Source: Chromohalobacter beijerinckii
Lineage (GTDB): Bacteria; Pseudomonadota; Gammaproteobacteria; Pseudomonadales; Halomonadaceae
Length of the DNA stretch: 64,000 bases
Assembly: GCF_023061185.1 (NCBI RefSeq)
Contig: NZ_JAKGAK010000001.1
Location: forward strand, 372,001-436,000
Direction of reading: 5' to 3'
This document shows positions 1 to 64,000 of the stretch, one piece after another. The position numbers and the translations under genes were made by a program. The notes under the pieces are model-generated. The model was given only the letters and a program-made list of their open reading frames with translations. It was not told the origin of the DNA and made no database searches. Position 1 is the first letter of the stretch. The number at the start of each line of letters is the position of its first letter.

Positions 1-447
1 CTGCACTGCCCAGCCGTCTTGCACCTCGGATGTCGTTGGCGACTCACCAGTGTCCCCTTGCGCTTCCGACGATGCCGACTGCTCAGCGATGGCGGCAATA
101 GGATCGTCGTTCACGGAATCCGCTTCATCGGATGCCGCGCCGTCATCGGAACCCGCTGGCTGCGAAGACGCTGGCTGCGAAGCAGCATCGGCGTCGGATT
201 GACCAAGCTGGGCCTCGGTCGCTGGCTCGACGACCCTGTCATTGTCCGCGTCTTCTTCAAGATTGGCAGGCGGCTCGGGAGAGTCGACATCACGCTGATC
301 AACGGAAATCGGCTGCTCGATGGTAAGTACCGGCTCGGGGCGCTCGCTCCGCGGAGTCGGCTCATCGAGCAACATAGGTAGGAAAATCACTGCCAACGCG
401 ACGAGGATGATCGCGCCACTGACCCGCTCACGAATTCCATATTTCAT
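1..447 (-). CDS. dedD: DedD/SPOR-type cell-division protein, N-terminal part (cut by window edge)
   Basis: The frame runs from the folC overlap to base 1, 149 codons without a stop, so the gene continues outside the window. Residues 1-9 (MKYGIRERV) are a short basic cytoplasmic stretch, about residues 10-27 form one membrane helix, and the rest is a low-complexity Pro/Glu/Asp/Ala/Ser linker. This is the layout of DedD, an inner-membrane septal protein whose C-terminal SPOR domain binds denuded peptidoglycan; that domain would lie beyond the edge and is inferred. The start is fixed by an ATGA overlap with the folC stop and by AAGGAG six bases upstream. The place after folC is the usual gammaproteobacterial one (folC-dedD-cvpA-purF). 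Confidence 0.8.
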   Translation of the reverse strand, partial: MKYGIRERVSGAIILVALAVIFLPMLLDEPTPRSERPEPVLTIEQPISVDQRDVDSPEPPANLEEDADNDRVVEPATEAQLGQSDADAASQPASSQPAGSDDGAASDEADSVNDDPIAAIAEQSASSEAQGDTGESPTTSEVQDGWAVQ

Positions 448-1745
448 GACACACTCCTTGGGCTCGCCACGACCCCGAGTGATTCAAGGGTGGTCGAAGC
501 CTCAGCGACGGTCCAGAACGAGCCGCAGACCAGCACCTCGTCGCCATTGTCCATGTTGGTGTGCAACCAGCGTACGCCAGCGTCCGGCGACGCGGCGCAA
601 TGCAACACCTGAGCGTCGCACGTCGCCAAAAAGGCGGCCAACTGCTCAGCATCGCGCGCGCGATCACCGCTCAACGATACCGGGACCCAGGCATCGATCT
701 GAGGCGCCAGCGCCTCGATCACACCCTTGGCATCCTTGTCCGCCAGCATGCCCAGCAGACAAAGACGTCGCCCGCGCGCCGGACGCTGTGCCAAGGAGCT
801 AGCAACATAGGCGGCGGCATGCGGGTTATGACCGACATCTAGACACCAGGGGCCCTGCCATTGCAGCCGCCCGGGCAGTACGGCTCGACCAAATGCCCGC
901 TGGCACGCCGATCCCTCCAGGGAAATCCCCGCCAACGTCAGTGCCTGCAATGCCGTCGCGGCATTGTCCAATGGCAGGTAGGGATCGGGGAGCGCATTCA
1001 GAGTCAGGGCCTCGCCAGTGATGGTTTCGCCCTGCCACTGCCAGCCATCGGCTGTGGCTTGCCAGTCGAAACGCTCGCCAAGCGCGAATACCGGCGCCGC
1101 CAGGCTCTCGGCATGCTGGCGCACACTCGCCGGCAAGGCGGTACTACCCAGCACCGCCGGGCGACCTGGACGCATGACGCCGGCCTTTTCCTGACCGATG
1201 GTCTCGAGATGCGTGCCCAGAAAGGCGGCATGATCTTGAGCTACGGTGGTGACCACCGCCACGTCCGAGTCGATGACGTTGACCGCGTCCAACCGACCCC
1301 CCAGCCCCACTTCAAGCAACGCAACATCGGGTTGTTGGCGCATAATCAACCACAAGGCAGCCAATGTGCCGACTTCAAAGTAAGTAAGGCTAATCTCTTC
1401 ATCTGCAAGGCGGGCCGCTTCGACAGCCTCGAAGGCCTCGACCAAAGCGGCATCATCGACCTCTTGGCCATCGAAGCACAGGCGTTCGTTGTAACGCTGT
1501 AGGTGCGGTGACGTATAAGCAGCACTACTCCAGCCATGCTCGCGCGCCAGCGCATCGAGCATGGCCACGGTCGAGCCCTTGCCGTTGGTGCCGGCCACGG
1601 TGACGACACGCCCCGCCAGCGCCCTGGTGTTGAGCCCTAGGCGTGCGGCGACCGCAGTGACCCGTTCGAGCCCCAGATCGATGGCAACGGGATGCTGGCG
1701 CTCGAGATGCGCCAGCCAAGCCTCCAGAGTGGTCTTGTCAGCCAT
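444..1745 (-). CDS. folC: Bifunctional dihydrofolate synthase/folylpolyglutamate synthase
   Basis: This 433-aa cytosolic Mur-ligase-family enzyme adds glutamate to dihydropteroate and then to tetrahydrofolates, using ATP. The P-loop AGTNGKGST is at residues 51-59 and is followed by a Ser/Pro-rich omega-loop region; the length matches the family (about 420-430). The ATG at 1745 directly abuts the accD stop (no gap), and the 3' end overlaps dedD by ATGA, so it is probably translated in a coupled way inside the accD-folC-dedD run. No missing motif is seen. Confidence 0.96.
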   Translation of the reverse strand: MADKTTLEAWLAHLERQHPVAIDLGLERVTAVAARLGLNTRALAGRVVTVAGTNGKGSTVAMLDALAREHGWSSAAYTSPHLQRYNERLCFDGQEVDDAALVEAFEAVEAARLADEEISLTYFEVGTLAALWLIMRQQPDVALLEVGLGGRLDAVNVIDSDVAVVTTVAQDHAAFLGTHLETIGQEKAGVMRPGRPAVLGSTALPASVRQHAESLAAPVFALGERFDWQATADGWQWQGETITGEALTLNALPDPYLPLDNAATALQALTLAGISLEGSACQRAFGRAVLPGRLQWQGPWCLDVGHNPHAAAYVASSLAQRPARGRRLCLLGMLADKDAKGVIEALAPQIDAWVPVSLSGDRARDAEQLAAFLATCDAQVLHCAASPDAGVRWLHTNMDNGDEVLVCGSFWTVAEASTTLESLGVVASPRSVS

Positions 1746-2678
1746 TCAGTGATCGGCCTGGGAAAACTCGTCCAGTGTGCTCTGGGTCGGCGCTTCGTCA
1801 GCCTCACTCTCCTGGCCGAGACGCGACTGATGCGTCAGCTTGCGCATGACACCGCCCACACGCTCACGCATATCATGACGGTGCACGATCATGTCCACGG
1901 TGCCATGCTCGAGCAAGAACTCGCTGCGCTGGAAGCCTTCCGGTAATTGCTCACGCACGGTCTGCTCGATGACGCGCGGCCCAGCGAACCCGATCAAGGC
2001 ATTGGGCTCGGCGATATTAAGATCGCCCAGCATCGCCAACGACGCGGACACCCCGCCGAAGACAGGGTCGGTCAATACCGATATATAGGGCACGCCCGCC
2101 TGCTTGAGCTTTTCCAAGGCTGCGGATGTCTTGGCCATCTGCATCAGCGAAAAAAGCGCTTCCTGCATGCGGGCACCGCCGGATGCGGCGAAGCAGACCA
2201 GCGGTACGCCTTCTTCCAGCGCCTGAGTCGCGGCACGCACGAATTTCTCGCCTACCACAGCCCCCATGGAACCGCCCATGAAGCTGAATTCGAACGCCAC
2301 CGCGACCACCGGTAAGCCATCGAGCTTGCCGCGCATGGCGATCAAGGCATCGTTTTCGTCCGTCGATTTCTGGGCCGCCGCCAAGCGATCCTTGTACTTC
2401 TTGGAGTCGCGAAACTTGAGTCGATCGCTAGGCTGTAGGTCGGCGGCGATCTCCTCGCGACCTTCCGTATCCAGGAACCAGTTGAGTCGTTTGCGTGCCG
2501 TCAGGCGCAGATGATGATCGCACTTGGGGCACACGCTCTGATGGCGCTCCAACTCGGGAAGATAGAGCACCGCCTCGCAGTTGGGGCACTTACGCCACAG
2601 GCCATCCGGCACGCTTTTCCGGCGATCGGTTCGCTGGATACGGCTCATCGACGGCACAATTTTGTCTAGCCAGCTCAT
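1746..2678 (-). CDS. accD: Acetyl-CoA carboxylase carboxyltransferase subunit beta
   Basis: This 310-aa subunit pairs with AccA to move the carboxyl group from carboxybiotin to acetyl-CoA, making malonyl-CoA for fatty-acid synthesis. An N-terminal C4 zinc ribbon is visible (Cys31, Cys34, Cys50, Cys53), followed by the crotonase-like carboxyltransferase fold with the conserved region [12 protein letters not shown]. The frame is open 15 codons further upstream, but homologues start at MSWLDK, so the ATG at 2678 is chosen. It lies between trpA and folC on the same strand, as in Pseudomonas and relatives. Confidence 0.96.
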
Positions 2679-2768
2679 GGTTCTGAGACGCTTCCGTGTT
2701 GCTTGTCTGACGCATCGAGCCACGTCCGTGGCCCGATACAGCGAATAATAGGGGGTAGCATGACCACC

Positions 2769-3572
2769 TCAGCGATCCAGCGCATCACGCATGTCGCCAA
2801 GTACAGCCTTGAGCGCCGCCGGTATGGCCTCGGGACGTTCGGCGTTATCGGCGATACGCGACACCAGCGCACTGCCGACGATGACACCATCGGCTACTTG
2901 GCCGACCGCCGCAGCGGTCTCGCCATCGCGAATGCCGAAGCCGACACATAACGGCAAATCGGTCATCTCGCGTAGCGGCGCTAACTGCCGCGCCACGGCC
3001 TCGACATCCAGCGATGCGGCGCCAGTCACACCCTTGAGTGATACATAGTACAAATAACCCTCGCCGTGCGCACATATTGTAGCGGCCCGGGCAGGCGAGG
3101 TGGTAGGGGCCAGCAGAAAGATCGACTGTAGACCGTGCTCGGCGAACAGTGGCGCCACCGCCGTCGCTTCTTCAGGCGGCATGTCGACCATCAACACGCC
3201 GTCGACGCCCGCCTCTTGCGCACGCCGGACGAACGTTTCGTAGCCCATGCGCTCGACGGGATTGAGATATCCCATCAACACCACCGGTGTCGTCTGGTCA
3301 GACTCGCGAAACGACGCGACCATGTCGAGCACGTCGGTCAGACGCGTCCCGTGCTTGAGCGCGCGCTCGCAAGCTTTCTGGATCACTGGCCCATCGGCCA
3401 TGGGATCGGAAAATGGCACGCCCAGTTCCAACACATCGGCGCCTGCCTCGACGCAGGCATGCATGAAGCCGACGGTATACTGCGGCGCAGGATCACCGGC
3501 GGTGATATATGGAATCAAGGCACGGCGCGACTGGGCCTTGAGTGCCGCAAAACGTTGATCGATACGATTCAT
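2769..3572 (-). CDS. trpA: Tryptophan synthase alpha chain
   Basis: TrpA cleaves indole-3-glycerol phosphate to indole and glyceraldehyde-3-phosphate and channels the indole to TrpB. The TIM-barrel motifs [14 protein letters not shown] (catalytic Glu and Asp) and the C-terminal GFGIRDGE phosphate-binding loop are present. Three starts are close together: TTG at 3584 (overlapping the trpB stop), ATG at 3578 and ATG at 3572. I chose 3572 (MNRIDQRF) by analogy with homologues; 3578 is almost as likely. It follows trpB directly, so translation is probably coupled. Confidence 0.95.
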
Positions 3573-3580
3573 AGTCATGC

Positions 3581-4795
3581 TCAAAATTCCAGACCGTCGA
3601 GCTTGGCCACCGTGTGAATGTCCTTATCACCGCGCCCGGAAAGATTGACGACGATGTGCTGGTCGGGGCGCATGGAGGCCGCCATCACCTTGGCATGAGC
3701 CAGTGCATGAGCCGATTCCAGGGCGGGCATGATGCCTTCGATGCGGGTCAACTCGCGAAACGCCTCGAGCACCGCATCGTCGTTGGCGGCCACATAGCCG
3801 ACACGACCGACATCCTTCCACAGTGCATGCTCGGGGCCAACGCCAGGATAGTCGAGACCGGCGGAGATCGAGTGCGTATCCGATACTTGGCCACTCGCGT
3901 CGGACATCAGATAAGTCCGATTGCCATGCAGCACCCCGCTGGGCGCATTGGCAGTCAACGGTGCGGCATGACGCCCAGTTTCGACACCGTCTCCCCCGGC
4001 CTCGACGCCTACCATGGCCACTTCTTCATCCTCGAGGAATGGATAGAAGAGGCCGATGGCGTTGGAGCCGCCCCCTACGCAAGCCACCAGGGCATCGGGC
4101 AGGCGACCTATCTGTGCCAGGCTCTGCTCGCGCGCCTCACGACCGATCACCGCAGTGAAATCGCGCACCATGGCGGGATAGGGATGCGGCCCAGCCACGG
4201 TACCGATGATATAGAAGGTATCGTCGACATTGGTTACCCAGTCGCGCAGCGCCTCGTTCATGGCGTCCTTGAGGGTTCGCGACCCGGACTCGACAGGATG
4301 CACCTCGGCCCCCAGCAACCGCATGCGGTAGACGTTGAGCTTTTGACGCTCGACGTCCTCGGCCCCCATGTAGATCTCGCACTTGAGACCTAGTCGCGCA
4401 GCCACGGTAGCGGTAGCCACGCCATGCTGGCCAGCACCAGTCTCGGCGATGACACGCGGCTTGCCGCTCTTCTTGGCAAGCAACGCCTGGCCGATGGTGT
4501 TGTTCACCTTGTGGGCACCGGTATGGTTGAGATCTTCACGCTTGAGCCAGATCTGCGCACCACCGATTTTCTCGGACCATCGTTCAGCGTGGTACAGCGG
4601 AGACGGGCGGCCCACGTACTGGGCCAGATCACGGTCGAATTCGGCCTGGAAATCGGCATCGTCACGAAGGCTCATGTAAGCCTTCTCCAGCTCTTCCAGG
4701 GCGAAGCTCAGAGTCTCCGAGACGAACCGGCCACCGTAAGGACCGAAATGGCCTTGGGCGTCCGGCAGTCGGGTCAGGTCGCTGAACTTGGTCAC
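3581..4795 (-). CDS. trpB: Tryptophan synthase beta chain
   Basis: This PLP enzyme condenses indole with serine to make tryptophan, as an alpha2beta2 complex with TrpA. It shows the PLP-lysine motif HTGAHKVNN, the GGGSNAIG phosphate-binding loop and a normal length (about 404 aa). The frame has two GTG codons; the one at 4795 (MTKFSDL) is preferred because AGAGG lies eight bases upstream, while for the GTG at 4804 the same purines touch the codon. It lies 11 bases after trpF in the order trpF-trpB-trpA. Confidence 0.95.
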
Positions 4796-4806
4796 GAATG
4801 ACACCT

Positions 4807-5442
4807 CTATGGGGCTTGGGTATGGAACACTTGGGACAGAAATGCCCGGATGCTCGCGGGTTCCTTGATGCCCTTGTCCGCCTCGACGCCTCCCGAGACG
4901 TCAACGGCGTAGGGCCGCACCCGCTGGATGGCCTCGGCAATATTGGTTGCCGACAAGCCTCCTGCGAGAATAACAGGTTTTGCCAGGTTTGCGGGGATTC
5001 GCGACCAGTCGAAGGTCTCGCCCGTTCCTCCCGGTATCCCGGGGCGATAGGCATCTAGCAACAGGCCGCGCGCACCGGCATAACGCGCGGCCTCGGCATG
5101 CAAGTCGAGTCCGTCGCGCATACGCAAGGCTTTGATCCAGGGGAGATCCAACGCCGCACACGCCTCGGCGGTCTCGTCGCCATGCAACTGCACCAAATCA
5201 AGATACCGCGCGCAACGCCGAATCTCGGCCTCCGGCTGGTCGACGAACAGCCCCACCCGTGTGACGAAGGGCGGCACGCACGCCGATAGCCGCGCCAAGC
5301 GCGCTTCGTCGATGGCCCGCGCGCTGCCCGGCCACATCACGAAGCCCAGCGCATCGGCACCCGCCGCCACAGCCGCTTCGATGTCTTCCTCACGCGTCAG
5401 GCCGCAGATCTTGACGCGAGTTCGCTGCATCGGCGTCTTCAT
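4807..5442 (-). CDS. trpF: Phosphoribosylanthranilate isomerase
   Basis: TrpF performs the Amadori rearrangement of phosphoribosylanthranilate in tryptophan synthesis. It is a 211-aa TIM barrel with the N-terminal catalytic-cysteine motif VKICGLT, the Asp-containing LLLDAY stretch, and the late motifs LAGGLSATN and VDVSGGVE. The ATG overlaps the truA stop (ATGA) and has GGGAGGT seven bases upstream, a strong ribosome site. A truA-trpF overlap is common in gammaproteobacteria. Confidence 0.95.
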
Positions 5443-6365
5443 GACGACACCTCCCGACGCGGTGGATGGACGCGGCGCTGGCGACGCTCACGCGCCCACT
5501 CGCTATCCGGCAACGTACGCTCGCCGCTCCACTCCCCGACGAACGCCAGCATGTTCGGGCCAAGCGGCTCTTGTGGCAATTGGAAGCGCTCATCGTAGTA
5601 CACGTCGACGAAATGCAGCCCGCAACCCGGCGCCGTGACATTGCCCTGAGTTCGGTCACGCAGCGCCAACAACTCACCAGGATAGGTCGTCGGGTGATCG
5701 CCGCGTCCGACGGCCACCAATGCGCCGGCGATATTGCGGATCATGTGATGCAAGAACGCATTGGCCTGAATGTCGATGACGATCATCGGACCATAGCGCC
5801 GCACCTCGATGAAGTGTACATGACGATGGGAGCTTTTCGACTGGCAGCCAGCGGCGCGGAAACTCGAAAAATCTTGCTCGCCGATCAACGCCTGGGCGGC
5901 GGCATGCATGCGCTCGGCGTCCAGCGGCTCACGGCACCAGGTTGCATTGGCACGCTCCAACACCGGTCGCGATGGCTGATTGAGAATCACGTAACGGTAG
6001 CGCCGCGCCAAGGCCGAGAGCCGCGCATGAAAATCGTCGGCGACCGGTACCACCCAGCGCACCGCAATATCACGCGGCAATTTGGCATTGGCGCCGAACA
6101 GCCAGGCTTTTTGCGTACGGGGCACCGGCGCATCGAAGTGCACGATCTGACGGGTGGCATGTACGCCGGTATCGGTACGTCCGCTGCACAGCGCCTGCAC
6201 CGGCGTATTGGCAATCTTCGAAAGCGCCGCTTCCAGCGCGGCCTGCACCGAAGGCGCCTGTGTGAGGCGCTGCCAACCACAGTACGCACTGCCATCGTAC
6301 TCGACACCGAGTGCAATGCGCCCTTCCAGCGGCTGGTGGTCATCCTGGAATTCGAAGAAGGCCAT
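5439..6365 (-). CDS. truA: tRNA pseudouridine(38-40) synthase TruA
   Basis: TruA converts U38, U39 and U40 of the tRNA anticodon arm to pseudouridine. The catalytic Asp is residue 65 in SGRTDTGVHA; the second conserved block (HHMIRNIAGAL) is also present. At 308 aa it is longer than the E. coli protein (270), with extra residues at both ends (an acidic N-terminus and an Arg-rich C-terminus). It sits 55 bases after fimV and overlaps trpF. Confidence 0.95.
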   Translation of the reverse strand: MAFFEFQDDHQPLEGRIALGVEYDGSAYCGWQRLTQAPSVQAALEAALSKIANTPVQALCSGRTDTGVHATRQIVHFDAPVPRTQKAWLFGANAKLPRDIAVRWVVPVADDFHARLSALARRYRYVILNQPSRPVLERANATWCREPLDAERMHAAAQALIGEQDFSSFRAAGCQSKSSHRHVHFIEVRRYGPMIVIDIQANAFLHHMIRNIAGALVAVGRGDHPTTYPGELLALRDRTQGNVTAPGCGLHFVDVYYDERFQLPQEPLGPNMLAFVGEWSGERTLPDSEWARERRQRRVHPPRREVSS

Positions 6366-6420
6366 CGATATCCGTCACGTTGAGTCTTGGGTATGTCGTG
6401 CAAACGTCTGCGTATAGCAC

Positions 6421-8217
6421 TCAGACGCTGTCATATTCACGCATCAGCGCCTTGGCTTCACGCGCCACGCTATCGTCCTCGGCTCGCGCAGCGACTTGCA
6501 GCAACGCCTTGGCCTGCGTGGTGTCGCCTTCGGCGGCCAGCAACCCCCGCGCCTTCTCCAGCGCGTCGACTGGCGCCTCGGCGGCGCGCCCATTATCCAG
6601 ATGCGAGGGTTCGAACGCCACTTCCTCGACCTCCCAACGCGCAACGTCCTGTGATGCCTCACCCGACTCAGCGTACGGATCGGCCTCCGTCGAGGGCTCC
6701 ATCTCGGGCATCTGATAGTCAAGGCGTGTAGGCGCGCCAGGAACCTCGGGCGGCTCGAACTCAAGCGGCGCGGCCTCCTCGTCGGGGCGGGCGGCCGGCG
6801 TTACCGCCTCCGAGTGCACCTCATCATTTGGCGTCTCGGACTTGGCATTGTCGGCAGGCATCGAGGCGCCTTCGAATAGCGAGTCCACCTCTGGGGAAGA
6901 TGCCACCGACTCATGCGGCGCGCTGGCAGCTTGCGTGGTAACGACTTGACGATAATGCGTTACCAAGGCCTCGGCCTCACGATGCGTTTCATCACTGACC
7001 GACGACGCGAAGCGTTCGGCCTCCTGCTCCAACGCAGCGAACTCACCCAGCTCGCCCAGCACCGACAGTAATTTGAGTCGTAACTCGGCATTTTCATGTA
7101 CCGCCAGGCGCGCCTGCAGCCATTCGCGCGCCTGGGTATAACGCCCATAGGCGATATAAATATCGGCCTCGTCGATGGTGGCCGTCTCGGGTACATCATC
7201 GTCGCTGAGGATCGGGCGTGCTTTGGCGGTAGGCTGCGTCGCTCCCAACCGCGCCGCCACATCCTGATAGGTCGCTTCGCGGCCGGCACGCCAACGCTGC
7301 CACCCCCAGAGCGCCAGCAAGACGGCCAACACGACCAGCAACACTACCTGCAGTGGCCCCAACCAGGATGACGAGGAGCCCTCGCGCGAGGCAGCAGTAG
7401 TCGGCGTACTCGGGGATATCTCGTCGTGGGGTGACGCTGCCTGCTCGCCGGGCGATGCCGACGGGGTATCGGACGCTGCCTGTGTCAGCAAGGCCGCCAC
7501 GCCGGTCACATCGACCGGCGGTAGCGGCGAGAGTGCTTCGAGACGCTCGGCCAGCGCATCACGTTCTCGCTCGACGTAAGCCATGCGTACTTGCAGGGCT
7601 TGCAGTGCCGCCTCCAGCTCGGCCGCACGCTGAGAATCGGCCCCACCTGCGTGCTGCCTCGATGAAGTGGTACCCGACGCGGAACGCGAAGCGCCGCTCT
7701 CACGAGCCTCCCCAACGACGCCCTGAGGCGACTCAGGCTGGGGCTGAGAGGTCGCGGTCGTCGATGAAGTAGCTTGCCGCGCCGACGTTCCCTGCACCGC
7801 CTGCGACGCGCCAGGAGCACTCGCCAGCACGTAGCCAGGCGGATCGAGCAGTAATGTCACCGGCTGCTGGATGCGTCCTTGCGGCCATGACACCTCCAAC
7901 AATAATTCAAGATACGCGCGTCCCACCGGCGCCTGACTGCTGATCGTGACACGTGGCGGTGTGGCATCACTCGATAAACCAACGTTCAGCGGCATCTCGA
8001 GCGCCGTCGTGCCCAGTCCCGCCGCCTCGAAGGCAGCTTCATCCGCTAGACGCACCTTGAGTCGCTGGGGATCGATATCGCCGACACCGGACAGCGTCAG
8101 TTCGGCACGCAAGGGCTGATTGAGATAAGAGGTGACCTGCGGCGCTCCCACACTCACGCCTAGTGCCACGGGGCTCATCACGACTAGGCACAATGTCAGG
8201 GCAATCTTGCGCAGCAT
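6421..8217 (-). CDS. fimV: FimV/HubP-type polar scaffold protein, short form
   Basis: This 598-aa envelope protein has a signal peptide (residues 1-21), a FimV N-terminal periplasmic domain (about 22-130, with SYLNQPLRAEL and VGRAYLELLLEV), a Ser/Thr/Gln-rich linker, a predicted coiled coil (about 198-230), one membrane helix (about 285-306) and an acidic cytoplasmic part with TPR-like helices and a C-terminal ~45-residue FimV-like module. FimV/HubP proteins organise cell poles and type IV pili. It is shorter than typical members (often 700-1000 aa), and I see no LysM domain. The start MLRKIALTL is chosen because the 22 upstream codons would precede the signal peptide. The place upstream of truA matches other gammaproteobacteria. 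Confidence 0.88.
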   Translation of the reverse strand: MLRKIALTLCLVVMSPVALGVSVGAPQVTSYLNQPLRAELTLSGVGDIDPQRLKVRLADEAAFEAAGLGTTALEMPLNVGLSSDATPPRVTISSQAPVGRAYLELLLEVSWPQGRIQQPVTLLLDPPGYVLASAPGASQAVQGTSARQATSSTTATSQPQPESPQGVVGEARESGASRSASGTTSSRQHAGGADSQRAAELEAALQALQVRMAYVERERDALAERLEALSPLPPVDVTGVAALLTQAASDTPSASPGEQAASPHDEISPSTPTTAASREGSSSSWLGPLQVVLLVVLAVLLALWGWQRWRAGREATYQDVAARLGATQPTAKARPILSDDDVPETATIDEADIYIAYGRYTQAREWLQARLAVHENAELRLKLLSVLGELGEFAALEQEAERFASSVSDETHREAEALVTHYRQVVTTQAASAPHESVASSPEVDSLFEGASMPADNAKSETPNDEVHSEAVTPAARPDEEAAPLEFEPPEVPGAPTRLDYQMPEMEPSTEADPYAESGEASQDVARWEVEEVAFEPSHLDNGRAAEAPVDALEKARGLLAAEGDTTQAKALLQVAARAEDDSVAREAKALMREYDSV

Positions 8218-8304
8218 GGAATCCTCAAGAACGACATCAACGATGGTTGGAGTTTTATCATATCTTTTAACCAGCCACCTCATACCAAGCCCTACCCAAA
8301 CAAG

Positions 8305-8328
8305 ACGAGCCCGCCTAGGCGGGCTCGT
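8305..8328 (-). terminator. Palindromic terminator after the yqaE-like gene
   Basis: A perfect 24-bp palindrome (ACGAGCCCGCC, centre TAGG) lies between the 3' end of the small proteolipid gene and fimV, both on the minus strand. Downstream on that strand the sequence is T-rich but has no long U tract, so it is a moderate intrinsic terminator. Confidence 0.65.
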
Positions 8329-8377
8329 TGCTCAGATGACGTCAATCAAGAGCACCATCTCGGCGATGCCACATCTG

Positions 8378-8536
8378 TCAACGCGTAGCGATGATCCAAA
8401 CGGCATGAATGATGCCGGGAATATACCCCAACAACGTCAGCAGAATATTGAGCCAGAAATGCAGACCGAAGCCGACCTGCAGGAAAACCCCCAGGGGCGG
8501 CAGCAAAATAGCCAGAATTATGCGGATAATGTCCAT
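8378..8536 (-). CDS. yqaE: YqaE/Pmp3-family membrane proteolipid
   Basis: This 52-aa protein begins MDIIRIILAILLPPLGVFLQ and continues with a GFGLHFWLNILLTLLGYIPG segment. Two hydrophobic helices separated by a short loop, and the PPLGVFL and LLGYIPG motifs, define the UPF0057/Pmp3 family of salt- and cold-stress-induced membrane proteolipids. In yeast and plants these limit membrane hyperpolarisation and Na+ entry; the role in bacteria is not settled. It is monocistronic, with a palindromic terminator about 50 bases downstream. A stress role fits a halophile, but that is inference. Confidence 0.9.
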   Translation of the reverse strand: MDIIRIILAILLPPLGVFLQVGFGLHFWLNILLTLLGYIPGIIHAVWIIATR

Positions 8537-8654
8537 ACATCCTCTCCTTGTAAATGCGTCCTTTCAGAGTCTTTCAAAGTCGTGTGGGGCGCCCCCACTG
8601 GTGGTATTCACCGCCTAGCATGATACGCAAGGGGCAGACGCCTCGATAGCCTGG

Positions 8655-8924
8655 CTACTGCTTGCCACGAGGATCGCAATATTCGACTCCCGGCGCATGC
8701 GAATGCGCGTCGGGATCGATCTTCTGGCGCACCTCATCGGCGCCCGAGGCCAGCGTTTCGTGGTGACGCTCCCAATCTTCCCAATCATGCGGGGTACCAC
8801 TACGCGGGCGCTGGCTTGCCGCGCCCCGAGCGCGTGCCCAGGCCTGCTCTTCGAGGGTCGTGGGCTTGTCCTCTTCCTTATCGAGGCCGATGCCCTGCTT
8901 GGCCAAGTAATCGCGTGCGTTCAT
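8655..8924 (-). CDS. Small hydrophilic protein of unknown function
   Basis: This is an 89-aa soluble, charged protein beginning MNARDYLAKQGIG, with a His/Asp/Glu-rich middle (HDWEDWERHHETL) and a C-terminal segment rich in His, Asp and Pro. It has no signal peptide or membrane segment. GGGAGG lies five bases before the ATG, which supports real translation. I do not recognise a family. It is transcribed away from the flavoprotein gene at 9218, with about 290 bases of shared upstream DNA that are AT-rich around 9050-9130. Confidence 0.6.
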   Translation of the reverse strand: MNARDYLAKQGIGLDKEEDKPTTLEEQAWARARGAASQRPRSGTPHDWEDWERHHETLASGADEVRQKIDPDAHSHAPGVEYCDPRGKQ

Positions 8925-9217
8925 GTTGCCTCCCGAAGAGCCGAGCCCTGTGTATTACGTCTCGTGCCAATGATTTGCGCTATTTCTGCGCGGCGTCATC
9001 TTCTCACAAAGCCACTATAGCCTATTCATTCTAAATGAAGGCATGAGACCAACTTTCAAGCCGCCGCCCCTTCATCGTTTTTAGCTATCAGAAATTTAAT
9101 TTTAATCAAATTCATCACAACCTTGCTCCTCGGCATACTACCCGCGCTTTCAAGTAGCCAAGCGACACGCGACGGCTCGCTCATTTTCACAACCGACGAC
9201 TCAACGAGGACACAGGC

Positions 9218-10687
<1,470 letters not shown>

Positions 10688-10725
10688 TGTTTCAACGCCA
10701 CGCGCCGCGTGGTGCCACGCTAACG

Positions 10726-10749
10726 GCATGACGTCAATGGGCGTCATGC
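10726..10749. repeat. 8-bp inverted repeat between flavoprotein and CBS genes
   Basis: GCATGACG and CGTCATGC form perfect 8-bp arms separated by eight bases, in the 86-base gap before the CBS-domain gene. With no U tract it could be an operator or a weak terminator; the sequence alone does not decide. Confidence 0.45.
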
Positions 10750-10773
10750 ACGTCGATGCCCAGGAGACCTGCC

Positions 10774-11184
10774 ATGACGCGTTCATCCCCCGCCGTAGTC
10801 GGCGATATCATGATCGGCGATGGCTACCGAGTCACCGCCAACATCTCGATCTCGGCGCTCGCCGATGGCCTGGCGCGCCACCGATTGCCCGGTGCACCCG
10901 TCGTCGATGCACAAGACCGCTTGATCGGCTTCATCTCGGAACAGGATGTGTTGGGCCAGTTGCTCGATAGCGCCTATCACTGCGGCCAACCCTCATTGGT
11001 CGGCGAGTTGATGCGAGACGAGGTCCTGACGGTGACGCCCGACAAGAGCATCGTCGACTTGGCCGAATCCATGCGTGGCGAACGCCCCAAGGTATATCCC
11101 GTTGTCGATGACGGACACGTCATCGGCCTGGTAACCCGCCGCGAGGTTCTCGCCGCCCTATTGGTAATGCGCAACCGCTGCTGA
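10774..11184 (+). CDS. CBS-pair domain protein
   Basis: This 136-aa cytosolic protein consists of two CBS motifs (about residues 10-66 and 73-130), with the typical LPGAPVVDAQDRLIGFISEQD and VYPVVDDGHVIGLVTRREVL signatures. CBS pairs bind adenosine nucleotides and usually regulate a partner protein; no effector domain is attached here. The ATG at 10774 (MTRSS) is chosen because AGGAG lies eight bases upstream. It follows the disulfide reductase on the same strand, with a gap containing an inverted repeat. Confidence 0.88.
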   Translation: MTRSSPAVVGDIMIGDGYRVTANISISALADGLARHRLPGAPVVDAQDRLIGFISEQDVLGQLLDSAYHCGQPSLVGELMRDEVLTVTPDKSIVDLAESMRGERPKVYPVVDDGHVIGLVTRREVLAALLVMRNRC

Positions 11185-11201
11185 GGCCGACGCCAACCCA
11201 T

Positions 11202-11230
11202 AAAAAAACCGCCGTGCAAAGGCACGGCGG
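11202..11230 (+). terminator. Hairpin terminator after the CBS gene
   Basis: CCGCCGTGC and GCACGGCGG pair around an AAAG loop, preceded by seven A bases. It closes the CBS gene. The A run would give a U tract only on the opposite strand, so its direction is ambiguous. Confidence 0.65.
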
Positions 11231-11409
11231 TCAATCGAGAACAGTAAGCTCAAAACGCATTTCCTAGCGACTGCCTGGAATCACGTTTCTTGCATTAACT
11301 CAGACCGTATTGCCGGCAAAAGTTCCCTCGCCTCGCGCATTTTTTATCGAGCGCTGCCATGGTCAGGCTTGCCAAGTCCTGGCCCGCTTGATTAACATCC
11401 CTGCGTCGA

Positions 11410-11485
11410 GCGGGCATAGCTCAGTTGGTAGAGCATCAGCTTCCCAAGCTGAGGGTCGCGAGTTCGAGCCTCGTTGCCCGCTCCA
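11410..11485 (+). tRNA. tRNA-Gly (anticodon CCC)
   Basis: A full 76-base cloverleaf with encoded CCA end: acceptor GCGGGCA pairs with TGCCCGC, D-arm GCTC/GAGC, anticodon stem TCAGC/GCTGA with loop TTCCCAA (anticodon CCC, reading GGG), and T-arm GCGAG/CTCGT with loop TTCGAGC. It appears to be a single tRNA unit. A partial copy of its 3' half follows about 30 bases downstream. Confidence 0.95.
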
Positions 11486-11513
11486 TCCTTTCTGCATAAT
11501 TTGACGTAGCCCT

Positions 11514-11580
11514 AGGGTCGCGAGCTGGTGCGCCAGCCCGGTGGAACGCCACCCGGTCGAGCCTCGTTGCCCGCTCCATC
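11514..11580 (+). pseudogene. Split partial copy of the tRNA-Gly 3' half
   Basis: Bases 11514-11524 repeat tRNA positions 11452-11462 exactly (AGGGTCGCGAG), and 11557-11580 repeat 11464-11487 exactly (T loop, acceptor strand and CCATC, 24 bases). Between them, 11525-11556 is a 32-base insert within the T loop that can fold into two small hairpins (CTGG/CCAG and a CCGG..CCGG type). There is no acceptor 5' strand, D arm or anticodon arm, so it is not a functional tRNA. It could be a remnant attachment site or a duplication scar. Confidence 0.8.
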
Positions 11581-11678
11581 TCTTCTTTGCGTTCATAACG
11601 CCAGGAGAGTCACTGCGTCGCAGCGCGCTCGCATGCTAGACTCAAGGCTTCGCATTCGTTTCGGCCTCTCACCGCATC

Positions 11679-12050
11679 ATGCTACTTTTTTTACTGGTTT
11701 TCGCCGTCTGCCTGTCGATCCTGGTCGGCACCGTGGCGATGCTGATGCTCAGCCGTACGCCCCGTTACCGGACCGAGCCCGAGCATCTGCTCACGCTGTT
11801 CGACAAAACGCTGGACAAACGCGTCAGCGTGGCCGAATGGCATACCCTGGTCGATTATCCGATTCGCCACGATGCCTATCTCGAAAGCATTCGCCGCCGC
11901 GCGCAGCATGTGATGGAAGAGCACGGTAGGCCCTGGCAAGTCGCACAAGGAGGCTGCCTACTATCGCGCGCCGGGCGTGACGAACTCGAGGCGCTACGCG
12001 ACCATTTGCGTGCGCGCCTGGCACTGCGGGAGCCTGAACTAAAGGCCTGA
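11679..12050 (+). CDS. Small single-pass membrane protein, unknown function
   Basis: A 123-aa protein with one N-terminal membrane helix (about residues 2-23, no cleavage site seen), then a soluble part rich in Arg, His, Leu and Glu. The helical segment containing LRARLALREPE lies at the C-terminus. I do not recognise the family. No clear ribosome site precedes the ATG, so the start could be an internal Met. It lies between tRNA-Gly and the AraC regulator on the same strand, with 64 bases to the next gene. Confidence 0.65.
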   Translation: MLLFLLVFAVCLSILVGTVAMLMLSRTPRYRTEPEHLLTLFDKTLDKRVSVAEWHTLVDYPIRHDAYLESIRRRAQHVMEEHGRPWQVAQGGCLLSRAGRDELEALRDHLRARLALREPELKA

Positions 12051-12114
12051 GAATTGCACCTCACGCACTATGGGCGTGTATGGTAAGCTCACTGCGAAGC
12101 TCAGGAGGGTCGCC

Positions 12115-12903
12115 ATGAGCAGCAGCATTCGTCTGACGCCGCTCGACAACACCGTCAAACATCACGGCCATGCCTTTCATCAGATCGTCATCGGCCTAGC
12201 CGGCCATGCCGAATTCGAGATCGAGGGGCTGGGCGGCTCCATCGCGCCCCTATCCGGCTGCATCGTCCCGATCAATCATGTGCACTATTACGAAGGTATC
12301 GGTGACAACCGCCAGCTGATCCTCGACCTTCCGGATGATTCGCCCTCGCTGACCGGTGGTCATCGCGAACTGGCCAGCCTGTTCGATGCGCCACGCTATT
12401 TCACGCTCGACGACCCCCTGCGCAACTATCTCAACTTCGTGGTACAGGAAATGTCGCAGCCGCGCCATGCCGACGGAGAATTGCTCGCCACGACCTTCTT
12501 GAGCTGCCTGCATGCCCGCCTGGCCGCGCCGACGACGCTCGATAACGGACGCGCCTTGGATCTCGATACCATCGATCGCTACATCGACCTTCACCTCGCT
12601 GAGCGCGTGACGGTCAAGGATCTGGCGCGCCTGGCCTGCCTGAGCGAGGCGCATTTCGGCGAGCGCTTTCGACGCCATACGGGGCTGACGCCGTACCAAT
12701 ACTTGTTGCGTCGCCGCCTCGAGCGCGCGAGCACCTTGCTGCGAACCGTCGGTGCACCGCTCAGTGAAATAGCGGCACGCACGGGATTCGCCAACCAAAG
12801 CGCCCTGTCGCATGCCTTTCGACGCCAGCATGGCCAGTCTCCCTCGCAATGGCGCCGAAGTGCCACCGCCTCCTTCATGACCACGCCCTCCATCATAGAC
12901 TAA
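12115..12903 (+). CDS. AraC-family transcriptional regulator next to putA
   Basis: A 262-aa regulator with an N-terminal cupin-like sensing domain (HAFHQIVIGLAGHAEFEIEG) and a C-terminal double HTH (about residues 160-255: LARLACLSEAHFGERFRRHTG, then RTGFANQSALSHAFRRQHG). The ATG at 12115 is chosen because AGGAGG lies six bases upstream; an in-frame ATG 15 codons earlier lacks one. It lies 190 bases upstream of putA on the same strand. Since this PutA carries no DNA-binding domain, the AraC protein is a reasonable candidate regulator of proline catabolism; that link is inference. Confidence 0.87.
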   Translation: MSSSIRLTPLDNTVKHHGHAFHQIVIGLAGHAEFEIEGLGGSIAPLSGCIVPINHVHYYEGIGDNRQLILDLPDDSPSLTGGHRELASLFDAPRYFTLDDPLRNYLNFVVQEMSQPRHADGELLATTFLSCLHARLAAPTTLDNGRALDLDTIDRYIDLHLAERVTVKDLARLACLSEAHFGERFRRHTGLTPYQYLLRRRLERASTLLRTVGAPLSEIAARTGFANQSALSHAFRRQHGQSPSQWRRSATASFMTTPSIID

Positions 12904-13093
12904 GGTCTAAAATTCAAGCCCACCTCTTCTTCTGCCGTGTTTTTTGACACAAATACCCGGGAAATTGGCAAGACCGGGCACGCTGACCCACTCTAAAGTC
13001 GACGCTATACAACATAACCAGGACGCCGATACCGGCGCCGACTCCGCACGCCCACCTTCATCATTGCGTCGCCGATCATCACGGGGTCATGAC

Positions 13094-16000
13094 ATGCAAA
13101 ATGCCAACACCATGCTGGAAACCGCTACCTGGAACGACGATCTCGACACGCTGTTCGCACGTGTCAGCGATTATTACAGCGTCGAGGAAGATGCCTATGT
13201 CGCCGAGCTGGTCGCGTTCCTGCGTAGCGAAGAGCAAGACTTCAAGCGCATTGCCACGCAAACCGCCGAGCTGGTGCGCGATGTACGCGAGATGGATACG
13301 GCGGTCGACTCCATCGACGAGTTGCTGCAGGAATACAGCCTCGATACTCATGAAGGCTTGATGTTGATGTGCCTGGCCGAGGCCATGCTGCGCATTCCCG
13401 ACAAGGCCACCGCGGACGCCCTGATCGAAGATAAACTGGGGCCCGCTGATTGGAAGGCGCATGTGGGCCAGAGTGAATCATGGTTCGTCAATGCGTCCAC
13501 CTGGGGGCTGCTGATGACCGGCCGCGTCTTGCAGCTCGACCACCCCCGCGAAGGCAAGCCCGCCACCTTCATCAACAAAATGGTCAACCGCATGGGCGAG
13601 CCGGTGATTCGCCGCGCCATGTATCAAGCGATGAAGATCATGGGTAAGCAGTTCGTGCTGGGACGGACCATCGACGAGGCCCTGAAACGCTCTCAGCCGC
13701 TGTTTGACAAGGGCTATACCTACTCGTACGACATGCTCGGCGAAGCGGCGCGCACGCGGCCCGACGCCGGTCGTTATTTCGATGACTATGCCCAGGCCAT
13801 CAAACGCGTCGGTGCTACCAGCCGCAAGTTGGACGCCAAGACGCCAGCACCGTCGGTGTCGATCAAGCTATCGGCCCTGCATCCGCGTTACGAATTCGGA
13901 CGCCGCCGCCAGATCCTAGAAGAACTCACCGACAGCGTTCGCCAGCTTGCCTCGCTAGCCCGCGAGAACAACGTCGCCATCACCATCGATGCCGAAGAAG
14001 CCGACCGCCTGGAATTGTCGCTGGAAGTCTTCCGCGACGTGTTCGAAAGCGATACCTGCCGAGGCTGGGGGCACTTCGGGCTGGTGGTGCAGGCCTACTC
14101 CAAACGTGTCTTGCCGGTTTTGCACTACATCAACCGTCTCGCCGATCAGTGTGGCGACGAGATCCCACTGCGACTGGTCAAGGGCGCCTACTGGGACACC
14201 GAAATCAAAGAAGCCCAACAGCAAGGGCTCGACGGTTACCCAGTCTTCACCCGCAAGGCATGCACCGACGTCACCTATCTAGCCTGCGTGCATTTCCTGC
14301 TCTCCGAAAATACCCGAGGGCGCATCTTCCCGCAGTTCGCGACGCACAACGCCCACACCATCAGTACCATACTGGAGCTCGCCAATACGGGGGATCGTCA
14401 TTTCGAGTTCCAACGCCTGCATGGCATGGGCGAAGCGCTCTACGAAGCCGCGCTCAAACGCGCGCCACAGGGCACTTATTGCCGTATCTACGCCCCGGTA
14501 GGCGCGCACAAGGATCTACTGCCCTACCTCGTGCGGCGTTTGCTGGAAAACGGCGCCAATTCGTCTTTCGTGCACCAGTTGGTCGATCCTCGCGTGCCCG
14601 TGGAAAGCCTCTGCGAGCACCCGGTAGAGACCTTGTCGCAATACGACACTTATGCCAATCCACGGATTCCGCTGCCACGCGATATCTATGGGGAAAAACG
14701 CAAGAACTCCAAGGGCGTCAACTTGAACATCAACAGCCAATACCAACCGCTGATCGACACCATGGCGACATTCATGGATAGCGAACATCACGTCAAACCA
14801 CTGCTGGCCTTCGACGTGGAAGACGATGCCGCACAGCGTCACGACGTGCTCAGCCCTTACGACACCCGCCAGCGCGTGGGCAGCGTGCAGTGGACCACGA
14901 GCGAGCAGGCCCAACGCGCCGTGGATGCCGCCTGGGCGGCCTTCCCACGCTGGTGCGATACGCCAGTCGAGGAGCGTGCGCAGATCCTCGAGCGCTTCGC
15001 CGACTTGATGGAAGAACACCTCGCCGAACTGATGACGCTATGTTCCCGCGAAGGCGGCAAATTGCTCACCGATGGCGTCGACGAGATCCGCGAAGCGGTG
15101 GACTTCTGCCGCTACTATGCGATGCGTGCCCGCGAGATGTTCGACGCGCCGATCCCCCTACCCGGCCCGACCGGCGAGTCCAACGAACTGATCCTGTCCG
15201 GCAAGGGCGTATTCGCCGCCATCAGCCCGTGGAATTTCCCCGTCGCGATTTTCTGCGGCCAGATGGTCGCCGCCGCTGTCGCTGGCAATCCGGTGCTCGC
15301 CAAGCCGGCCGAGCAGACCTCGCTAATCGCCCATCGCGTCGTGGAATTGCTGCATGAAGCCGGCATGCCGCGCGACGTGGTGCAATTGCTGCCCGGCGAT
15401 GGCCCTACCGTGGGTAGCGTGTTGACTGGGGACGCTCGCATCACCGGCGTGGTCTTTACCGGTGGCACCGATACCGCGCAACTCATCAACCGCTCCCTCG
15501 CCGATCGCGAAGGTGCCGCCTTGCCGACCTTGATCGCCGAAACCGGTGGCATGAATGCCATGATCGTCGACTCCACCGCGCTCCCCGAGCAAGTCGTCGC
15601 CGACGTGGTGGCCTCGGCGTTCCAGAGCGCCGGCCAGCGCTGTAGCGCCTTGCGCGTGCTCTACATCCAGGAAGATGTCGCCGACCACGTTATCGAGCTA
15701 CTCAAGGGCGCCATGGCGGAGCTGCACATCGGCGATCCGCGTGACTTGGGTACCGATGTCGGCCCGGTCATCGACGAGGATGCTCATCGTCAGCTCAGCG
15801 ATTACATTCTGCGCCTCAAGGAAGAAGGCCGTCTGGTGGCCGAGGCGACACCCGATGCCGACACCACGGCGCACGGCCACTTCATTGCGCCGACCGCGTT
15901 CGAGATCGAAGGCATCGATGCACTGGAGAGCGAGCAATTCGGGCCGATATTACACATAGCTCGGTATCGTAGCGCGGAGATCGACCATGTCATCGATACC

Positions 16001-16285
16001 ATCAATGCCAAGGGGTATGGCCTGACGTTCGGCATTCACAGCCGCAACGAGTCCTTCGCCGCTGACATAGCGCGGAAAATTCGAGTGGGCAATGTGTACG
16101 TCAATCGTAATATCATTGGAGCCGTCGTGGGCGTACAGCCTTTCGGTGGCCAGGGTCTGTCAGGCACTGGCCCCAAAGCGGGCGGGCCGCATTATCTGCA
16201 GCGGTTCGCCACGGAGAAGACTCGCACCATCAATACCGCCGCCTTGGGCGGCAACGCGTCTCTACTCGCACTGGGAGACGAGTGA
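13094..16285 (+). CDS. putA: Bifunctional proline dehydrogenase/P5C dehydrogenase PutA
   Basis: A 1063-aa enzyme that oxidises proline to glutamate: an FAD-dependent proline dehydrogenase barrel (about residues 130-470; RLVKGAYWD, FPQFATHNAHT) and an NAD-dependent P5C dehydrogenase (about 520-1030) with Glu816 in AETGGMN and catalytic Cys850 in AGQRCSA. The N-terminus has no ribbon-helix-helix DNA-binding domain, so this is the non-repressor PutA type. The frame is open 50 codons upstream, but MQNANTM at 13094 matches family starts; its ribosome site is weak. putP follows 192 bases downstream. In halophiles proline is also an osmolyte. Confidence 0.95.
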   Translation: MQNANTMLETATWNDDLDTLFARVSDYYSVEEDAYVAELVAFLRSEEQDFKRIATQTAELVRDVREMDTAVDSIDELLQEYSLDTHEGLMLMCLAEAMLRIPDKATADALIEDKLGPADWKAHVGQSESWFVNASTWGLLMTGRVLQLDHPREGKPATFINKMVNRMGEPVIRRAMYQAMKIMGKQFVLGRTIDEALKRSQPLFDKGYTYSYDMLGEAARTRPDAGRYFDDYAQAIKRVGATSRKLDAKTPAPSVSIKLSALHPRYEFGRRRQILEELTDSVRQLASLARENNVAITIDAEEADRLELSLEVFRDVFESDTCRGWGHFGLVVQAYSKRVLPVLHYINRLADQCGDEIPLRLVKGAYWDTEIKEAQQQGLDGYPVFTRKACTDVTYLACVHFLLSENTRGRIFPQFATHNAHTISTILELANTGDRHFEFQRLHGMGEALYEAALKRAPQGTYCRIYAPVGAHKDLLPYLVRRLLENGANSSFVHQLVDPRVPVESLCEHPVETLSQYDTYANPRIPLPRDIYGEKRKNSKGVNLNINSQYQPLIDTMATFMDSEHHVKPLLAFDVEDDAAQRHDVLSPYDTRQRVGSVQWTTSEQAQRAVDAAWAAFPRWCDTPVEERAQILERFADLMEEHLAELMTLCSREGGKLLTDGVDEIREAVDFCRYYAMRAREMFDAPIPLPGPTGESNELILSGKGVFAAISPWNFPVAIFCGQMVAAAVAGNPVLAKPAEQTSLIAHRVVELLHEAGMPRDVVQLLPGDGPTVGSVLTGDARITGVVFTGGTDTAQLINRSLADREGAALPTLIAETGGMNAMIVDSTALPEQVVADVVASAFQSAGQRCSALRVLYIQEDVADHVIELLKGAMAELHIGDPRDLGTDVGPVIDEDAHRQLSDYILRLKEEGRLVAEATPDADTTAHGHFIAPTAFEIEGIDALESEQFGPILHIARYRSAEIDHVIDTINAKGYGLTFGIHSRNESFAADIARKIRVGNVYVNRNIIGAVVGVQPFGGQGLSGTGPKAGGPHYLQRFATEKTRTINTAALGGNASLLALGDE

Positions 16286-16325
16286 TCTTCACTCGTCCTC
16301 AAACAACAACTGAAGGGAACCCCCT

Positions 16326-16451
16326 CATGGTCAAGACAACGCCACTACCGGCTTCACCTCCGCGCTCTGCCTGTTCATGATGCTCGCCATCAGCGTTCTG
16401 GCTCGCATGCGTACCAACAACCTGCCGGACTGCATCCGGCCTAATAACTAA
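16326..16451 (+). other. Short hydrophobic reading frame between putA and putP
   Basis: Frame 16326-16451 encodes a stretch with a hydrophobic segment (ALCLFMMLAISVLARMR), but has no start codon before the ATG at 16377, which would give only 24 residues. An ATG at 16327, after GAAGGGA, opens a different frame that stops after 17 codons. A single-base shift would join that start to the hydrophobic frame. It may be a decayed small membrane protein gene or chance. Confidence 0.3.
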
Positions 16452-16477
16452 GATAATTAAGAACAGGAGACGTTTTT

Positions 16478-17968
16478 ATGGCTATTGGTGTTTGGATCAG
16501 CCTTTTTGCTTACTTTGCGCTCATGATTGGCATTGGCCTTTATGCCATGCGCAAATCCACGTCCACGTCTGAAGATTACATGTTGGGCGGCCGAACCCTC
16601 AGCCCCAAAGTGGCGGCCTTGTCGGCCGGCGCTTCGGGCATGAGCGGCTGGTTGCTGCTGGGATTACCCGGAGCGATGTTCGTCTCTGGCTTGGGCTCGG
16701 CCTGGATCGGTATCGGCCTTTTCGTAGGGGCATTCTTCAACTGGGTTTTGGTGGCACCACGCCTTCGTGAACAGACGGTTCATTATGGCAATGCGATAAC
16801 CATCCCCGCGTTCCTGGCAAACCGATTCCCGACTCGAGCAATGTCGTTGAGGACGGTATCCGCCATCGTCATCGTCGTCTTCTTCGCGGTTTACACGGCA
16901 TCAGGCCTGGTGGCAGGCGGCAAGCTGTTTGAAAGCGTGTTTTCCGGCGTCATCAACATCGGTGGTCTGAGCGATTACGCGGCGGGCGTCGTCATCACTC
17001 TGGGTGTGGTGCTTGTCTATACGGTTGTCGGCGGCTTTTTGGCCGTGAGCATGACGGACTTCGTGCAAGGCTGCATCATGATGCTGGCGCTGATCATCAT
17101 GCCAGCGGTCGTGATCTTCGGTGAAGGTGGCGGCGGTTTCACCCAAGCCTCGCAGACTCTGAATGAGGTCGATCCCACACTGCTATCGTGGACGGATGGA
17201 TTGACCTTCATCGGTTGGCTGTCTGCAGTGGCCTGGGGACTGGGTTATTTCGGACAACTGCACATCATCGTGCGCTTCATGGCCATTCGGTCTCTGAAGG
17301 ATGTGCCTATCGCCCGTAACATCGGTATGAGCTGGATGCTCATTTCCCTGATCGGTGCGGTCTCTCTGGGGATATTCGGCCGAGCCTATGCAATCCGCAA
17401 TGGTATGGAGGTCGAGGATCCGGAAACGATCTTCATCATCCTGGCGGACCTGCTGTTCCATCCGCTGATCACCGGTTTCCTCTATGCGGCACTGCTTGCG
17501 GCGATCATGAGCACCGTGTCCAGCCAGCTTCTGGTGGCATCTTCATCGCTGACCGAGGACTTCTATCGCCTGTTCCTGCGTAAGCAGGCAACGGAAAAGG
17601 AGACCGTCACGATAGGTCGCGTTAGTGTCGTATTGGTTGGCTTGGTGGCCGCCTTCATTGCATCTGACCCGAACTCTCAGGTCCTGGGGCTGGTCAGCAA
17701 CGCCTGGGCAGGCTTCGGTGCGGCATTCGGCCCATTGATCATCCTGTCGCTGATGTGGTCACGCACGAACGGCGCTGGCGCCATCGCAGGTATGGTCGTG
17801 GGGGCCGTCACCGTCATGATCTGGATCTCACTGGGCTGGAACGCATCGTTCATGGGAGGTTCCGGTGTATACGAGATCATTCCTGGCTTCATCGCCTCCT
17901 TCATTGCCATCCTGGTAGTGAGCAATGTGACTAAGGATGCCGGGGAATATAAGCAAATCTCTCGCTAA
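16478..17968 (+). CDS. putP: Sodium/proline symporter PutP
   Basis: A 496-aa inner-membrane transporter of the solute:sodium symporter family, with about 13 helices. The N-terminal YMLGGRTLSPKVAALSAGAS region and the GMSGWLLLGLPGAMF stretch carry the Na+ and proline site signatures of PutP. AGGAGA lies seven bases upstream of the ATG. It is downstream of putA on the same strand, so uptake and degradation of proline are linked here. A strong terminator follows at once. Confidence 0.95.
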   Translation: MAIGVWISLFAYFALMIGIGLYAMRKSTSTSEDYMLGGRTLSPKVAALSAGASGMSGWLLLGLPGAMFVSGLGSAWIGIGLFVGAFFNWVLVAPRLREQTVHYGNAITIPAFLANRFPTRAMSLRTVSAIVIVVFFAVYTASGLVAGGKLFESVFSGVINIGGLSDYAAGVVITLGVVLVYTVVGGFLAVSMTDFVQGCIMMLALIIMPAVVIFGEGGGGFTQASQTLNEVDPTLLSWTDGLTFIGWLSAVAWGLGYFGQLHIIVRFMAIRSLKDVPIARNIGMSWMLISLIGAVSLGIFGRAYAIRNGMEVEDPETIFIILADLLFHPLITGFLYAALLAAIMSTVSSQLLVASSSLTEDFYRLFLRKQATEKETVTIGRVSVVLVGLVAAFIASDPNSQVLGLVSNAWAGFGAAFGPLIILSLMWSRTNGAGAIAGMVVGAVTVMIWISLGWNASFMGGSGVYEIIPGFIASFIAILVVSNVTKDAGEYKQISR

Positions 17969-18000
17969 AAGAGCGCGCATAGCGCACGCCGATTAGTGAA

Positions 18001-18023
18001 AGGGCTCCTGCGGGAGCCCTTTT
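18001..18023 (+). terminator. Intrinsic terminator after putP
   Basis: AGGGCTCC and GGAGCCCT pair around TGCG and are followed by TTTC, with AAA before. It can act in both directions, closing putP and, on the other strand, the gtrA gene ending at 18034. Confidence 0.9.
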
Positions 18024-18033
18024 CGATGGTCGG

Positions 18034-18420
18034 TCACGGTGGTGCACCAAAGGCCCAGAAGCGCGACGCCAGGTAAGTGAGCACCGGCACCATCAATGTC
18101 GCGATCGCCACGGCAACAAAGCCGCTTAGTGGGGTCACGGCCAACAAGGCGGCCAACACCCCGTTGTTCAGAGCGAAGCCCAACGCCGCCACCAAGAAGA
18201 AACGCCTTGCCCGGCCACGCCGGCGAAAGGTAACGCGCCGATGCCCGATCAATGACACCTGGAAAGCCGCCAAAAATGCCACGAGATTCGCCACGAACTC
18301 GGACACTTCCGGCCAGAGTCCGATCAGCACGCCCGCCACCAGCAAATGTACCCCCGTGGCGATGCCCCCGACGAGCCCGAAGCGCGCAGCAGTGCCAGCC
18401 TCTCCCACGAGCCGACTCAT
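18034..18420 (-). CDS. gtrA: GtrA-family membrane protein (polyprenyl-linked sugar flippase)
   Basis: A 128-aa protein with four predicted membrane helices and the family motifs FGLVGGIATGVHLL near the start and TYLASRFWAFG at the end. GtrA proteins are thought to flip undecaprenyl-linked glucose (or another sugar) made by a GtrB-type transferase. The gene starts three bases after the stop of just such a glycosyltransferase, so the two form one operon. The sugar and the acceptor (O antigen, teichoic-like or lipid A) cannot be told from the sequence. Confidence 0.88.
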   Translation of the reverse strand: MSRLVGEAGTAARFGLVGGIATGVHLLVAGVLIGLWPEVSEFVANLVAFLAAFQVSLIGHRRVTFRRRGRARRFFLVAALGFALNNGVLAALLAVTPLSGFVAVAIATLMVPVLTYLASRFWAFGAPP

Positions 18421-18422
18421 GG

Positions 18423-19439
18423 TTAGCCGTTACCTCGACCGCGCGACGCTCGTGGCGTCTCGCTATCTTCGGCGACTAGATAGAGCGGCCGATGCTTGGC
18501 CTCGATGAAGAGCCGCCCCACGTATTCCCCCAGCACGCCGATCGACAACAATTGCATGCCGCCGAAAAACAGGATCGCCGTCATCAGCGACGCATAGCCG
18601 GGCACGTCGCTGCCAAATAGCACCACACGCCCCACCAGCAACACGATGTACAAGAAAGCGATCAAGGCAATCACCGCACCGAAGTAGGACCAGATCCGCA
18701 ACGGCCAGGTGGAAAAGCTCACCACGCCGTCCAGTGCGAAGTTCCACAGTTTCCAGTAGTTGAACTTACTCTGCCCCGTCTCGCGGGAAGGACGTGCATA
18801 GTAAACCCCAGTGGTGCGATACCCCGGCCAGGAGAATAGCCCCTTCATGAACCGACTGCGTTCCGGCAAGCGGTTGATAGCGTCGACCACGCACCGATCC
18901 ATGAGTCGGAAATCCCCCGCGTTACGTGGAATCGGCGTCTCCGCCATGCGGTTGAAGAAGCGATAGAACAAGCCGGCGGTGGCACGTTTGGTATGAGTGT
19001 CCTCGTCACGGGTACCACGCACGCCATAGACCATGTCATAACCTTCCTCACGCCACCGACGCACGAACTCGAGGATCACCTCTGGCGGATCCTGGAGATC
19101 GACATCCATGGGCACGATGGCATCACCACGGGCATGCGCGAGCCCCGCCGATAGCGCCGCCTCCTTGCCGAAGTTACGGGTCAACGAGAGGTAGCGCACG
19201 CGGGCGTCTCGCTCATGCGCGTGACGCAAGCTGGCCAGGGTCGCATCCTGCGACCCATCATCGATAAAGAGCACTTCCCAGCGCGCAATATGGCCCTCAA
19301 GGGCGTCACGGATCGCTTGCAGAAACCCCGCGATGGCGGCTTCTTCGTTCATGACAGGCACCACGATGGACAACAGCCAACCAGCACCGGTGCCTTCTTC
19401 CTGTACTCCCTCGCTCGCCGACGATGATGATAGTTCCAT
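18423..19439 (-). CDS. GtrB-like family 2 glycosyltransferase
   Basis: A 338-aa GT2 enzyme: an N-terminal GT-A domain with VVPVMNEE, LFIDDGSQDAT and MDVDLQDPPE (DxD), then two C-terminal membrane helices (about 248-270 and 284-306). This is the layout of GtrB/DPM1-type enzymes that transfer a sugar from UDP or GDP to undecaprenyl phosphate at the inner membrane. The ATG at 19439 (MELSSSS) is chosen over an open upstream frame because GGAGG lies five bases before it. It is paired with gtrA. Confidence 0.9.
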   Translation of the reverse strand: MELSSSSASEGVQEEGTGAGWLLSIVVPVMNEEAAIAGFLQAIRDALEGHIARWEVLFIDDGSQDATLASLRHAHERDARVRYLSLTRNFGKEAALSAGLAHARGDAIVPMDVDLQDPPEVILEFVRRWREEGYDMVYGVRGTRDEDTHTKRATAGLFYRFFNRMAETPIPRNAGDFRLMDRCVVDAINRLPERSRFMKGLFSWPGYRTTGVYYARPSRETGQSKFNYWKLWNFALDGVVSFSTWPLRIWSYFGAVIALIAFLYIVLLVGRVVLFGSDVPGYASLMTAILFFGGMQLLSIGVLGEYVGRLFIEAKHRPLYLVAEDSETPRASRGRGNG

Positions 19440-19754
19440 CTTTTCCTCCGCTTTTAGCTCGCCACGACCAACCACAGACTCAATGTCGCCATCCCCACCG
19501 CATCAACGCTCTCCTTTTGCGATGGGCTCACTTGGCAGTTAAGAGGTTTTCCACCCTCTTGGCGAATCCAATCATTTCGAGGGCACGGCACCCGTATGAT
19601 GCCGAACTCACCCATCATGGTGGATCAGACTCTCTCCAAACAGAGAAAACAGTGTTTGAAAATTATTCTGGACTTTAAAAACACTGTTTCCTATACTGCA
19701 AGCGTTGATACGGAAACGCCGTTCGATACGGCGCTGTAACCTAAGGAGTACCCC
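19440..19754. other. Divergent intergenic region between gtrB-like gene and ompW
   Basis: This 315-base gap holds the upstream regions of two divergent genes. The half next to ompW is AT-rich and carries a promoter with two matching dyads (listed separately). The half next to the glycosyltransferase shows no clear gene or repeat. Confidence 0.7.
19647..19697 (+). promoter_or_regulatory. ompW promoter with two AAACAnTGTTT dyads
   Basis: A sigma70-like promoter is visible: TGGACT (19669-19674), 17 bases, TATACT (19692-19697). Two 11-bp near-palindromes, AAACAGTGTTT (19647-19657) and AAACACTGTTT (19679-19689), are exact reverse complements of each other with centres 32 bp apart (three helix turns). 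One lies upstream of the -35 and one in the spacer, the expected arrangement for a regulator that binds two sites or loops. Confidence 0.65.
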
Positions 19755-20306
19755 ATGACTAAGATTAAACTTTTTTCTGCCCTCGCCATTGCCGGCACGT
19801 GTGCTTTCGGTGCCCAGGCTGCGTTGGCTAACGATGCCGGTGATTTCTATGGCCACCTCGGCATTGCAAAAACCGACCTTGATACCGGCTACGCTGACGA
19901 CGACACCGGTGCATATCTAGGCTTGGGCTACATGTTCCATGACAAGGTTGGCGTTGAGTTGAGCTCAATGACTAAGACCAAGGTTCACGCTGAAGGCGGT
20001 ACCTTCAAGCAGGTTCCGATCAACCTAATGGCTCAGTACTATCCGCTTGGCGGCATCGACTCTCGTGTTCAGCCCTATGCAGGCCTTGGCGTCAACTACA
20101 CCACCTTCTCTGACGAAAGCGGTGTCGGTAGCGTCGACCACTCCTGGGGCGCAACTGGCCAGCTTGGTGTCGACCTGAACGTCACGCGAAACTTCGGCTT
20201 TAACGCTTTCGCGCAGTACACCGATGTCAGCGCCGATATCAGCGGTGGAAGAGATATCGACCTCGACCCGGTCACCGTCGGTGCTGGTGTCACCGCGCGC
20301 TTCTAA
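19755..20306 (+). CDS. ompW: OmpW-family outer-membrane protein
   Basis: A 183-aa protein with a signal peptide (cut after about residue 25, AALANDA), then alternating amphipathic strands of an eight-stranded barrel ending in the aromatic RF, as outer-membrane proteins do. The YAGLGVNYTTF and VTVGAGVTARF strands match the OmpW/Omp25-like family of small pores for hydrophobic compounds. GGAG lies upstream of the ATG. Its codon use, richer in T at third positions (GGT, GCT, GTT), suggests high expression. Regulation is probably through the double dyad upstream. Confidence 0.88.
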   Translation: MTKIKLFSALAIAGTCAFGAQAALANDAGDFYGHLGIAKTDLDTGYADDDTGAYLGLGYMFHDKVGVELSSMTKTKVHAEGGTFKQVPINLMAQYYPLGGIDSRVQPYAGLGVNYTTFSDESGVGSVDHSWGATGQLGVDLNVTRNFGFNAFAQYTDVSADISGGRDIDLDPVTVGAGVTARF

Positions 20307-20329
20307 AAAGAACACGTCAGTACGTTGAT

Positions 20330-20357
20330 AAAACGCCGGGCTCTCGCCCGGCGTTTT
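20330..20357 (+). terminator. Bidirectional terminator between ompW and yqcC
   Basis: AAAACGCCGGG and CCCGGCGTTTT pair around a short loop, with T on the 3' side and A on the 5' side. It can serve ompW (plus) and yqcC (minus), which converge here. Confidence 0.92.
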
Positions 20358-20375
20358 CGTATCTGGCCATGCATC

Positions 20376-20702
20376 TCACGCCTCGGTAACCACCCGGTCT
20401 ACCTCGGCCACGGCTTCAGTAACCACGCGACGTACGCTGGGCGAGGCGTCTTTCAGCCAAGTATCCACGGCGGGCGCCACATCGCATGACGCCGGCAACG
20501 GTGACTCGGTCTCGACCAACGTTTCGAGCCGCGCCACGAAGACATAGCGCAGCCACTGCGGCATCACCATGGTATCGACGCAAAATGGCTGCTGGCTGGC
20601 AAAAGCCGCTGCGGTTGGTTCTTCCACCCGCCACATATCGACACTGCGTAATGTCGCGACCAAGTTTTCCAATGCCTTCATCAAGTCGTCATGAGCCGTC
20701 AT
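20376..20702 (-). CDS. yqcC: YqcC-family protein (DUF446)
   Basis: A 108-aa soluble protein with the family's WRVEEPTAAAFASQQPFCVD and MVMPQWLRYVFVARL blocks. The function is unknown; in many gammaproteobacteria yqcC lies next to truC, but here it stands alone between ompW and DUF3549. The C-terminus is enriched in repeated Val-Thr-Glu-Ala (RVVTEA occurs twice). Confidence 0.88.
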   Translation of the reverse strand: MTAHDDLMKALENLVATLRSVDMWRVEEPTAAAFASQQPFCVDTMVMPQWLRYVFVARLETLVETESPLPASCDVAPAVDTWLKDASPSVRRVVTEAVAEVDRVVTEA

Positions 20703-20958
20703 CTCGCCTCCTAGAAAGGGTTAAATACAACTCCATTATCGCGTTCACCCTAGGCGATTGACCACCTCGCCGATGGTTTCTCCCCAAGATGTCGTTTACC
20801 CACAGTTCATTGGGACGGGATTGTGGATAAAAGTGGGACAACCTTCGTTTGACCTTGGATGACGCCGCTTGGCAGCAAGCGTTTATTTTTTGACCAATCT
20901 AGGACTGGTCAGCGCCATCCTTGAGCGCTACAGTGCCGGCCTCGATCCCGGAGGCAGC

Positions 20959-21993
20959 ATGCAGTCGATCACCACCCTCAGTGAATTTTTCCAACGTACC
21001 GGTGCGGAAGTACGCCTTTTCGACATGGGGCGTCGCATCGCGCCTTTCGAATTCTCACGGCTCACCGAGTTCGAAGCCGGCGCCACCCCCTGGCCCTTGC
21101 CCTGGAACGGCCAAGCGCGCCTGGCATGCGCATTCCGCCTAGGCAGCGATGCCGCAAGCGAGCCCTTGATCTGGTTCTTGGCCTTGCCCCTAGATGAGCA
21201 AGGCATGCTGGTCCCCGGACCCCGTGACGCCTTCCTCGAACGCTTGGTCGAGACCCTGGGCCGCACGGTGGAAAGCGTCGGACGCGACGACGCACCGCAC
21301 ATCGACAACTTGATGCGCGACAACCCCCTGGTCTTTACCCCTGAGCTCACGCAACAAGCCGTGTTGCATGCCCAGGCCGCCCGCGACTTTGCCCAGCCAG
21401 CCAGCAAACACCATGCACTGGTCTACGCCTACCTGATCGATGCCGACACCAGCGTCGACTGGCAAATGCTCGGCCTGCAGGGAATTGCCGACCTCGTGGC
21501 CCGTCTCGAAAGTGGGGAAGAAACTCGCCTAGCCGAACGCATCCCCGTACTACCGGTCGAGGTCCTGCGACCGCTTTGCTACTGTATGGAGCATCGTGAC
21601 TTGGCTTCGGCATGCGTGGAGCCGCTTCGCGAACGCGCCGAACAAGCGGCGCGCTCAGGGGACCTCGAAACCGTATGCGCGGTAATTCGCGCCCTGGGCT
21701 GCAGCCGCGATTCCCGGGTCGGTGCCTGGTACGATACGCTACTCGATGATCCAGCGGCCTGCGGGCCCGATTTGCTCGCCGCCATGGCCGCGCGCGGCTG
21801 GATGCATCTCGAGGATGAGCAACGCTTGCCGCGATTCCTCACACGACTAGCGGAAACGCCACAAGCTAACTTTACCGCACTGGTACGTGACCTAGCGCTT
21901 GTGCCACGCTTGCGCCTACCGGTATTAATGACGCTGCGCCAAGCGAGTGCCGACTCTCCTATCGGTCTACACTTGGCCGAACTGGATCGTTGA
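20959..21993 (+). CDS. DUF3549 family protein
   Basis: A 344-aa soluble, mostly helical protein beginning with the conserved TTLSEFFQRTGAEVRLFDMG and APFEFSRLTEFEAG blocks of DUF3549. The function is unknown. The ATG at 20959 is chosen because GGAGG lies four bases upstream; the frame is open 30 codons earlier. It stands three bases before rimB, so the three genes DUF3549-rimB-rimK probably form one operon. Upstream, 20703-20958 is gene-free; I see no strong motif there. Confidence 0.85.
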   Translation: MQSITTLSEFFQRTGAEVRLFDMGRRIAPFEFSRLTEFEAGATPWPLPWNGQARLACAFRLGSDAASEPLIWFLALPLDEQGMLVPGPRDAFLERLVETLGRTVESVGRDDAPHIDNLMRDNPLVFTPELTQQAVLHAQAARDFAQPASKHHALVYAYLIDADTSVDWQMLGLQGIADLVARLESGEETRLAERIPVLPVEVLRPLCYCMEHRDLASACVEPLRERAEQAARSGDLETVCAVIRALGCSRDSRVGAWYDTLLDDPAACGPDLLAAMAARGWMHLEDEQRLPRFLTRLAETPQANFTALVRDLALVPRLRLPVLMTLRQASADSPIGLHLAELDR

Positions 21994-21996
21994 TGC

Positions 21997-22434
21997 ATGA
22001 AAGCACTGCCCTATCAAGCCAAGGCCGTCATCGGCCGGCGCGAAATGGTCACTCTGCCGGAGTTGGGCCTGACGCTGTGCGCTAAAATCGACACGGGAGC
22101 GCGCACCTCGGCGCTGCATGCCGAAGATATCGAGACGTTCGAGCGGCAAGGGCATCTTTGGGTGCGTTGCATTACGCGCAGCGGCGGTCCCGACGCCCCA
22201 TCGCATACGCTAGAACTCCCCCTGTACGACCGCCGCAAAGTCAGGAGTTCCAACGGGTTCGAGCAATGGCGCCACGTCATCCGAACGCACATGCAACTCG
22301 GGGGACTCGACTATCCTATCGAACTGACATTGACTGACCGGCGTAGCATGCGCCACCCCATGCTGCTTGGACGGCGCGCGCTGCGCCGCCTTCTGGTCGC
22401 GCCCGGCGCGGCCTTTCTGCACGGCGAGCCCTGA
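21997..22434 (+). CDS. rimB: Retropepsin-like aspartic protease RimB
   Basis: A 145-aa protein with the aspartic protease signature KIDTGARTSALHA (catalytic Asp near residue 32) and the C-terminal LLGRRAL loop of the retropepsin fold. The family was formerly called ATP-dependent zinc protease (DUF785). In Pseudomonas, RimB works with RimK and affects polyglutamate tails on ribosomal protein S6. Here it precedes rimK by 33 bases. No RimA (EAL phosphodiesterase) gene is beside it; DUF3549 occupies that place. Confidence 0.88.
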   Translation: MKALPYQAKAVIGRREMVTLPELGLTLCAKIDTGARTSALHAEDIETFERQGHLWVRCITRSGGPDAPSHTLELPLYDRRKVRSSNGFEQWRHVIRTHMQLGGLDYPIELTLTDRRSMRHPMLLGRRALRRLLVAPGAAFLHGEP

Positions 22435-22467
22435 TCCCGCCGGCATCGCTATCGAGTGGAGACGACC

Positions 22468-23376
22468 ATGCACATCGGCATTCTTTCACGCAATCGCAGA
22501 CTGTACTCGACGCGGCGTCTGATCGAGGCTGCCGAAGCGCGCGGGCACACCGCCCGGGTGGTCGATACGCTGCGCTGCTACATGAACATCGCCTCACACC
22601 GGCCGTCGATTCACTACAAAGGCGAGGAAATCGAGCCGTTCGACGCTATCGTGCCGCGCATCGGCGCCTCCGTCACCTTCTATGGCTGCGCCGTATTGCG
22701 CCAGTTCGAGATGATGAGTACCTATGTGCTCAACGACTCGGTGTCGATCACACGCTCGCGCGACAAGCTGCGCTCTCTGCAATTGCTATCACGCAAAGGG
22801 CTAGGGCTACCGGTTACCGGGTTCGCCCATTCACCGGACGATATTCCAGACCTGATCACCATGGTCAAAGGCGCGCCACTGGTCATCAAACTTCTCGAGG
22901 GCACCCAGGGCATCGGCGTGGTTCTGGCGGAAACCAACCAGGCCGCCGAATCGGTCATCCAGGCCTTCATGGGCATGAAAGCCAACATCATGGTCCAGGA
23001 ATACATCAAAGAAGCCAAAGGCGCCGATGTGCGCTGCCTGGTGATCGGCGACAAGGTGGTCGCCGCCATGAAGCGTCAGGCGCTTGAAGGTGAGTTTCGT
23101 TCCAACCTCCACCGTGGCGGTACCGCCAGCGTCATACGCATTACCCCGGAAGAGCGTTCCACGGCTATCCGCGCCGCCAAGGCAATGGGCCTGCGCGTCG
23201 CCGGTGTGGATCTACTACGCTCCAACCACGGCCCCGTGATCATGGAGGTCAATTCCTCGCCGGGCTTGCAAGGCATCGAAACCGCCACAGGCAAGGACAT
23301 TGCCGGGCAGATCATCGATTACATTGCGAAAAATGGTGTCACCCCTCGCAAAGCACCTCCCAAACCCAAGGGCTGA
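22468..23376 (+). CDS. rimK: Ribosomal protein S6--L-glutamate ligase RimK
   Basis: A 302-aa ATP-grasp ligase that adds glutamates to the C-terminus of ribosomal protein S6. Visible features include the ATP-grasp [15 protein letters not shown] loop, [18 protein letters not shown], and the Mg-binding [16 protein letters not shown]. The ATG at 22468 (MHIGILSRN) matches family starts; an in-frame GTG four codons earlier is possible. It is last of the DUF3549-rimB-rimK set and is followed by a hairpin terminator. Confidence 0.95.
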
Positions 23377-23386
23377 GTGGGGCATC

Positions 23387-23417
23387 CCCCGTGTGCCGTG
23401 CCACACGGGGAAATTTT
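23387..23417 (+). terminator. Intrinsic terminator after rimK
   Basis: CCCCGTGTG and CACACGGGG pair around CCGTGC and are followed by AAATTTT, so it is a usual intrinsic terminator. Confidence 0.85.
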
Positions 23418-23486
23418 CTTGCCGCCGGGGTAGCAAAACGCTGTTTCCACCCGCACAATTTGCGTCACCGGAGGAGGTGACCGCCC

Positions 23487-23921
23487 ATGTTTCTCGATAA
23501 TCGCCAAGTGGCGATGGACAGCGTGCTGGAAGCGCTGGCCGACAGTCTCGATTATTTCCAGGACAATTTCGAGCGCCTGCGTCCCGCGCTGCGCGATCGT
23601 CTGAAGCCGCATTATGAAGAGCGCGGCCAGGCCATGCGCGAGCTGCAGAAACTGGCCAAGGAACATCTCGATATTCTGCCGCGCGATGCCGACGTGGAGC
23701 GCGATGACTACCTCTGGCTATGGAGTCGTATCAAGAGTTTCGTGGGCAACGACAGCCAGGTGTTGCTAGGCGAGCTACTCGAGCAAGAGCGCGTGTTGAT
23801 GCAGGCGATGGGCACGGCATTCACCCATCCTCTCCCGGATGCCGTAGAGCCGGCACTGGAGCGCTGCTGGAAGAATTGCCGAGCGTTGATCCGCGAACTC
23901 AATGCACAGCACAAGCGCTGA
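23487..23921 (+). CDS. Helical protein of unknown function, downstream of rimK
   Basis: A 144-aa soluble, all-helical protein rich in Glu, Arg and Leu, with amphipathic heptads (DNFERLRPALRDRLK, AMRELQKLAKEHLD) that look like a bundle or coiled coil. No cysteine or metal motif stands out and I do not recognise a family. A strong GGAGGAGGT ribosome site is seen. The rimK terminator separates it from the rim operon. The C-terminus converges on the sanA-like gene with only 18 bases between. Confidence 0.7.
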   Translation: MFLDNRQVAMDSVLEALADSLDYFQDNFERLRPALRDRLKPHYEERGQAMRELQKLAKEHLDILPRDADVERDDYLWLWSRIKSFVGNDSQVLLGELLEQERVLMQAMGTAFTHPLPDAVEPALERCWKNCRALIRELNAQHKR

Positions 23922-23939
23922 TGCCAACCTCGGGCACCG

Positions 23940-24632
23940 TCACTCCTCCTTCTTGCGAATAGGCAACGTTTCAGGCGGCCCGAGAAAGTAAGGTACCCTG
24001 CCCCACAGGTAGATATCACCGACGGTCGCTGCACGTGCCAACCATTCGCGTAGCCAAAGCTGCCACTCGCCTCCAACCCGACCGTCTGGCACAGCGCACC
24101 CTTCCGCCTTCAAACCGACCGCATCGGCGATGAACAGAGCACGCGGCAAGTGCCACGCCTGCGAGATCATCAGCACGTGCTCGGCCCCGAAGACACGACG
24201 CGCCCGCACGACACTATCGAAGGTGCTGAAACCGGCATAGTCGAGCGTCATATCGTCACTATCGACGTTACGCGCACGCAATGAGCGCCACATCGAAACG
24301 GGCTCATTGTAGTAGCGCGTGCGATTGTCACCGGACAGTAAAAGGTGCTGGACACGTCCCAGGCGCAGCAGTTGCGCTGCGGCTTCCATGCGCGCGGCGA
24401 AATAGGGATTGTGGCCGCCGCCACGAAGTCCTTCGGCGGTCCCGAAGACCAGTCCGACCGGCTCGGCATCGCACACGAGCGCATCGTGATGAATACGGCC
24501 AGCCGTCTTGGCGAACACCCAGACATTGAGCGCTACCACCACGGCGAACATGAAGATCACGCCGACAAGACACCACTTGAGCAGTCGCCATCCCCACCGG
24601 ATCAGCCCCCGGCGACCGTTTTCTCGCGGCAT
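23940..24632 (-). CDS. SanA/YdcF-family membrane protein (DUF218)
   Basis: A 230-aa protein with one N-terminal membrane helix (about residues 15-40) and a periplasmic DUF218 domain: VGLVFGTAEGLRGGG, LLLSGDNRT, STFDSVVRARRVFG and ISQAWHLPRALF. SanA proteins help maintain the envelope barrier (vancomycin resistance at high temperature in E. coli). The ATG at 24632 (MPRENG) follows GGAG with six bases; an in-frame GTG at 24665 lacks a site. It is downstream of sufT on the same strand. Confidence 0.85.
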   Translation of the reverse strand: MPRENGRRGLIRWGWRLLKWCLVGVIFMFAVVVALNVWVFAKTAGRIHHDALVCDAEPVGLVFGTAEGLRGGGHNPYFAARMEAAAQLLRLGRVQHLLLSGDNRTRYYNEPVSMWRSLRARNVDSDDMTLDYAGFSTFDSVVRARRVFGAEHVLMISQAWHLPRALFIADAVGLKAEGCAVPDGRVGGEWQLWLREWLARAATVGDIYLWGRVPYFLGPPETLPIRKKEE

Positions 24633-24702
24633 GCAGATCTCCAACGAATAAGGGGCGTCAGCCACGCCCCACCATGAGAAAGAGAGCGACTAAGACCTCG
24701 TC

Positions 24703-25266
24703 CTAGAACATGCCCAGTTCCAGCCTCGCCTCCTCCGTCATCATCTCACGGCTCCAGGGCGGGTCGAAAACGATCTCGACATGCACCTTGGACACTTGCG
24801 CAGCGCCCTGAAGCTTGCGCCGGGCATCTTCGGCGATCACCTCACCCATGCCGCAGCCTGGCGCGGTTAACGTCATGCGGATGGTGACCATGGTCTCGCC
24901 ACTTAGAAGATGCTCGATACGGCATCCATAGACCAGACCCAGATCGACGATATTGACCGGAATCTCCGGGTCGAAACAAGTCCGCAGTTGCGCCCAAATG
25001 AAGGCCTCGAGTTGCTCGTCGCTGGCTCCCTCGGGCAGGGACGCACGCGACACTGCTTCGAGCCCCAGGGCATCGAGGTCGTGTCCCTCGATCAGGAACA
25101 TGCGTCCCTCGAAGCCGACACTGACCGTTCCACCCTTGGCCTGCATCACCGAGACGATACTATCCTCGGTCAAGGTCACGCTCTTGCCGAAGGGAATCGA
25201 AATCGCCTCGACATCGCGCTGCAAGGGCATTTCTTGCCCCTTGTAGAGGCTTTGCAGTTGATCCAT
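24703..25266 (-). CDS. sufT: SufT-type Fe-S assembly protein (DUF59/MIP18 family)
   Basis: A 187-aa cytosolic protein with a C-terminal DUF59 domain: FDPEIPVNIVDLGLVYG, MTLTAPGCGMGEVI (conserved Cys) and VFDPPWSREMMTEEARLELG. SufT acts as an Fe-S maturation factor alongside SUF. The ATG at 25266 (MDQLQSL) is chosen; the long open frame upstream belongs to sufS in another frame. It closes the sufBCDS run, 10 bases after sufS. Confidence 0.92.
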   Translation of the reverse strand: MDQLQSLYKGQEMPLQRDVEAISIPFGKSVTLTEDSIVSVMQAKGGTVSVGFEGRMFLIEGHDLDALGLEAVSRASLPEGASDEQLEAFIWAQLRTCFDPEIPVNIVDLGLVYGCRIEHLLSGETMVTIRMTLTAPGCGMGEVIAEDARRKLQGAAQVSKVHVEIVFDPPWSREMMTEEARLELGMF

Positions 25267-25276
25267 GCCGTCTCCG

Positions 25277-26518
25277 TTAGCGCACCATGGCGATGACTTT
25301 CTGTAAGGCCTCGACGAATGCATCGACCTCTTCCGGCGTGTTGTACGCGGCCAGAGAGGCGCGACACGTCGCATCGAGTCCCATGCTAGCAAGCATCGGT
25401 TGGGCACAATGATGCCCGGTACGAATCGCCACGCCAAGCTGATCGATCAGCAGGCCGATATCTTGGGAATGCGCGCCGTCGACCACGAACGATAGCACGC
25501 TCACCTTGTCAGGCGCCGTGCCGATCATGCGCAGGCCATCGACCGCCTGCAACTTGTCGGTGGCACGCTCGAGCAGGTGATGCTCCCACGCCGCCATCAG
25601 GTCGATGCCGGTATCCGCTATCCAGTCGAGTGCCGCCCCCAGGGCGATCACTTCCGCGATGGCCGGAGTGCCAGCCTCGAACTTGTGCGGAATCTCGCTG
25701 TAAACCGTGCCCTTCTCGAAAGACACGCGGCTGATCATCTCGCCACCGCCCTGCCAAGGCGGCATCGCCTCGAGCAAGGCCTCGCGGCCATAGAGAACGC
25801 CCACGCCGGTGGGGCCATAAGCCTTGTGGCCCGAGAACGCATAGAAGTCGACGTCCAGCGCCTGGACATCGACGCGTTGATGCGGCACCGCCTGGGCACC
25901 GTCGACCAGGATCAGCGCACCATGCTCATGCGCCGCGCGCGCCATTTCCGTCACCGGATTGACGGTGCCCAGCGCATTCGAGACGTGATTGACGCACACT
26001 AAACGCGTGCGCTCCCCCAGCATGTCCCGGTAAGCCGCTTGATCGAGCACGCCGCGCTCATCGACCGGAATCACCTTGAGCGTGACGTCCAGCGCCTCGG
26101 CCAGCATCTGCCAAGGTACGATATTCGAATGATGCTCCATCAACGAGACGATGATCTCGTCACCCGGGCGCAGATTAGCTCGACCCCAGCTATTGGCGAC
26201 TAGATTGATCGCCTCGGTGGTGCCGCGCGTGAAGACGATCTCGCGATGCGACGCCGCCCCCAGCCAAGCACGCACCTTCTCGCGCGTGCCCTCGTAAGCC
26301 GCCGTGGCCTCGTCGGCCAGGGTATGCAACCCACGATGGATGTTGGCGTTATAGCGCCGATAGTAATCGTCCAGCGTGTCGATGACCGCCGACGGCGTCT
26401 GGCTGGTCGCCGCGTTGTCCAAATAGATCAACGGCTTGCCGTGAACTTCACGTTCGAGGATCGGGAAGTCGCTACGCACACGCGCCACATCAAGCATCGT
26501 CTCGGCAAAGGCATTCAT
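25277..26518 (-). CDS. sufS: Cysteine desulfurase SufS
   Basis: A 413-aa PLP enzyme, group II cysteine desulfurase, giving persulfide sulfur for Fe-S clusters. The PLP lysine is in SGHKAYGPTG and the persulfide Cys in RTGHHCAQP; ATSQTP and TRGTTEAINLVA are also present. The ATG at 26518 (MNAFAET) is chosen; the open frame extends 31 codons upstream inside sufD. It lies four bases after sufD. No SufE or SufU partner gene is in the window. Confidence 0.96.
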   Translation of the reverse strand: MNAFAETMLDVARVRSDFPILEREVHGKPLIYLDNAATSQTPSAVIDTLDDYYRRYNANIHRGLHTLADEATAAYEGTREKVRAWLGAASHREIVFTRGTTEAINLVANSWGRANLRPGDEIIVSLMEHHSNIVPWQMLAEALDVTLKVIPVDERGVLDQAAYRDMLGERTRLVCVNHVSNALGTVNPVTEMARAAHEHGALILVDGAQAVPHQRVDVQALDVDFYAFSGHKAYGPTGVGVLYGREALLEAMPPWQGGGEMISRVSFEKGTVYSEIPHKFEAGTPAIAEVIALGAALDWIADTGIDLMAAWEHHLLERATDKLQAVDGLRMIGTAPDKVSVLSFVVDGAHSQDIGLLIDQLGVAIRTGHHCAQPMLASMGLDATCRASLAAYNTPEEVDAFVEALQKVIAMVR

Positions 26519-26522
26519 GGGC

Positions 26523-27856
<1,334 letters not shown>

Positions 27857-27860
<4 letters not shown>

Positions 27861-28609
27861 GCCGCAGACTCCTCCAGCACCCATTCATACCCACGAGCTT
27901 CGAGCTCGTTGGCAAGCTCCTTATCGCCGGACTTGACGATACGACCGTCGACCAGAACATGAACACGATCCGGCACGATGTGCTCAAGTAGACGCTGATA
28001 GTGCGTCACCATGAGAATCGCGCGATCGGCATTGCGTAGCGAGTTGATGCCCTCGGCGACCACCTTCATGGCGTCGATATCAAGCCCTGAGTCGATCTCA
28101 TCGAGCATCGCCAGCTTGGGCTGCAACACCAGCATCTGCAGGATCTCGTTGCGCTTCTTCTCACCGCCCGAGAACCCCTCGTTGACCGCACGCTGCAAGA
28201 AACTGCCGTCCATCTTCATGAAACTCAGCTGCTCGCGTACCAGCTTCATGAATTCCGGCGCCGGAATTTCCTCTTCACCACGCGCGACTCGCTGAGCGTT
28301 GAGCGCCGCCTTGAGCAGGTAGATGTTCTTCACGCCCGGAATTTCCACGGGGTACTGGAACCCCAGCAGGATACCGGCCAGCGCGCGCTCTTCGATTTCC
28401 ATTTCCAGCAGGTTCTTGCCTTCGAACAGTATTTCCCCGCTGGTTACCTCGTAACCGTCTTTACCCGCAATCACCGCCGAGAGCGTCGACTTGCCCGCCC
28501 CGTTGGGGCCCATCAAGGCATGAACCTCGCCGGGATTGACGGTCAAGTTAAGCCCCTTGAGGATTTCCGAGCCTTCCACCGTGACATGCAGATCTTTGAC
28601 TTCGAGCAT
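27857..28609 (-). CDS. sufC: Fe-S assembly ATPase SufC
   Basis: A 250-aa ABC-type ATPase: Walker A GPNGAGKST (residues 34-42), signature FSGGEKKRNEI and Walker B AMLDEIDSGLD. It is not a transporter subunit but the energising ATPase of SufBC2D. It follows sufB by 89 bases and overlaps sufD by four bases. Confidence 0.97.
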
Positions 28610-28698
28610 CTTGATACCTTGCTTGCGTTCGAGTCGCCCGGCGACTTCGATACATGGATTGAGACCTTGGCTGTGCGCCTGACGGCATCTCGGGTGCG

Positions 28699-30141
28699 TT
28701 ACCCGACTGCCCCTTCCAGCGTCACATTGAGAAGCGCCTCGGCTTCCACCGCGAATTCCATCGGCAGCTCCTGGAAGACGTCCTTGCAGAAGCCGTTGAC
28801 GATCATGTTGACGGCGTCTTCTTCGGAAATGCCGCGTGACTGGCAGTAGAACAGCTGATCCTCGCCGATCTTCGAGGTGGTCGCCTCGTGCTCCACGGTC
28901 GCCGAGCTATTGCCGATTTCCTGATACGGGAAGGTATGCGCGCCACAGCGGTCACCGATCAACAGCGAATCGCACTGCGTGAAGTTGCGCGCGTTCTTGG
29001 CCCGTGGACCGACCTTGACCAGGCCACGATACGCCTGATCGCTGCGGCCGGCGGCGATCCCCTTGGAGATGATGGTGGAGCGCGTTCCTTCGCCGATATG
29101 AATCATCTTGGTGCCGGTATCGGCCTGCTGGCGACCGTTGGTCACCGCCACGGAATAAAACTCGCCGACACTGTCCTTGCCGCGCAGCATGCAGGACGGA
29201 TACTTCCAGGTGATCGCCGAACCGGTCTCGACCTGCGTCCAACTGATCTTGGAGCGATCGCCCCGGCAATCGCCGCGCTTGGTGACGAAGTTGTAGATAC
29301 CGCCCTTGCCGTCCTCGTCACCGGGGTACCAGTTCTGGACCGTCGAGTACTTGATGTTGGCATCTTCCAGCGCCACCAGCTCGACCACCGCCGCATGCAG
29401 TTGGTTCTCGTCACGCTGCGGCGCGGTGCAGCCTTCCAGGTAGGACACTTGGGCGCGCTTGTCGCAGACGATCAGCGTACGTTCGAACTGGCCGGTATTC
29501 GCCGCATTGATGCGGAAATAAGTGGACAGCTCCATGGGGCACTCGACACCTTCGGGCACATAGACGAAGGAACCGTCAGTGAACACCGCCGAGTTGAGCG
29601 CGGCAAAGTAGTTATCGCCCTGAGGCACGACGCTACCCAGGTACTGGCGCACCAACTCCGGATACTCGCGAATCGCCTCGGAAATCGAGCAAAAGATGAC
29701 ACCCGCTTCTGCCAGCTTCTCCTTGAAGGTGGTCGTCACGGAGACGGAGTCGAACACCGCATCCACCGCGACCCCGGCCAGCGCCGCGCGCTCGTGCAGC
29801 GGAATCCCCAACTTCTCATAGGTTTCCAGGAGCTTGGGATCGACCTCGTCGAGGCTCTGCGGCTTATCTTCCTGCTTTTTGGGCGCGCTGTAATAGGAGA
29901 TCGCTTGATAATCGATAGGCGGATAGTCGAGATGCGCCCAGGAAGGCGTAGTCATCGTCAACCATTGGCGATAAGCCTCCAGGCGCCATTCCAGCATCCA
30001 CTCGGGCTCGCCTTTCTTGTTCGAGATGAAGGCGATGGTGTTTTCATCCAGCCCCGGCGGTACGGTATCGCTTTCGATGTCAGTCACGAACCCTTGGGTA
30101 TATTCGCGCTGAACAAGCTCTTCCATTTCCTGACTTGCCAT
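28699..30141 (-). CDS. sufB: Fe-S cluster scaffold subunit SufB
   Basis: A 480-aa scaffold that receives sulfur and carries the nascent cluster. Conserved blocks: [56 protein letters not shown] and RSQGIS-like [16 protein letters not shown] ribosome site (GGGAGGAGAG) lies before the ATG. First structural gene of the SUF operon, 67 bases after the regulator gene. Confidence 0.97.
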
Positions 30142-30208
30142 GGTGTCTCTCCTCCCGAGCGGTATGCTCTCGGCGCGTGGCCATCGCCACGGCCCCGATA
30201 TCGTCTAA

Positions 30209-30676
30209 TCAAATCTCGGCGCGACTCGCCAAGGTCACGCTCTGTATGGGCAATTGAACGGGCAGTTTCAGCGGTGCTTCCTGGGCTAGATGCGCCAGGG
30301 TCACGCTGTCGAGCAAGGTGCGAATAGCCAGCGAGACACGCTGCCAGTTATCAGCGACGCCGCAGGTGTTTACCAGATCGCAGTCGCCATCGGCGTGGCT
30401 GCACTCGGTCATCGCTACCGGCCCTTCGATGGCGCCGATGATATCGGAGGCGGTAATGGACGCCGCAGGTCGCGCCAACCGATAACCGCCCAACGAGCCG
30501 CGCCGCGATTCCAGAAGCCCGGCTCTCACCAGCATCTTCAACGTCTTGCTGACGGTGGGGTGTGGCAACTGCACCGCATCGGCCAGCTCGGTGGCGGCGT
30601 GTGCCTGCTCCGGGTAACGCGCGATCTGCGCCATTACCACGGCGGCATAGTCGGTTAGCTTGGAAAGCTTCAACAT
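30209..30676 (-). CDS. Rrf2-family regulator of the SUF operon (IscR-like)
   Basis: A 155-aa Rrf2 protein with an N-terminal winged helix (LTDYAAVVMAQIARYPEQAH, TVSKTLKMLVRAGLLESRRG) and three clustered cysteines (TECSHADGDC and NTCG, within residues 90-106) suited to hold an Fe-S cluster. It is first in the suf operon, as in many Proteobacteria, and is expected to repress suf when clusters are plentiful. An IscR type 1-like dyad lies just upstream of its start. Confidence 0.92.
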   Translation of the reverse strand: MLKLSKLTDYAAVVMAQIARYPEQAHAATELADAVQLPHPTVSKTLKMLVRAGLLESRRGSLGGYRLARPAASITASDIIGAIEGPVAMTECSHADGDCDLVNTCGVADNWQRVSLAIRTLLDSVTLAHLAQEAPLKLPVQLPIQSVTLASRAEI

Positions 30677-30698
30677 GCCCTCACTCCACGGATGCTCT

Positions 30699-30723
30699 AT
30701 TGAGGACCATTTTAGTCCTCTAT
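30699..30723 (-). promoter_or_regulatory. IscR type 1-like operator upstream of the suf operon
   Basis: On the minus strand the core reads GACTAAAATGGTC inside arms GAGGAC/GTCCTC, close to the published IscR type 1 consensus core GACTRWWWYAGTC with ATA outside. It lies about 25 bases before the regulator's ATG and covers a -10-like TAAAAT. This suggests autoregulation of the operon by the Rrf2 protein. Confidence 0.7.
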
Positions 30724-30897
30724 GGATTCGATGTGAAGAGAGCCGGCGAGTTCGCGGCTTCGAACGCTATGTTAGCGTCAAGATAACGACCGTTCGCATC
30801 AATAATGACAATTATTACCATTTGAGAAGACTATTGGCTCTTGCCTTGGGCACGATTCACCCGCACATTCGAGACAGAACTTCAGTCGGATACCGTA

Positions 30898-32289
30898 ATG
30901 CGACGTCACCTGACCCAGGAACTGCACAATTTCATCGAGCGCGGCCGCGACCGCCAACTGCGACTCGCCGTAACCGGCCTTTCCCGAGCCGGCAAGACCG
31001 CCTTTCTCACCTCGCTGGTGCATCAGTTGCGTCATGCGGGCCTGGAAGCACGCCTCGATCTGTTGCGCGCCGCCCGCGAGGGCCGCCTGCTTGGCGCCCA
31101 GCGGGTCGCTCAGCCCGACCTCGGCGTGCCACGTTTTCCCTATGACGCCGCCATGGCCTCCCTCGACGGCACACCACCGCACTGGCCAGCGCCCACGCGG
31201 GGCATCAGTGAGCTGCGCCTGACCATCAAGCACCGCACACGGCGCGCCCGGGGCCTGCTGGGCGATACGGCGACGCTCACCCTCGATCTGATCGACTATC
31301 CCGGTGAATGGTTGCTCGACCTGCCCCTGCTCGAGCACGACTTCCTCAGTTGGAGCGAGGCACAGCAGACCACCATGGGCAGTGAGCGCCAACGCCTCGC
31401 CGCGACCTGGTTGAGTGCCGCCGAGACCCTAGCCCCGGACGACGAAGCCGACGAAGGCCAACTCGCCGAGATCGCCAGCCATTACGCCGACGCATTGCGC
31501 GCCTCGCGCGAGGCCGGCTTCGCCGATCTGCAACCGGGGCGCTTTCTACTCCCGGGCGATCTGGAAGATGCGCCGGTGCTGCAATTTTTTCCGCTTCCCG
31601 GCGTGCGCGAAGCCAACCGCGCCGAACTCGACGCCTTGCCCGAGACAAGCGTCTACAAGACGCTGGCGCGGCGCTTCGACCATTATCGCCGCCACGTGGT
31701 CAAACCGTTCTACCGTGACCATTTCCGGCGCTTCGACCGCCAGATCGTACTGGTCGATGTGCTGGGCGCGCTCAACGCCGGTCCGGAACGCTTCGAGGAT
31801 CTTTCCCGGGCGCTGAGCACCCTGATGCGGAGTTTCGATTACGGCAAGCGCAGCCTGATGAGCCGATTGTTCTCGCCGCGCATCGATCGTCTGGCCATTG
31901 CCGCGACCAAAGCCGACCACGTCACGCCCGAACAGCATCCCAATGTCGTCGCCTTACTCGAATCCCTGCTTGCCGAGCCACTCAAGGATCTGCGCTATGC
32001 CGATGTGCCGGTGAAGGCGCTGTCCTTGGCGGCGGTGCGTGCCACCGAGCCACGCGAAGTGGATAATGACGGCCAACGCCGCCCCGCCCTACGTGGTACC
32101 ACCCTGGAAGGCGAAGACGTACTGCTGTTCCCCGGCGACGTGCCGTCCCGCTTACCTGAGCACGACTTCTGGGCTCGCCAGGGATTCGATTTCACGGCGT
32201 TTCGGCCTCCGCATCGCGACACGCCCGAACTCCCGCACGTACGCATGGATGCAGCGCTCGACTGGCTGATTGGAGATAAATTGAAATGA
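30898..32289 (+). CDS. ycjX: YcjX-family P-loop protein
   Basis: A 463-aa protein with the Walker A GLSRAGKTAFLTSL near the N-terminus and the family blocks LDLIDYPGEWLLDLPLL, LFPLPGVREANRAELD-like FFPLPGVRE, and RSFDYGKRSLMSRLFSPRID. YcjX proteins are stress-linked P-loop proteins with a partner YcjF; the exact role is unknown. The ATG at 30898 (MRRHLTQELHNFIERG) matches family starts. It overlaps ycjF by four bases. Confidence 0.9.
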   Translation: MRRHLTQELHNFIERGRDRQLRLAVTGLSRAGKTAFLTSLVHQLRHAGLEARLDLLRAAREGRLLGAQRVAQPDLGVPRFPYDAAMASLDGTPPHWPAPTRGISELRLTIKHRTRRARGLLGDTATLTLDLIDYPGEWLLDLPLLEHDFLSWSEAQQTTMGSERQRLAATWLSAAETLAPDDEADEGQLAEIASHYADALRASREAGFADLQPGRFLLPGDLEDAPVLQFFPLPGVREANRAELDALPETSVYKTLARRFDHYRRHVVKPFYRDHFRRFDRQIVLVDVLGALNAGPERFEDLSRALSTLMRSFDYGKRSLMSRLFSPRIDRLAIAATKADHVTPEQHPNVVALLESLLAEPLKDLRYADVPVKALSLAAVRATEPREVDNDGQRRPALRGTTLEGEDVLLFPGDVPSRLPEHDFWARQGFDFTAFRPPHRDTPELPHVRMDAALDWLIGDKLK

Positions 32290-33329
32290 GCGAGCCGCGC
32301 CCCGGACAACGTTTTCGCGTCGATCCTGAGTCCCCGCCCCACTTTACGGCTGCCCCCGAGCCTGGGGAACGCTTTCCCCCGGAAAGCGCTTCTCATCCGC
32401 TCGCCACACAGGATAGCGCGCCGGACGTGCCACTCGAAGCCAGCCTGGGCAAACCCCGCAAGCGCCGTTGGGGGCTCATGGCTCTACTCGGCGGCTCCCT
32501 AGCGCTAGGCAGCCTGGAAGTCGCGCGTCATCTGTATATCGCCACCCTCGACGGCGACTGGCTGGCAGGCGCCTGGAGCGCACTGGGTATCTTGGCGCTG
32601 GGCTTGGGTGCCGTGGCACTATTACGCGAGCTATGGCGTCTGCGGCGTCTGAAGCGGCACACCCGATTGCGTGACCAACTCGACGCCCCCGAAGAAGCAA
32701 CGCCCCAGGACATGCAGACGCTCGCCGAACGCTTGCGGCGCCAAATGCAGCTAGGCGACGACGACCCCCACTGGCGCGCTTTTCAAGCCGCACATCAGCC
32801 GCACCACGACGCTCAGGAAACACGTACCCTGCTGGCGCACCACCTCCTGGCCCCGCGCGACCGCCAGGCACGCCGGTTGATCGCGCGCATGTCCGGTGAA
32901 ACCGCCGTCATGGTCGCCGTTAGCCCGGTGACATTTTTCGACATGGCCTTGATGGCGTGGCGCAACATCGGTCTGATCGACCGCCTCGCCGCGCTCTACG
33001 GCCTGGAGCTCGGTTACGCCAGCCGCCTACGTCTATTTCGCGCAGTGCTCTACAACATGGCCTTCGCCGGCGCCAGCGAGATTGCCACGGACGCCGGGAT
33101 GGACCTGCTCTCGATGAACGTGGCCGGCAAGCTTTCCACCCGCGCCGGCCAAGGGCTCGGCGCAGGCCTTCTCACCGCGCGGCTCGGCTTGCGCACGCTG
33201 CGCATGACACGCCCGATCCCCTTCGACGAGGGCGAAGCCCCGCGCCTCGCTGACCTGCGCCGCGAACTCTGGCAGCGCCTGCGCCGGCTGGAAACACAAA
33301 GCGATAACCAACAATCCACATCGTCTTGA
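32286..33329 (+). CDS. ycjF: YcjF-family membrane protein (DUF697)
   Basis: A 347-aa inner-membrane protein: a Pro-rich soluble N-terminus (about 1-60), two membrane helices (about 60-115), a charged stretch and the C-terminal DUF697 region (AVSPVTFFDMALMAWRNIG, LFRAVLYNMAFAGASE). It starts in an ATGA overlap with ycjX, so the two are translationally coupled and probably act together in envelope stress. Confidence 0.9.
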   Translation: MSEPRPGQRFRVDPESPPHFTAAPEPGERFPPESASHPLATQDSAPDVPLEASLGKPRKRRWGLMALLGGSLALGSLEVARHLYIATLDGDWLAGAWSALGILALGLGAVALLRELWRLRRLKRHTRLRDQLDAPEEATPQDMQTLAERLRRQMQLGDDDPHWRAFQAAHQPHHDAQETRTLLAHHLLAPRDRQARRLIARMSGETAVMVAVSPVTFFDMALMAWRNIGLIDRLAALYGLELGYASRLRLFRAVLYNMAFAGASEIATDAGMDLLSMNVAGKLSTRAGQGLGAGLLTARLGLRTLRMTRPIPFDEGEAPRLADLRRELWQRLRRLETQSDNQQSTSS

Positions 33330-33443
33330 TCCAGATCACGATGAGGCACGTACTGGGCAACTAGGCTAGATTGAGTGCACTCGTAATCGCGTCCAAACGC
33401 ATCGCAAGTGCCGACTTTAATGCCAGCACATACGGAGGTTGCC

Positions 33444-33884
33444 ATGTACTCGACCATCGTGGTTCCTGTCGACGGATCGGAAGCAGCCAGCACGGCGCTC
33501 GATATCGCCTGCAAGCTGGCCAGCGCCGACGGTGCGCGCCTACATATCCTGCATATTCCCGAATCGCTGGCCCACGACACTCTCCTCGTCTGGGGCGTGG
33601 GCGCGGTCCCCATGGAAGCCAGCGCCGAACAACTCGAGCGCGCCGGCCGGCAACTGCTCGATGCTGCCACTCAGGCTGCCAGCGAACGTGGCATCACCGA
33701 TGTCGAAGGCTCGCTACATCAGGGCGATCCGGCACGGGTGATCATCGAACAGGCCAAGACGCTGAACGCCGATGCCATCGTCATGGGCAGCCGTGGCTTG
33801 AGCGACATCGCCGGGCTCGTCGTCGGCAGTGTCTCGCACAAGGTTTCGCACACCGCCCCCTGCCACGTGATCAGCGTGCATTGA
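33444..33884 (+). CDS. Universal stress protein (UspA family)
   Basis: A 146-aa cytosolic Usp domain: N-terminal VPVDGSEAASTAL and the ATP-binding GSRGLSDIAGLVVGSVS pattern (G-2X-G-9X-G-S/T). Single-domain ATP-binding Usp proteins are induced by starvation, salt and other stresses. GGAGG lies six bases before the ATG (MYSTIVV). It appears monocistronic, converging on the AI-2E-family gene. Confidence 0.93.
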   Translation: MYSTIVVPVDGSEAASTALDIACKLASADGARLHILHIPESLAHDTLLVWGVGAVPMEASAEQLERAGRQLLDAATQAASERGITDVEGSLHQGDPARVIIEQAKTLNADAIVMGSRGLSDIAGLVVGSVSHKVSHTAPCHVISVH

Positions 33885-33929
33885 TCTACCTGTTGTCCGC
33901 CAACCATTGCGAATCAATGCCGGCCACCC

Positions 33930-35015
33930 TTATTTGTCGGTGGCTGGCTTGAGTGTTCGCTCAAGCGCATGCCCTCTCTGCTCCAGCCAGCCTTTCACAT
34001 ACAAGCGATGGATAAGCACCATACCCAGCACGACCAGCGGTTCGGCGACCAACACACCTATCAAACCAGCGACCAACCCTAGCCATACCTGCATCACCAA
34101 CAAAAGCCCAGGTGGAATACTCACCGCCTCGCGCTGGATGAGCGGCGTGACCAGGTAACTTTCCAGCGCCTGGATGCCGACATACAGCACGGCCACATGC
34201 AGCATCGCCGTGGAATCGATCGAGAACGCCACCAGCAAGGCAGGAATCGCCGACACCACCGGCCCCAAGTAGGGAATGAGCGATAAAAATGCCGCGAGAA
34301 GGCCGAGCGACAACGCCATGGGAATACCCAGCATCCAGAGGCCAGTGCCGACCAGCACTCCCACGACGGACATCGACGTGAGCCTGCCCAATAGCCACCA
34401 GGCAAGCTTACGCTTGATGACATCCATTAGGTCGGCAGCCCCTTCCCGCCGAGAAGGCGTGATGAGCCGCAACACACCGGCTTTATAAATGGCCGGGTCG
34501 AACGCAATGAACAGCCCAATGAATACCACCACCACTACATTGAGCAATGCTCCCAGCGTGGTCGAGAAAACGGTGGAAACGCGTGCGGACCAGTTGCCCA
34601 GCACATTCTCGGACGACGAATTATCGCTTACTCGTTCGATAAACTGCGATCCCAGCGGCCACTGGCCTATCGTTTGTTTCAAGTCGGCCAGCGAGTTGGG
34701 CAGTGTCTTGGCAAGCTGTTCGAATTGCTGGCTGATACTGAAGGCAAAGTTCACGCTGAAGGCGGCAAACAAGCCAGAAACGACGAACAATACGACCACC
34801 AATGCCCAACGCCGAGAGAGGAAACTGTGACGGCACAACCAGCCTGCCGGCAGCGAAAAGGCCAATGCCAGCAGCAGCCCGACGAAGACCATCAGCAGAA
34901 TTCTGAAACCGAACCAGAGTGCGGCCAATATCGTCATGGTGACAGCGACTATGCCGGCAGCGATCCAGACTTTACGCGCATATTCGCTCATATAGTGGTG
35001 CGTCGGCTCTCCCAC
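33930..35015 (-). CDS. AI-2E/PerM-family permease
   Basis: An integral membrane protein of about 361 residues with about eight helices and the family motifs LLNVVVVVFIGLFIAFDP and LSLIPYLGPVVSAIPALLVA. Members export small molecules such as AI-2 or act as Na+(Li+)/H+ antiporters (UPF0118 in halophiles), so substrate is open. The GTG at 35015 is chosen: AAGGAG lies eight bases upstream, while the GTG at 35024 touches it. An ATG at 34991 is a third option. It is downstream of the HAD gene on the same strand. Confidence 0.85.
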   Translation of the reverse strand: MGEPTHHYMSEYARKVWIAAGIVAVTMTILAALWFGFRILLMVFVGLLLALAFSLPAGWLCRHSFLSRRWALVVVLFVVSGLFAAFSVNFAFSISQQFEQLAKTLPNSLADLKQTIGQWPLGSQFIERVSDNSSSENVLGNWSARVSTVFSTTLGALLNVVVVVFIGLFIAFDPAIYKAGVLRLITPSRREGAADLMDVIKRKLAWWLLGRLTSMSVVGVLVGTGLWMLGIPMALSLGLLAAFLSLIPYLGPVVSAIPALLVAFSIDSTAMLHVAVLYVGIQALESYLVTPLIQREAVSIPPGLLLVMQVWLGLVAGLIGVLVAEPLVVLGMVLIHRLYVKGWLEQRGHALERTLKPATDK

Positions 35016-35056
35016 GAATGACACTCCTTGTCATGCGAATATGAATGAAACTCGGC

Positions 35057-35869
35057 TTACTTGGCGATGACCTTCAACTCGAAAAACTCCTGCAACAGCT
35101 GTGCAACACCGAACGGATGATGGTGACCGATCCGCCTGGCACCGGGTGCGCGTCTCGGCAAATCCGGGTGGGCGTTTTCCACGATGAAGCCGTGGCCGGC
35201 CAACGCCAGCATCTCAGCATCATTGAGGTTGTCGCCGAACGCCAGGCAGCGCGATGCGGGTAGCTCCAGATGCGTCAACAGACGCTCCAGCGTGGCGCCC
35301 TTATTGACACCTTCCGCCATGATTTCCAGTGAGTGGGCCATCGAATAGGTCACATGTACCCGTGTGCCCAGCGCCTCGTTGATGCTCTGTTCCAACGACG
35401 CCAGCGCGACGGGATCGCCGATGCACAGCACCTTGCCCACCCCATTGCCATCGTGCGCCTCGAGGTCGGCGACGCGGTAGTGGAACCCGGTATGCGCGTG
35501 CAAGGCCTTCAACTCCGGCGCCGACGCATCGATCAACCACTCGTCGCCGGTATACAGATTGAGCCGAATATCAGCATCGCGTGGCAGCTCGACCAACGCT
35601 CGCACCAGCTCCGCCGGCACCCACTGTTCGGCGATCAAGCTATCGTCGGGCGCGTAGAGATGTGCCCCATTGGTGCTCAATATATAGGCGGGCACGCCCA
35701 GTCGGCGGCGGAACGCCGTGATATCGTGAAAGTGGCGACCCGATGCCAGCGCCAGATGATGGCCCTCGGCGGCCAAGGCCTGAAAGGTCTCGATGGTCAA
35801 TTCATCGAGATCGTGCTCGGCATTGAGCAGTGTGTTATCCAGATCCGTGACAATCAGATGAGGCTGCAT
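35057..35869 (-). CDS. Cof-type HAD-superfamily phosphatase
   Basis: A 270-aa HAD hydrolase, class IIB (Cof): motif I DLDNTLL (residues 9-15), motif II ASGRHF, and motif III/IV GDNLNDAEMLALAG. Such enzymes dephosphorylate sugar phosphates or flavin precursors. Its first 11 codons and upstream DNA lie in an 82-bp repeat whose second copy is 2.4 kb away. It stands 41 bases before the AI-2E-family gene. Confidence 0.92.
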   Translation of the reverse strand: MQPHLIVTDLDNTLLNAEHDLDELTIETFQALAAEGHHLALASGRHFHDITAFRRRLGVPAYILSTNGAHLYAPDDSLIAEQWVPAELVRALVELPRDADIRLNLYTGDEWLIDASAPELKALHAHTGFHYRVADLEAHDGNGVGKVLCIGDPVALASLEQSINEALGTRVHVTYSMAHSLEIMAEGVNKGATLERLLTHLELPASRCLAFGDNLNDAEMLALAGHGFIVENAHPDLPRRAPGARRIGHHHPFGVAQLLQEFFELKVIAK

Positions 35870-35917
35870 GCGGCTTCCCGGTTGGTTCTCGACACCCCAA
35901 GGTTACCGCATATCGGC
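35836..35917. repeat. 82-bp direct repeat, copy A (5' end of HAD gene and its upstream region)
   Basis: Matches 38242-38323 at 80 of 82 bases (differences in the fourth codon of the HAD gene and in the leader). It covers the first codons of the HAD gene and 48 bases upstream. The two copies flank 2324 bases that hold a metallopeptidase, a chalcone-isomerase-like gene and a broken gene end. Confidence 0.93.
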
Positions 35918-36062
35918 CTGAAGTTGGGGACTGGCGTTAGCGCCACGTACTGTTGGTCAAGGTGCATCTCACAACAGGACAGCCCCATATGCAGAACGCG
36001 CGATATCGACGACTCCAACGCCAGTGTGGCCGATCATTCCGTGCTTTGTCCTTGAGTCGCCC

Positions 36063-36115
36063 AACTGTTCAGCATTTTCTTCGTGCGGAGCATGGCGGAT
36101 AAATGCTGAACAGTT
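36063..36115. repeat. 15-bp inverted repeat downstream of the metallopeptidase
   Basis: AACTGTTCAGCATTT (36063-36077) and its exact reverse complement (36101-36115) are separated by 23 bases, ending seven bases from the peptidase stop. There is no U tract. It could be a terminator or protective hairpin, or the trace of an insertion end. Confidence 0.6.
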
Positions 36116-36121
36116 AAATGC

Positions 36122-37384
36122 CTAGAGAGAGCTATTCTCATCACCTTCATCGGGCTTGGCCGAGCCTTGGTGCTCCAGCGGCGTGGCCCGGTCGAGACGC
36201 GGATGGTTGTCGAGAAACTCGCGGTGCGGGTCGTCGAGGGCGTCCAGCGCCTGGAGGGTGTACGTCAGCGCATGGATCGCCGCCAGCACGTCCTGAGTAT
36301 TGCCGGTCTCGGAGATGGTGTGCATGTTGCGGATCGGGAAGCCGATCGAGGTGGCAGCGCAATCCACCGCGGCCAACACGCCGGCCATGCCGTCGGTGCC
36401 GGTGTCGACGCCGACCATGTCACGCTGCATCGGAATGTCGTGCTGTTTGGCGGCGCTCTCGATGATCCGGTTGAGCTGCTCGCTGGCGATCGCGCCCACC
36501 GCCATGGTGAAGCCCTTGCCCATTTCCAGCGGCTGCATGCGTCGGTCGCCGATACCGGGTGCCGCCACGTAGTCGTGATTGACGTCGACGCCGATCAGTA
36601 CGTCCGGTTCGAGCTCCCCGGCCAGCACACGGCTGCCGAAGCGGCCGATCTCCTCGTAGCTGGCAATGGCGAACATTACGCGCACCTGCCGGGTGCCGCC
36701 CGCCTCGGCGATCAGTCGTGCGACCTCGCTGGTGACGAAGCAACCCAGGCCGTTGTCGAGGTAGGCGCCGTAGAAGGTGTCGGGGCTGAAACCGGAGCGG
36801 ATGGGACGATCCATGATGATCGAATCGCCGGGGCGCACGCCCAGATTCAATACCTGCTGCTTCTTGTTCTCGCCATGGATCTGCAGATCCAGGTAGATCT
36901 GCTCCTTCTTGATGCCCCGGTCGCCCGAACGCACCGCCGGGTCGGCGAAATGAATGGCGCCCAGCGCCTCCACCGTACCGCCCTGGATCACCCGGTAGCT
37001 GCCGGGATTGTCGGGGTCTTCGCTGAACAGCTTGACCTCGTGGCCAATCAGCACCGTGGGCAGGAAGGAGTCGGTATTGATCCAGATCTTGCCGTCGTCG
37101 CCGATCGAGCGCACCTGCATGCGAATCTTGTCGGCGTGGCCGATCAGCATCACCTTGAACATGTCGTCGCGGCCGGGATGGGTATCCAGCACCACGCCGG
37201 CGTGGCCCTGGTACTGATGAAGCTGCCAATCGCTCGGCGCGAACGACTCGAACTGCGGCTTGAGCACGCCGTAAGTCATCGCACCTTCCAGCCCCACCGG
37301 GCTGGGCGCATCGAGGATCTCGCGCATCAGCTTGAACTGCTGCTCCGGCATGGGCCGGTTCCAAGGTTGATTCGTCTCGCTCAT
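36122..37384 (-). CDS. M42/M20-like zinc aminopeptidase (osmoprotectant/peptide hydrolase type)
   Basis: A 420-aa metallopeptidase with metal and catalytic motifs: GHADKIRMQ (His and Asp), GAYLDNGLGCF (bridging Asp), SYEEIGRFGS (Glu-Glu), GVDVNHDYVA and FPIRNMHTISE (His). The order is that of M42 glutamyl aminopeptidases in the M28/M20 clan. Cytosolic, substrate unknown. The ATG at 37384 (MSETNQPW) is chosen. The gene lies between the two copies of the 82-bp repeat and uses an even higher share of G/C-ending codons than its neighbours, which may point to separate origin. Confidence 0.82.
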   Translation of the reverse strand: MSETNQPWNRPMPEQQFKLMREILDAPSPVGLEGAMTYGVLKPQFESFAPSDWQLHQYQGHAGVVLDTHPGRDDMFKVMLIGHADKIRMQVRSIGDDGKIWINTDSFLPTVLIGHEVKLFSEDPDNPGSYRVIQGGTVEALGAIHFADPAVRSGDRGIKKEQIYLDLQIHGENKKQQVLNLGVRPGDSIIMDRPIRSGFSPDTFYGAYLDNGLGCFVTSEVARLIAEAGGTRQVRVMFAIASYEEIGRFGSRVLAGELEPDVLIGVDVNHDYVAAPGIGDRRMQPLEMGKGFTMAVGAIASEQLNRIIESAAKQHDIPMQRDMVGVDTGTDGMAGVLAAVDCAATSIGFPIRNMHTISETGNTQDVLAAIHALTYTLQALDALDDPHREFLDNHPRLDRATPLEHQGSAKPDEGDENSSL

Positions 37385-37539
37385 TGAGGCTCTCTCTTGC
37401 GGATTCATGGGATATATGAGGCCAGTCTGGCAGATTTCAGGCCACTAACTGAAGCCAAACATCACGAGGCTCTGCACGACACTGCGGCGTCATGGGCGTG
37501 GGCGTCTACGCGTCCGTTCGGCTCCAGGCATCTGCCACG

Positions 37540-38115
37540 TCAGTCCGTTCGTGAGAGCAGCGCGGCACGCAGCTCTTCCGACAACGGTGGCTCGGCCAGC
37601 CAGATACCGAAGTAGGCACGCGCCAGCTCAACGTCATCCGACTCGAAGCGCTTATCACCGTTCAGACTCAGGCTCAGTCGTGGCACGTCTGGATTCCAGT
37701 CAAGCCGATAGCGGTCACCATCAGTGGCATCGGTCATTGCATTCTGGATCGCCTCTATCTTGGGGCGAATCGCCTCGCGTGCCTTCACCGCGTACTGTTT
37801 GTCCAGAGTGGCCCAAGTCGCCTCGAGAATATCCGCCACGTCCACATCGCGCCGATACTCGAGAAGCAGACTCATCGGCATCTCGGCGTTGATGATGGCA
37901 TCCTGGCTAGCATTAGCCGGTGCATAAAGAGCCGCGTCATATACATCCCAGAACATATAACTGGCAGTGCCTGCCCCTTGCAAAACGAGTTCAGTCCCAT
38001 CCAGTGACTTTTCAGCCGCAAACGACGCCGCGAGGGCTGAACTACCGCCCCAACCAATCATGACTGCCAGTCCCAACCCTTGGACGAGGCCGGTTAAAGC
38101 AGCGCGCACCGTCAT
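37540..38115 (-). CDS. Chalcone-isomerase-like periplasmic protein
   Basis: A 191-aa protein with a signal peptide (about residues 1-29, SSALAASF) and the bacterial chalcone isomerase-like domain: LVLQGAGTASYMFWDVYDAALY, LEYRRDVDVADILEATW and FNGD-like LSLNGDKRFESDDVELARAYFGIWL. Bacterial members lack known isomerase activity. They usually sit in a cluster with DUF3833, DUF2878, DUF1365 and a cyclopropane-fatty-acid synthase. Here the upstream DUF3833 gene is only a stump, with which it shares an ATGA overlap. Confidence 0.82.
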   Translation of the reverse strand: MTVRAALTGLVQGLGLAVMIGWGGSSALAASFAAEKSLDGTELVLQGAGTASYMFWDVYDAALYAPANASQDAIINAEMPMSLLLEYRRDVDVADILEATWATLDKQYAVKAREAIRPKIEAIQNAMTDATDGDRYRLDWNPDVPRLSLSLNGDKRFESDDVELARAYFGIWLAEPPLSEELRAALLSRTD

Positions 38116-38241
38116 GACGAACCTCCGTCTGGATTAGACTGGGTGAAAAACAGCGTAACCTCTCCAACCTGGATACCGAATTTCGTCACGGTCGCCCGGT
38201 GAATCACCACATCCTCGCTCTGACAGATCATCCAGTCATCA
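38112..38241 (-). pseudogene. C-terminal remnant of a DUF3833 lipoprotein gene
   Basis: The frame encodes about 43 residues (DDWMICQSEDVVIHRATVTK, then FGIQVGEVTLFF) that I recognise as the end of DUF3833 proteins, followed by an ATGA overlap with the chalcone-isomerase-like gene. Upstream of 38241 the sequence changes abruptly into the 82-bp repeat of the HAD gene, so the N-terminal part with its lipobox is lost. The family call is from memory of the C-terminal pattern and the usual neighbour. Confidence 0.6.
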
Positions 38242-38275
38242 TATCCAGATCCGTGACAATCAGATGTGGCTGCAT
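38228..38275 (-). pseudogene. 15-codon remnant of the HAD phosphatase gene
   Basis: In copy B of the repeat the HAD start codon and first eleven codons (MQPHLIVTDLD) are kept. The frame then runs into the DUF3833 stump and stops after four more codons. The promoter-proximal DNA is intact, so the stub may still be transcribed into the chalcone-isomerase-like gene. Confidence 0.75.
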
Positions 38276-38323
38276 GCGGCTTCCCAGTTGGTTCTCGACA
38301 CCCCAAGGTTACCGCATATCGGC
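38242..38323. repeat. 82-bp direct repeat, copy B
   Basis: Second copy of 35836-35917, same orientation, two mismatches. On its left the DUF3833 remnant begins; on its right lies the leader of the O-methyltransferase gene. It marks a recombination junction. Confidence 0.93.
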
Positions 38324-38465
38324 GCGCCTCGCGTCGCCTGGAAAAGATGTACAGGCACAGTGAATCAAGCCGGTTTGTATTACCATGGCCTGTCGTACCG
38401 ATGATCATCCTCTAAACCTGCACTACTCGCTCATCGTAGGTGGGCGGCTTCTCCAAGGAGACTTC

Positions 38466-39089
38466 ATGGCTAACTTCGACCCCCGGCTCGATATGAACGA
38501 TGCCATGCGGCATGCTCTCGGCCTCTATCACCAGCGTATCGAAGAGGAAAAGCAAGGAAATGGTGGCCCACATCGCCATATGGCGGTAGGGCCAGCAGCC
38601 GGTCGTTTCATCAACTTGCTGGCCAGCAGCCTCGACGCACCGCACATTCTCGAGTTGGGCACTTCTCTAGGCTACTCGACGCTCTGGCTCGCCGATGCCG
38701 CCCGCGCTACGGGCGGCCGAGTGACCACGATCGAATTGGAAGCAGAAAAATCTGCGATTGCCAAGGAAATGGCCGAAGGCGCGGGGCTCGTCGAGTGGGT
38801 CGATTACCAAGTGGGAGATGCCCTGGCCTTGATCGACGGCCTCGACGGGCCCTTCGACTTCGTGCTCGTCGACCATTGGAAGGACCTCTATCTCCCGAGT
38901 TTCGAGGCCTTTCGCGACAAGCTCGCTCCCGGCGCCATCCTGGTGGCCGACAACATGATCCGTGGCGGCGGTGGCGATAGCAGCGGCCAGGCAGAATACG
39001 CTGCCGCCGTCCGCGCCATGCCGGGCATGACGAGCGTGTTGCTGCCGGTGGGCTCAGGGCTGGAAGTCAGCCGCTACGAACCTGCCTAG
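38466..39089 (+). CDS. SAM-dependent O-methyltransferase (family 3-like)
   Basis: A 207-aa class I methyltransferase: SAM-binding ILELGTSLGYSTLWLADAA (residues about 60-80), acidic TIELEAEK, then DFVLVDHWKDLYLPSFEAF and LVADNMIRGGGG, as in small-molecule O-methyltransferases. The ATG at 38466 is chosen because AAGGAG lies six bases before; the open frame upstream runs into the repeat. It is followed by a dienelactone hydrolase on the same strand (65 bases). The substrate is unknown. Confidence 0.88.
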   Translation: MANFDPRLDMNDAMRHALGLYHQRIEEEKQGNGGPHRHMAVGPAAGRFINLLASSLDAPHILELGTSLGYSTLWLADAARATGGRVTTIELEAEKSAIAKEMAEGAGLVEWVDYQVGDALALIDGLDGPFDFVLVDHWKDLYLPSFEAFRDKLAPGAILVADNMIRGGGGDSSGQAEYAAAVRAMPGMTSVLLPVGSGLEVSRYEPA

Positions 39090-39154
39090 GCAGCGAAACA
39101 GGGCCCGTCGCCCTTGACGACATCCATTCGCCATCGACAACCCGGAGCTCATCC

Positions 39155-39895
39155 ATGTCTCGTGCTATCGAAATCCCCGCCGCAGACGGCACTATCGACG
39201 CGCATATCTTCATGCCCAATAACGCCGACGGCCCTCTACCGGCCGTGGTACTGTTCACCGATATCGGCGGCCTGCGCCCCTGCTATCACGAGAAGGCTCA
39301 GCGAATCGCCGATGACGGCTATGCCGTGTTGATGCCCAATGTCTACTACCGCGATGCAAACGGACACATCGTCCCGGAGGGCAAGTCCTTCCGCGATCCG
39401 GATGTGCGCCCGACGCTGCTCGAATATGCCGGCCATCTCACTCCCGAGGCACAGTCCCGCGACTTCGCCGCCCTGCTGAACTGCATCGACAATGAGCCCG
39501 AGTTCGGGGGCGGCAAGATCGGCGTGGTCGGCTATTGCATGACCGGCGCCTTCGCGCTGCGCATGGCGGCCGAACATGCCAATCGCGTGGCTGCTGCAGC
39601 CGGTTTCCATTCGGCGCGACTGGCCGAGGCAGACGACCCGAACAGCCCTGTGAACGTCGTCGGCAATATCGAAGGGCGCGTCTATTTCGGCCACGCCGAC
39701 AAAGACGAACTGCTGCCCCCAGAGCAGATCGCTCGCCTGGACGAAGCCCTCGCCACCGCCGGCGTGCACTTCACCACCGAGCTCTACAAAGGCGCGGCCC
39801 ATGGCTTCACGGCCAAGGACGCCCCTTCCTACGACGCAGCCGCCGATGACCTGCACCACAAGCGACTGGCCCTACTTCTGGAAGAGACGCTGTAG
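39155..39895 (+). CDS. Dienelactone hydrolase family protein
   Basis: A 246-aa alpha/beta hydrolase with Cys nucleophile in GYCMTGAFAL, acid in YFGHADKDELLP and His in GAAHGFT, the Cys-His-Asp triad of dienelactone hydrolases. Cytosolic. No chlorocatechol genes are nearby, so the natural substrate is probably not a dienelactone. It may be an operon with the O-methyltransferase. Confidence 0.9.
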   Translation: MSRAIEIPAADGTIDAHIFMPNNADGPLPAVVLFTDIGGLRPCYHEKAQRIADDGYAVLMPNVYYRDANGHIVPEGKSFRDPDVRPTLLEYAGHLTPEAQSRDFAALLNCIDNEPEFGGGKIGVVGYCMTGAFALRMAAEHANRVAAAAGFHSARLAEADDPNSPVNVVGNIEGRVYFGHADKDELLPPEQIARLDEALATAGVHFTTELYKGAAHGFTAKDAPSYDAAADDLHHKRLALLLEETL

Positions 39896-39955
39896 GGAAG
39901 CGTCGAGAGGTGCGGCGAGGGACCCAAGACGTAAGTCGAGCAGAATCTTTATAAG

Positions 39956-40012
39956 ATAGGCAGGACGAGATGGAAAAATTTGATGTAGATTCCATCTAAA
40001 CCCTGCCTATCG
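39956..40012. terminator. Large interrupted hairpin between convergent genes
   Basis: GATAGGCAGG pairs with CCTGCCTATC and, inside, AGATGGA pairs with TCCATCT around a 16-base loop. It lies between the convergent hydrolase and MBL-fold genes and probably ends both. No strong U tract is present. Confidence 0.6.
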
Positions 40013-40055
40013 TAACCACGATGTAAAGTGAAAGCCTGAGCGCCTACTTTTTAGA

Positions 40056-41051
40056 TTACTCCGTTGCCGTCACTTTTCGATTTCCATAATTGATAGGCAC
40101 CCACTCATAGCCCTCTCCGACCTTGCGAATATGACCGATGCCAGGGAACGGCATATGCGGCACGGCCACCAAGTCCCGATGCTTGGCAAAGTCGGCGAAG
40201 GCTGCTGTGCGGACTTTCCTCGCTTTCTTCTGATCGACGTCATAGGCAATCGTCACGGACGGATCAGGGAGTTGAACAGCCGCTACATGAACGATGTCGC
40301 CGGTGAAGGTAAGGGTCTGACCCTCGCTTTCCAATGTGAAGAATGCACTGCCCGACGTATGCCCCGGATGAAGGGAGGCGGTCAAGCCTGGCAGTACTTC
40401 GGTAGTTTTATCGAAGGTGTCGATCTTCCCGGCTTTGACATAGGGTTCGAGGATCGTTTCAGCCTGGTCAAAGTAATGCTGATCGTAGTTGGCCTGTTCT
40501 GCATTTTGAGGATCCAGGAAAAAGTCGACATCCGGTTTACCAACATGGACCATCGCATTGGGAAAAACGCGCTGGCCATCACGAGTTAGTCCGCCCATAT
40601 GGTCGGAATGGACGTGGGTGAGTAAGACATCCGTGATCTGTTCGGGTTTTACGCCGGCCGCCTGCAAGCTCTCGATCAGCTGACCACCGAGTTTTGAACC
40701 GAAGAGTTGACCTACGCCGGTATCAACGAGGACAAGCTTGTCCCCTAGCTCTAGCAAAAATGCATTGATGGAAACCTCGACGGGATTGGTCAGGTACGCC
40801 TGCGCCAAGCGTTCGTCGATCTCCTTGTTGGTGATGCCGTGCAGAATCTTGTGAAGGTTCTGCGGTACGCTGCCGTCGGAGAGAGCCGTTACCCGGACGC
40901 TGCCAATAGTGAAGGCATAAGTATCGGCGCCTTCATCCTGTTGGGCGATCCCCGGGGAGTGATTCAGAGTGGCGGTAGTGGCTGCAGAGACGGGTCCTGC
41001 GGCTGAAAGACCCAGCAGTAGGGTGGAAAGTATGAGTGAACGTATCATCAT
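40056..41051 (-). CDS. Secreted metallo-beta-lactamase-fold hydrolase
   Basis: A 331-aa MBL-fold protein with a signal peptide (about 1-23, GPVSAAT) and the zinc motif THVHSDHMGG (His146, His148, Asp150, His151), a further His in LHPGHTSGSAF, and Asp in TFTGDIVH. This resembles quorum-quenching lactonases or related periplasmic hydrolases; the substrate is not defined. It is divergent from a LysR gene, with a LysR-type dyad in the 154-base gap, so it is probably its target. Confidence 0.88.
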   Translation of the reverse strand: MMIRSLILSTLLLGLSAAGPVSAATTATLNHSPGIAQQDEGADTYAFTIGSVRVTALSDGSVPQNLHKILHGITNKEIDERLAQAYLTNPVEVSINAFLLELGDKLVLVDTGVGQLFGSKLGGQLIESLQAAGVKPEQITDVLLTHVHSDHMGGLTRDGQRVFPNAMVHVGKPDVDFFLDPQNAEQANYDQHYFDQAETILEPYVKAGKIDTFDKTTEVLPGLTASLHPGHTSGSAFFTLESEGQTLTFTGDIVHVAAVQLPDPSVTIAYDVDQKKARKVRTAAFADFAKHRDLVAVPHMPFPGIGHIRKVGEGYEWVPINYGNRKVTATE

Positions 41052-41127
41052 GAGTCTGTCTTCCTGTTTCAGGTAGGTGTCAGAGACAGATCATAGGGGC
41101 CGGCGGGTCTAGCGAGAAAACGATGCC

Positions 41128-41146
41128 GGTTATACCTTGCATAACC
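41128..41146. promoter_or_regulatory. LysR-type binding site between MBL-fold gene and its regulator
   Basis: GGTTAT and ATAACC form a perfect dyad with seven bases between and contain the T-N11-A pattern of LysR operators. It lies in the divergent promoter region. Confidence 0.7.
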
Positions 41147-41205
41147 CTCACGAATACTCATGCCCACGCTCGAAGTGAGCGAGGCTCCACAAAAGACGTG
41201 CTTTC

Positions 41206-42141
41206 ATGCCCGACCGTTTGAATGATATCGATATTGGTCTGTTGATGGCCTTCGAAGCCCTGATCCAGGAGCGCAACGTCAGCCGCGCCGCAGATCGTCT
41301 AGGAATCAGTCAGCCGGCCCTTTCAGGGCGATTGACCCGTCTGCGGGCATTGTTCGGCGATCAGCTTTTCGTACCGGTGGCGGGTCGGGGTGTCATGCCA
41401 ACGCCACGTGCCCAAGCATTGGGCGAGACATTGCCCCGGCTCTTGGGGCACCTGCGCGAGTTCATCGGGCATTCTCCCCATTTCGATCCGTCAGAGAGCG
41501 ACCGGACGTTCGTGCTGGCAGCTTACGATAACCCTGCCGTCATGATTGGCCCCGACCTTGTTACGGCCTTGAAGCGAGTGGCGCCCCATGCCCGGATTAC
41601 GTTCGTGTTGCCGGATCCCGAAACGATCACCCCGGCACTTGATCGCGGGGACGTGGATATGGTCATCGGACTGCCCCGTACGGCAGACGAGGGCCTGATT
41701 GGCCGGACACTGTTTTCCGATCAGTTCGTCACGGCACAGCGCCGGGGCCATCCACGGGGAAGTCAGCCGGTCACGCTGGACGAGTTTTGCGCCGCTGAGC
41801 ATGTAGTGGTGTCGAGCGAGGGCGGGGGCTACGCGGGGCCGGTGGATCGTGCATTGGAGGCGCTGGGTCGGAAACGGCAGGTTAGTCTATCGGTCCAGAG
41901 TTATGCCCTAGCGCCGATTGTCATGGCGGACAGCGATCACCTGTGTACGTTGCCCGGCCGCTTTCTCCAGCGCTTTGAATCCATGTTGGACCTGTTCACG
42001 CCACCGATGGAGATGGATTCATTTGAGCTTTATGCGCTTTGGCATCCACGCATGCGGGACGATCCAGCTCATCGGTGGTTTCGCGACCTGGTCGTTGAAG
42101 TCAGCGAGGGCATGAGCGATCGTTCCGCGACAAGATGCTAA
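41206..42141 (+). CDS. LysR-family regulator, divergent from MBL-fold hydrolase
   Basis: A 311-aa LysR protein with N-terminal HTH (MAFEALIQERNVSRAADRLG, SQPALSGRLTRLRALFGDQL) in the NodD/SyrM-like style with FVPVAGRGVMPTPRA, and a periplasmic-binding-like effector domain (about 95-300). It probably controls the divergent MBL-fold gene and itself through the dyad at 41128-41146. The effector is unknown. Confidence 0.9.
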   Translation: MPDRLNDIDIGLLMAFEALIQERNVSRAADRLGISQPALSGRLTRLRALFGDQLFVPVAGRGVMPTPRAQALGETLPRLLGHLREFIGHSPHFDPSESDRTFVLAAYDNPAVMIGPDLVTALKRVAPHARITFVLPDPETITPALDRGDVDMVIGLPRTADEGLIGRTLFSDQFVTAQRRGHPRGSQPVTLDEFCAAEHVVVSSEGGGYAGPVDRALEALGRKRQVSLSVQSYALAPIVMADSDHLCTLPGRFLQRFESMLDLFTPPMEMDSFELYALWHPRMRDDPAHRWFRDLVVEVSEGMSDRSATRC

Positions 42142-42230
42142 CCATACACTTAGGGGCATTTCTTGCCGGGTGGCGACGCCATCGATGCCGTAGAAACATG
42201 CCTTGTACTCGTATGTGGCAAGTAGCTGTG

Positions 42231-42252
42231 AAAAGGCCCCAATGGTGGGGCC
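42231..42252 (-). terminator. Intrinsic terminator of the alpha/beta hydrolase gene
   Basis: GGCCCCA and TGGGGCC pair with a four-base loop; on the minus strand the stem is followed by TTTT. It lies 20 bases after the hydrolase stop. Confidence 0.8.
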
Positions 42253-42272
42253 AGGCACGAATAGTATGCGTA

Positions 42273-43055
42273 TTATCCTCGATGTTCGTTTAGCCACCGC
42301 TGTATATGCCCTGCGACTTCCACTGGCGCTTCCAGCGGCAGCAAGTGGCCGATGCCCGCCAGTTCATGTGTTTCCGGGGTCGGTAGAAAGGGCACGAGCC
42401 GGTCGGCGAGCACGGCTGGAGGATCGACACGGTCGCACTCACCGATCAACAGCAGCGTCGGCACATCGATGCATCGTGTCGTTTCGCTGATATCTTCGAG
42501 CATCGCCACTGCCGGCCAGGCGGTCTTGGCCGCCGGATCGCCGGCCAAACTGTCGGCAATGGCGCGTTCGCGCACCATCCCGGCGAGCGGCGTCTCCGTG
42601 AGCACATGATCGAGTGTCTCTTCGACACTCGCGCGGCTGTCATAGGCCGATTGCATAGCAAGACGCTGAGGCTCCGGAACATCCATTGGCAGGGCCGGAG
42701 ACGATGCCACCAGCACCAGCTCCTTCAGCCAGGCCGGCCGCTGGCCCGCGAGATACTGGGCAATCTTGCCACCCATGGAATGACCGACCAGTACGACATC
42801 ACGGAGCTGACGTGCTTCGATCATCCCGCCAACCGCCTCGGCCAGATCCGCAATCCGATATCCACTGCGCGACGGGCCAGACTGACCCCAGCCTGGCAGA
42901 TCCGGCATGAGGCACAGGTTCCGCTCCCCAAGTGCCGCCGCTACGTCCATCCATGTGCGGCCAGAACCGCCCCAGTAGTGAAGAAACACGAGCGTGCGCT
43001 GCCCAGCGCCATGCTCCGCGACGTGAAGAACGGCGTTGTCTGTTTCGATCGTCAT
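42273..43055 (-). CDS. Alpha/beta-fold hydrolase
   Basis: A 260-aa hydrolase with oxyanion region FLHYWGGSGRTW, nucleophile elbow VGHSMGGKIAQ, acid in LLIGECDRVDPP and His in LAGIGHLLPLE. A small serine hydrolase (esterase or haloperoxidase-like); substrate unknown. It is divergent from a second LysR gene with a 111-base gap and is the likely target of that regulator. Confidence 0.9.
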   Translation of the reverse strand: MTIETDNAVLHVAEHGAGQRTLVFLHYWGGSGRTWMDVAAALGERNLCLMPDLPGWGQSGPSRSGYRIADLAEAVGGMIEARQLRDVVLVGHSMGGKIAQYLAGQRPAWLKELVLVASSPALPMDVPEPQRLAMQSAYDSRASVEETLDHVLTETPLAGMVRERAIADSLAGDPAAKTAWPAVAMLEDISETTRCIDVPTLLLIGECDRVDPPAVLADRLVPFLPTPETHELAGIGHLLPLEAPVEVAGHIQRWLNEHRG

Positions 43056-43166
43056 GGTTTGTACTCCGAATAGGTAAGCGGAGCTAGCATCATGAAGGCG
43101 ATCGCCAGATGATAGAATGAGATAAATATGAGTTGGCGTCGATCATTAAGCGATGGAATAACAGGC

Positions 43167-44060
43167 ATGGATCGTTTTCGACAAATCGAGATATTCATCG
43201 CGGCGGTCGAGCACGGCAGTATTGCTGCAGCCGGAAGAGCCCTGGGACTGTCGCCTGCCATGGCCGGCAAATACCTGAGCGCACTCGAATCGGCACTGGG
43301 AACACGACTCTTGCACCGCAGCACTCGCGCGCTGTCGCTGACCGATGCCGGCCAGCAATATCTGGCGGCATCAAAACGAATCATGGAGGCGCTGGCCGAG
43401 GCAGACGCCGAAGCACGCGATGGCCGCAGCCAGCTTGCAGGAGAGATCCGACTGGGCGTACCCCGTGCCTTCGGCACCCAAAAGCTGCCGCCGATGCTGG
43501 CTGCGTTCTGCAGGGCCCATCCGCAGATCACGTTGAACCTGCACACGGATGAGCGCTACGCCGATCTGGTCGATGGCCGGCTGGACCTTGCCGTGCGCAT
43601 CGGGCAACTCCCAGATTCGGCTTTGTATACTCGACCACTCGGCAGTATCCACATGGGCCTGGGCTGTGCGCCCGGCTTGCTCGGCGCCCATGAACGGCAA
43701 GAAATCTCGCAAATCCGCCGGTTACCGCGATTGGTCTTCACGGCGGCTCGCTCGCCCGGCGACTGGATGGTGCGCGATAGCGAAGATCGCGCGTACGCCA
43801 TCGACGGCCCAGCCGCTATGCGCTCGGATGACATCACCTTGCTGGTTCATGCGGCGACCGAAGGCCTGGGTATCGTGTACGCGCCGATGTTTGCGCTCGA
43901 CGAAGCACTGGAAGATGGCCGTCTGATACAATTATTAGCCGATCATCGAACGACGCAACTCGGCCTGCAAATCGTCTATACCGATCGCCATCACCAGCCC
44001 GCACGAGTTCGTGCCCTGATCGACCATCTGACAGCCTGCTTCCAAGAGAAACGGGCATGA
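43167..44060 (+). CDS. LysR-family regulator, divergent from alpha/beta hydrolase
   Basis: A 297-aa LysR protein of the CrgA-like type: HTH in IEIFIAAVEHGSIAAAGRAL and MAGKYLSALESALGTRLLHR, then RSTRALSLTDAG, and an effector domain ending about residue 290. The ATG at 43167 (MDRFRQIE) matches family starts; the frame opens 13 codons earlier. Probably a local regulator of the hydrolase at 42273. Confidence 0.9.
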   Translation: MDRFRQIEIFIAAVEHGSIAAAGRALGLSPAMAGKYLSALESALGTRLLHRSTRALSLTDAGQQYLAASKRIMEALAEADAEARDGRSQLAGEIRLGVPRAFGTQKLPPMLAAFCRAHPQITLNLHTDERYADLVDGRLDLAVRIGQLPDSALYTRPLGSIHMGLGCAPGLLGAHERQEISQIRRLPRLVFTAARSPGDWMVRDSEDRAYAIDGPAAMRSDDITLLVHAATEGLGIVYAPMFALDEALEDGRLIQLLADHRTTQLGLQIVYTDRHHQPARVRALIDHLTACFQEKRA

Positions 44061-44097
44061 TGCAGAAATACGCTCTGGCATAGGCTTTACCAGCCGC

Positions 44098-44123
44098 AAA
44101 AAAGCCGGGCAATTCTGCCCGGC
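44098..44123 (-). terminator. Terminator at the end of the nag operon
   Basis: GCCGGGCA and TGCCCGGC pair around four bases; on the minus strand the stem is followed by six T. It ends the nagR-nagA-nagB-II-nagF-nagE transcript 30 bases after nagE. Confidence 0.92.
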
Positions 44124-44154
44124 CAAGCTGAGCAGCTCTCATACGACGCTGCTG

Positions 44155-45834
44155 TCAGCGTTCCCCCAGGCTGGCGGCGACGCCGGGGGCGCGTTCGCCG
44201 AGCAGTATGTGGACCAGATCGCCGTCGATGCGTTGAATGCCTTGCGCACCGAGTGTCTTGAGCGCGGCTTCGTCGAGACTCGCGACATCGGCGAGGCGAA
44301 GCCGCAGGCGGGTCATGGCCACGGCGGTGGCTTCCTGGACGTTGCCGCGCCCACCCAGGGCCGTCAACCAGTGGTCGAGCTGTTCGGCACTCAATCGCAC
44401 CACGCTAACCGTATCCGATCCGCTACCCTCACTGACCGCTGGAGCTTCACTCGGCGCGGCGCCTTCGGCACTCATCGCGGCGCGAATCTCGTCGGCAACG
44501 CCGTCGGCTATCGGTCCGAGGATTACCTGCAAGCCACCGCCGCGTAGGTGCAGCACGCCACGTGCACCGAGCTGCTTGAGCGCCGGTTCATCGATGGCTT
44601 TGTCGTCGACGAGCACCAGTCGCAGGCGCGTGGTGCAAGCGCCCACGCTGGTCATGTTGGCTGCCCCACCCAAGGCATGCACGAAAGCTGGGCCACGCTC
44701 CCCGAGATCGGTCGGGGCGCTAGTGGCACCTGCGGTTTCCGGTTCGCGCCCTGGCGTGGGTAGATCGAAGCGTACAATCGCCCAGCGAAACACCGTGTAA
44801 TACAGCGCGAAGTAACAAAGCCCCACCGGAATCATCAGCCAGCCGTTGGTCGAGAGCCCGTAGGAAAGCGCGTAGTCGAAGGCACCAGCCGAGAAGGTAA
44901 AGCCAAGTTTGACGTCGAGCAGGTTCATGAGCACCAGCGAGAGGCCGGTGAGCAGCGCATGCAACACATACAAAAACGGCGCCAGGAACATGAAGGTGAA
45001 CTCGATCGGCTCGGTGACGCCGGTCAGGAAGGCGGTCAACGCCAGCGATAGCAACAAGCCACCGACCTGGGCACGACGACCCTTGGGCGCAGCGTGATAC
45101 ATCGCCAGCGCCGCCGCCGGGAGGCCAAACATCATCACCGGAAAAAAGCCCGCCATGAAGCTACCCGCGCTGGGATCACCCGCAAAGAAGCGGTTAAGAT
45201 CGCCGGTCGCGCCATCGAAACTGCCGAACACGAACCACACGAAGCTGTTGAGTACGTGGTGCAGCCCAGTGACGATCAGCAAGCGATTGAGCACACCGTA
45301 GACGAAAAGCCCCAGATCGCCGGCGTCGATCAACCACTGGCCGAGGGTGTCGATGCCGGTCTGGACCGTCGGCCAGATCACCCCGAAGATCATCCCTAGG
45401 ATGACCGCAGCGAGCCCGGTGACGATCGGAATGAAGCGCCGCCCGCCGAAGAAAGCCAAGTAATCGGGAAGCTTGATGTCCTTGAAGCGGTTATAGAGTA
45501 GACCCGCCACGGTGCCGATGATGATGCCCGACAGCACCCCCATGTTGATGTCTTCGTTGAGCGTGTGCAGGACCGCATCGAGTACCAGATAGCCGACGAC
45601 TCCCGCCAGACCGGCGGCGCCGTTACTGTCGCTAGCGAAGCCCACCGCTAGGCCGATGGCAAAAATCAGCGCCAGATTGGCGAAGATCGCATCGCCGGCA
45701 TTGGCGATGAAGGAAATATCGAGCAGGTCTGGCTGCCCCAAGCGCAGCAGCAGACCGGCAACCGGCAGCACCGCGATGGGCAGCATGAGCGAACGACCCA
45801 GTTTCTGTAGGCCGCCCATGATATCGAGTCGCAT
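44155..45834 (-). CDS. nagE: PTS N-acetylglucosamine permease EIICB with a degenerate second EIIB
   Basis: A 559-aa inner-membrane permease: EIIC (about residues 1-355, some ten helices, with TGVTEPIEFTFMFLAP) transports and phosphorylates GlcNAc. A first EIIB domain (about 380-455) has phosphocysteine Cys400 in GACTTRLR. A second EIIB copy (about 480-555) has VAMTRLR at the same place, with Ala replacing Cys, so it cannot be phosphorylated. The ATG at 45834 (MRLDIMGG) is chosen over an upstream TTG. Last gene of the nag operon. Confidence 0.93.
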   Translation of the reverse strand: MRLDIMGGLQKLGRSLMLPIAVLPVAGLLLRLGQPDLLDISFIANAGDAIFANLALIFAIGLAVGFASDSNGAAGLAGVVGYLVLDAVLHTLNEDINMGVLSGIIIGTVAGLLYNRFKDIKLPDYLAFFGGRRFIPIVTGLAAVILGMIFGVIWPTVQTGIDTLGQWLIDAGDLGLFVYGVLNRLLIVTGLHHVLNSFVWFVFGSFDGATGDLNRFFAGDPSAGSFMAGFFPVMMFGLPAAALAMYHAAPKGRRAQVGGLLLSLALTAFLTGVTEPIEFTFMFLAPFLYVLHALLTGLSLVLMNLLDVKLGFTFSAGAFDYALSYGLSTNGWLMIPVGLCYFALYYTVFRWAIVRFDLPTPGREPETAGATSAPTDLGERGPAFVHALGGAANMTSVGACTTRLRLVLVDDKAIDEPALKQLGARGVLHLRGGGLQVILGPIADGVADEIRAAMSAEGAAPSEAPAVSEGSGSDTVSVVRLSAEQLDHWLTALGGRGNVQEATAVAMTRLRLRLADVASLDEAALKTLGAQGIQRIDGDLVHILLGERAPGVAASLGER

Positions 45835-45914
45835 GATCGTTTCTCCCACTCTTGTTGTTGTCCAGAATGTCGTTGTTCCGAACGGGCGCGTCAGGCGGTG
45901 ACCAGTGCTTCCAG

Positions 45915-48413
45915 CTAGGACTTGAGCCGCTCGCGCACCATGGCGCCGTCGTCCAGATCCAACCAGGCCGACAGCTGCTCGGCGAGTGCGCCAGCGTCTA
46001 GCTCACGCAATGAAGCCTTGACCGCCGGCACGCGGCTTGGCTCCACCGAGAGTTCGTCGACACCCAGAGCCACCAGCACGGCCAATGCCAACGGATCGCT
46101 GGCAGCGGCGCCGCACACGCCTACGGGGCAACGTCCGGCAGCGCCTTCGACGGTTGTCTTGATCAGCCGCAATACCGCCGGATGCAGCACATCGAGTTGT
46201 GCTGCGAGGCCGGGGTCTTCGCGATCCATGGCCAGCGTGTACTGCGTCAGGTCGTTGGTGCCGACCGATAGGAAATCGGCCTCGGCGGCGAGGCTGGCAG
46301 CACACAGTGCGGCCGAAGGCACCTCGATCATCACTCCGAGCTGCGGCAGTCGACTCACGCCCAGTTCCCCGGCCAGCGTTTCAAGCCGTTGGCGCAACGC
46401 CCGTAACTCTCCGACGCCACTGACCATCGGCAGCATGATGCGCAGTGCATCGAGGGGCTGGAGCGCGAGTAAAGCGCGTAATTGACTCTCCAGAAGTTCG
46501 GCGTGGCTAGCCCACAAGCGAATGCCGCGCACGCCCAGGGCTGGATTGGCAACGCTGGGCAGCGGTAGGTAGCTAAGTTGCTTGTCGGCGCCAATATCCA
46601 GCGTTCGTACGACCACCGGCTTGCCGCCTAGTGCATCGAGCGCGGCCTGATACTCATCGCGCTGCTCGTCGACGCTCGGCGCGCTTTCACGGTCGAGGAA
46701 CAGGAATTCGCTGCGCAGCAGGCCGATACCGTCGGCGCCCTCCTCGGCGGCGATAAACGCCTCGGCGCCGCCGGCGACGTTAGCGCAGACCTCGATAGTG
46801 CGCCCGTCACGGGTCGTCGCAGGCTGTCTTGCCGACTCGCGGGCAGCGCCTCGAGCCCGCTCGCGCTCAGCGATGCGCTCGCGCATGGCCTCAAGACTGG
46901 CGCTATCCGGTTGCGGTTCGAGCAGGCCGCGTTCAGCATCGAGAATCGCCATCTCTCCTTCGGCCGCCTCCAGCATCGCGCCCATCGCCACCAAACATGG
47001 CAGGCCCCGGGCACGGGCGAGAATCGCCACGTGCGACGTGGTCCCCCCCGCCACCAAGCAGATGCCCGCCGGACGCTGAGCGGCCAAGGCCGTCAGTTCC
47101 GACGGCGTCAGATCGTCGGCGATGATGATGGTGTCGGCCGGCACCTGTGGGACACTCGGCGCCGCCCCCAGGTGCGCCATCACTTGACGCTGTAGGTCGC
47201 GCAGGTCGGCAACTCGCGCCGCCAGTAGTTGGTTGCCAGTCGCCTGCAGACGCACCGCTTCATCATCGAGGGCCTCCTTCCAGGCCTGCCCGGCGCTGCG
47301 TCCGCTGTCGATATAACCTTCGGCGGCCTCGCGTAGCGCCGGATCATCGAGCCAGGCCAAGTGCGCCTCGAAGATCTCGGCTTCACTGCTTCGTGCGCTG
47401 CGCTTGGCTTGCTCCAGCGCCGTCTCGAGCGAATGACCGACGTTCTCCAATGCCACGCCCAGCGCCTCGCGCTCATGCGCCGGAACGCCTCCGACTTGCG
47501 GCACTGTGGGTAATGCCGCCACATAATGATGCAGCGGCCCGACCGCGAGCCCTTGGCTGGCGACGAGCCCAGCCAACTGCCCTACCCCAGCCTCGGCGAC
47601 AGGCACTTCGGCCGTACTAGCTACGGGATCATCGGCCTCGGCTTCGCTCAGCAGCCGCTCGGCGTTATCCAACGCCGCCGTGGCACATTCGCCTCGCGCG
47701 ATCAGCGTCACACGATCGCCGTTCACCAGCCCTAGATTCATCAACCGGCTCAAGCTGCGCGCATCGACGTGCGTTTCGCCGTGGACGAGTTCGAGATCGA
47801 CATTCTGTTCGTGGGCGATGGCGCGTAGCCGAGCCGCAGGCCGCGCGTGCAATCCAGTCGCCAACCCCAGCGTCACCTCGCGGGTCGCTTCACCTATTCG
47901 CCGGGGCGTCGCGTCGCCGCCATCTGGCGCATCCCAAGACGTGGGCGGCTCGAGACGCATGATCGACTCGCCCTGGCGCACCGTGTCGCCACTGTGCTGT
48001 GTACTGAGGAGTGTCAGACGCCAACCGGACGGTTCGGCGATAATCAATGGCGTGATCAGGCTCATCGCCTGCTGGGCGACTTGGTCGGCATCGAAACGCA
48101 ATAACGGCGCGCCGACCTCGACCCTTTGACCGGCCTCGACCAGCAGCTCGATGCCCGCACCGTCGAGATTGACGGTATCCAGCCCCAGATGAATGAGCAG
48201 CTCGACGCCACCCGCACTGCGAAGCGTCACCGCGTGGGCGGTACGTGCACAATGCACGATCTCGCCGTCGCAAGGCGCATGCAGCGTGTCGCCGAGCGGA
48301 TCGATGGCCATGCCCTCGCCGAGCGTGCCGCCGGCAAAGACCGGATCGGGCACCGCGTCGAGAGCGACGAGCACGCCATCCACCGGTGCCTGAATATCGA
48401 GTGATGAAGCCAT
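45915..48413 (-). CDS. nagF: PTS EIIA-HPr-EI fusion for N-acetylglucosamine
   Basis: An 832-aa cytosolic protein carrying three phosphotransfer modules in order: EIIA-Glc type (about 1-155, His75 in LLIHLGLD), HPr (about 178-265, His189 in GLHARPAA) and enzyme I (about 280-830, His461 in GGTTSHVAI, PEP-binding LLRSEFLFLDRE, Cys in GVCGAAASDP). It moves phosphate from PEP to NagE in one chain. It lies between nagB-II and nagE, as in Pseudomonas. Confidence 0.95.
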   Translation of the reverse strand: MASSLDIQAPVDGVLVALDAVPDPVFAGGTLGEGMAIDPLGDTLHAPCDGEIVHCARTAHAVTLRSAGGVELLIHLGLDTVNLDGAGIELLVEAGQRVEVGAPLLRFDADQVAQQAMSLITPLIIAEPSGWRLTLLSTQHSGDTVRQGESIMRLEPPTSWDAPDGGDATPRRIGEATREVTLGLATGLHARPAARLRAIAHEQNVDLELVHGETHVDARSLSRLMNLGLVNGDRVTLIARGECATAALDNAERLLSEAEADDPVASTAEVPVAEAGVGQLAGLVASQGLAVGPLHHYVAALPTVPQVGGVPAHEREALGVALENVGHSLETALEQAKRSARSSEAEIFEAHLAWLDDPALREAAEGYIDSGRSAGQAWKEALDDEAVRLQATGNQLLAARVADLRDLQRQVMAHLGAAPSVPQVPADTIIIADDLTPSELTALAAQRPAGICLVAGGTTSHVAILARARGLPCLVAMGAMLEAAEGEMAILDAERGLLEPQPDSASLEAMRERIAERERARGAARESARQPATTRDGRTIEVCANVAGGAEAFIAAEEGADGIGLLRSEFLFLDRESAPSVDEQRDEYQAALDALGGKPVVVRTLDIGADKQLSYLPLPSVANPALGVRGIRLWASHAELLESQLRALLALQPLDALRIMLPMVSGVGELRALRQRLETLAGELGVSRLPQLGVMIEVPSAALCAASLAAEADFLSVGTNDLTQYTLAMDREDPGLAAQLDVLHPAVLRLIKTTVEGAAGRCPVGVCGAAASDPLALAVLVALGVDELSVEPSRVPAVKASLRELDAGALAEQLSAWLDLDDGAMVRERLKS

Positions 48414-48522
48414 GTTGCCTCCGGCATTGTTGTTGTAAAGAACGTCGCTGTGTCGCTGTAGAAAAAGACGTTTAGAAAGAATCGTTGTCGCGCATCGTTT
48501 GGCTGAGAGCGATGGACGACGC

Positions 48523-49545
48523 TCAGCGGGTACGGGTCACCTTCTTGAGATGACGCGGTTGATCGGGATCGCTACCCCGTGCCACCGCTAGCTGAGCGGC
48601 CATGACGTAGAAACTCTGGATGACCGACAGCGGCTGAAGCGCCGCATGGCCGGCATCGGTGACTGTCAGCTCACGCTGGGCAACATCTTCGTCGGCAGCC
48701 AGCAACACCAGCGCGCCGACACTTTTAAGCCACTCGGCGAGCTCAAGTAGGCCGGCCTGCTCGGGTCCCGGTGGGGCGAATACCAGCACTGGGTAGCCGG
48801 GGCCGATCAACGCCATCGGTCCGTGCTTGACCTCGGCACCGCTGAATGGCTCGGCCTGGAGGGCGCAGGTCTCCTTGAACTTGAGCGCCGCTTCCTGGGC
48901 GACGGCCAATCCGGCGCCGCGCCCTACCACCATCAACTTGTCGGCATCGCGCAGTGCCTCGATGGCCGGCGACCAGTCCTGCTCAGCCGCCACGCGCAGC
49001 CGTGCGGGTAGTGCCTCGAGCGCAGCGAGCAATTCACGATCCCGGTTCCAGTGGCCGAGCAACTGAGCGCAGGCCGATAGCGTGGCCAGGTAGCTCTTGG
49101 TCGCGGCAACACTGCGCTCCTCGCCGGCATGCAGCGCAATCTCGCGATCGCTGACCTCACCCAACGGTGACTGGGGCGTATTGACCAGCGCCAGCGTCTG
49201 GGCCCCGCCAGCGGCCAGCGCTTTTTGGGTCTCGATCAGATCGGGGCTCTGGCCGGACTGCGAGATCGCTAGCGCCAGCTGGCCGTCAAGCTTCCACGGC
49301 GCCCGCGCCAGAGTAGTCAACGACGGCGGCAGCGAGGCCACCGGAATCCCTCGGCTCTGCATGCATAGATAGGCGAAGTAACTGGCAGCATGGTCGGAGC
49401 TACCGCGCGCCACGGTGACCACACCCTGTGGATCGCACTGGCGTAGCCATGCACCGAGCTCGGCATGCGACTCGGCGTTGCGCGTCAACTGGTCGGCGAT
49501 GCGCTCGGGGGCGCTGCGCGCTTCGCTGAGCATCATCGAACTCAT
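48523..49545 (-). CDS. nagB-II: SIS-domain glucosamine-6-phosphate deaminase (NagB-II type)
   Basis: A 340-aa protein of two SIS domains (VARGSSDHAASYFAY with SQSGQSPD; VGRGAGLAVAQEAALKFKET with AEPFSGAEVKHGPMALI), resembling the isomerase half of GlmS without its glutaminase domain. In nag operons this is the alternative GlcN-6-P deaminase, giving fructose-6-phosphate and ammonia. Its start overlaps the nagA stop (ATGA). Confidence 0.9.
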   Translation of the reverse strand: MSSMMLSEARSAPERIADQLTRNAESHAELGAWLRQCDPQGVVTVARGSSDHAASYFAYLCMQSRGIPVASLPPSLTTLARAPWKLDGQLALAISQSGQSPDLIETQKALAAGGAQTLALVNTPQSPLGEVSDREIALHAGEERSVAATKSYLATLSACAQLLGHWNRDRELLAALEALPARLRVAAEQDWSPAIEALRDADKLMVVGRGAGLAVAQEAALKFKETCALQAEPFSGAEVKHGPMALIGPGYPVLVFAPPGPEQAGLLELAEWLKSVGALVLLAADEDVAQRELTVTDAGHAALQPLSVIQSFYVMAAQLAVARGSDPDQPRHLKKVTRTR

Positions 49546-50684
49546 ACGTCGTCTCCTGGGCGGGTCGTGGGGGCGTCTTCGGGATAACCCATAGTCACGC
49601 TCTGGCCCTCGACGTAGACACAGTCGACGGCCAGGTCGCGATCGAGCACGACCAGATCGGCGTGACAGCCAGCAGCCAACCGGCCGCGATCATGCAGACC
49701 AAGAAAGTCAGCAGGATGGCGCGATACGCGCTCGCTGGCCTCGGCCAGTGATAGGCCGATCTCGACCAGATTGCGCAGCGCCTGATCCATGGTCAGGGTA
49801 CTTCCGGCGAGCGTGCCGTCGGCTAGGCGCACCCCGCCTAGACATTTGGTCACCGCCTGCTCGCCAAGCCGGTACTCGCCATCGGGCATGCCGGCCGCAG
49901 CGGTCGAGTCGGTGACGGCATAAAGACGCGGGATGCTTCGGAGCGCGACGCGAATCGCCCCGGGATGGACGTGCAACAAGTCGGGGATTAGCTCGGCGAA
50001 ATCGGCATGTGCCAAGGCGGCTCCCGCCATGCCCGGATGACGATGATGCAAACCGGTCATGGCGTTATAAAGGTGGGTGAAACCGCAGGCGCCATGCTCC
50101 ATCGCCGCCACGCCCTGCTCGTAGGTGCCCAGGGTATGCCCCAGTTGCACGCGCACGCCGCGCTCGCTCAGGTGACGAATCAACGCGTAGTGGCCGGAAA
50201 GCTCCGGCGCCAGAGTCACCAGCCGAATCGGCGCCAACGCACACAGCGCATCGATCTCGGTGATTTCACCAGGCCGTGCATAAGGCGGCTGAGCACCGAG
50301 CTTACCGGGATTGATATAGGGCCCCTCGAGATGTACGCCGAGTATGCGTGCGCCCTTGCCGGGTGACTGCTCCATCAAGGAACCGATTTCGCCAAGTACG
50401 TGGCGTATCTCGGTGTCGGTGGCGGTCATGGTCGTCGCCAAAAGGCTGGTGGTGCCGAAGCGCGCATGGGTACGCGCCAGCGTGGTCACCGCCTCGCCGC
50501 CTTCCATGGTGTCGGCGCCACCGCCGCCATGCACATGCAGGTCGATGAAACCGGGCACTATATAGGGCGCATCGTTGTCTGCGGGATCGACCGGTGCGCC
50601 ATCGATTCGCGCGATACGTCCATCGCGCCAGTGAACCTCGCCCAGACGCCAGCCCTCGGGGGTGAGGATGTTGCCGTAATGCAT
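49542..50684 (-). CDS. nagA: N-acetylglucosamine-6-phosphate deacetylase
   Basis: A 380-aa amidohydrolase with metal and substrate motifs FIDLHVHGGGGAD, GVHLEGPYINP (Glu), LGHTLGTY, FTHLYNAMTG and the catalytic Asp in AVTDSTAAAG. It removes acetate from GlcNAc-6-P after PTS uptake. It overlaps nagB-II by four bases. Upstream, towards nagR, lies the unusual repeat region. Confidence 0.96.
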   Translation of the reverse strand: MHYGNILTPEGWRLGEVHWRDGRIARIDGAPVDPADNDAPYIVPGFIDLHVHGGGGADTMEGGEAVTTLARTHARFGTTSLLATTMTATDTEIRHVLGEIGSLMEQSPGKGARILGVHLEGPYINPGKLGAQPPYARPGEITEIDALCALAPIRLVTLAPELSGHYALIRHLSERGVRVQLGHTLGTYEQGVAAMEHGACGFTHLYNAMTGLHHRHPGMAGAALAHADFAELIPDLLHVHPGAIRVALRSIPRLYAVTDSTAAAGMPDGEYRLGEQAVTKCLGGVRLADGTLAGSTLTMDQALRNLVEIGLSLAEASERVSRHPADFLGLHDRGRLAAGCHADLVVLDRDLAVDCVYVEGQSVTMGYPEDAPTTRPGDDV

Positions 50685-50699
50685 TGGCTTACCTTTTTA

Positions 50700-50834
50700 A
50701 CGCGCCCACAGACGCGCGTTCGCGTTGGTTATCGAGCCCGGTGCAGCTCTGCTTTCTGTCTACCGCGCCCGAAGACGCGCGGTTTCTTATCGAGCCCGGT
50801 GCAGCTCGGTTTTTTATCGAGCCCGGTGCAGCTC
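50700..50834. repeat. Triplicated nagR 3' end with GC hairpins
   Basis: A 21-base sequence (beginning TTATCGAGCCCGGTGC) occurs three times without mismatch: 50729-50749, 50787-50807 and 50814-50834. The last copy is the end of nagR itself, coding ELHRAR and the stop. Copies one and two are each preceded by a GC hairpin (ACGCGC/GCGCGT at 50700-50719; CCGCGC/GCGCGG at 50763-50782). The array sits between nagR and nagA on one transcript and may act as an attenuator or processing site. Confidence 0.9.
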
Positions 50835-51554
50835 GACCATGAAGTCGTAGTAATCGGTGCGGCAGTAAGTAATGGTCAGTTCCGCCGGGGTGCCATCGGC
50901 GAGGTAACCAAGGCGGGTGACCTTGAGCAGCGCCTCGCCTGCGGACACTTCGGCTAAAGCGGCCAGTTCGGTGTCGGCATTGACGGCAGTCAGGTGTTGC
51001 AGGGCGCGTTCCACCGTCTTGCCGCGCGCTTCCAGCGTCGCGTAGAGCGACTGCCCGACGTCTTCCGGCTCAGGCAGTATCGATTCGGGCAGGCAGCTTT
51101 CCTCGACCGCCATCACCACGTCGTCGGCTAGGCGCAGACGCTTGAGACGCGCCACCTGAGTGCCGCCTCGCAGCCCGAGGCGCAAGGCCTCTTCGGTACT
51201 CGGCATGCCCAATTGACGAGACAGCCAACGCGAACGGGGCGTGAAGCCACGCTGCGTCAACAACTCAGAAAAACTCGTCAGACGCGTCAGTGGCTGGTTG
51301 AAGCGTGGTGCGATGAACGTGCCTGAACCGTGCGTACGCCGGATCAGGGCCTGCTCCGCGAGTCGCTCCAACGCCTTGCGCGCGGTGATGCGTGACACTT
51401 CCAGCGTCTCGGCCAAAGCGCGCTCGGAGGGCAAGGCCTCGCCGGCCTGCCAGGCTCCCGCTTCGATGGCATCACCCAACTGCCGCGCCAACTGATGATA
51501 AAGCGGCGTCGCCAGGTCGGGGTCGAGTGTGATCCGAGCAAAACGCGGGTCCAT
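50814..51554 (-). CDS. nagR: GntR/HutC-family repressor NagR
   Basis: A 246-aa GntR regulator, HutC subfamily: winged helix at about 10-75 (TPLYHQLARQLGDAIEAGAW, LPSERALAETLEVSRITARK, RRTHGSGTF) and a C-terminal UTRA effector domain that would bind GlcNAc-6-P or GlcN-6-P. The ATG at 51554 (MDPRFARI) is chosen; the frame is open 21 codons upstream, within the promoter. It heads the nag operon and should repress it from the dyads upstream. Confidence 0.92.
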   Translation of the reverse strand: MDPRFARITLDPDLATPLYHQLARQLGDAIEAGAWQAGEALPSERALAETLEVSRITARKALERLAEQALIRRTHGSGTFIAPRFNQPLTRLTSFSELLTQRGFTPRSRWLSRQLGMPSTEEALRLGLRGGTQVARLKRLRLADDVVMAVEESCLPESILPEPEDVGQSLYATLEARGKTVERALQHLTAVNADTELAALAEVSAGEALLKVTRLGYLADGTPAELTITYCRTDYYDFMVELHRAR

Positions 51555-51589
51555 GAAAGCGGTCTCTTGGTCTTCAATACTTGATAACC

Positions 51590-51648
51590 AATATAGATCC
51601 TCTTTAATACCAGTCAAATACCAATTGGTCTTATAGTGGTATCTACCA
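51590..51648 (-). promoter_or_regulatory. nag operon promoter with two NagR-type dyads
   Basis: On the minus strand, TTGACT (51612-51617) and TATATT (51590-51595) are spaced 16 bases. Two dyads lie just upstream: ACCAATTGGT (51620-51629) and TGGTATCTACCA (51637-51648). The second is close to the TGGTCTAGACCA box known for NagR/DasR regulators. Confidence 0.7.
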
Positions 51649-51831
51649 AGTCATATCCCCTGCCGAAGGAGAACGTGAAGAGGCAAGAGAGAAAAGTAAG
51701 GAAGAATGACGAAGGGAGTTAAGGAATAAAGGAATGGAGGACGAAGCTGGTAGACACAAGCGCCTTTCGGACTTGATTACCGGCGCCGAGAACCGCATGC
51801 AATAGTCATCGACAACACTGAGGAGAGCCCC

Positions 51832-52461
51832 ATGAAGACGCTAGTAATCGGTGCCAACGGCCAGATCGGCCGCCAATTTTGTGAACTCGCGCATGAGGCC
51901 GACGTCCCGATTCGCGCGATGATTCGCGATACGTCGCAGCAGGCGTGGTTCCAAGAGCGAGGTATCGAAACGGTGCTCGCCGATCTGGAAGGTGACTTCC
52001 GCAAAGCATTCTATGGCTGCGATCAGGTGGTGTTCGCGGCGGGCTCGGGCCCGCATACCGGCCCCGACAAGACGTTGATGATTGATCTCTATGGCGCGCT
52101 GAGCGCGATCGATCTGGCCGCGTCACTGGGTATCGGGCGTTTCATCATGCTCAGCGCGATGCGCGCCGACCAAGTGCTTGAGGCACCGGCCAAGCTACGC
52201 CCTTACATGGCCGCCAAGCATGCCGCCGATGCTCATCTGCGTGCATCGAAGGTGCCTTACGTGATCCTCAAGCCGGGCCGATTGACCGACGAGGCCGCGA
52301 CGCAACGTGTCACGACCGATGTCGCCAATGCCGATGACAACCGCATTTCACGCGCCAATGTCGCGCATGCGTTGCTCGAGGTAGTGCGCAATCGCGAACT
52401 GCGCCAGCGTGAGTTTTCCCTGCTCGATGGCAATACGGCGATTGCTGAGGCGCTGCGCTGA
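51832..52461 (+). CDS. NAD(P)-binding Rossmann protein (atypical SDR)
   Basis: A 209-aa protein with the N-terminal dinucleotide site VIGANGQIGRQF, the VVFAAGSG loop and YMAAKHAADAHLRAS, as in the NmrA/atypical SDR5-like family (YwnB/BVR-B type). Either a sensor or an oxidoreductase. A GAGGAGAG ribosome site lies upstream. It is monocistronic between the nag promoter and the RNase II gene. Confidence 0.87.
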   Translation: MKTLVIGANGQIGRQFCELAHEADVPIRAMIRDTSQQAWFQERGIETVLADLEGDFRKAFYGCDQVVFAAGSGPHTGPDKTLMIDLYGALSAIDLAASLGIGRFIMLSAMRADQVLEAPAKLRPYMAAKHAADAHLRASKVPYVILKPGRLTDEAATQRVTTDVANADDNRISRANVAHALLEVVRNRELRQREFSLLDGNTAIAEALR

Positions 52462-52578
52462 TCCAGCGTTCGGCGGGACATCACGTGTATCGCCGCTTTT
52501 CCCCGCCAGCCGTCGGTTGGCGGGGAATACACGAACCCGTATAGTATCGACCTACTCCCCCCAACCGAATGTGTCTCG

Positions 52579-54519
52579 ATGCTGCAGAACAACTCCGCGC
52601 TTGCCCAGCTCAAGCAACAGATTCGTGAAACCACCCCGCGTGTCCAAGGGGTGATCAAGGCCACCGATCGCGGCTTCGGCTTTCTCGAAGCCGAAGACGG
52701 TACCTCCTATTTCGTTCCGCCCCCCGCCATGAAGCAGGTACTGCATGGCGACCGCGTCGATTCACTGATCAAGCAGGAGGGAGACAAGACCTCCGTCGAG
52801 CCCGACACGCTCCTCGAAGCGGGGCTCGACCGTTTCGTGGCGCGACTGGTCAAGCGCGATGGGCGCCTTAGCGTCGTTCCCGACCATCCGTTGATCAACA
52901 ACCAGTTGCGCGCGCGCCTCAAGAACTCGCTCGAAGAAAGTACGCTCGGTGACGGCGACTGGGTCGTGGCACATTTGGTACGCCACCCACTCAAGCCCGA
53001 CGATCGCGGATTTTTCGCTCAAGTCGACGAGCTCGTAGTCAAGGCCGATAATCCCGCCGTGCCATGGCGCGTGACTCTGGCGCGCCATGCGCTGGAGCAG
53101 GCATCACCGCAATTCGGCGAGCAGTGGCCGCTGCACGATGAAGGCCTTGAGCGCGAGGACTGGACCGCGACGCCCTTTTTCACCATCGACGGTGAAAAGA
53201 CACGCGATATGGACGACGCCCTGCACATCGAGACACGCGAAGATGGCTGGCGTCTCAGCGTGGCGATCGCCGACCCCACGGCCTACGTCCGCGAGGGCGA
53301 CCCGGTCGATTTGGAAGCGCAGACACGGGCCTTCACGGTGTATCTACCCGGCCAGAACGTCACCATGCTGCCGGAAACGCTCGCCAATGAGCTGTGCTCG
53401 CTGAAGGAAGGCGAGGATCGCCCGACCCTGGTTTGCACATTGGATATCCAGCGCGACGGCACCCTCGGCGACTATCGCTTCTTCGCCGCCAATGTCCGTT
53501 CGCATGCCCGCCTGGTGTATGACCAGATTTCCGACTGGCTGGAAGGCCAAGGCGATTGGGCTCCCGACGACGAGACCATGGCCACGCAGCTCAAGGCCTT
53601 GGCCGCGATGACCGAGGCCCGCAACGCCTGGCGCGAGGAACACACGCTGGTGTTCAAGGATCGTCCCGATTATGCCTTCGACGTCGATGACGCGGGCAAC
53701 GTGTTGGCGGTCCGTATCGAGGAACGTCGCACCGCTCAGCGCATGATCGAGGAGTCGATGATCGCGGCCAACGCCTGCTGCGCCGACCTACTGGCCTCGC
53801 GCGTGGGCCATGGCATCTTCAACGTGCACCAGGCGTTCGAACCCGAGAAGGCCGATCAGGCGATCGAGTTCCTGGCCACCCAGGACATCAACGTGGAACG
53901 CGAACAGTTGCTGGAACTCTCGCGCTATCGCGAGCTGCGCCGCGCCCTGGAAGCACGCGAGGATGCCTGGCTCGACGCACGTCTGCGCCGTTTCCAGGGC
54001 TATACCAACATGTCCGCCCAGCCTGGCCCGCACTTCGGGCTGGGACTGCCGGCATACGCCACCTGGACATCGCCGATCCGCAAGTACGGCGACATGGTCA
54101 ATCACCGCTTGATCAAGCGCGTACTCAAGGGCGAGGACGCACCCGCCGAGGCCAGTCAGGCATTGACCGAGCAGCTCACCGAGCGTCGGCGTCTGAATCG
54201 CATGGCGGAGCGTGACGTCAAGGATTGGCTCTACGTCCGCTATCTCGGCCCCTCCGCCGAAAACGGCGAGGTCTTCGACGCCGAAATCATCGCCATCAAC
54301 CGTGGTGGCATGCGGGTTCGGCTCTCCGCCAATGGCGCCACGGCGTTCGTCCCGGCACCGTTCATGCACAGTGAACGCGACAAGGTCGCCATCGACGATA
54401 AGGAAGGCCGCATCCAGATCGAGGGCCAGCCGCGCTACAAGCTCGGCGACAGCGTTCAGGTCGCCCTGGCCGAGGCCGTCGAGACGACACGCTCGTTGGT
54501 GGCACGTCCCGCCGTCTGA
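52579..54519 (+). CDS. rnb: Exoribonuclease II
   Basis: A 646-aa 3'-5' exoribonuclease: N-terminal cold-shock-like RNA-binding domains (GVIKATDRGFGFLEAEDG), the central RNB domain with FTIDGEKTRDMDDALHIE (metal-binding Asp residues) and VAIADPTAYV, and a C-terminal S1 domain (GEVFDAEIIAINRGGMRVRL). The length matches RNase II (644 in E. coli) rather than RNase R. A 14-bp hairpin follows. Confidence 0.95.
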   Translation: MLQNNSALAQLKQQIRETTPRVQGVIKATDRGFGFLEAEDGTSYFVPPPAMKQVLHGDRVDSLIKQEGDKTSVEPDTLLEAGLDRFVARLVKRDGRLSVVPDHPLINNQLRARLKNSLEESTLGDGDWVVAHLVRHPLKPDDRGFFAQVDELVVKADNPAVPWRVTLARHALEQASPQFGEQWPLHDEGLEREDWTATPFFTIDGEKTRDMDDALHIETREDGWRLSVAIADPTAYVREGDPVDLEAQTRAFTVYLPGQNVTMLPETLANELCSLKEGEDRPTLVCTLDIQRDGTLGDYRFFAANVRSHARLVYDQISDWLEGQGDWAPDDETMATQLKALAAMTEARNAWREEHTLVFKDRPDYAFDVDDAGNVLAVRIEERRTAQRMIEESMIAANACCADLLASRVGHGIFNVHQAFEPEKADQAIEFLATQDINVEREQLLELSRYRELRRALEAREDAWLDARLRRFQGYTNMSAQPGPHFGLGLPAYATWTSPIRKYGDMVNHRLIKRVLKGEDAPAEASQALTEQLTERRRLNRMAERDVKDWLYVRYLGPSAENGEVFDAEIIAINRGGMRVRLSANGATAFVPAPFMHSERDKVAIDDKEGRIQIEGQPRYKLGDSVQVALAEAVETTRSLVARPAV

Positions 54520-54525
54520 AGCTGA

Positions 54526-54563
54526 CCATGCCTTGCGTCACAAGCAGTGGACGCAAGGCATGG
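54526..54563 (+). terminator. Hairpin after rnb
   Basis: CCATGCCTTGCGTC and GACGCAAGGCATGG form a perfect 14-bp stem around ten bases, starting seven bases after the rnb stop. No U tract follows, so it may be a 3' end-protecting stem rather than a strong terminator. Confidence 0.6.
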
Positions 54564-54672
54564 CATGTGCCAGCGTAATCTCATGACAGCGCGGTGACAT
54601 TCCTACGACAAGCCCGTCAGGGCCCGAGCGGTCACTCCGTAACCAACCGGGAAGGTTTCAAGGAGTCACGCT

Positions 54673-55791
54673 TTGCATATCGCCGATATCACGATGTTCT
54701 ACGCCACTGCCAGCGGTGGGGTGCGTACCTACCTCGAGGCCAAACGCAACCGTTTGGCGACACTCCCTGGCGTGACATCCAGCCTAGTGATTCCCGGCGC
54801 CCGCCATACGGTCAGTGAGTCCATTCATGAAATCCCCGCGCCACCGCTTCCCTTCAGCCAAGGGTACCGGTTTCCTCTCAAGCGAGAGGGCTGGCGGCGC
54901 GAATTGATACAGATGGCGCCGGACCTCATCGAGGCGGGCGACCCTTACGTCACTGCCTGGGCCGCGCTTGATGCCGGACGGGATTTGGATGTGCCCGTGG
55001 TCGGATTTTACCATTCCGACCTGCCACGCCTGATCGGCAACCGCCTCGGGAATTGGACGCGCATGGCTCTCGAACGCTATGTCGAAAACCTCTACCGGCA
55101 TTGCAATCGTGTCCTCGCGCCTAGCCGCGTCATCGCCGATAAATTGCATGGCCTTGGCCTTGATAATGTCGCCCTGCAGCCGCTAGGGGTCGACTTGAAA
55201 ACCTTCTCGCCCCAGCGCCGCCAAGATACCTACCGCCAGCGCTTGGGCCTCGACGACGATACGCGCCTGCTGATCTTCGTCGGGCGCGGCTCTCGCGAGA
55301 AGAACCTGCCCGTCCTGCTGGAAACGGCGCACCGCCTTGGCAAGGGTTACCACCTACTGCTTATCGGGCCGCAGATGCCACAGCGGGTTCCCGATAACGT
55401 CAGCGTCATAGGCCGCTACACGGCCACCGTCGATGTCGCCGAGTGGCTGGCCAGCAGCGATATACTACTACATGCCGGTACTCAGGAAACGTTCGGTCTG
55501 GTCGCCCTGGAAGCCATGGCAAGTGGCATTCCGGTCATCGCGGCACGCGCCGGTGCCCTTGCCGAGAACGTCCCCCTGGGCTGCGGACTACTCTGTGAGC
55601 CCCACTCAGCGAGCGATATGGCACGCGCCGTGCGCGAACTCTGCGCCAATGCGCCCGAGGAACAAGGGCGCCGTGCCCGCCTGCATGTCGAACGCCATCA
55701 TGATTGGGATATCGTGGTCTCCAGCCTGATGCATCATTATCGTGAATTGACCGGACAACGCGTCAGCACGGAGAGTCTTCAGCATGGCTGA
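54673..55791 (+). CDS. GT4-family glycosyltransferase
   Basis: A 372-aa GT-B glycosyltransferase: N-terminal acceptor domain starting HIADITMFYATASGGVRTYL, C-terminal donor domain with FVGRGSREKNLPVLLE and ETFGLVALEAMASGIPVIA (the E-X7-E motif). The start is TTG at 54673: AAGGAG lies seven bases before and no better start is near. The 3' end overlaps the next gene by eight bases. Acceptor unknown, probably a membrane lipid or cell-surface glycan. Confidence 0.88.
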   Translation: MHIADITMFYATASGGVRTYLEAKRNRLATLPGVTSSLVIPGARHTVSESIHEIPAPPLPFSQGYRFPLKREGWRRELIQMAPDLIEAGDPYVTAWAALDAGRDLDVPVVGFYHSDLPRLIGNRLGNWTRMALERYVENLYRHCNRVLAPSRVIADKLHGLGLDNVALQPLGVDLKTFSPQRRQDTYRQRLGLDDDTRLLIFVGRGSREKNLPVLLETAHRLGKGYHLLLIGPQMPQRVPDNVSVIGRYTATVDVAEWLASSDILLHAGTQETFGLVALEAMASGIPVIAARAGALAENVPLGCGLLCEPHSASDMARAVRELCANAPEEQGRRARLHVERHHDWDIVVSSLMHHYRELTGQRVSTESLQHG

Positions 55792-56560
55792 TCGTCACCT
55801 TTCCCTCGTCCTCCACGATGTCGCGCCGGAAACCTGGCCCGACTACGTCGACTTCGTGGCCAAGATCGACGCCCTGGCACGTCGACACGGCCCGATCCCT
55901 ATCACCTGGCTGGTGGTGCCCGATTTCCATCATCGCAGCGACTGTCGCCGCGACGGCGCTTTCCTAGAACGCTTGCAATCCCGCCGAGCCGTAGGCGATG
56001 AACTGGCATTGCACGGCTATTACCATTGCGACGATGCGCCCGCACCGCGCACGCCTCGCGACTGGTTCATGCGGCGCTTTTACACCTGGGAAGGCGAGTT
56101 CTACGCTCTCGACGAAAACGAGGCGGCACGCCGGTTGGACAAGGGCATAGAACTCTTTCGATCACAGGGATGGCCACTCACCGGCTTCGTGGCGCCAGCC
56201 TGGTTGATGAGCCAAGGAGCGCGGCGAGCGCTGGCCCAGCGCGACTTCTGCTACACCAGCGACCCTCAACATCTGTATACACTGCCCGACTTTACACGTC
56301 TCAAGGCGCCGGGGCTGGTATGGAGTGCCCGTAGCGCCTGGCGTCGCGGCCTGTCACACCTGGCTAGCGAAACGCAGCGCTGGCGTAGCCGCCAGGCACC
56401 GCTGCTGCGCCTGGGACTGCATCCCGTGGACATGCGCCATGCCCGCGTTCAGGAATACTGGCTCGCCGTCCTGGAGCGCCTGATCCACGAAGGACGTCAC
56501 CCCATCACCAAGTACGATTGGGTGACGGGGCAACGCCGGAGGGAGCAGCACGCCGCATGA
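55784..56560 (+). CDS. DUF2334 polysaccharide-deacetylase-like protein
   Basis: A 258-aa protein with a deacetylase-type NodB-like fold: LSLVLHDVAPETW (metal or catalytic Asp), ITWLVVPDFHH, DELALHGYYH (two His) and LTGFVAPAWLMS. No signal peptide, so cytosolic. It overlaps the genes on both sides by eight and four bases. Together with the glycosyltransferase it suggests N-deacetylation of a freshly transferred amino sugar, as in the PIG-L-like step of glycolipid synthesis; that is inference. Confidence 0.82.
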   Translation: MADRHLSLVLHDVAPETWPDYVDFVAKIDALARRHGPIPITWLVVPDFHHRSDCRRDGAFLERLQSRRAVGDELALHGYYHCDDAPAPRTPRDWFMRRFYTWEGEFYALDENEAARRLDKGIELFRSQGWPLTGFVAPAWLMSQGARRALAQRDFCYTSDPQHLYTLPDFTRLKAPGLVWSARSAWRRGLSHLASETQRWRSRQAPLLRLGLHPVDMRHARVQEYWLAVLERLIHEGRHPITKYDWVTGQRRREQHAA

Positions 56561-57549
56561 AACGCCTGGTAATATTGCTGCTTATCGGGTTGGTGGCGGC
56601 CATCAGCATCCCACTGCTGTTCGGAGGGCGCGCGCTTTTCGGCGAGCTCGCCGCATTCCCCTTACGGCAACTGGCATTTATGCTACTGCTGATCGTCATC
56701 TGCTGGAATATCAATGCTTTGCGGCTGCGCTTGCTGCTAGCGGGGCGCGCCGGGCGCCTCGGCCAAACGCGCGCGGTGGGCATCGTGATGTCTACCGAGT
56801 TTGCCATCTGCGCAACGCCCGGCGGCACCGGAGGCTTGCTGACGCTCCTAGGCTTGCTAGCCCGGCGCGGAGTTCGTCCCGCGCAAGCCTCGGCGATCTT
56901 CGCCGTCGATCAGTTGACCGACCTGCTCTTCTTTCTTTCCGCACTGATCGGCGTCGCACTCTATGTCGTCATTGAGGCCATCGATCTCAACCTCGGCTGG
57001 CTGGTGGGCCTGCCATCACTGTTGCTGGTGTGCGGCTTCATCTTGCTGTGGTTGGTCATACGCCACTATGGACGCCTTCTCCAGGTTACCGGCGGCTGGC
57101 TCGAACGGTTCAAGATCCGCCGCAAGGCACGCTTCGGATTCGCCCGCCGCTTACTGCATTTCCGTAACGCCTTGATAGAGACGCTGCGCCTGCCTCGCCT
57201 GACCTTGTTGTCGGTTTTCGCCTTGTGCTGCGCCCACTGGATGCTGCGTTACAGCGTTCTGTATCTGGCCGTGAAGGGCCTGGGTGCCCACATCGACTGG
57301 GCCTGGACCTTCCTGGTACAGATGCTCTCCATGGCGGCGGGTCAGCTGAGTTTTCTACCCGGCGGCGCAGGCGGCGCCGAGCTGACCTCCACTGCCTTGC
57401 TGGCGCCCTTGATCGGCAAGCAAAGCGCCGCCGCCGCCGTGCTCATCTGGCGCTTCGTGACCTACTATTTTTATCTCATCGCCGGCGCGCCCGTCTTCCT
57501 GGCGCTGGCAGGGCGAGCCTTCGCCAAACTGCTGTCCCGTCGTCGGTAA
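56557..57549 (+). CDS. UPF0104/AglD-like integral membrane protein
   Basis: A 330-aa protein of about seven to eight helices with the lysylphosphatidylglycerol-synthetase-TM-like family signatures FAICATPGGTGGLLTLLGLL and LSFLPGGAGGAELTSTALL. Family members are membrane parts of MprF or putative lipid flippases. The ATG overlaps the DUF2334 stop (ATGA). It is the last gene of a three-gene operon that may make and translocate a modified lipid. Confidence 0.87.
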   Translation: MKRLVILLLIGLVAAISIPLLFGGRALFGELAAFPLRQLAFMLLLIVICWNINALRLRLLLAGRAGRLGQTRAVGIVMSTEFAICATPGGTGGLLTLLGLLARRGVRPAQASAIFAVDQLTDLLFFLSALIGVALYVVIEAIDLNLGWLVGLPSLLLVCGFILLWLVIRHYGRLLQVTGGWLERFKIRRKARFGFARRLLHFRNALIETLRLPRLTLLSVFALCCAHWMLRYSVLYLAVKGLGAHIDWAWTFLVQMLSMAAGQLSFLPGGAGGAELTSTALLAPLIGKQSAAAAVLIWRFVTYYFYLIAGAPVFLALAGRAFAKLLSRRR

Positions 57550-57610
57550 CCACCTTCCCGTTTTTACGCAAAGTGGCCAACGCAGGTCATTTTCATTCAG
57601 TACCTAAAAC

Positions 57611-57644
57611 GACAAAGGGCATCCCCGTGGGGATGCCCTTTGTC
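57611..57644. terminator. Bidirectional terminator between UPF0104 gene and sucD
   Basis: AAAGGGCATCCCC pairs with GGGGATGCCCTTT with a very small loop; A and T runs on both sides let it serve both convergent transcripts. Confidence 0.92.
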
Positions 57645-57690
57645 ATACTCGCTGTCCAGCGACCTAGGGGTCACCGGAACGGGAAGTGAC

Positions 57691-58563
57691 TTACCAGCCA
57701 GTCGCTTCCTTCAGCGCATCGCCGATCTCGGCGAGCGAACGCACGGTCTTGACGCCCGCGGATTCGAGCGCCGCGAACTTCTCGTCCGCCGTGCCCTTGC
57801 CGCCAGCGATGATGGCGCCGGCATGGCCCATGCGCTTGCCGGGAGGCGCCGTCACGCCCGCGATGTAGGAGACCACCGGCTTGGAGACGTGCTCCTTGAT
57901 GTATGCCGCGGCTTCTTCTTCCGCTGTGCCGCCGATTTCGCCGATCATCACGATCGCTTCGGTCTGCGGATCCTGCTCGAACTTCTCGAGGATGTCGATG
58001 AAGGTGGAGCCGGGGATCGGGTCGCCGCCAATGCCCACGCACGTGGACTGGCCGAAGCCATGATCGGTGGTCTGCTTGACGGCTTCATAGGTCAAGGTGC
58101 CTGAGCGCGACACGATGCCGACCTTGCCGGGCTTGTGGATATGCCCCGGCATGATGCCGATCTTGGTCTCGCCCGGCGTGATCACGCCCGGGCAGTTCGG
58201 CCCGATCAGGCGCACGCCCAGCTCGTCGCACTTGACCTTGACGTCGAGCATATCGAGGGTCGGAATCCCCTCGGTAATGCATACAATCAGCTTGATGCCG
58301 GCGTTGGCGGCCTCAAGGATGGAATCCTTGCAGAACGGCGCGGGCACATAGATCACGGAGGCTTCGGCACCGGTCGTGTCGACGGCTTCCTTGACGGTGT
58401 TGAACACCGGCAGGCCGAGGTGCGTCTGGCCGCCCTTGCCCGGCGTCACGCCACCCACCATCTGGGTGCCGTAGGCAATCGCCTGCTCGGAGTGGAAGGT
58501 CCCCTGGCCACCGGTGAAGCCTTGGCAGATGACCTTGGTGCTTTTGTCGATCAGGATACTCAT
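57691..58563 (-). CDS. sucD: Succinyl-CoA synthetase subunit alpha
   Basis: A 290-aa subunit with the CoA-binding N-terminal domain ([21 protein letters not shown]), the phosphohistidine loop [18 protein letters not shown], and [12 protein letters not shown]. With SucC it makes succinate and ATP or GTP in the TCA cycle. The ATG shares one base with the sucC stop (TAATG), so they are coupled. The 144-codon open frame upstream is shadow. Confidence 0.97.
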
Positions 58564-59729
58564 TACTTGCCCTCCGCTGCTTTGACGACCTGCTGGGCCG
58601 CGTCGGTCAAGCTGGTAGCAGCGATGATGTTCAGTCCGCTGGAGGCCAATTTCTCGGCACCCAGCTCGGCGTTGTTGCCCTCGAGACGCACCACGACCGG
58701 CACGTTGACACCGACCTGCTCGACGGCACCGATGATGCCTTCGGCGATCATGTCGCAACGCACGATGCCGCCGAAGATGTTGACCAGAACGGCCTTCACG
58801 GAATCGTCGGACAGGATGATCTTGAACGCCTCGCCGACGCGCTCTTCGGTGGCACCGCCGCCAACGTCCAGGAAGTTGGCCGGCTGCCCGCCATTGAGCT
58901 TGATGATGTCCATGGTGCCCATGGCCAGACCAGCGCCATTGACCATGCAGCCAATGTTGCCTTCCAGAGCGACGTAGTTGAGCTCCCACGCCTGGGCGTG
59001 CGCCTCACGCTCGTCTTCCTGGGACGGGTCACGCATGGCTTGCAAATCGGGATGACGATACAGCGCATTGCCATCGAGGCCGATCTTGGCGTCCAAGCAG
59101 TGCAGGTCGCCACTGTCGTTGATCACCAGCGGGTTGATCTCGAGCAGCGCGAGGTCTTTTTCCTCGAACAGCTTGGCCAGGCCCAGGAAGATCTTGGTGA
59201 ACTGCTTGATCTGTGCGCCTTCCAGGCCCAGAGAGAAAGCCAGCTCACGCGCCTGGTACGGCTGAGCGCCGACCAGTGGATCGACTTCGGCCTTGAGAAT
59301 CTTCTCAGGCGTTTCTTCGGCGACCTTCTCGATTTCAACGCCGCCTTCGGTGGAGGCCATGAAAACGATACGGCGCGTGCCGCGATCGACGACGGCCCCC
59401 AGATAAAGCTCATTGGCGATATCGGTGCAGTTTTCGACCAGGATCTTGGTGACCGGTTGGCCCTTCTCATCGGTCTGGAAGGTCACCAGGTTCTCGCCCA
59501 GCCATTTTTCGGCGAACGCCTTGGCATCCGCGGCACTTTCGACCAGCTTGACGCCACCCGCCTTGCCACGGCCACCTGCGTGAACTTGGGCCTTGACGAC
59601 CCACTTATCACCGCCGATCTTCTTGCACGCATCGGCAGCTTCTTCGGGGGTATCCACGGCGAAACCCTTGGACACCGGTAGACCATAATCGGCAAACAGC
59701 TGTTTGCTCTGATACTCGTGAAGGTTCAT
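58563..59729 (-). CDS. sucC: Succinyl-CoA synthetase subunit beta
   Basis: A 388-aa ATP-grasp subunit: N-terminal [44 protein letters not shown] and [19 protein letters not shown], with [10 protein letters not shown] near the end. Normal length. It is 139 bases downstream of lpd, a gap with a 10-bp hairpin, and is coupled to sucD. Confidence 0.97.
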
Positions 59730-59811
59730 CGTGTCATGCCATTGGTTGCATGTGACTCGAATGGTAACGATGGCCTCGTCCGTTACAGCCTCAGGCCACC
59801 GCTACCCCTGT

Positions 59812-59835
59812 TCGCTCCCGCCTCAGCGGGAGCGA
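59812..59835 (-). other. Stable hairpin between lpd and sucC
   Basis: TCGCTCCCGC and GCGGGAGCGA form a perfect 10-bp stem with loop CTCA. No U tract follows on the minus strand, so it is more likely an mRNA processing or stability element than a full terminator. Confidence 0.6.
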
Positions 59836-59868
59836 CGCGTCTCTACACTGAAACGCTCGTCGAAGCGC

Positions 59869-61335
<1,467 letters not shown>

Positions 61336-61366
61336 TTAGTCGCAACGCATTATTCGGCGACAACCA

Positions 61367-62986
61367 TCACACGTCGAGCAAGAAACGCGCGGGATCCTCA
61401 AGCAGTTCCTTGATCGTGACCAGGAACTGCACCGCGTCCTTGCCGTCAATCATGCGGTGATCATAGGAGATGGCGAGATACATCATCGGACGAATCTCGA
61501 CCTTGCCGTCGACGGCCATCGGACGCTCCTGGATCTTGTGCATACCCAGAATAGCGGTCTGTGGCGGATTGATGATCGGTGTCGACAGCAACGAACCGAA
61601 GATACCGCCGTTGGTGATGGTGAAGGTCCCGCCCTGCATGTCTTCGATGCCGAGCTTGCCGTCGCGACCGCGCTTGCCGAAGTCGACGATGCTCTTCTCG
61701 ACATCGGCGAGCTTCATGCTGTCGGTATCACGCAGCACCGGCACGACCAGGCCTCGCGGCGTGGACACGGCAACACCGATGTCCTGATAGCCGTGATAGA
61801 CGATATCGCTGCCGTCGATCGACGCGTTCACGTCGGGGAACCGCTTGAGAGCCTCGGTGCATGCCTTGACGAAGAAGCCCATGAACCCGAGCTTGGTATC
61901 GTGCGCCTTCTGGAAAGTTTCCTTGTACTGACTGCGCAGGTTCATCACCGCGCTCATGTCCACCTCATTATAGGTGGTCAGCATGGCGGCGGTCTGCTGC
62001 GCCTGCACCAGACGCTTGGCGATGGTCTGGCGCAGACGACTCATTGGCACGCGCTGCTCAGGGCGATCACCCTCGACGGCAGGTGCCGGTGCAGCAGCGG
62101 CCTTGACGTCCCCACCAGTGGACTTGGCCTCCTTCTTGGCGGAGCCATCCTTGACGGCTTTTTGCACGTCTTCTTTCAGAACACGGCCGCCCTTGCCGGT
62201 GCCTTCGATCTTGCTGGCGTCCAGATCGTGCTCGGCGACCAGCTTGCGTGCCGCCGGTGCGAGGATCTTGTCGCCGACCTTTTCGTCACTGCCACCACCG
62301 GCGTCTTTCGACTCACTCGCCGTGTCGTCTGATGCGGCAGCCTCGCCCCCCCCCGCATCACCGCCGGCGCCTTCGGCAAACAACGCGAGCACCGCTTCGG
62401 ACTCGACTTGCTCGCCTTCCTGCACCTTGATTTCGCTGAGGGCGCCATCGGCCGGAGCGACAACTTCGAGCACCACCTTGTCGGTCTCGATGTCCGCGAG
62501 GATCTCGTCGCGCTTCACCGCTTCACCGACCTGCTTGTGCCAGGTGGCCACGGTCCCTTCCTGAACGGATTCCGGGAAGCTCGGCGCTTTGACGTCATGC
62601 TGCTTACCAGACGCTGCCGGCTTGGCATCGTCAGACTTGGCCGCTGCCGAATCCTGCTTCTCGCCGGTCTCTTCTTTCTTCGAGTCTTCTTTGTTAGAGC
62701 CCTCAGCGGATTTAGAGCCTTCAGCAGGCTTTTCGCCGCCGCCTTCACTCGCGGCGCCCAGCATCCCAAGCACCTGCTCAGAGTCGCACGTATCGCCTTC
62801 TTCCACTTTGATTTCAGTCACGGTGCCGGCGTCCGGCGCCACGACTTCGAGAACGACCTTGTCCGTCTCGATCTCGACAATCAGCTCATCACGCTCAACG
62901 CTGTCACCGACCTTCTTGTGCCAAGTGGCGATAGTGCCCTCGGCAACGGATTCCGGGAAATTCGGCGCTTTGATCTCAGTAGCCAT
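61367..62986 (-). CDS. sucB: Dihydrolipoamide succinyltransferase (E2o) with two lipoyl domains
   Basis: A 539-aa E2 subunit. It carries two lipoyl domains, with lipoylation lysines Lys43 and Lys170, both in [11 protein letters not shown] or [11 protein letters not shown], separated by a Glu/Lys/Ser/Gly linker. A second acidic linker, a peripheral subunit-binding domain (about 237-272, [15 protein letters not shown]) and the catalytic acyltransferase domain follow, with [13 protein letters not shown] (catalytic His near residue 510). Classical gammaproteobacterial E2o has one lipoyl domain and about 400 residues, so this is an enlarged form. Neighbours sucA and lpd confirm the complex. Confidence 0.95.
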
Positions 62987-63027
62987 GTCGTTTCCTTAGT
63001 GTTTTCTCTCGATCCCGATGGAACGCC

Positions 63028-64000
63028 TCAGCCAGTAATGGCGTCTTCGACCAGCTGGCGCTGCTGTTCAACATGGACGGACATGTAGCCGGATGCCGGT
63101 GCGGCGGATGCCGGACGCCCCGCGAACTTCAGTTCACGCCCCAAGCCTTCCTGCACCATATCGGCCACCAGACGCATGTGATGCTGGCTTTGATACCAGG
63201 CGCCCTGGTTGAGCGGCTCCTCCTGACACCAAACGACCTGTTCGAGGTTCGGATAGGTCTTGAAGACCTCGTACAGCTCCTCCTTGGGGAAAGGATAGAC
63301 CTGCTCCAAACGCACGATCGCAACATCATCGCTGCCATTTTCGGCACGATAGTTCGCCAGATCGTAGTAGACCTTGCCCGAACACAACACCACGCGTTTG
63401 ACACTCTCCGCATCGAGCTTGCCTTGGTCCGGCAGCACCATTTCGAAGCGGCCGTTGGACAGATCTTCCAGCGTCGAGGTTGCTTCCTTGTGACGCAGCA
63501 GGCTCTTCGGCGACATGATCACCAGCGGCTTGCGCAGCGGGCGGATCACCTGACGCCGCAAAAGGTGGAATATCTGAGCCGGCGTGGTCGGCATGCAGAC
63601 CTGCATATTGTGCTCGGCACACAGCTGCAGGAAGCGCTCGAGACGCGCCGAGGAGTGCTCGGGGCCCTGCCCTTCATAGCCATGCGGTAGCAGCATGGTG
63701 AGCCCGCAAAGCCGTCCCCACTTGGTCTCGCCGGAGGAAATGAACTGGTCGATCACCACCTGTGCCCCGTTGGTGAAGTCACCGAACTGGGCTTCCCAAA
63801 TGATCAAGGCCTTGGGCGTGGTCGTGGAATACCCGTACTCGAACGCCAGTGCCGCTTCCTCGGACAAAAAGGAGTCACGGATGGTGAAGCGCGGCTGGTC
63901 TTCCTTGATATGTTCCAGCGGCACATAGGTCGAGCCATCTTTCTGGTTATGCACGACGGCATGGCGGTGGGAGAAGGTTCCACGCCCGGTATCCTGCCCC
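63028..64000 (-). CDS. sucA: 2-oxoglutarate dehydrogenase E1, C-terminal part (cut by window edge)
   Basis: The frame is open to the window end, where GQDTGRGTFSHRHAVVHNQ begins the visible part, a conserved active-site region of E1o. About 323 residues are present, including EFGYS-like FEYGYSTT, EAQFGDFTNGAQ, LPHGYEGQGPEHSSARLE and EEPLNQGAW. It decarboxylates 2-oxoglutarate with thiamine diphosphate. The N-terminal two-thirds lie outside. It is 41 bases upstream of sucB. Confidence 0.96.
   Translation of the reverse strand, partial: GQDTGRGTFSHRHAVVHNQKDGSTYVPLEHIKEDQPRFTIRDSFLSEEAALAFEYGYSTTTPKALIIWEAQFGDFTNGAQVVIDQFISSGETKWGRLCGLTMLLPHGYEGQGPEHSSARLERFLQLCAEHNMQVCMPTTPAQIFHLLRRQVIRPLRKPLVIMSPKSLLRHKEATSTLEDLSNGRFEMVLPDQGKLDAESVKRVVLCSGKVYYDLANYRAENGSDDVAIVRLEQVYPFPKEELYEVFKTYPNLEQVVWCQEEPLNQGAWYQSQHHMRLVADMVQEGLGRELKFAGRPASAAPASGYMSVHVEQQRQLVEDAITG

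Follow-up and report, generated by a model that had tools for sequence, protein, structure and literature searches.

Direct repeats of 82 bp beside a HAD phosphatase gene of Chromohalobacter as the possible mark of an ancient illegitimate join

Introduction

RecA-dependent deletion occurs between short direct repeats. The locus described here, located in a 64-kb stretch of DNA (hereafter the window), resembles such deletions in that 82-bp repeats lie 2.4 kb apart and a relative, G001, possesses one copy with the intervening DNA gone; it differs in that the event is read from G001, which may instead carry a progenitor allele.

Homology-facilitated illegitimate recombination (HFIR) has been reported for Streptococcus pneumoniae, Acinetobacter baylyi and Pseudomonas stutzeri, and its illegitimate junctions mostly exhibit 3–10 bp of microhomology; the same study encountered the process very rarely when E. 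coli conjugated, and considered that most insertion-deletion loci of that species are unlikely to be due to it (PMC3240628). Set against these cases, the present locus similarly shows a foreign gene whose junction is non-homologous and has at most a short microhomology, the accompanying loss of most of a resident DUF3833 gene, and a shared right flank, the dienelactone hydrolase family gene (DLH), which could have served as the homologous end. Unlike the reported cases, it is reconstructed from descendants, with a putative homologous crossover, and a stub of HAD, itself a gene of this locus, sits at its illegitimate end. In the type VI secretion (T6SS) clusters of Vibrio cholerae, sequential module insertion has been described to give rise to displaced gene remnants and arrays (PMC5361080). 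The parallel lies in a proposed anchor in conserved upstream sequence, a new module, a displaced older gene and its remnants; the locus under study differs in that what remains is a 5′ stub together with its leader, in that one or few events would be involved, and in that no effector-immunity module is present.

Results

A search of the window for direct repeats (seed 14, families of at least 45 nt) returned two families, one of which is a pair of 82-nt copies in the same orientation, spaced by 2406 nt and identical at 80 of 82 positions (98%), as the first-pass annotation had stated (Table 1). A search of the entire genome of the window strain retrieved the second copy with an E value of 2e-34 and no third copy. 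Copy A does indeed represent the true 5′ end and leader of the HAD gene; copy B carries the same start codon and leader and then runs into an unrelated gene end, which is the 3′ end of the DUF3833 gene. This remnant covers positions 129–162 of the 163 of profile PF12915, the gene being of full length in G004, G006 and G007 (G006 protein, Pfam E 2.9e-67). The enclosed metallopeptidase and chalcone-isomerase-like genes, annotated as such beforehand, were confirmed by Pfam as M42 and Chalcone_3.

Table 1. Features of the locus in the window strain
Feature	Position	Strand	Evidence or remark
HAD-superfamily phosphatase (Hydrolase_3)	35057..35869	-	Pfam E 1.6e-51; conserved anchor gene of the locus
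Copy A: first 11 HAD codons plus one base, and 48-bp leader	35836..35917	-	Apparently the older place
M42-family peptidase gene	36122..37408	-	Pfam E 2.8e-39; apparently the older HAD neighbour, not an insert
Chalcone isomerase-like gene (CHI, Chalcone_3)	37540..38115	-	Pfam E 6e-25; tblastn in relatives
DUF3833 gene 3′ remnant, overlapping the CHI start codon	38112..38240	-	Pfam PF12915 E 1.2e-9
Copy B: HAD 5′ stub plus leader at the recombination junction	38242..38323	-	
HAD frame remaining in copy B, stopped after 15 codons	38228..38275	-	Translation
Spacer upstream of the O-methyltransferase gene	38324..38465	+	Can be aligned with the spacer found in G027, a different genus
O-methyltransferase gene (OMT), adjoining copy B	38466..39089	+	Methyltransf_3 E 1.5e-19; apparently newer
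Dienelactone hydrolase family gene (DLH)	39155..39895	+	Pfam E 1.9e-44; right side of both arrangements

Of 24 loci, 15 (L034–L048) were compared, the nine left out (L049–L057) being distant HAD relatives of 25–40% identity. Both repeat copies are present in four of the ten Chromohalobacter genomes, i.e., those of the window strain (G000), C. canadensis (G002), C. moromii (G005) and G009, where they differ from each other at 2, 2, 1 and 9 positions, respectively, and the pair is thus not recent and very unlikely to be an assembly error. The pair is absent from all 111 other genomes of the family that were searched, eight of which yielded a single match each, to 35–41 bp of the repeat, and the remainder no match at E values up to 0.001. 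Retention of both copies in relatives, which had been raised as the mark of an old functional duplication conserved in distant lineages, consequently holds for part of the genus and for none of the family beyond it (0/111).

The gene content of the ten genomes indicates which neighbours of the HAD leader are older. The HAD gene was found in all ten and M42 in eight, once each (genome search with E up to 1e-30), G001 and G003 being the exceptions. OMT is present in five genomes, beside the HAD leader every time, and DLH is at the locus in eight (not in G003 or G004). In all five OMT-less genomes, i.e., G004, G006, G007, G008 and G003 (the last with CHI only), M42 and/or CHI adjoin the HAD leader; the enclosed genes are therefore not an insert, and the earlier proposal of an inserted segment or circle is not supported. 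To the right of copy A the sequence is shared with the single-copy genomes G004, G006, G007 and G008; to the right of copy B it is, within the genus, shared only with G001. The spacer, OMT and a dioxygenase-superfamily gene co-occur in another genus (G027), the spacer alignment with which begins 6 bases (G002) or 13 bases (G000, G001) past the right end of the repeat. These sequence comparisons strongly suggest that HAD-leader-M42-CHI-DUF3833 is the older order and that the OMT module is the newer component. As the newcomer lies outside the repeats, flanking repeats alone do not identify an insert, and direct repeats around genes need not mark those genes as such. In the tree of the 52.7-kb region the five OMT-less genomes fall outside the OMT-bearing group, G008 with an ultrafast bootstrap (UFBoot) of 94. 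G008 is placed inside or beside that group in three of four regional trees and in the gyrB tree, and may thus have lost OMT rather than never having had it.

In the two-copy genomes OMT is present and most of DUF3833 is gone at the same junction. The earlier view of copy B as a HAD copy captured at a recombination junction is supported. The junction takes three forms. That of C. canadensis has the longest HAD stub (about 22 codons), joined in frame with DUF3833 with an exact overlap of 5 nt when G006 or G007 serves as DUF3833 proxy and of 2 nt with G004; its stub is now frameshifted and its CHI mostly gone. In G009 the overlap is 2–4 nt, depending on the proxy, and the stub can be read in frame for 22 codons, up to a stop that overlaps the start of CHI. 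The third form, of the window strain and C. moromii, displays no microhomology and a one-base filler, and its stub frame ends after 15 codons. These forms may reflect three separate joins instead of one. A GGTGTTA string shared by the stubs of C. canadensis and G009 was considered as a sign of a single origin and rejected, since the GGTG of G009 could also derive from the DUF3833 side.

The fifth OMT-bearing genome, G001, exhibits the order HAD-leader-OMT with one leader, no M42 or CHI and no scar. Its HAD side is intact, its OMT side begins at the same base as in the two-copy genomes, M42 is absent from its entire genome, and CHI and DUF3833 are absent from the 20-kb stretch of the locus. Clean flanks on both sides with the intervening genes gone are the single-copy arrangement predicted for deletion between the repeats, and loss of the segment by exchange between the copies, as the first-pass annotation anticipated, is therefore credible. 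G001 is best read as a natural product of deletion between the leaders, a direction that is itself inferred.

Phylogenies bear on that direction. G001 groups with G002 and G000 in the 52.7-kb tree (UFBoot 100) and has a two-copy species as its sister in all four regional trees; it pairs with G002 in the OMT+DLH tree (UFBoot 90), a grouping repeated with HAD+OMT+DLH (84), and the gyrB tree also nests it among two-copy species. The rpoB tree places it outside the four two-copy species (support 77), as does the YcjX+TMp tree, in which those four stand together (99), and the OMT tree with two other genera as its root (80; AU tests did not reject nested topologies, p 0.085 and 0.264); G001 may accordingly carry a progenitor allele. 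The rpoB, gyrB, mfd and concatenated trees conflict with one another, that of mfd having low support and an odd root, and the nodes around G008 and G001 being supported with 31 and 33 in the rpoB/gyrB/mfd concatenation. Identity between G001 and the window strain is 88.8% for HAD and 89.9% for OMT against a mean of 95.0% over 87 windows of 600 bp, 6.9% of which are at or below 90%, and an introgressed older allele in G001 would fit these values.

Discussion

We somewhat favour the explanation that an ancient illegitimate join left copy B as its scar, the leaders having later become usable for deletion. An OMT(-dioxygenase) module, carrying on its left side the HAD leader plus a HAD stretch of about 22 codons or more, would have been joined into the DUF3833 gene in an ancestor of those Chromohalobacter species that bear OMT. 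The join would have removed most of DUF3833 and left a second HAD 5′ end facing CHI, a stub presumably shortened thereafter by small deletions that differed per species. The two leader copies would now constitute a direct repeat open to homologous recombination, with G001 as the outcome of a leader-by-leader exchange. The single origin of the copy B junction and its joining mechanism are inferred; known mechanisms, i.e., illegitimate joining and then perhaps repeat-mediated deletion, suffice. The locus would then be a stepwise fossil in sister species, preserving the older order, the junction, shortened forms and a possible reversal, and it illustrates how a newcomer gene may be stitched beside a resident operon.

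It is possible, if doubtful, that G001 represents the progenitor: in some lineage the OMT module would first have taken the place of M42-CHI-DUF3833 next to the HAD leader, and the two-copy form would have arisen later, by HFIR between both alleles with one end homologous and the other joining DUF3833 to HAD. HAD stub, leader and OMT would then be explained as a single piece from a single donor, and the placement of G001 outside the two-copy species in three trees, the unusual divergence of its locus and the evident interspecies exchange there all agree. Against this stand the nesting of G001 in the 52.7-kb and OMT+DLH trees and the C. canadensis stub, whose alignment score is 104 to the HAD gene of G001 versus 128 to those of G000, G002 and G009 and 126 to that of G006. 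Routes to copy B without a second allele are likewise only tentatively entertained: the segment from the HAD 5′ end to the DUF3833 3′ end could have been doubled in tandem, the second M42-CHI-DUF3833 being replaced by the OMT module, or roughly 116 bp could have been copied from the HAD 5′ end during the joining of OMT. The DUF3833-to-HAD join of C. canadensis is as expected from tandem duplication or a template switch, although none of the ten genomes has two M42 copies and the tandem route requires one extra event. The data leave three routes to copy B, duplication followed by deletion, as first suggested, being one of them. These routes concern the origin of copy B and are compatible with later loss of the segment in G001.

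That copy B was kept since it provides CHI, deprived of its DUF3833-side start at the join, with the HAD leader and a translation start is unlikely. Its orientation towards CHI, the stub of G009 running up to the CHI start and the in-frame join of C. canadensis would fit; however, the stub frame ends early in the window strain and C. moromii, that of C. canadensis is frameshifted and its CHI mostly gone, chance alone gives one third of joins in frame, and the window strain and G009 differ at 10 of 83 columns of copy B and at 12 of 144 of the spacer. A simple sigma-70 scan of the repeat, to which other promoter types would be invisible, found no site versus 1.0 expected in shuffles. Quite improbable, too, is a recurrent switch in which M42-CHI is lost via leader recombination (G001 representing the off state) and copy B serves CHI in the on state. 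An assembly artefact or the footprint of a mobile element is very improbable indeed: the arrangement recurs in separate assemblies, with the same junction in C. moromii as in the window strain, and both copies lie well within contigs in all four genomes. Transposon target-site duplications are generally far shorter than 82 bp. A transposon or integrase element was rejected, the genome holding only two repeat copies, none of nine scanned proteins matching a transposase or integrase family, and the plasmid collection giving no match.

Among the titles listed on Chromohalobacter comparative genomics and recombination, none concerned this locus, and no claim is made as to its unpublished status. 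An RNA element in the leader was rejected, positions 35000–39200 giving no Rfam match at gathering scores. A plasmid origin of OMT was rejected, its matches in 218 plasmid records all being below 60% identity. The differences between copies A and B within 82 bp are too few for gene conversion to be recognised. The repeat unit is more conserved than the adjoining spacer when G001 is compared with each of the other four OMT-bearing genomes (Fisher p 5e-5 to 0.01), and constraint explains this equally well. The region as a whole is a patchwork of exchanged tracts, with identity forming a mosaic along the locus; no cassette swapping bounded by the repeats was seen, the high-identity tracts shared by the window strain and G009 having their borders within M42 and CHI.

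Structure and distribution of the repeat pair

As the first-pass annotation had stated, copies A and B are direct repeats of 82 bases each that match at 80 of 82 positions; a genome-wide search returned no third copy in the C. beijerinckii genome (G000). The repeat unit is present in all ten Chromohalobacter genomes and is double in four (G000, G002, G005 and G009), with both copies well within contigs in each. Family-wide, it was matched in 18 of 121 genomes, i.e., the ten of the genus and eight others, the latter with a single match of 35-41 bases per genome.

Features of the locus and its surroundings (window positions unless a compared locus is named)
Feature	Position	Strand	Description
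AI-2E family transporter gene	33930-35024		Beside HAD
Copy A	35836-35917	minus	Start and leader of HAD phosphatase gene
Predicted 98-codon ORF	38112-38408	minus	DUF3833 remnant frame, open through copy B; G000 and G005
Copy B	38242-38323	minus	Same start and leader as copy A; left neighbour, DUF3833 gene end
Three-gene block	40056-43055		Metallo-beta-lactamase-fold, LysR and alpha/beta hydrolase genes
Another direct pair	62374-62978		224 nt each, 72% identity, 381 apart
DUF3833 of G008	7774-7899 (L028)		Also cut; ~42 C-terminal codons adjoin CHI, without HAD stub

To the left of copy B, the final ~40 codons of the DUF3833 gene overlap the start of the chalcone-isomerase-like (CHI) gene, and a 5' stub of HAD with its leader is joined to this cut gene, which bears out the recombination junction previously claimed there. 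The G002 stub is longer (~22 codons) and joined in frame to DUF3833, with the frame broken further on today; at this join the parts overlap exactly by 5 nt when G006 or G007 stands in for the lost DUF3833 sequence and by 2 nt when G004 does. The G009 stub is shorter, its 22-codon frame ending in a stop that overlaps the CHI start, while its join lies closer to CHI with an overlap of 2-4 nt depending on the proxy. G000 and G005 have a common third form, with one base and no overlap between the parts, and a stub frame that stops after 15 codons. A single ancestral stub, shortened by separate deletions, represents the simplest reading of these forms; three separate joins are a possible alternative. 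DUF3833 is cut in G008 too, and the gene has therefore been lost repeatedly, its CHI-overlapping end being kept.

Gene order and relative age

Gene orders across the genus, HAD on the left (M42, peptidase; OMT, O-methyltransferase; DLH, dienelactone hydrolase family)
Genome	Order
C. nigrandesensis (G006), C. sarecensis (G007)	HAD-leader-M42-CHI-full DUF3833-DLH
C. marismortui (G004)	As G006 as far as DUF3833, then a different gene
sp. 296-RDG (G008)	As G006, but DUF3833 shortened
C. israelensis (G003)	HAD-leader-CHI, without M42
G001	HAD-leader-OMT-dioxygenase-DLH
G000, C. moromii (G005), sp. 11-W (G009)	HAD-leader-M42-CHI-leader-OMT-DLH
C. canadensis 85B (G002)	As G000, but CHI = final 23 residues only; dioxygenase retained

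Sequence comparison strongly suggests that the enclosed genes, M42 and CHI, were next to the HAD leader first, since one or both of them adjoin it in all five OMT-less genomes and these five branch outside the OMT-bearing group (tree of 52,664 columns, four genome regions). The earlier reading, right on the junction and on a possible pop-out, is not supported in taking the enclosed DNA as the newcomer. G003 and G004 are clear outgroups; the outgroup status of G008 is insecure because three of four regional trees and the gyrB tree place it inside or beside the OMT-bearing group. M42 occurs in eight of the ten genus genomes, as a single copy in each. To the right of copy A, the G000 locus has its flank in common with G004, G006, G007 and G008; the right flank of copy B is, within the genus, shared with G001 only.

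OMT was found in seven of 121 family genomes (E up to 1e-60). In G027, from another genus, it adjoins the same dioxygenase gene (Glyoxalase/dioxygenase superfamily; protein 92% identical), and the spacer aligns with that of Chromohalobacter starting 6 (G002) or 13 (G000, G001) bases beyond the right end of the repeat. OMT probably arrived as a module that brought along its own upstream sequence. At E up to 1e-8, neither M42, CHI, DUF3833 nor OMT was detected in seven HAD loci of other genera (L042-L048) or in G093.

The two-copy arrangement could have arisen through homology-facilitated illegitimate recombination (HFIR) between two alleles, tandem duplication followed by replacement, or a short templated insertion, each of which is compatible with the data here. 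As the introduction of PMC3240628 outlines, HFIR products mostly exhibit 3-10 bp microhomology and a coupled deletion; 3 of that study's own 4 E. coli junctions had no homology, and its authors considered HFIR unlikely to account for most insertion-deletion loci in E. coli. In PMC5361080, a comparable displacement model is put forward for V. cholerae immunity arrays. The repeat arrangement is real and recurs in several Chromohalobacter species, and known processes can account for it.

Origin of the single-leader locus

An 82-bp direct repeat 2.4 kb apart is a plausible RecA substrate. G001 possesses one leader, with intact HAD on its left and the OMT spacer beginning at the same base on its right, which is the product expected of recombination between the two leaders; the pop-out suggested by the first-pass annotation therefore stands as a possibility. 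M42, CHI and DUF3833 are all absent from this locus stretch, and a genome search found no M42 anywhere in G001. Descent from a two-copy locus is supported by the 52.7-kb tree, which groups G001 with G002 and G000 (UFBoot 100), by all four regional trees, where its sister is a two-copy species (supports 100, 64, 99 and 97), by gyrB (with G000, 84), and by the OMT+DLH and HAD+OMT+DLH trees (with G002, 90 and 84).

The region is a patchwork (G000 and G009, for example, share 99% identity over 36250-37150 and 85-89% over 37150-37600), and G001 may therefore carry an introgressed older allele rather than a deletion product. G001 falls outside the two-copy species in the rpoB (support 77) and YcjX+TMp (99) trees, and its identity to G000 is 88.8% in HAD and 89.9% in OMT, against an average of 95.0% over 87 windows of 600 bp. 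The OMT tree, rooted with two other genera, also places it outside (80), although nested alternatives are not rejected (AU p 0.085 and 0.264). On balance, pop-out is moderately favoured over the older-allele reading.

Other likely exchanges nearby

Four genus genomes (G000, G001, G002 and G004) carry the AI-2E transporter gene at the locus, and the remaining six lack it there; the G000 and G002 copies share 99.9% identity, with adjoining genes at 92-97%. This represents a further presence/absence exchange at the locus of the repeat pair. The three-gene block, at this place only in G000, G009 and G007, was likely exchanged between species; its first two genes are 96-98% identical in DNA, the adjoining DLH 87-93%, and G006 contains a fragment of the third.
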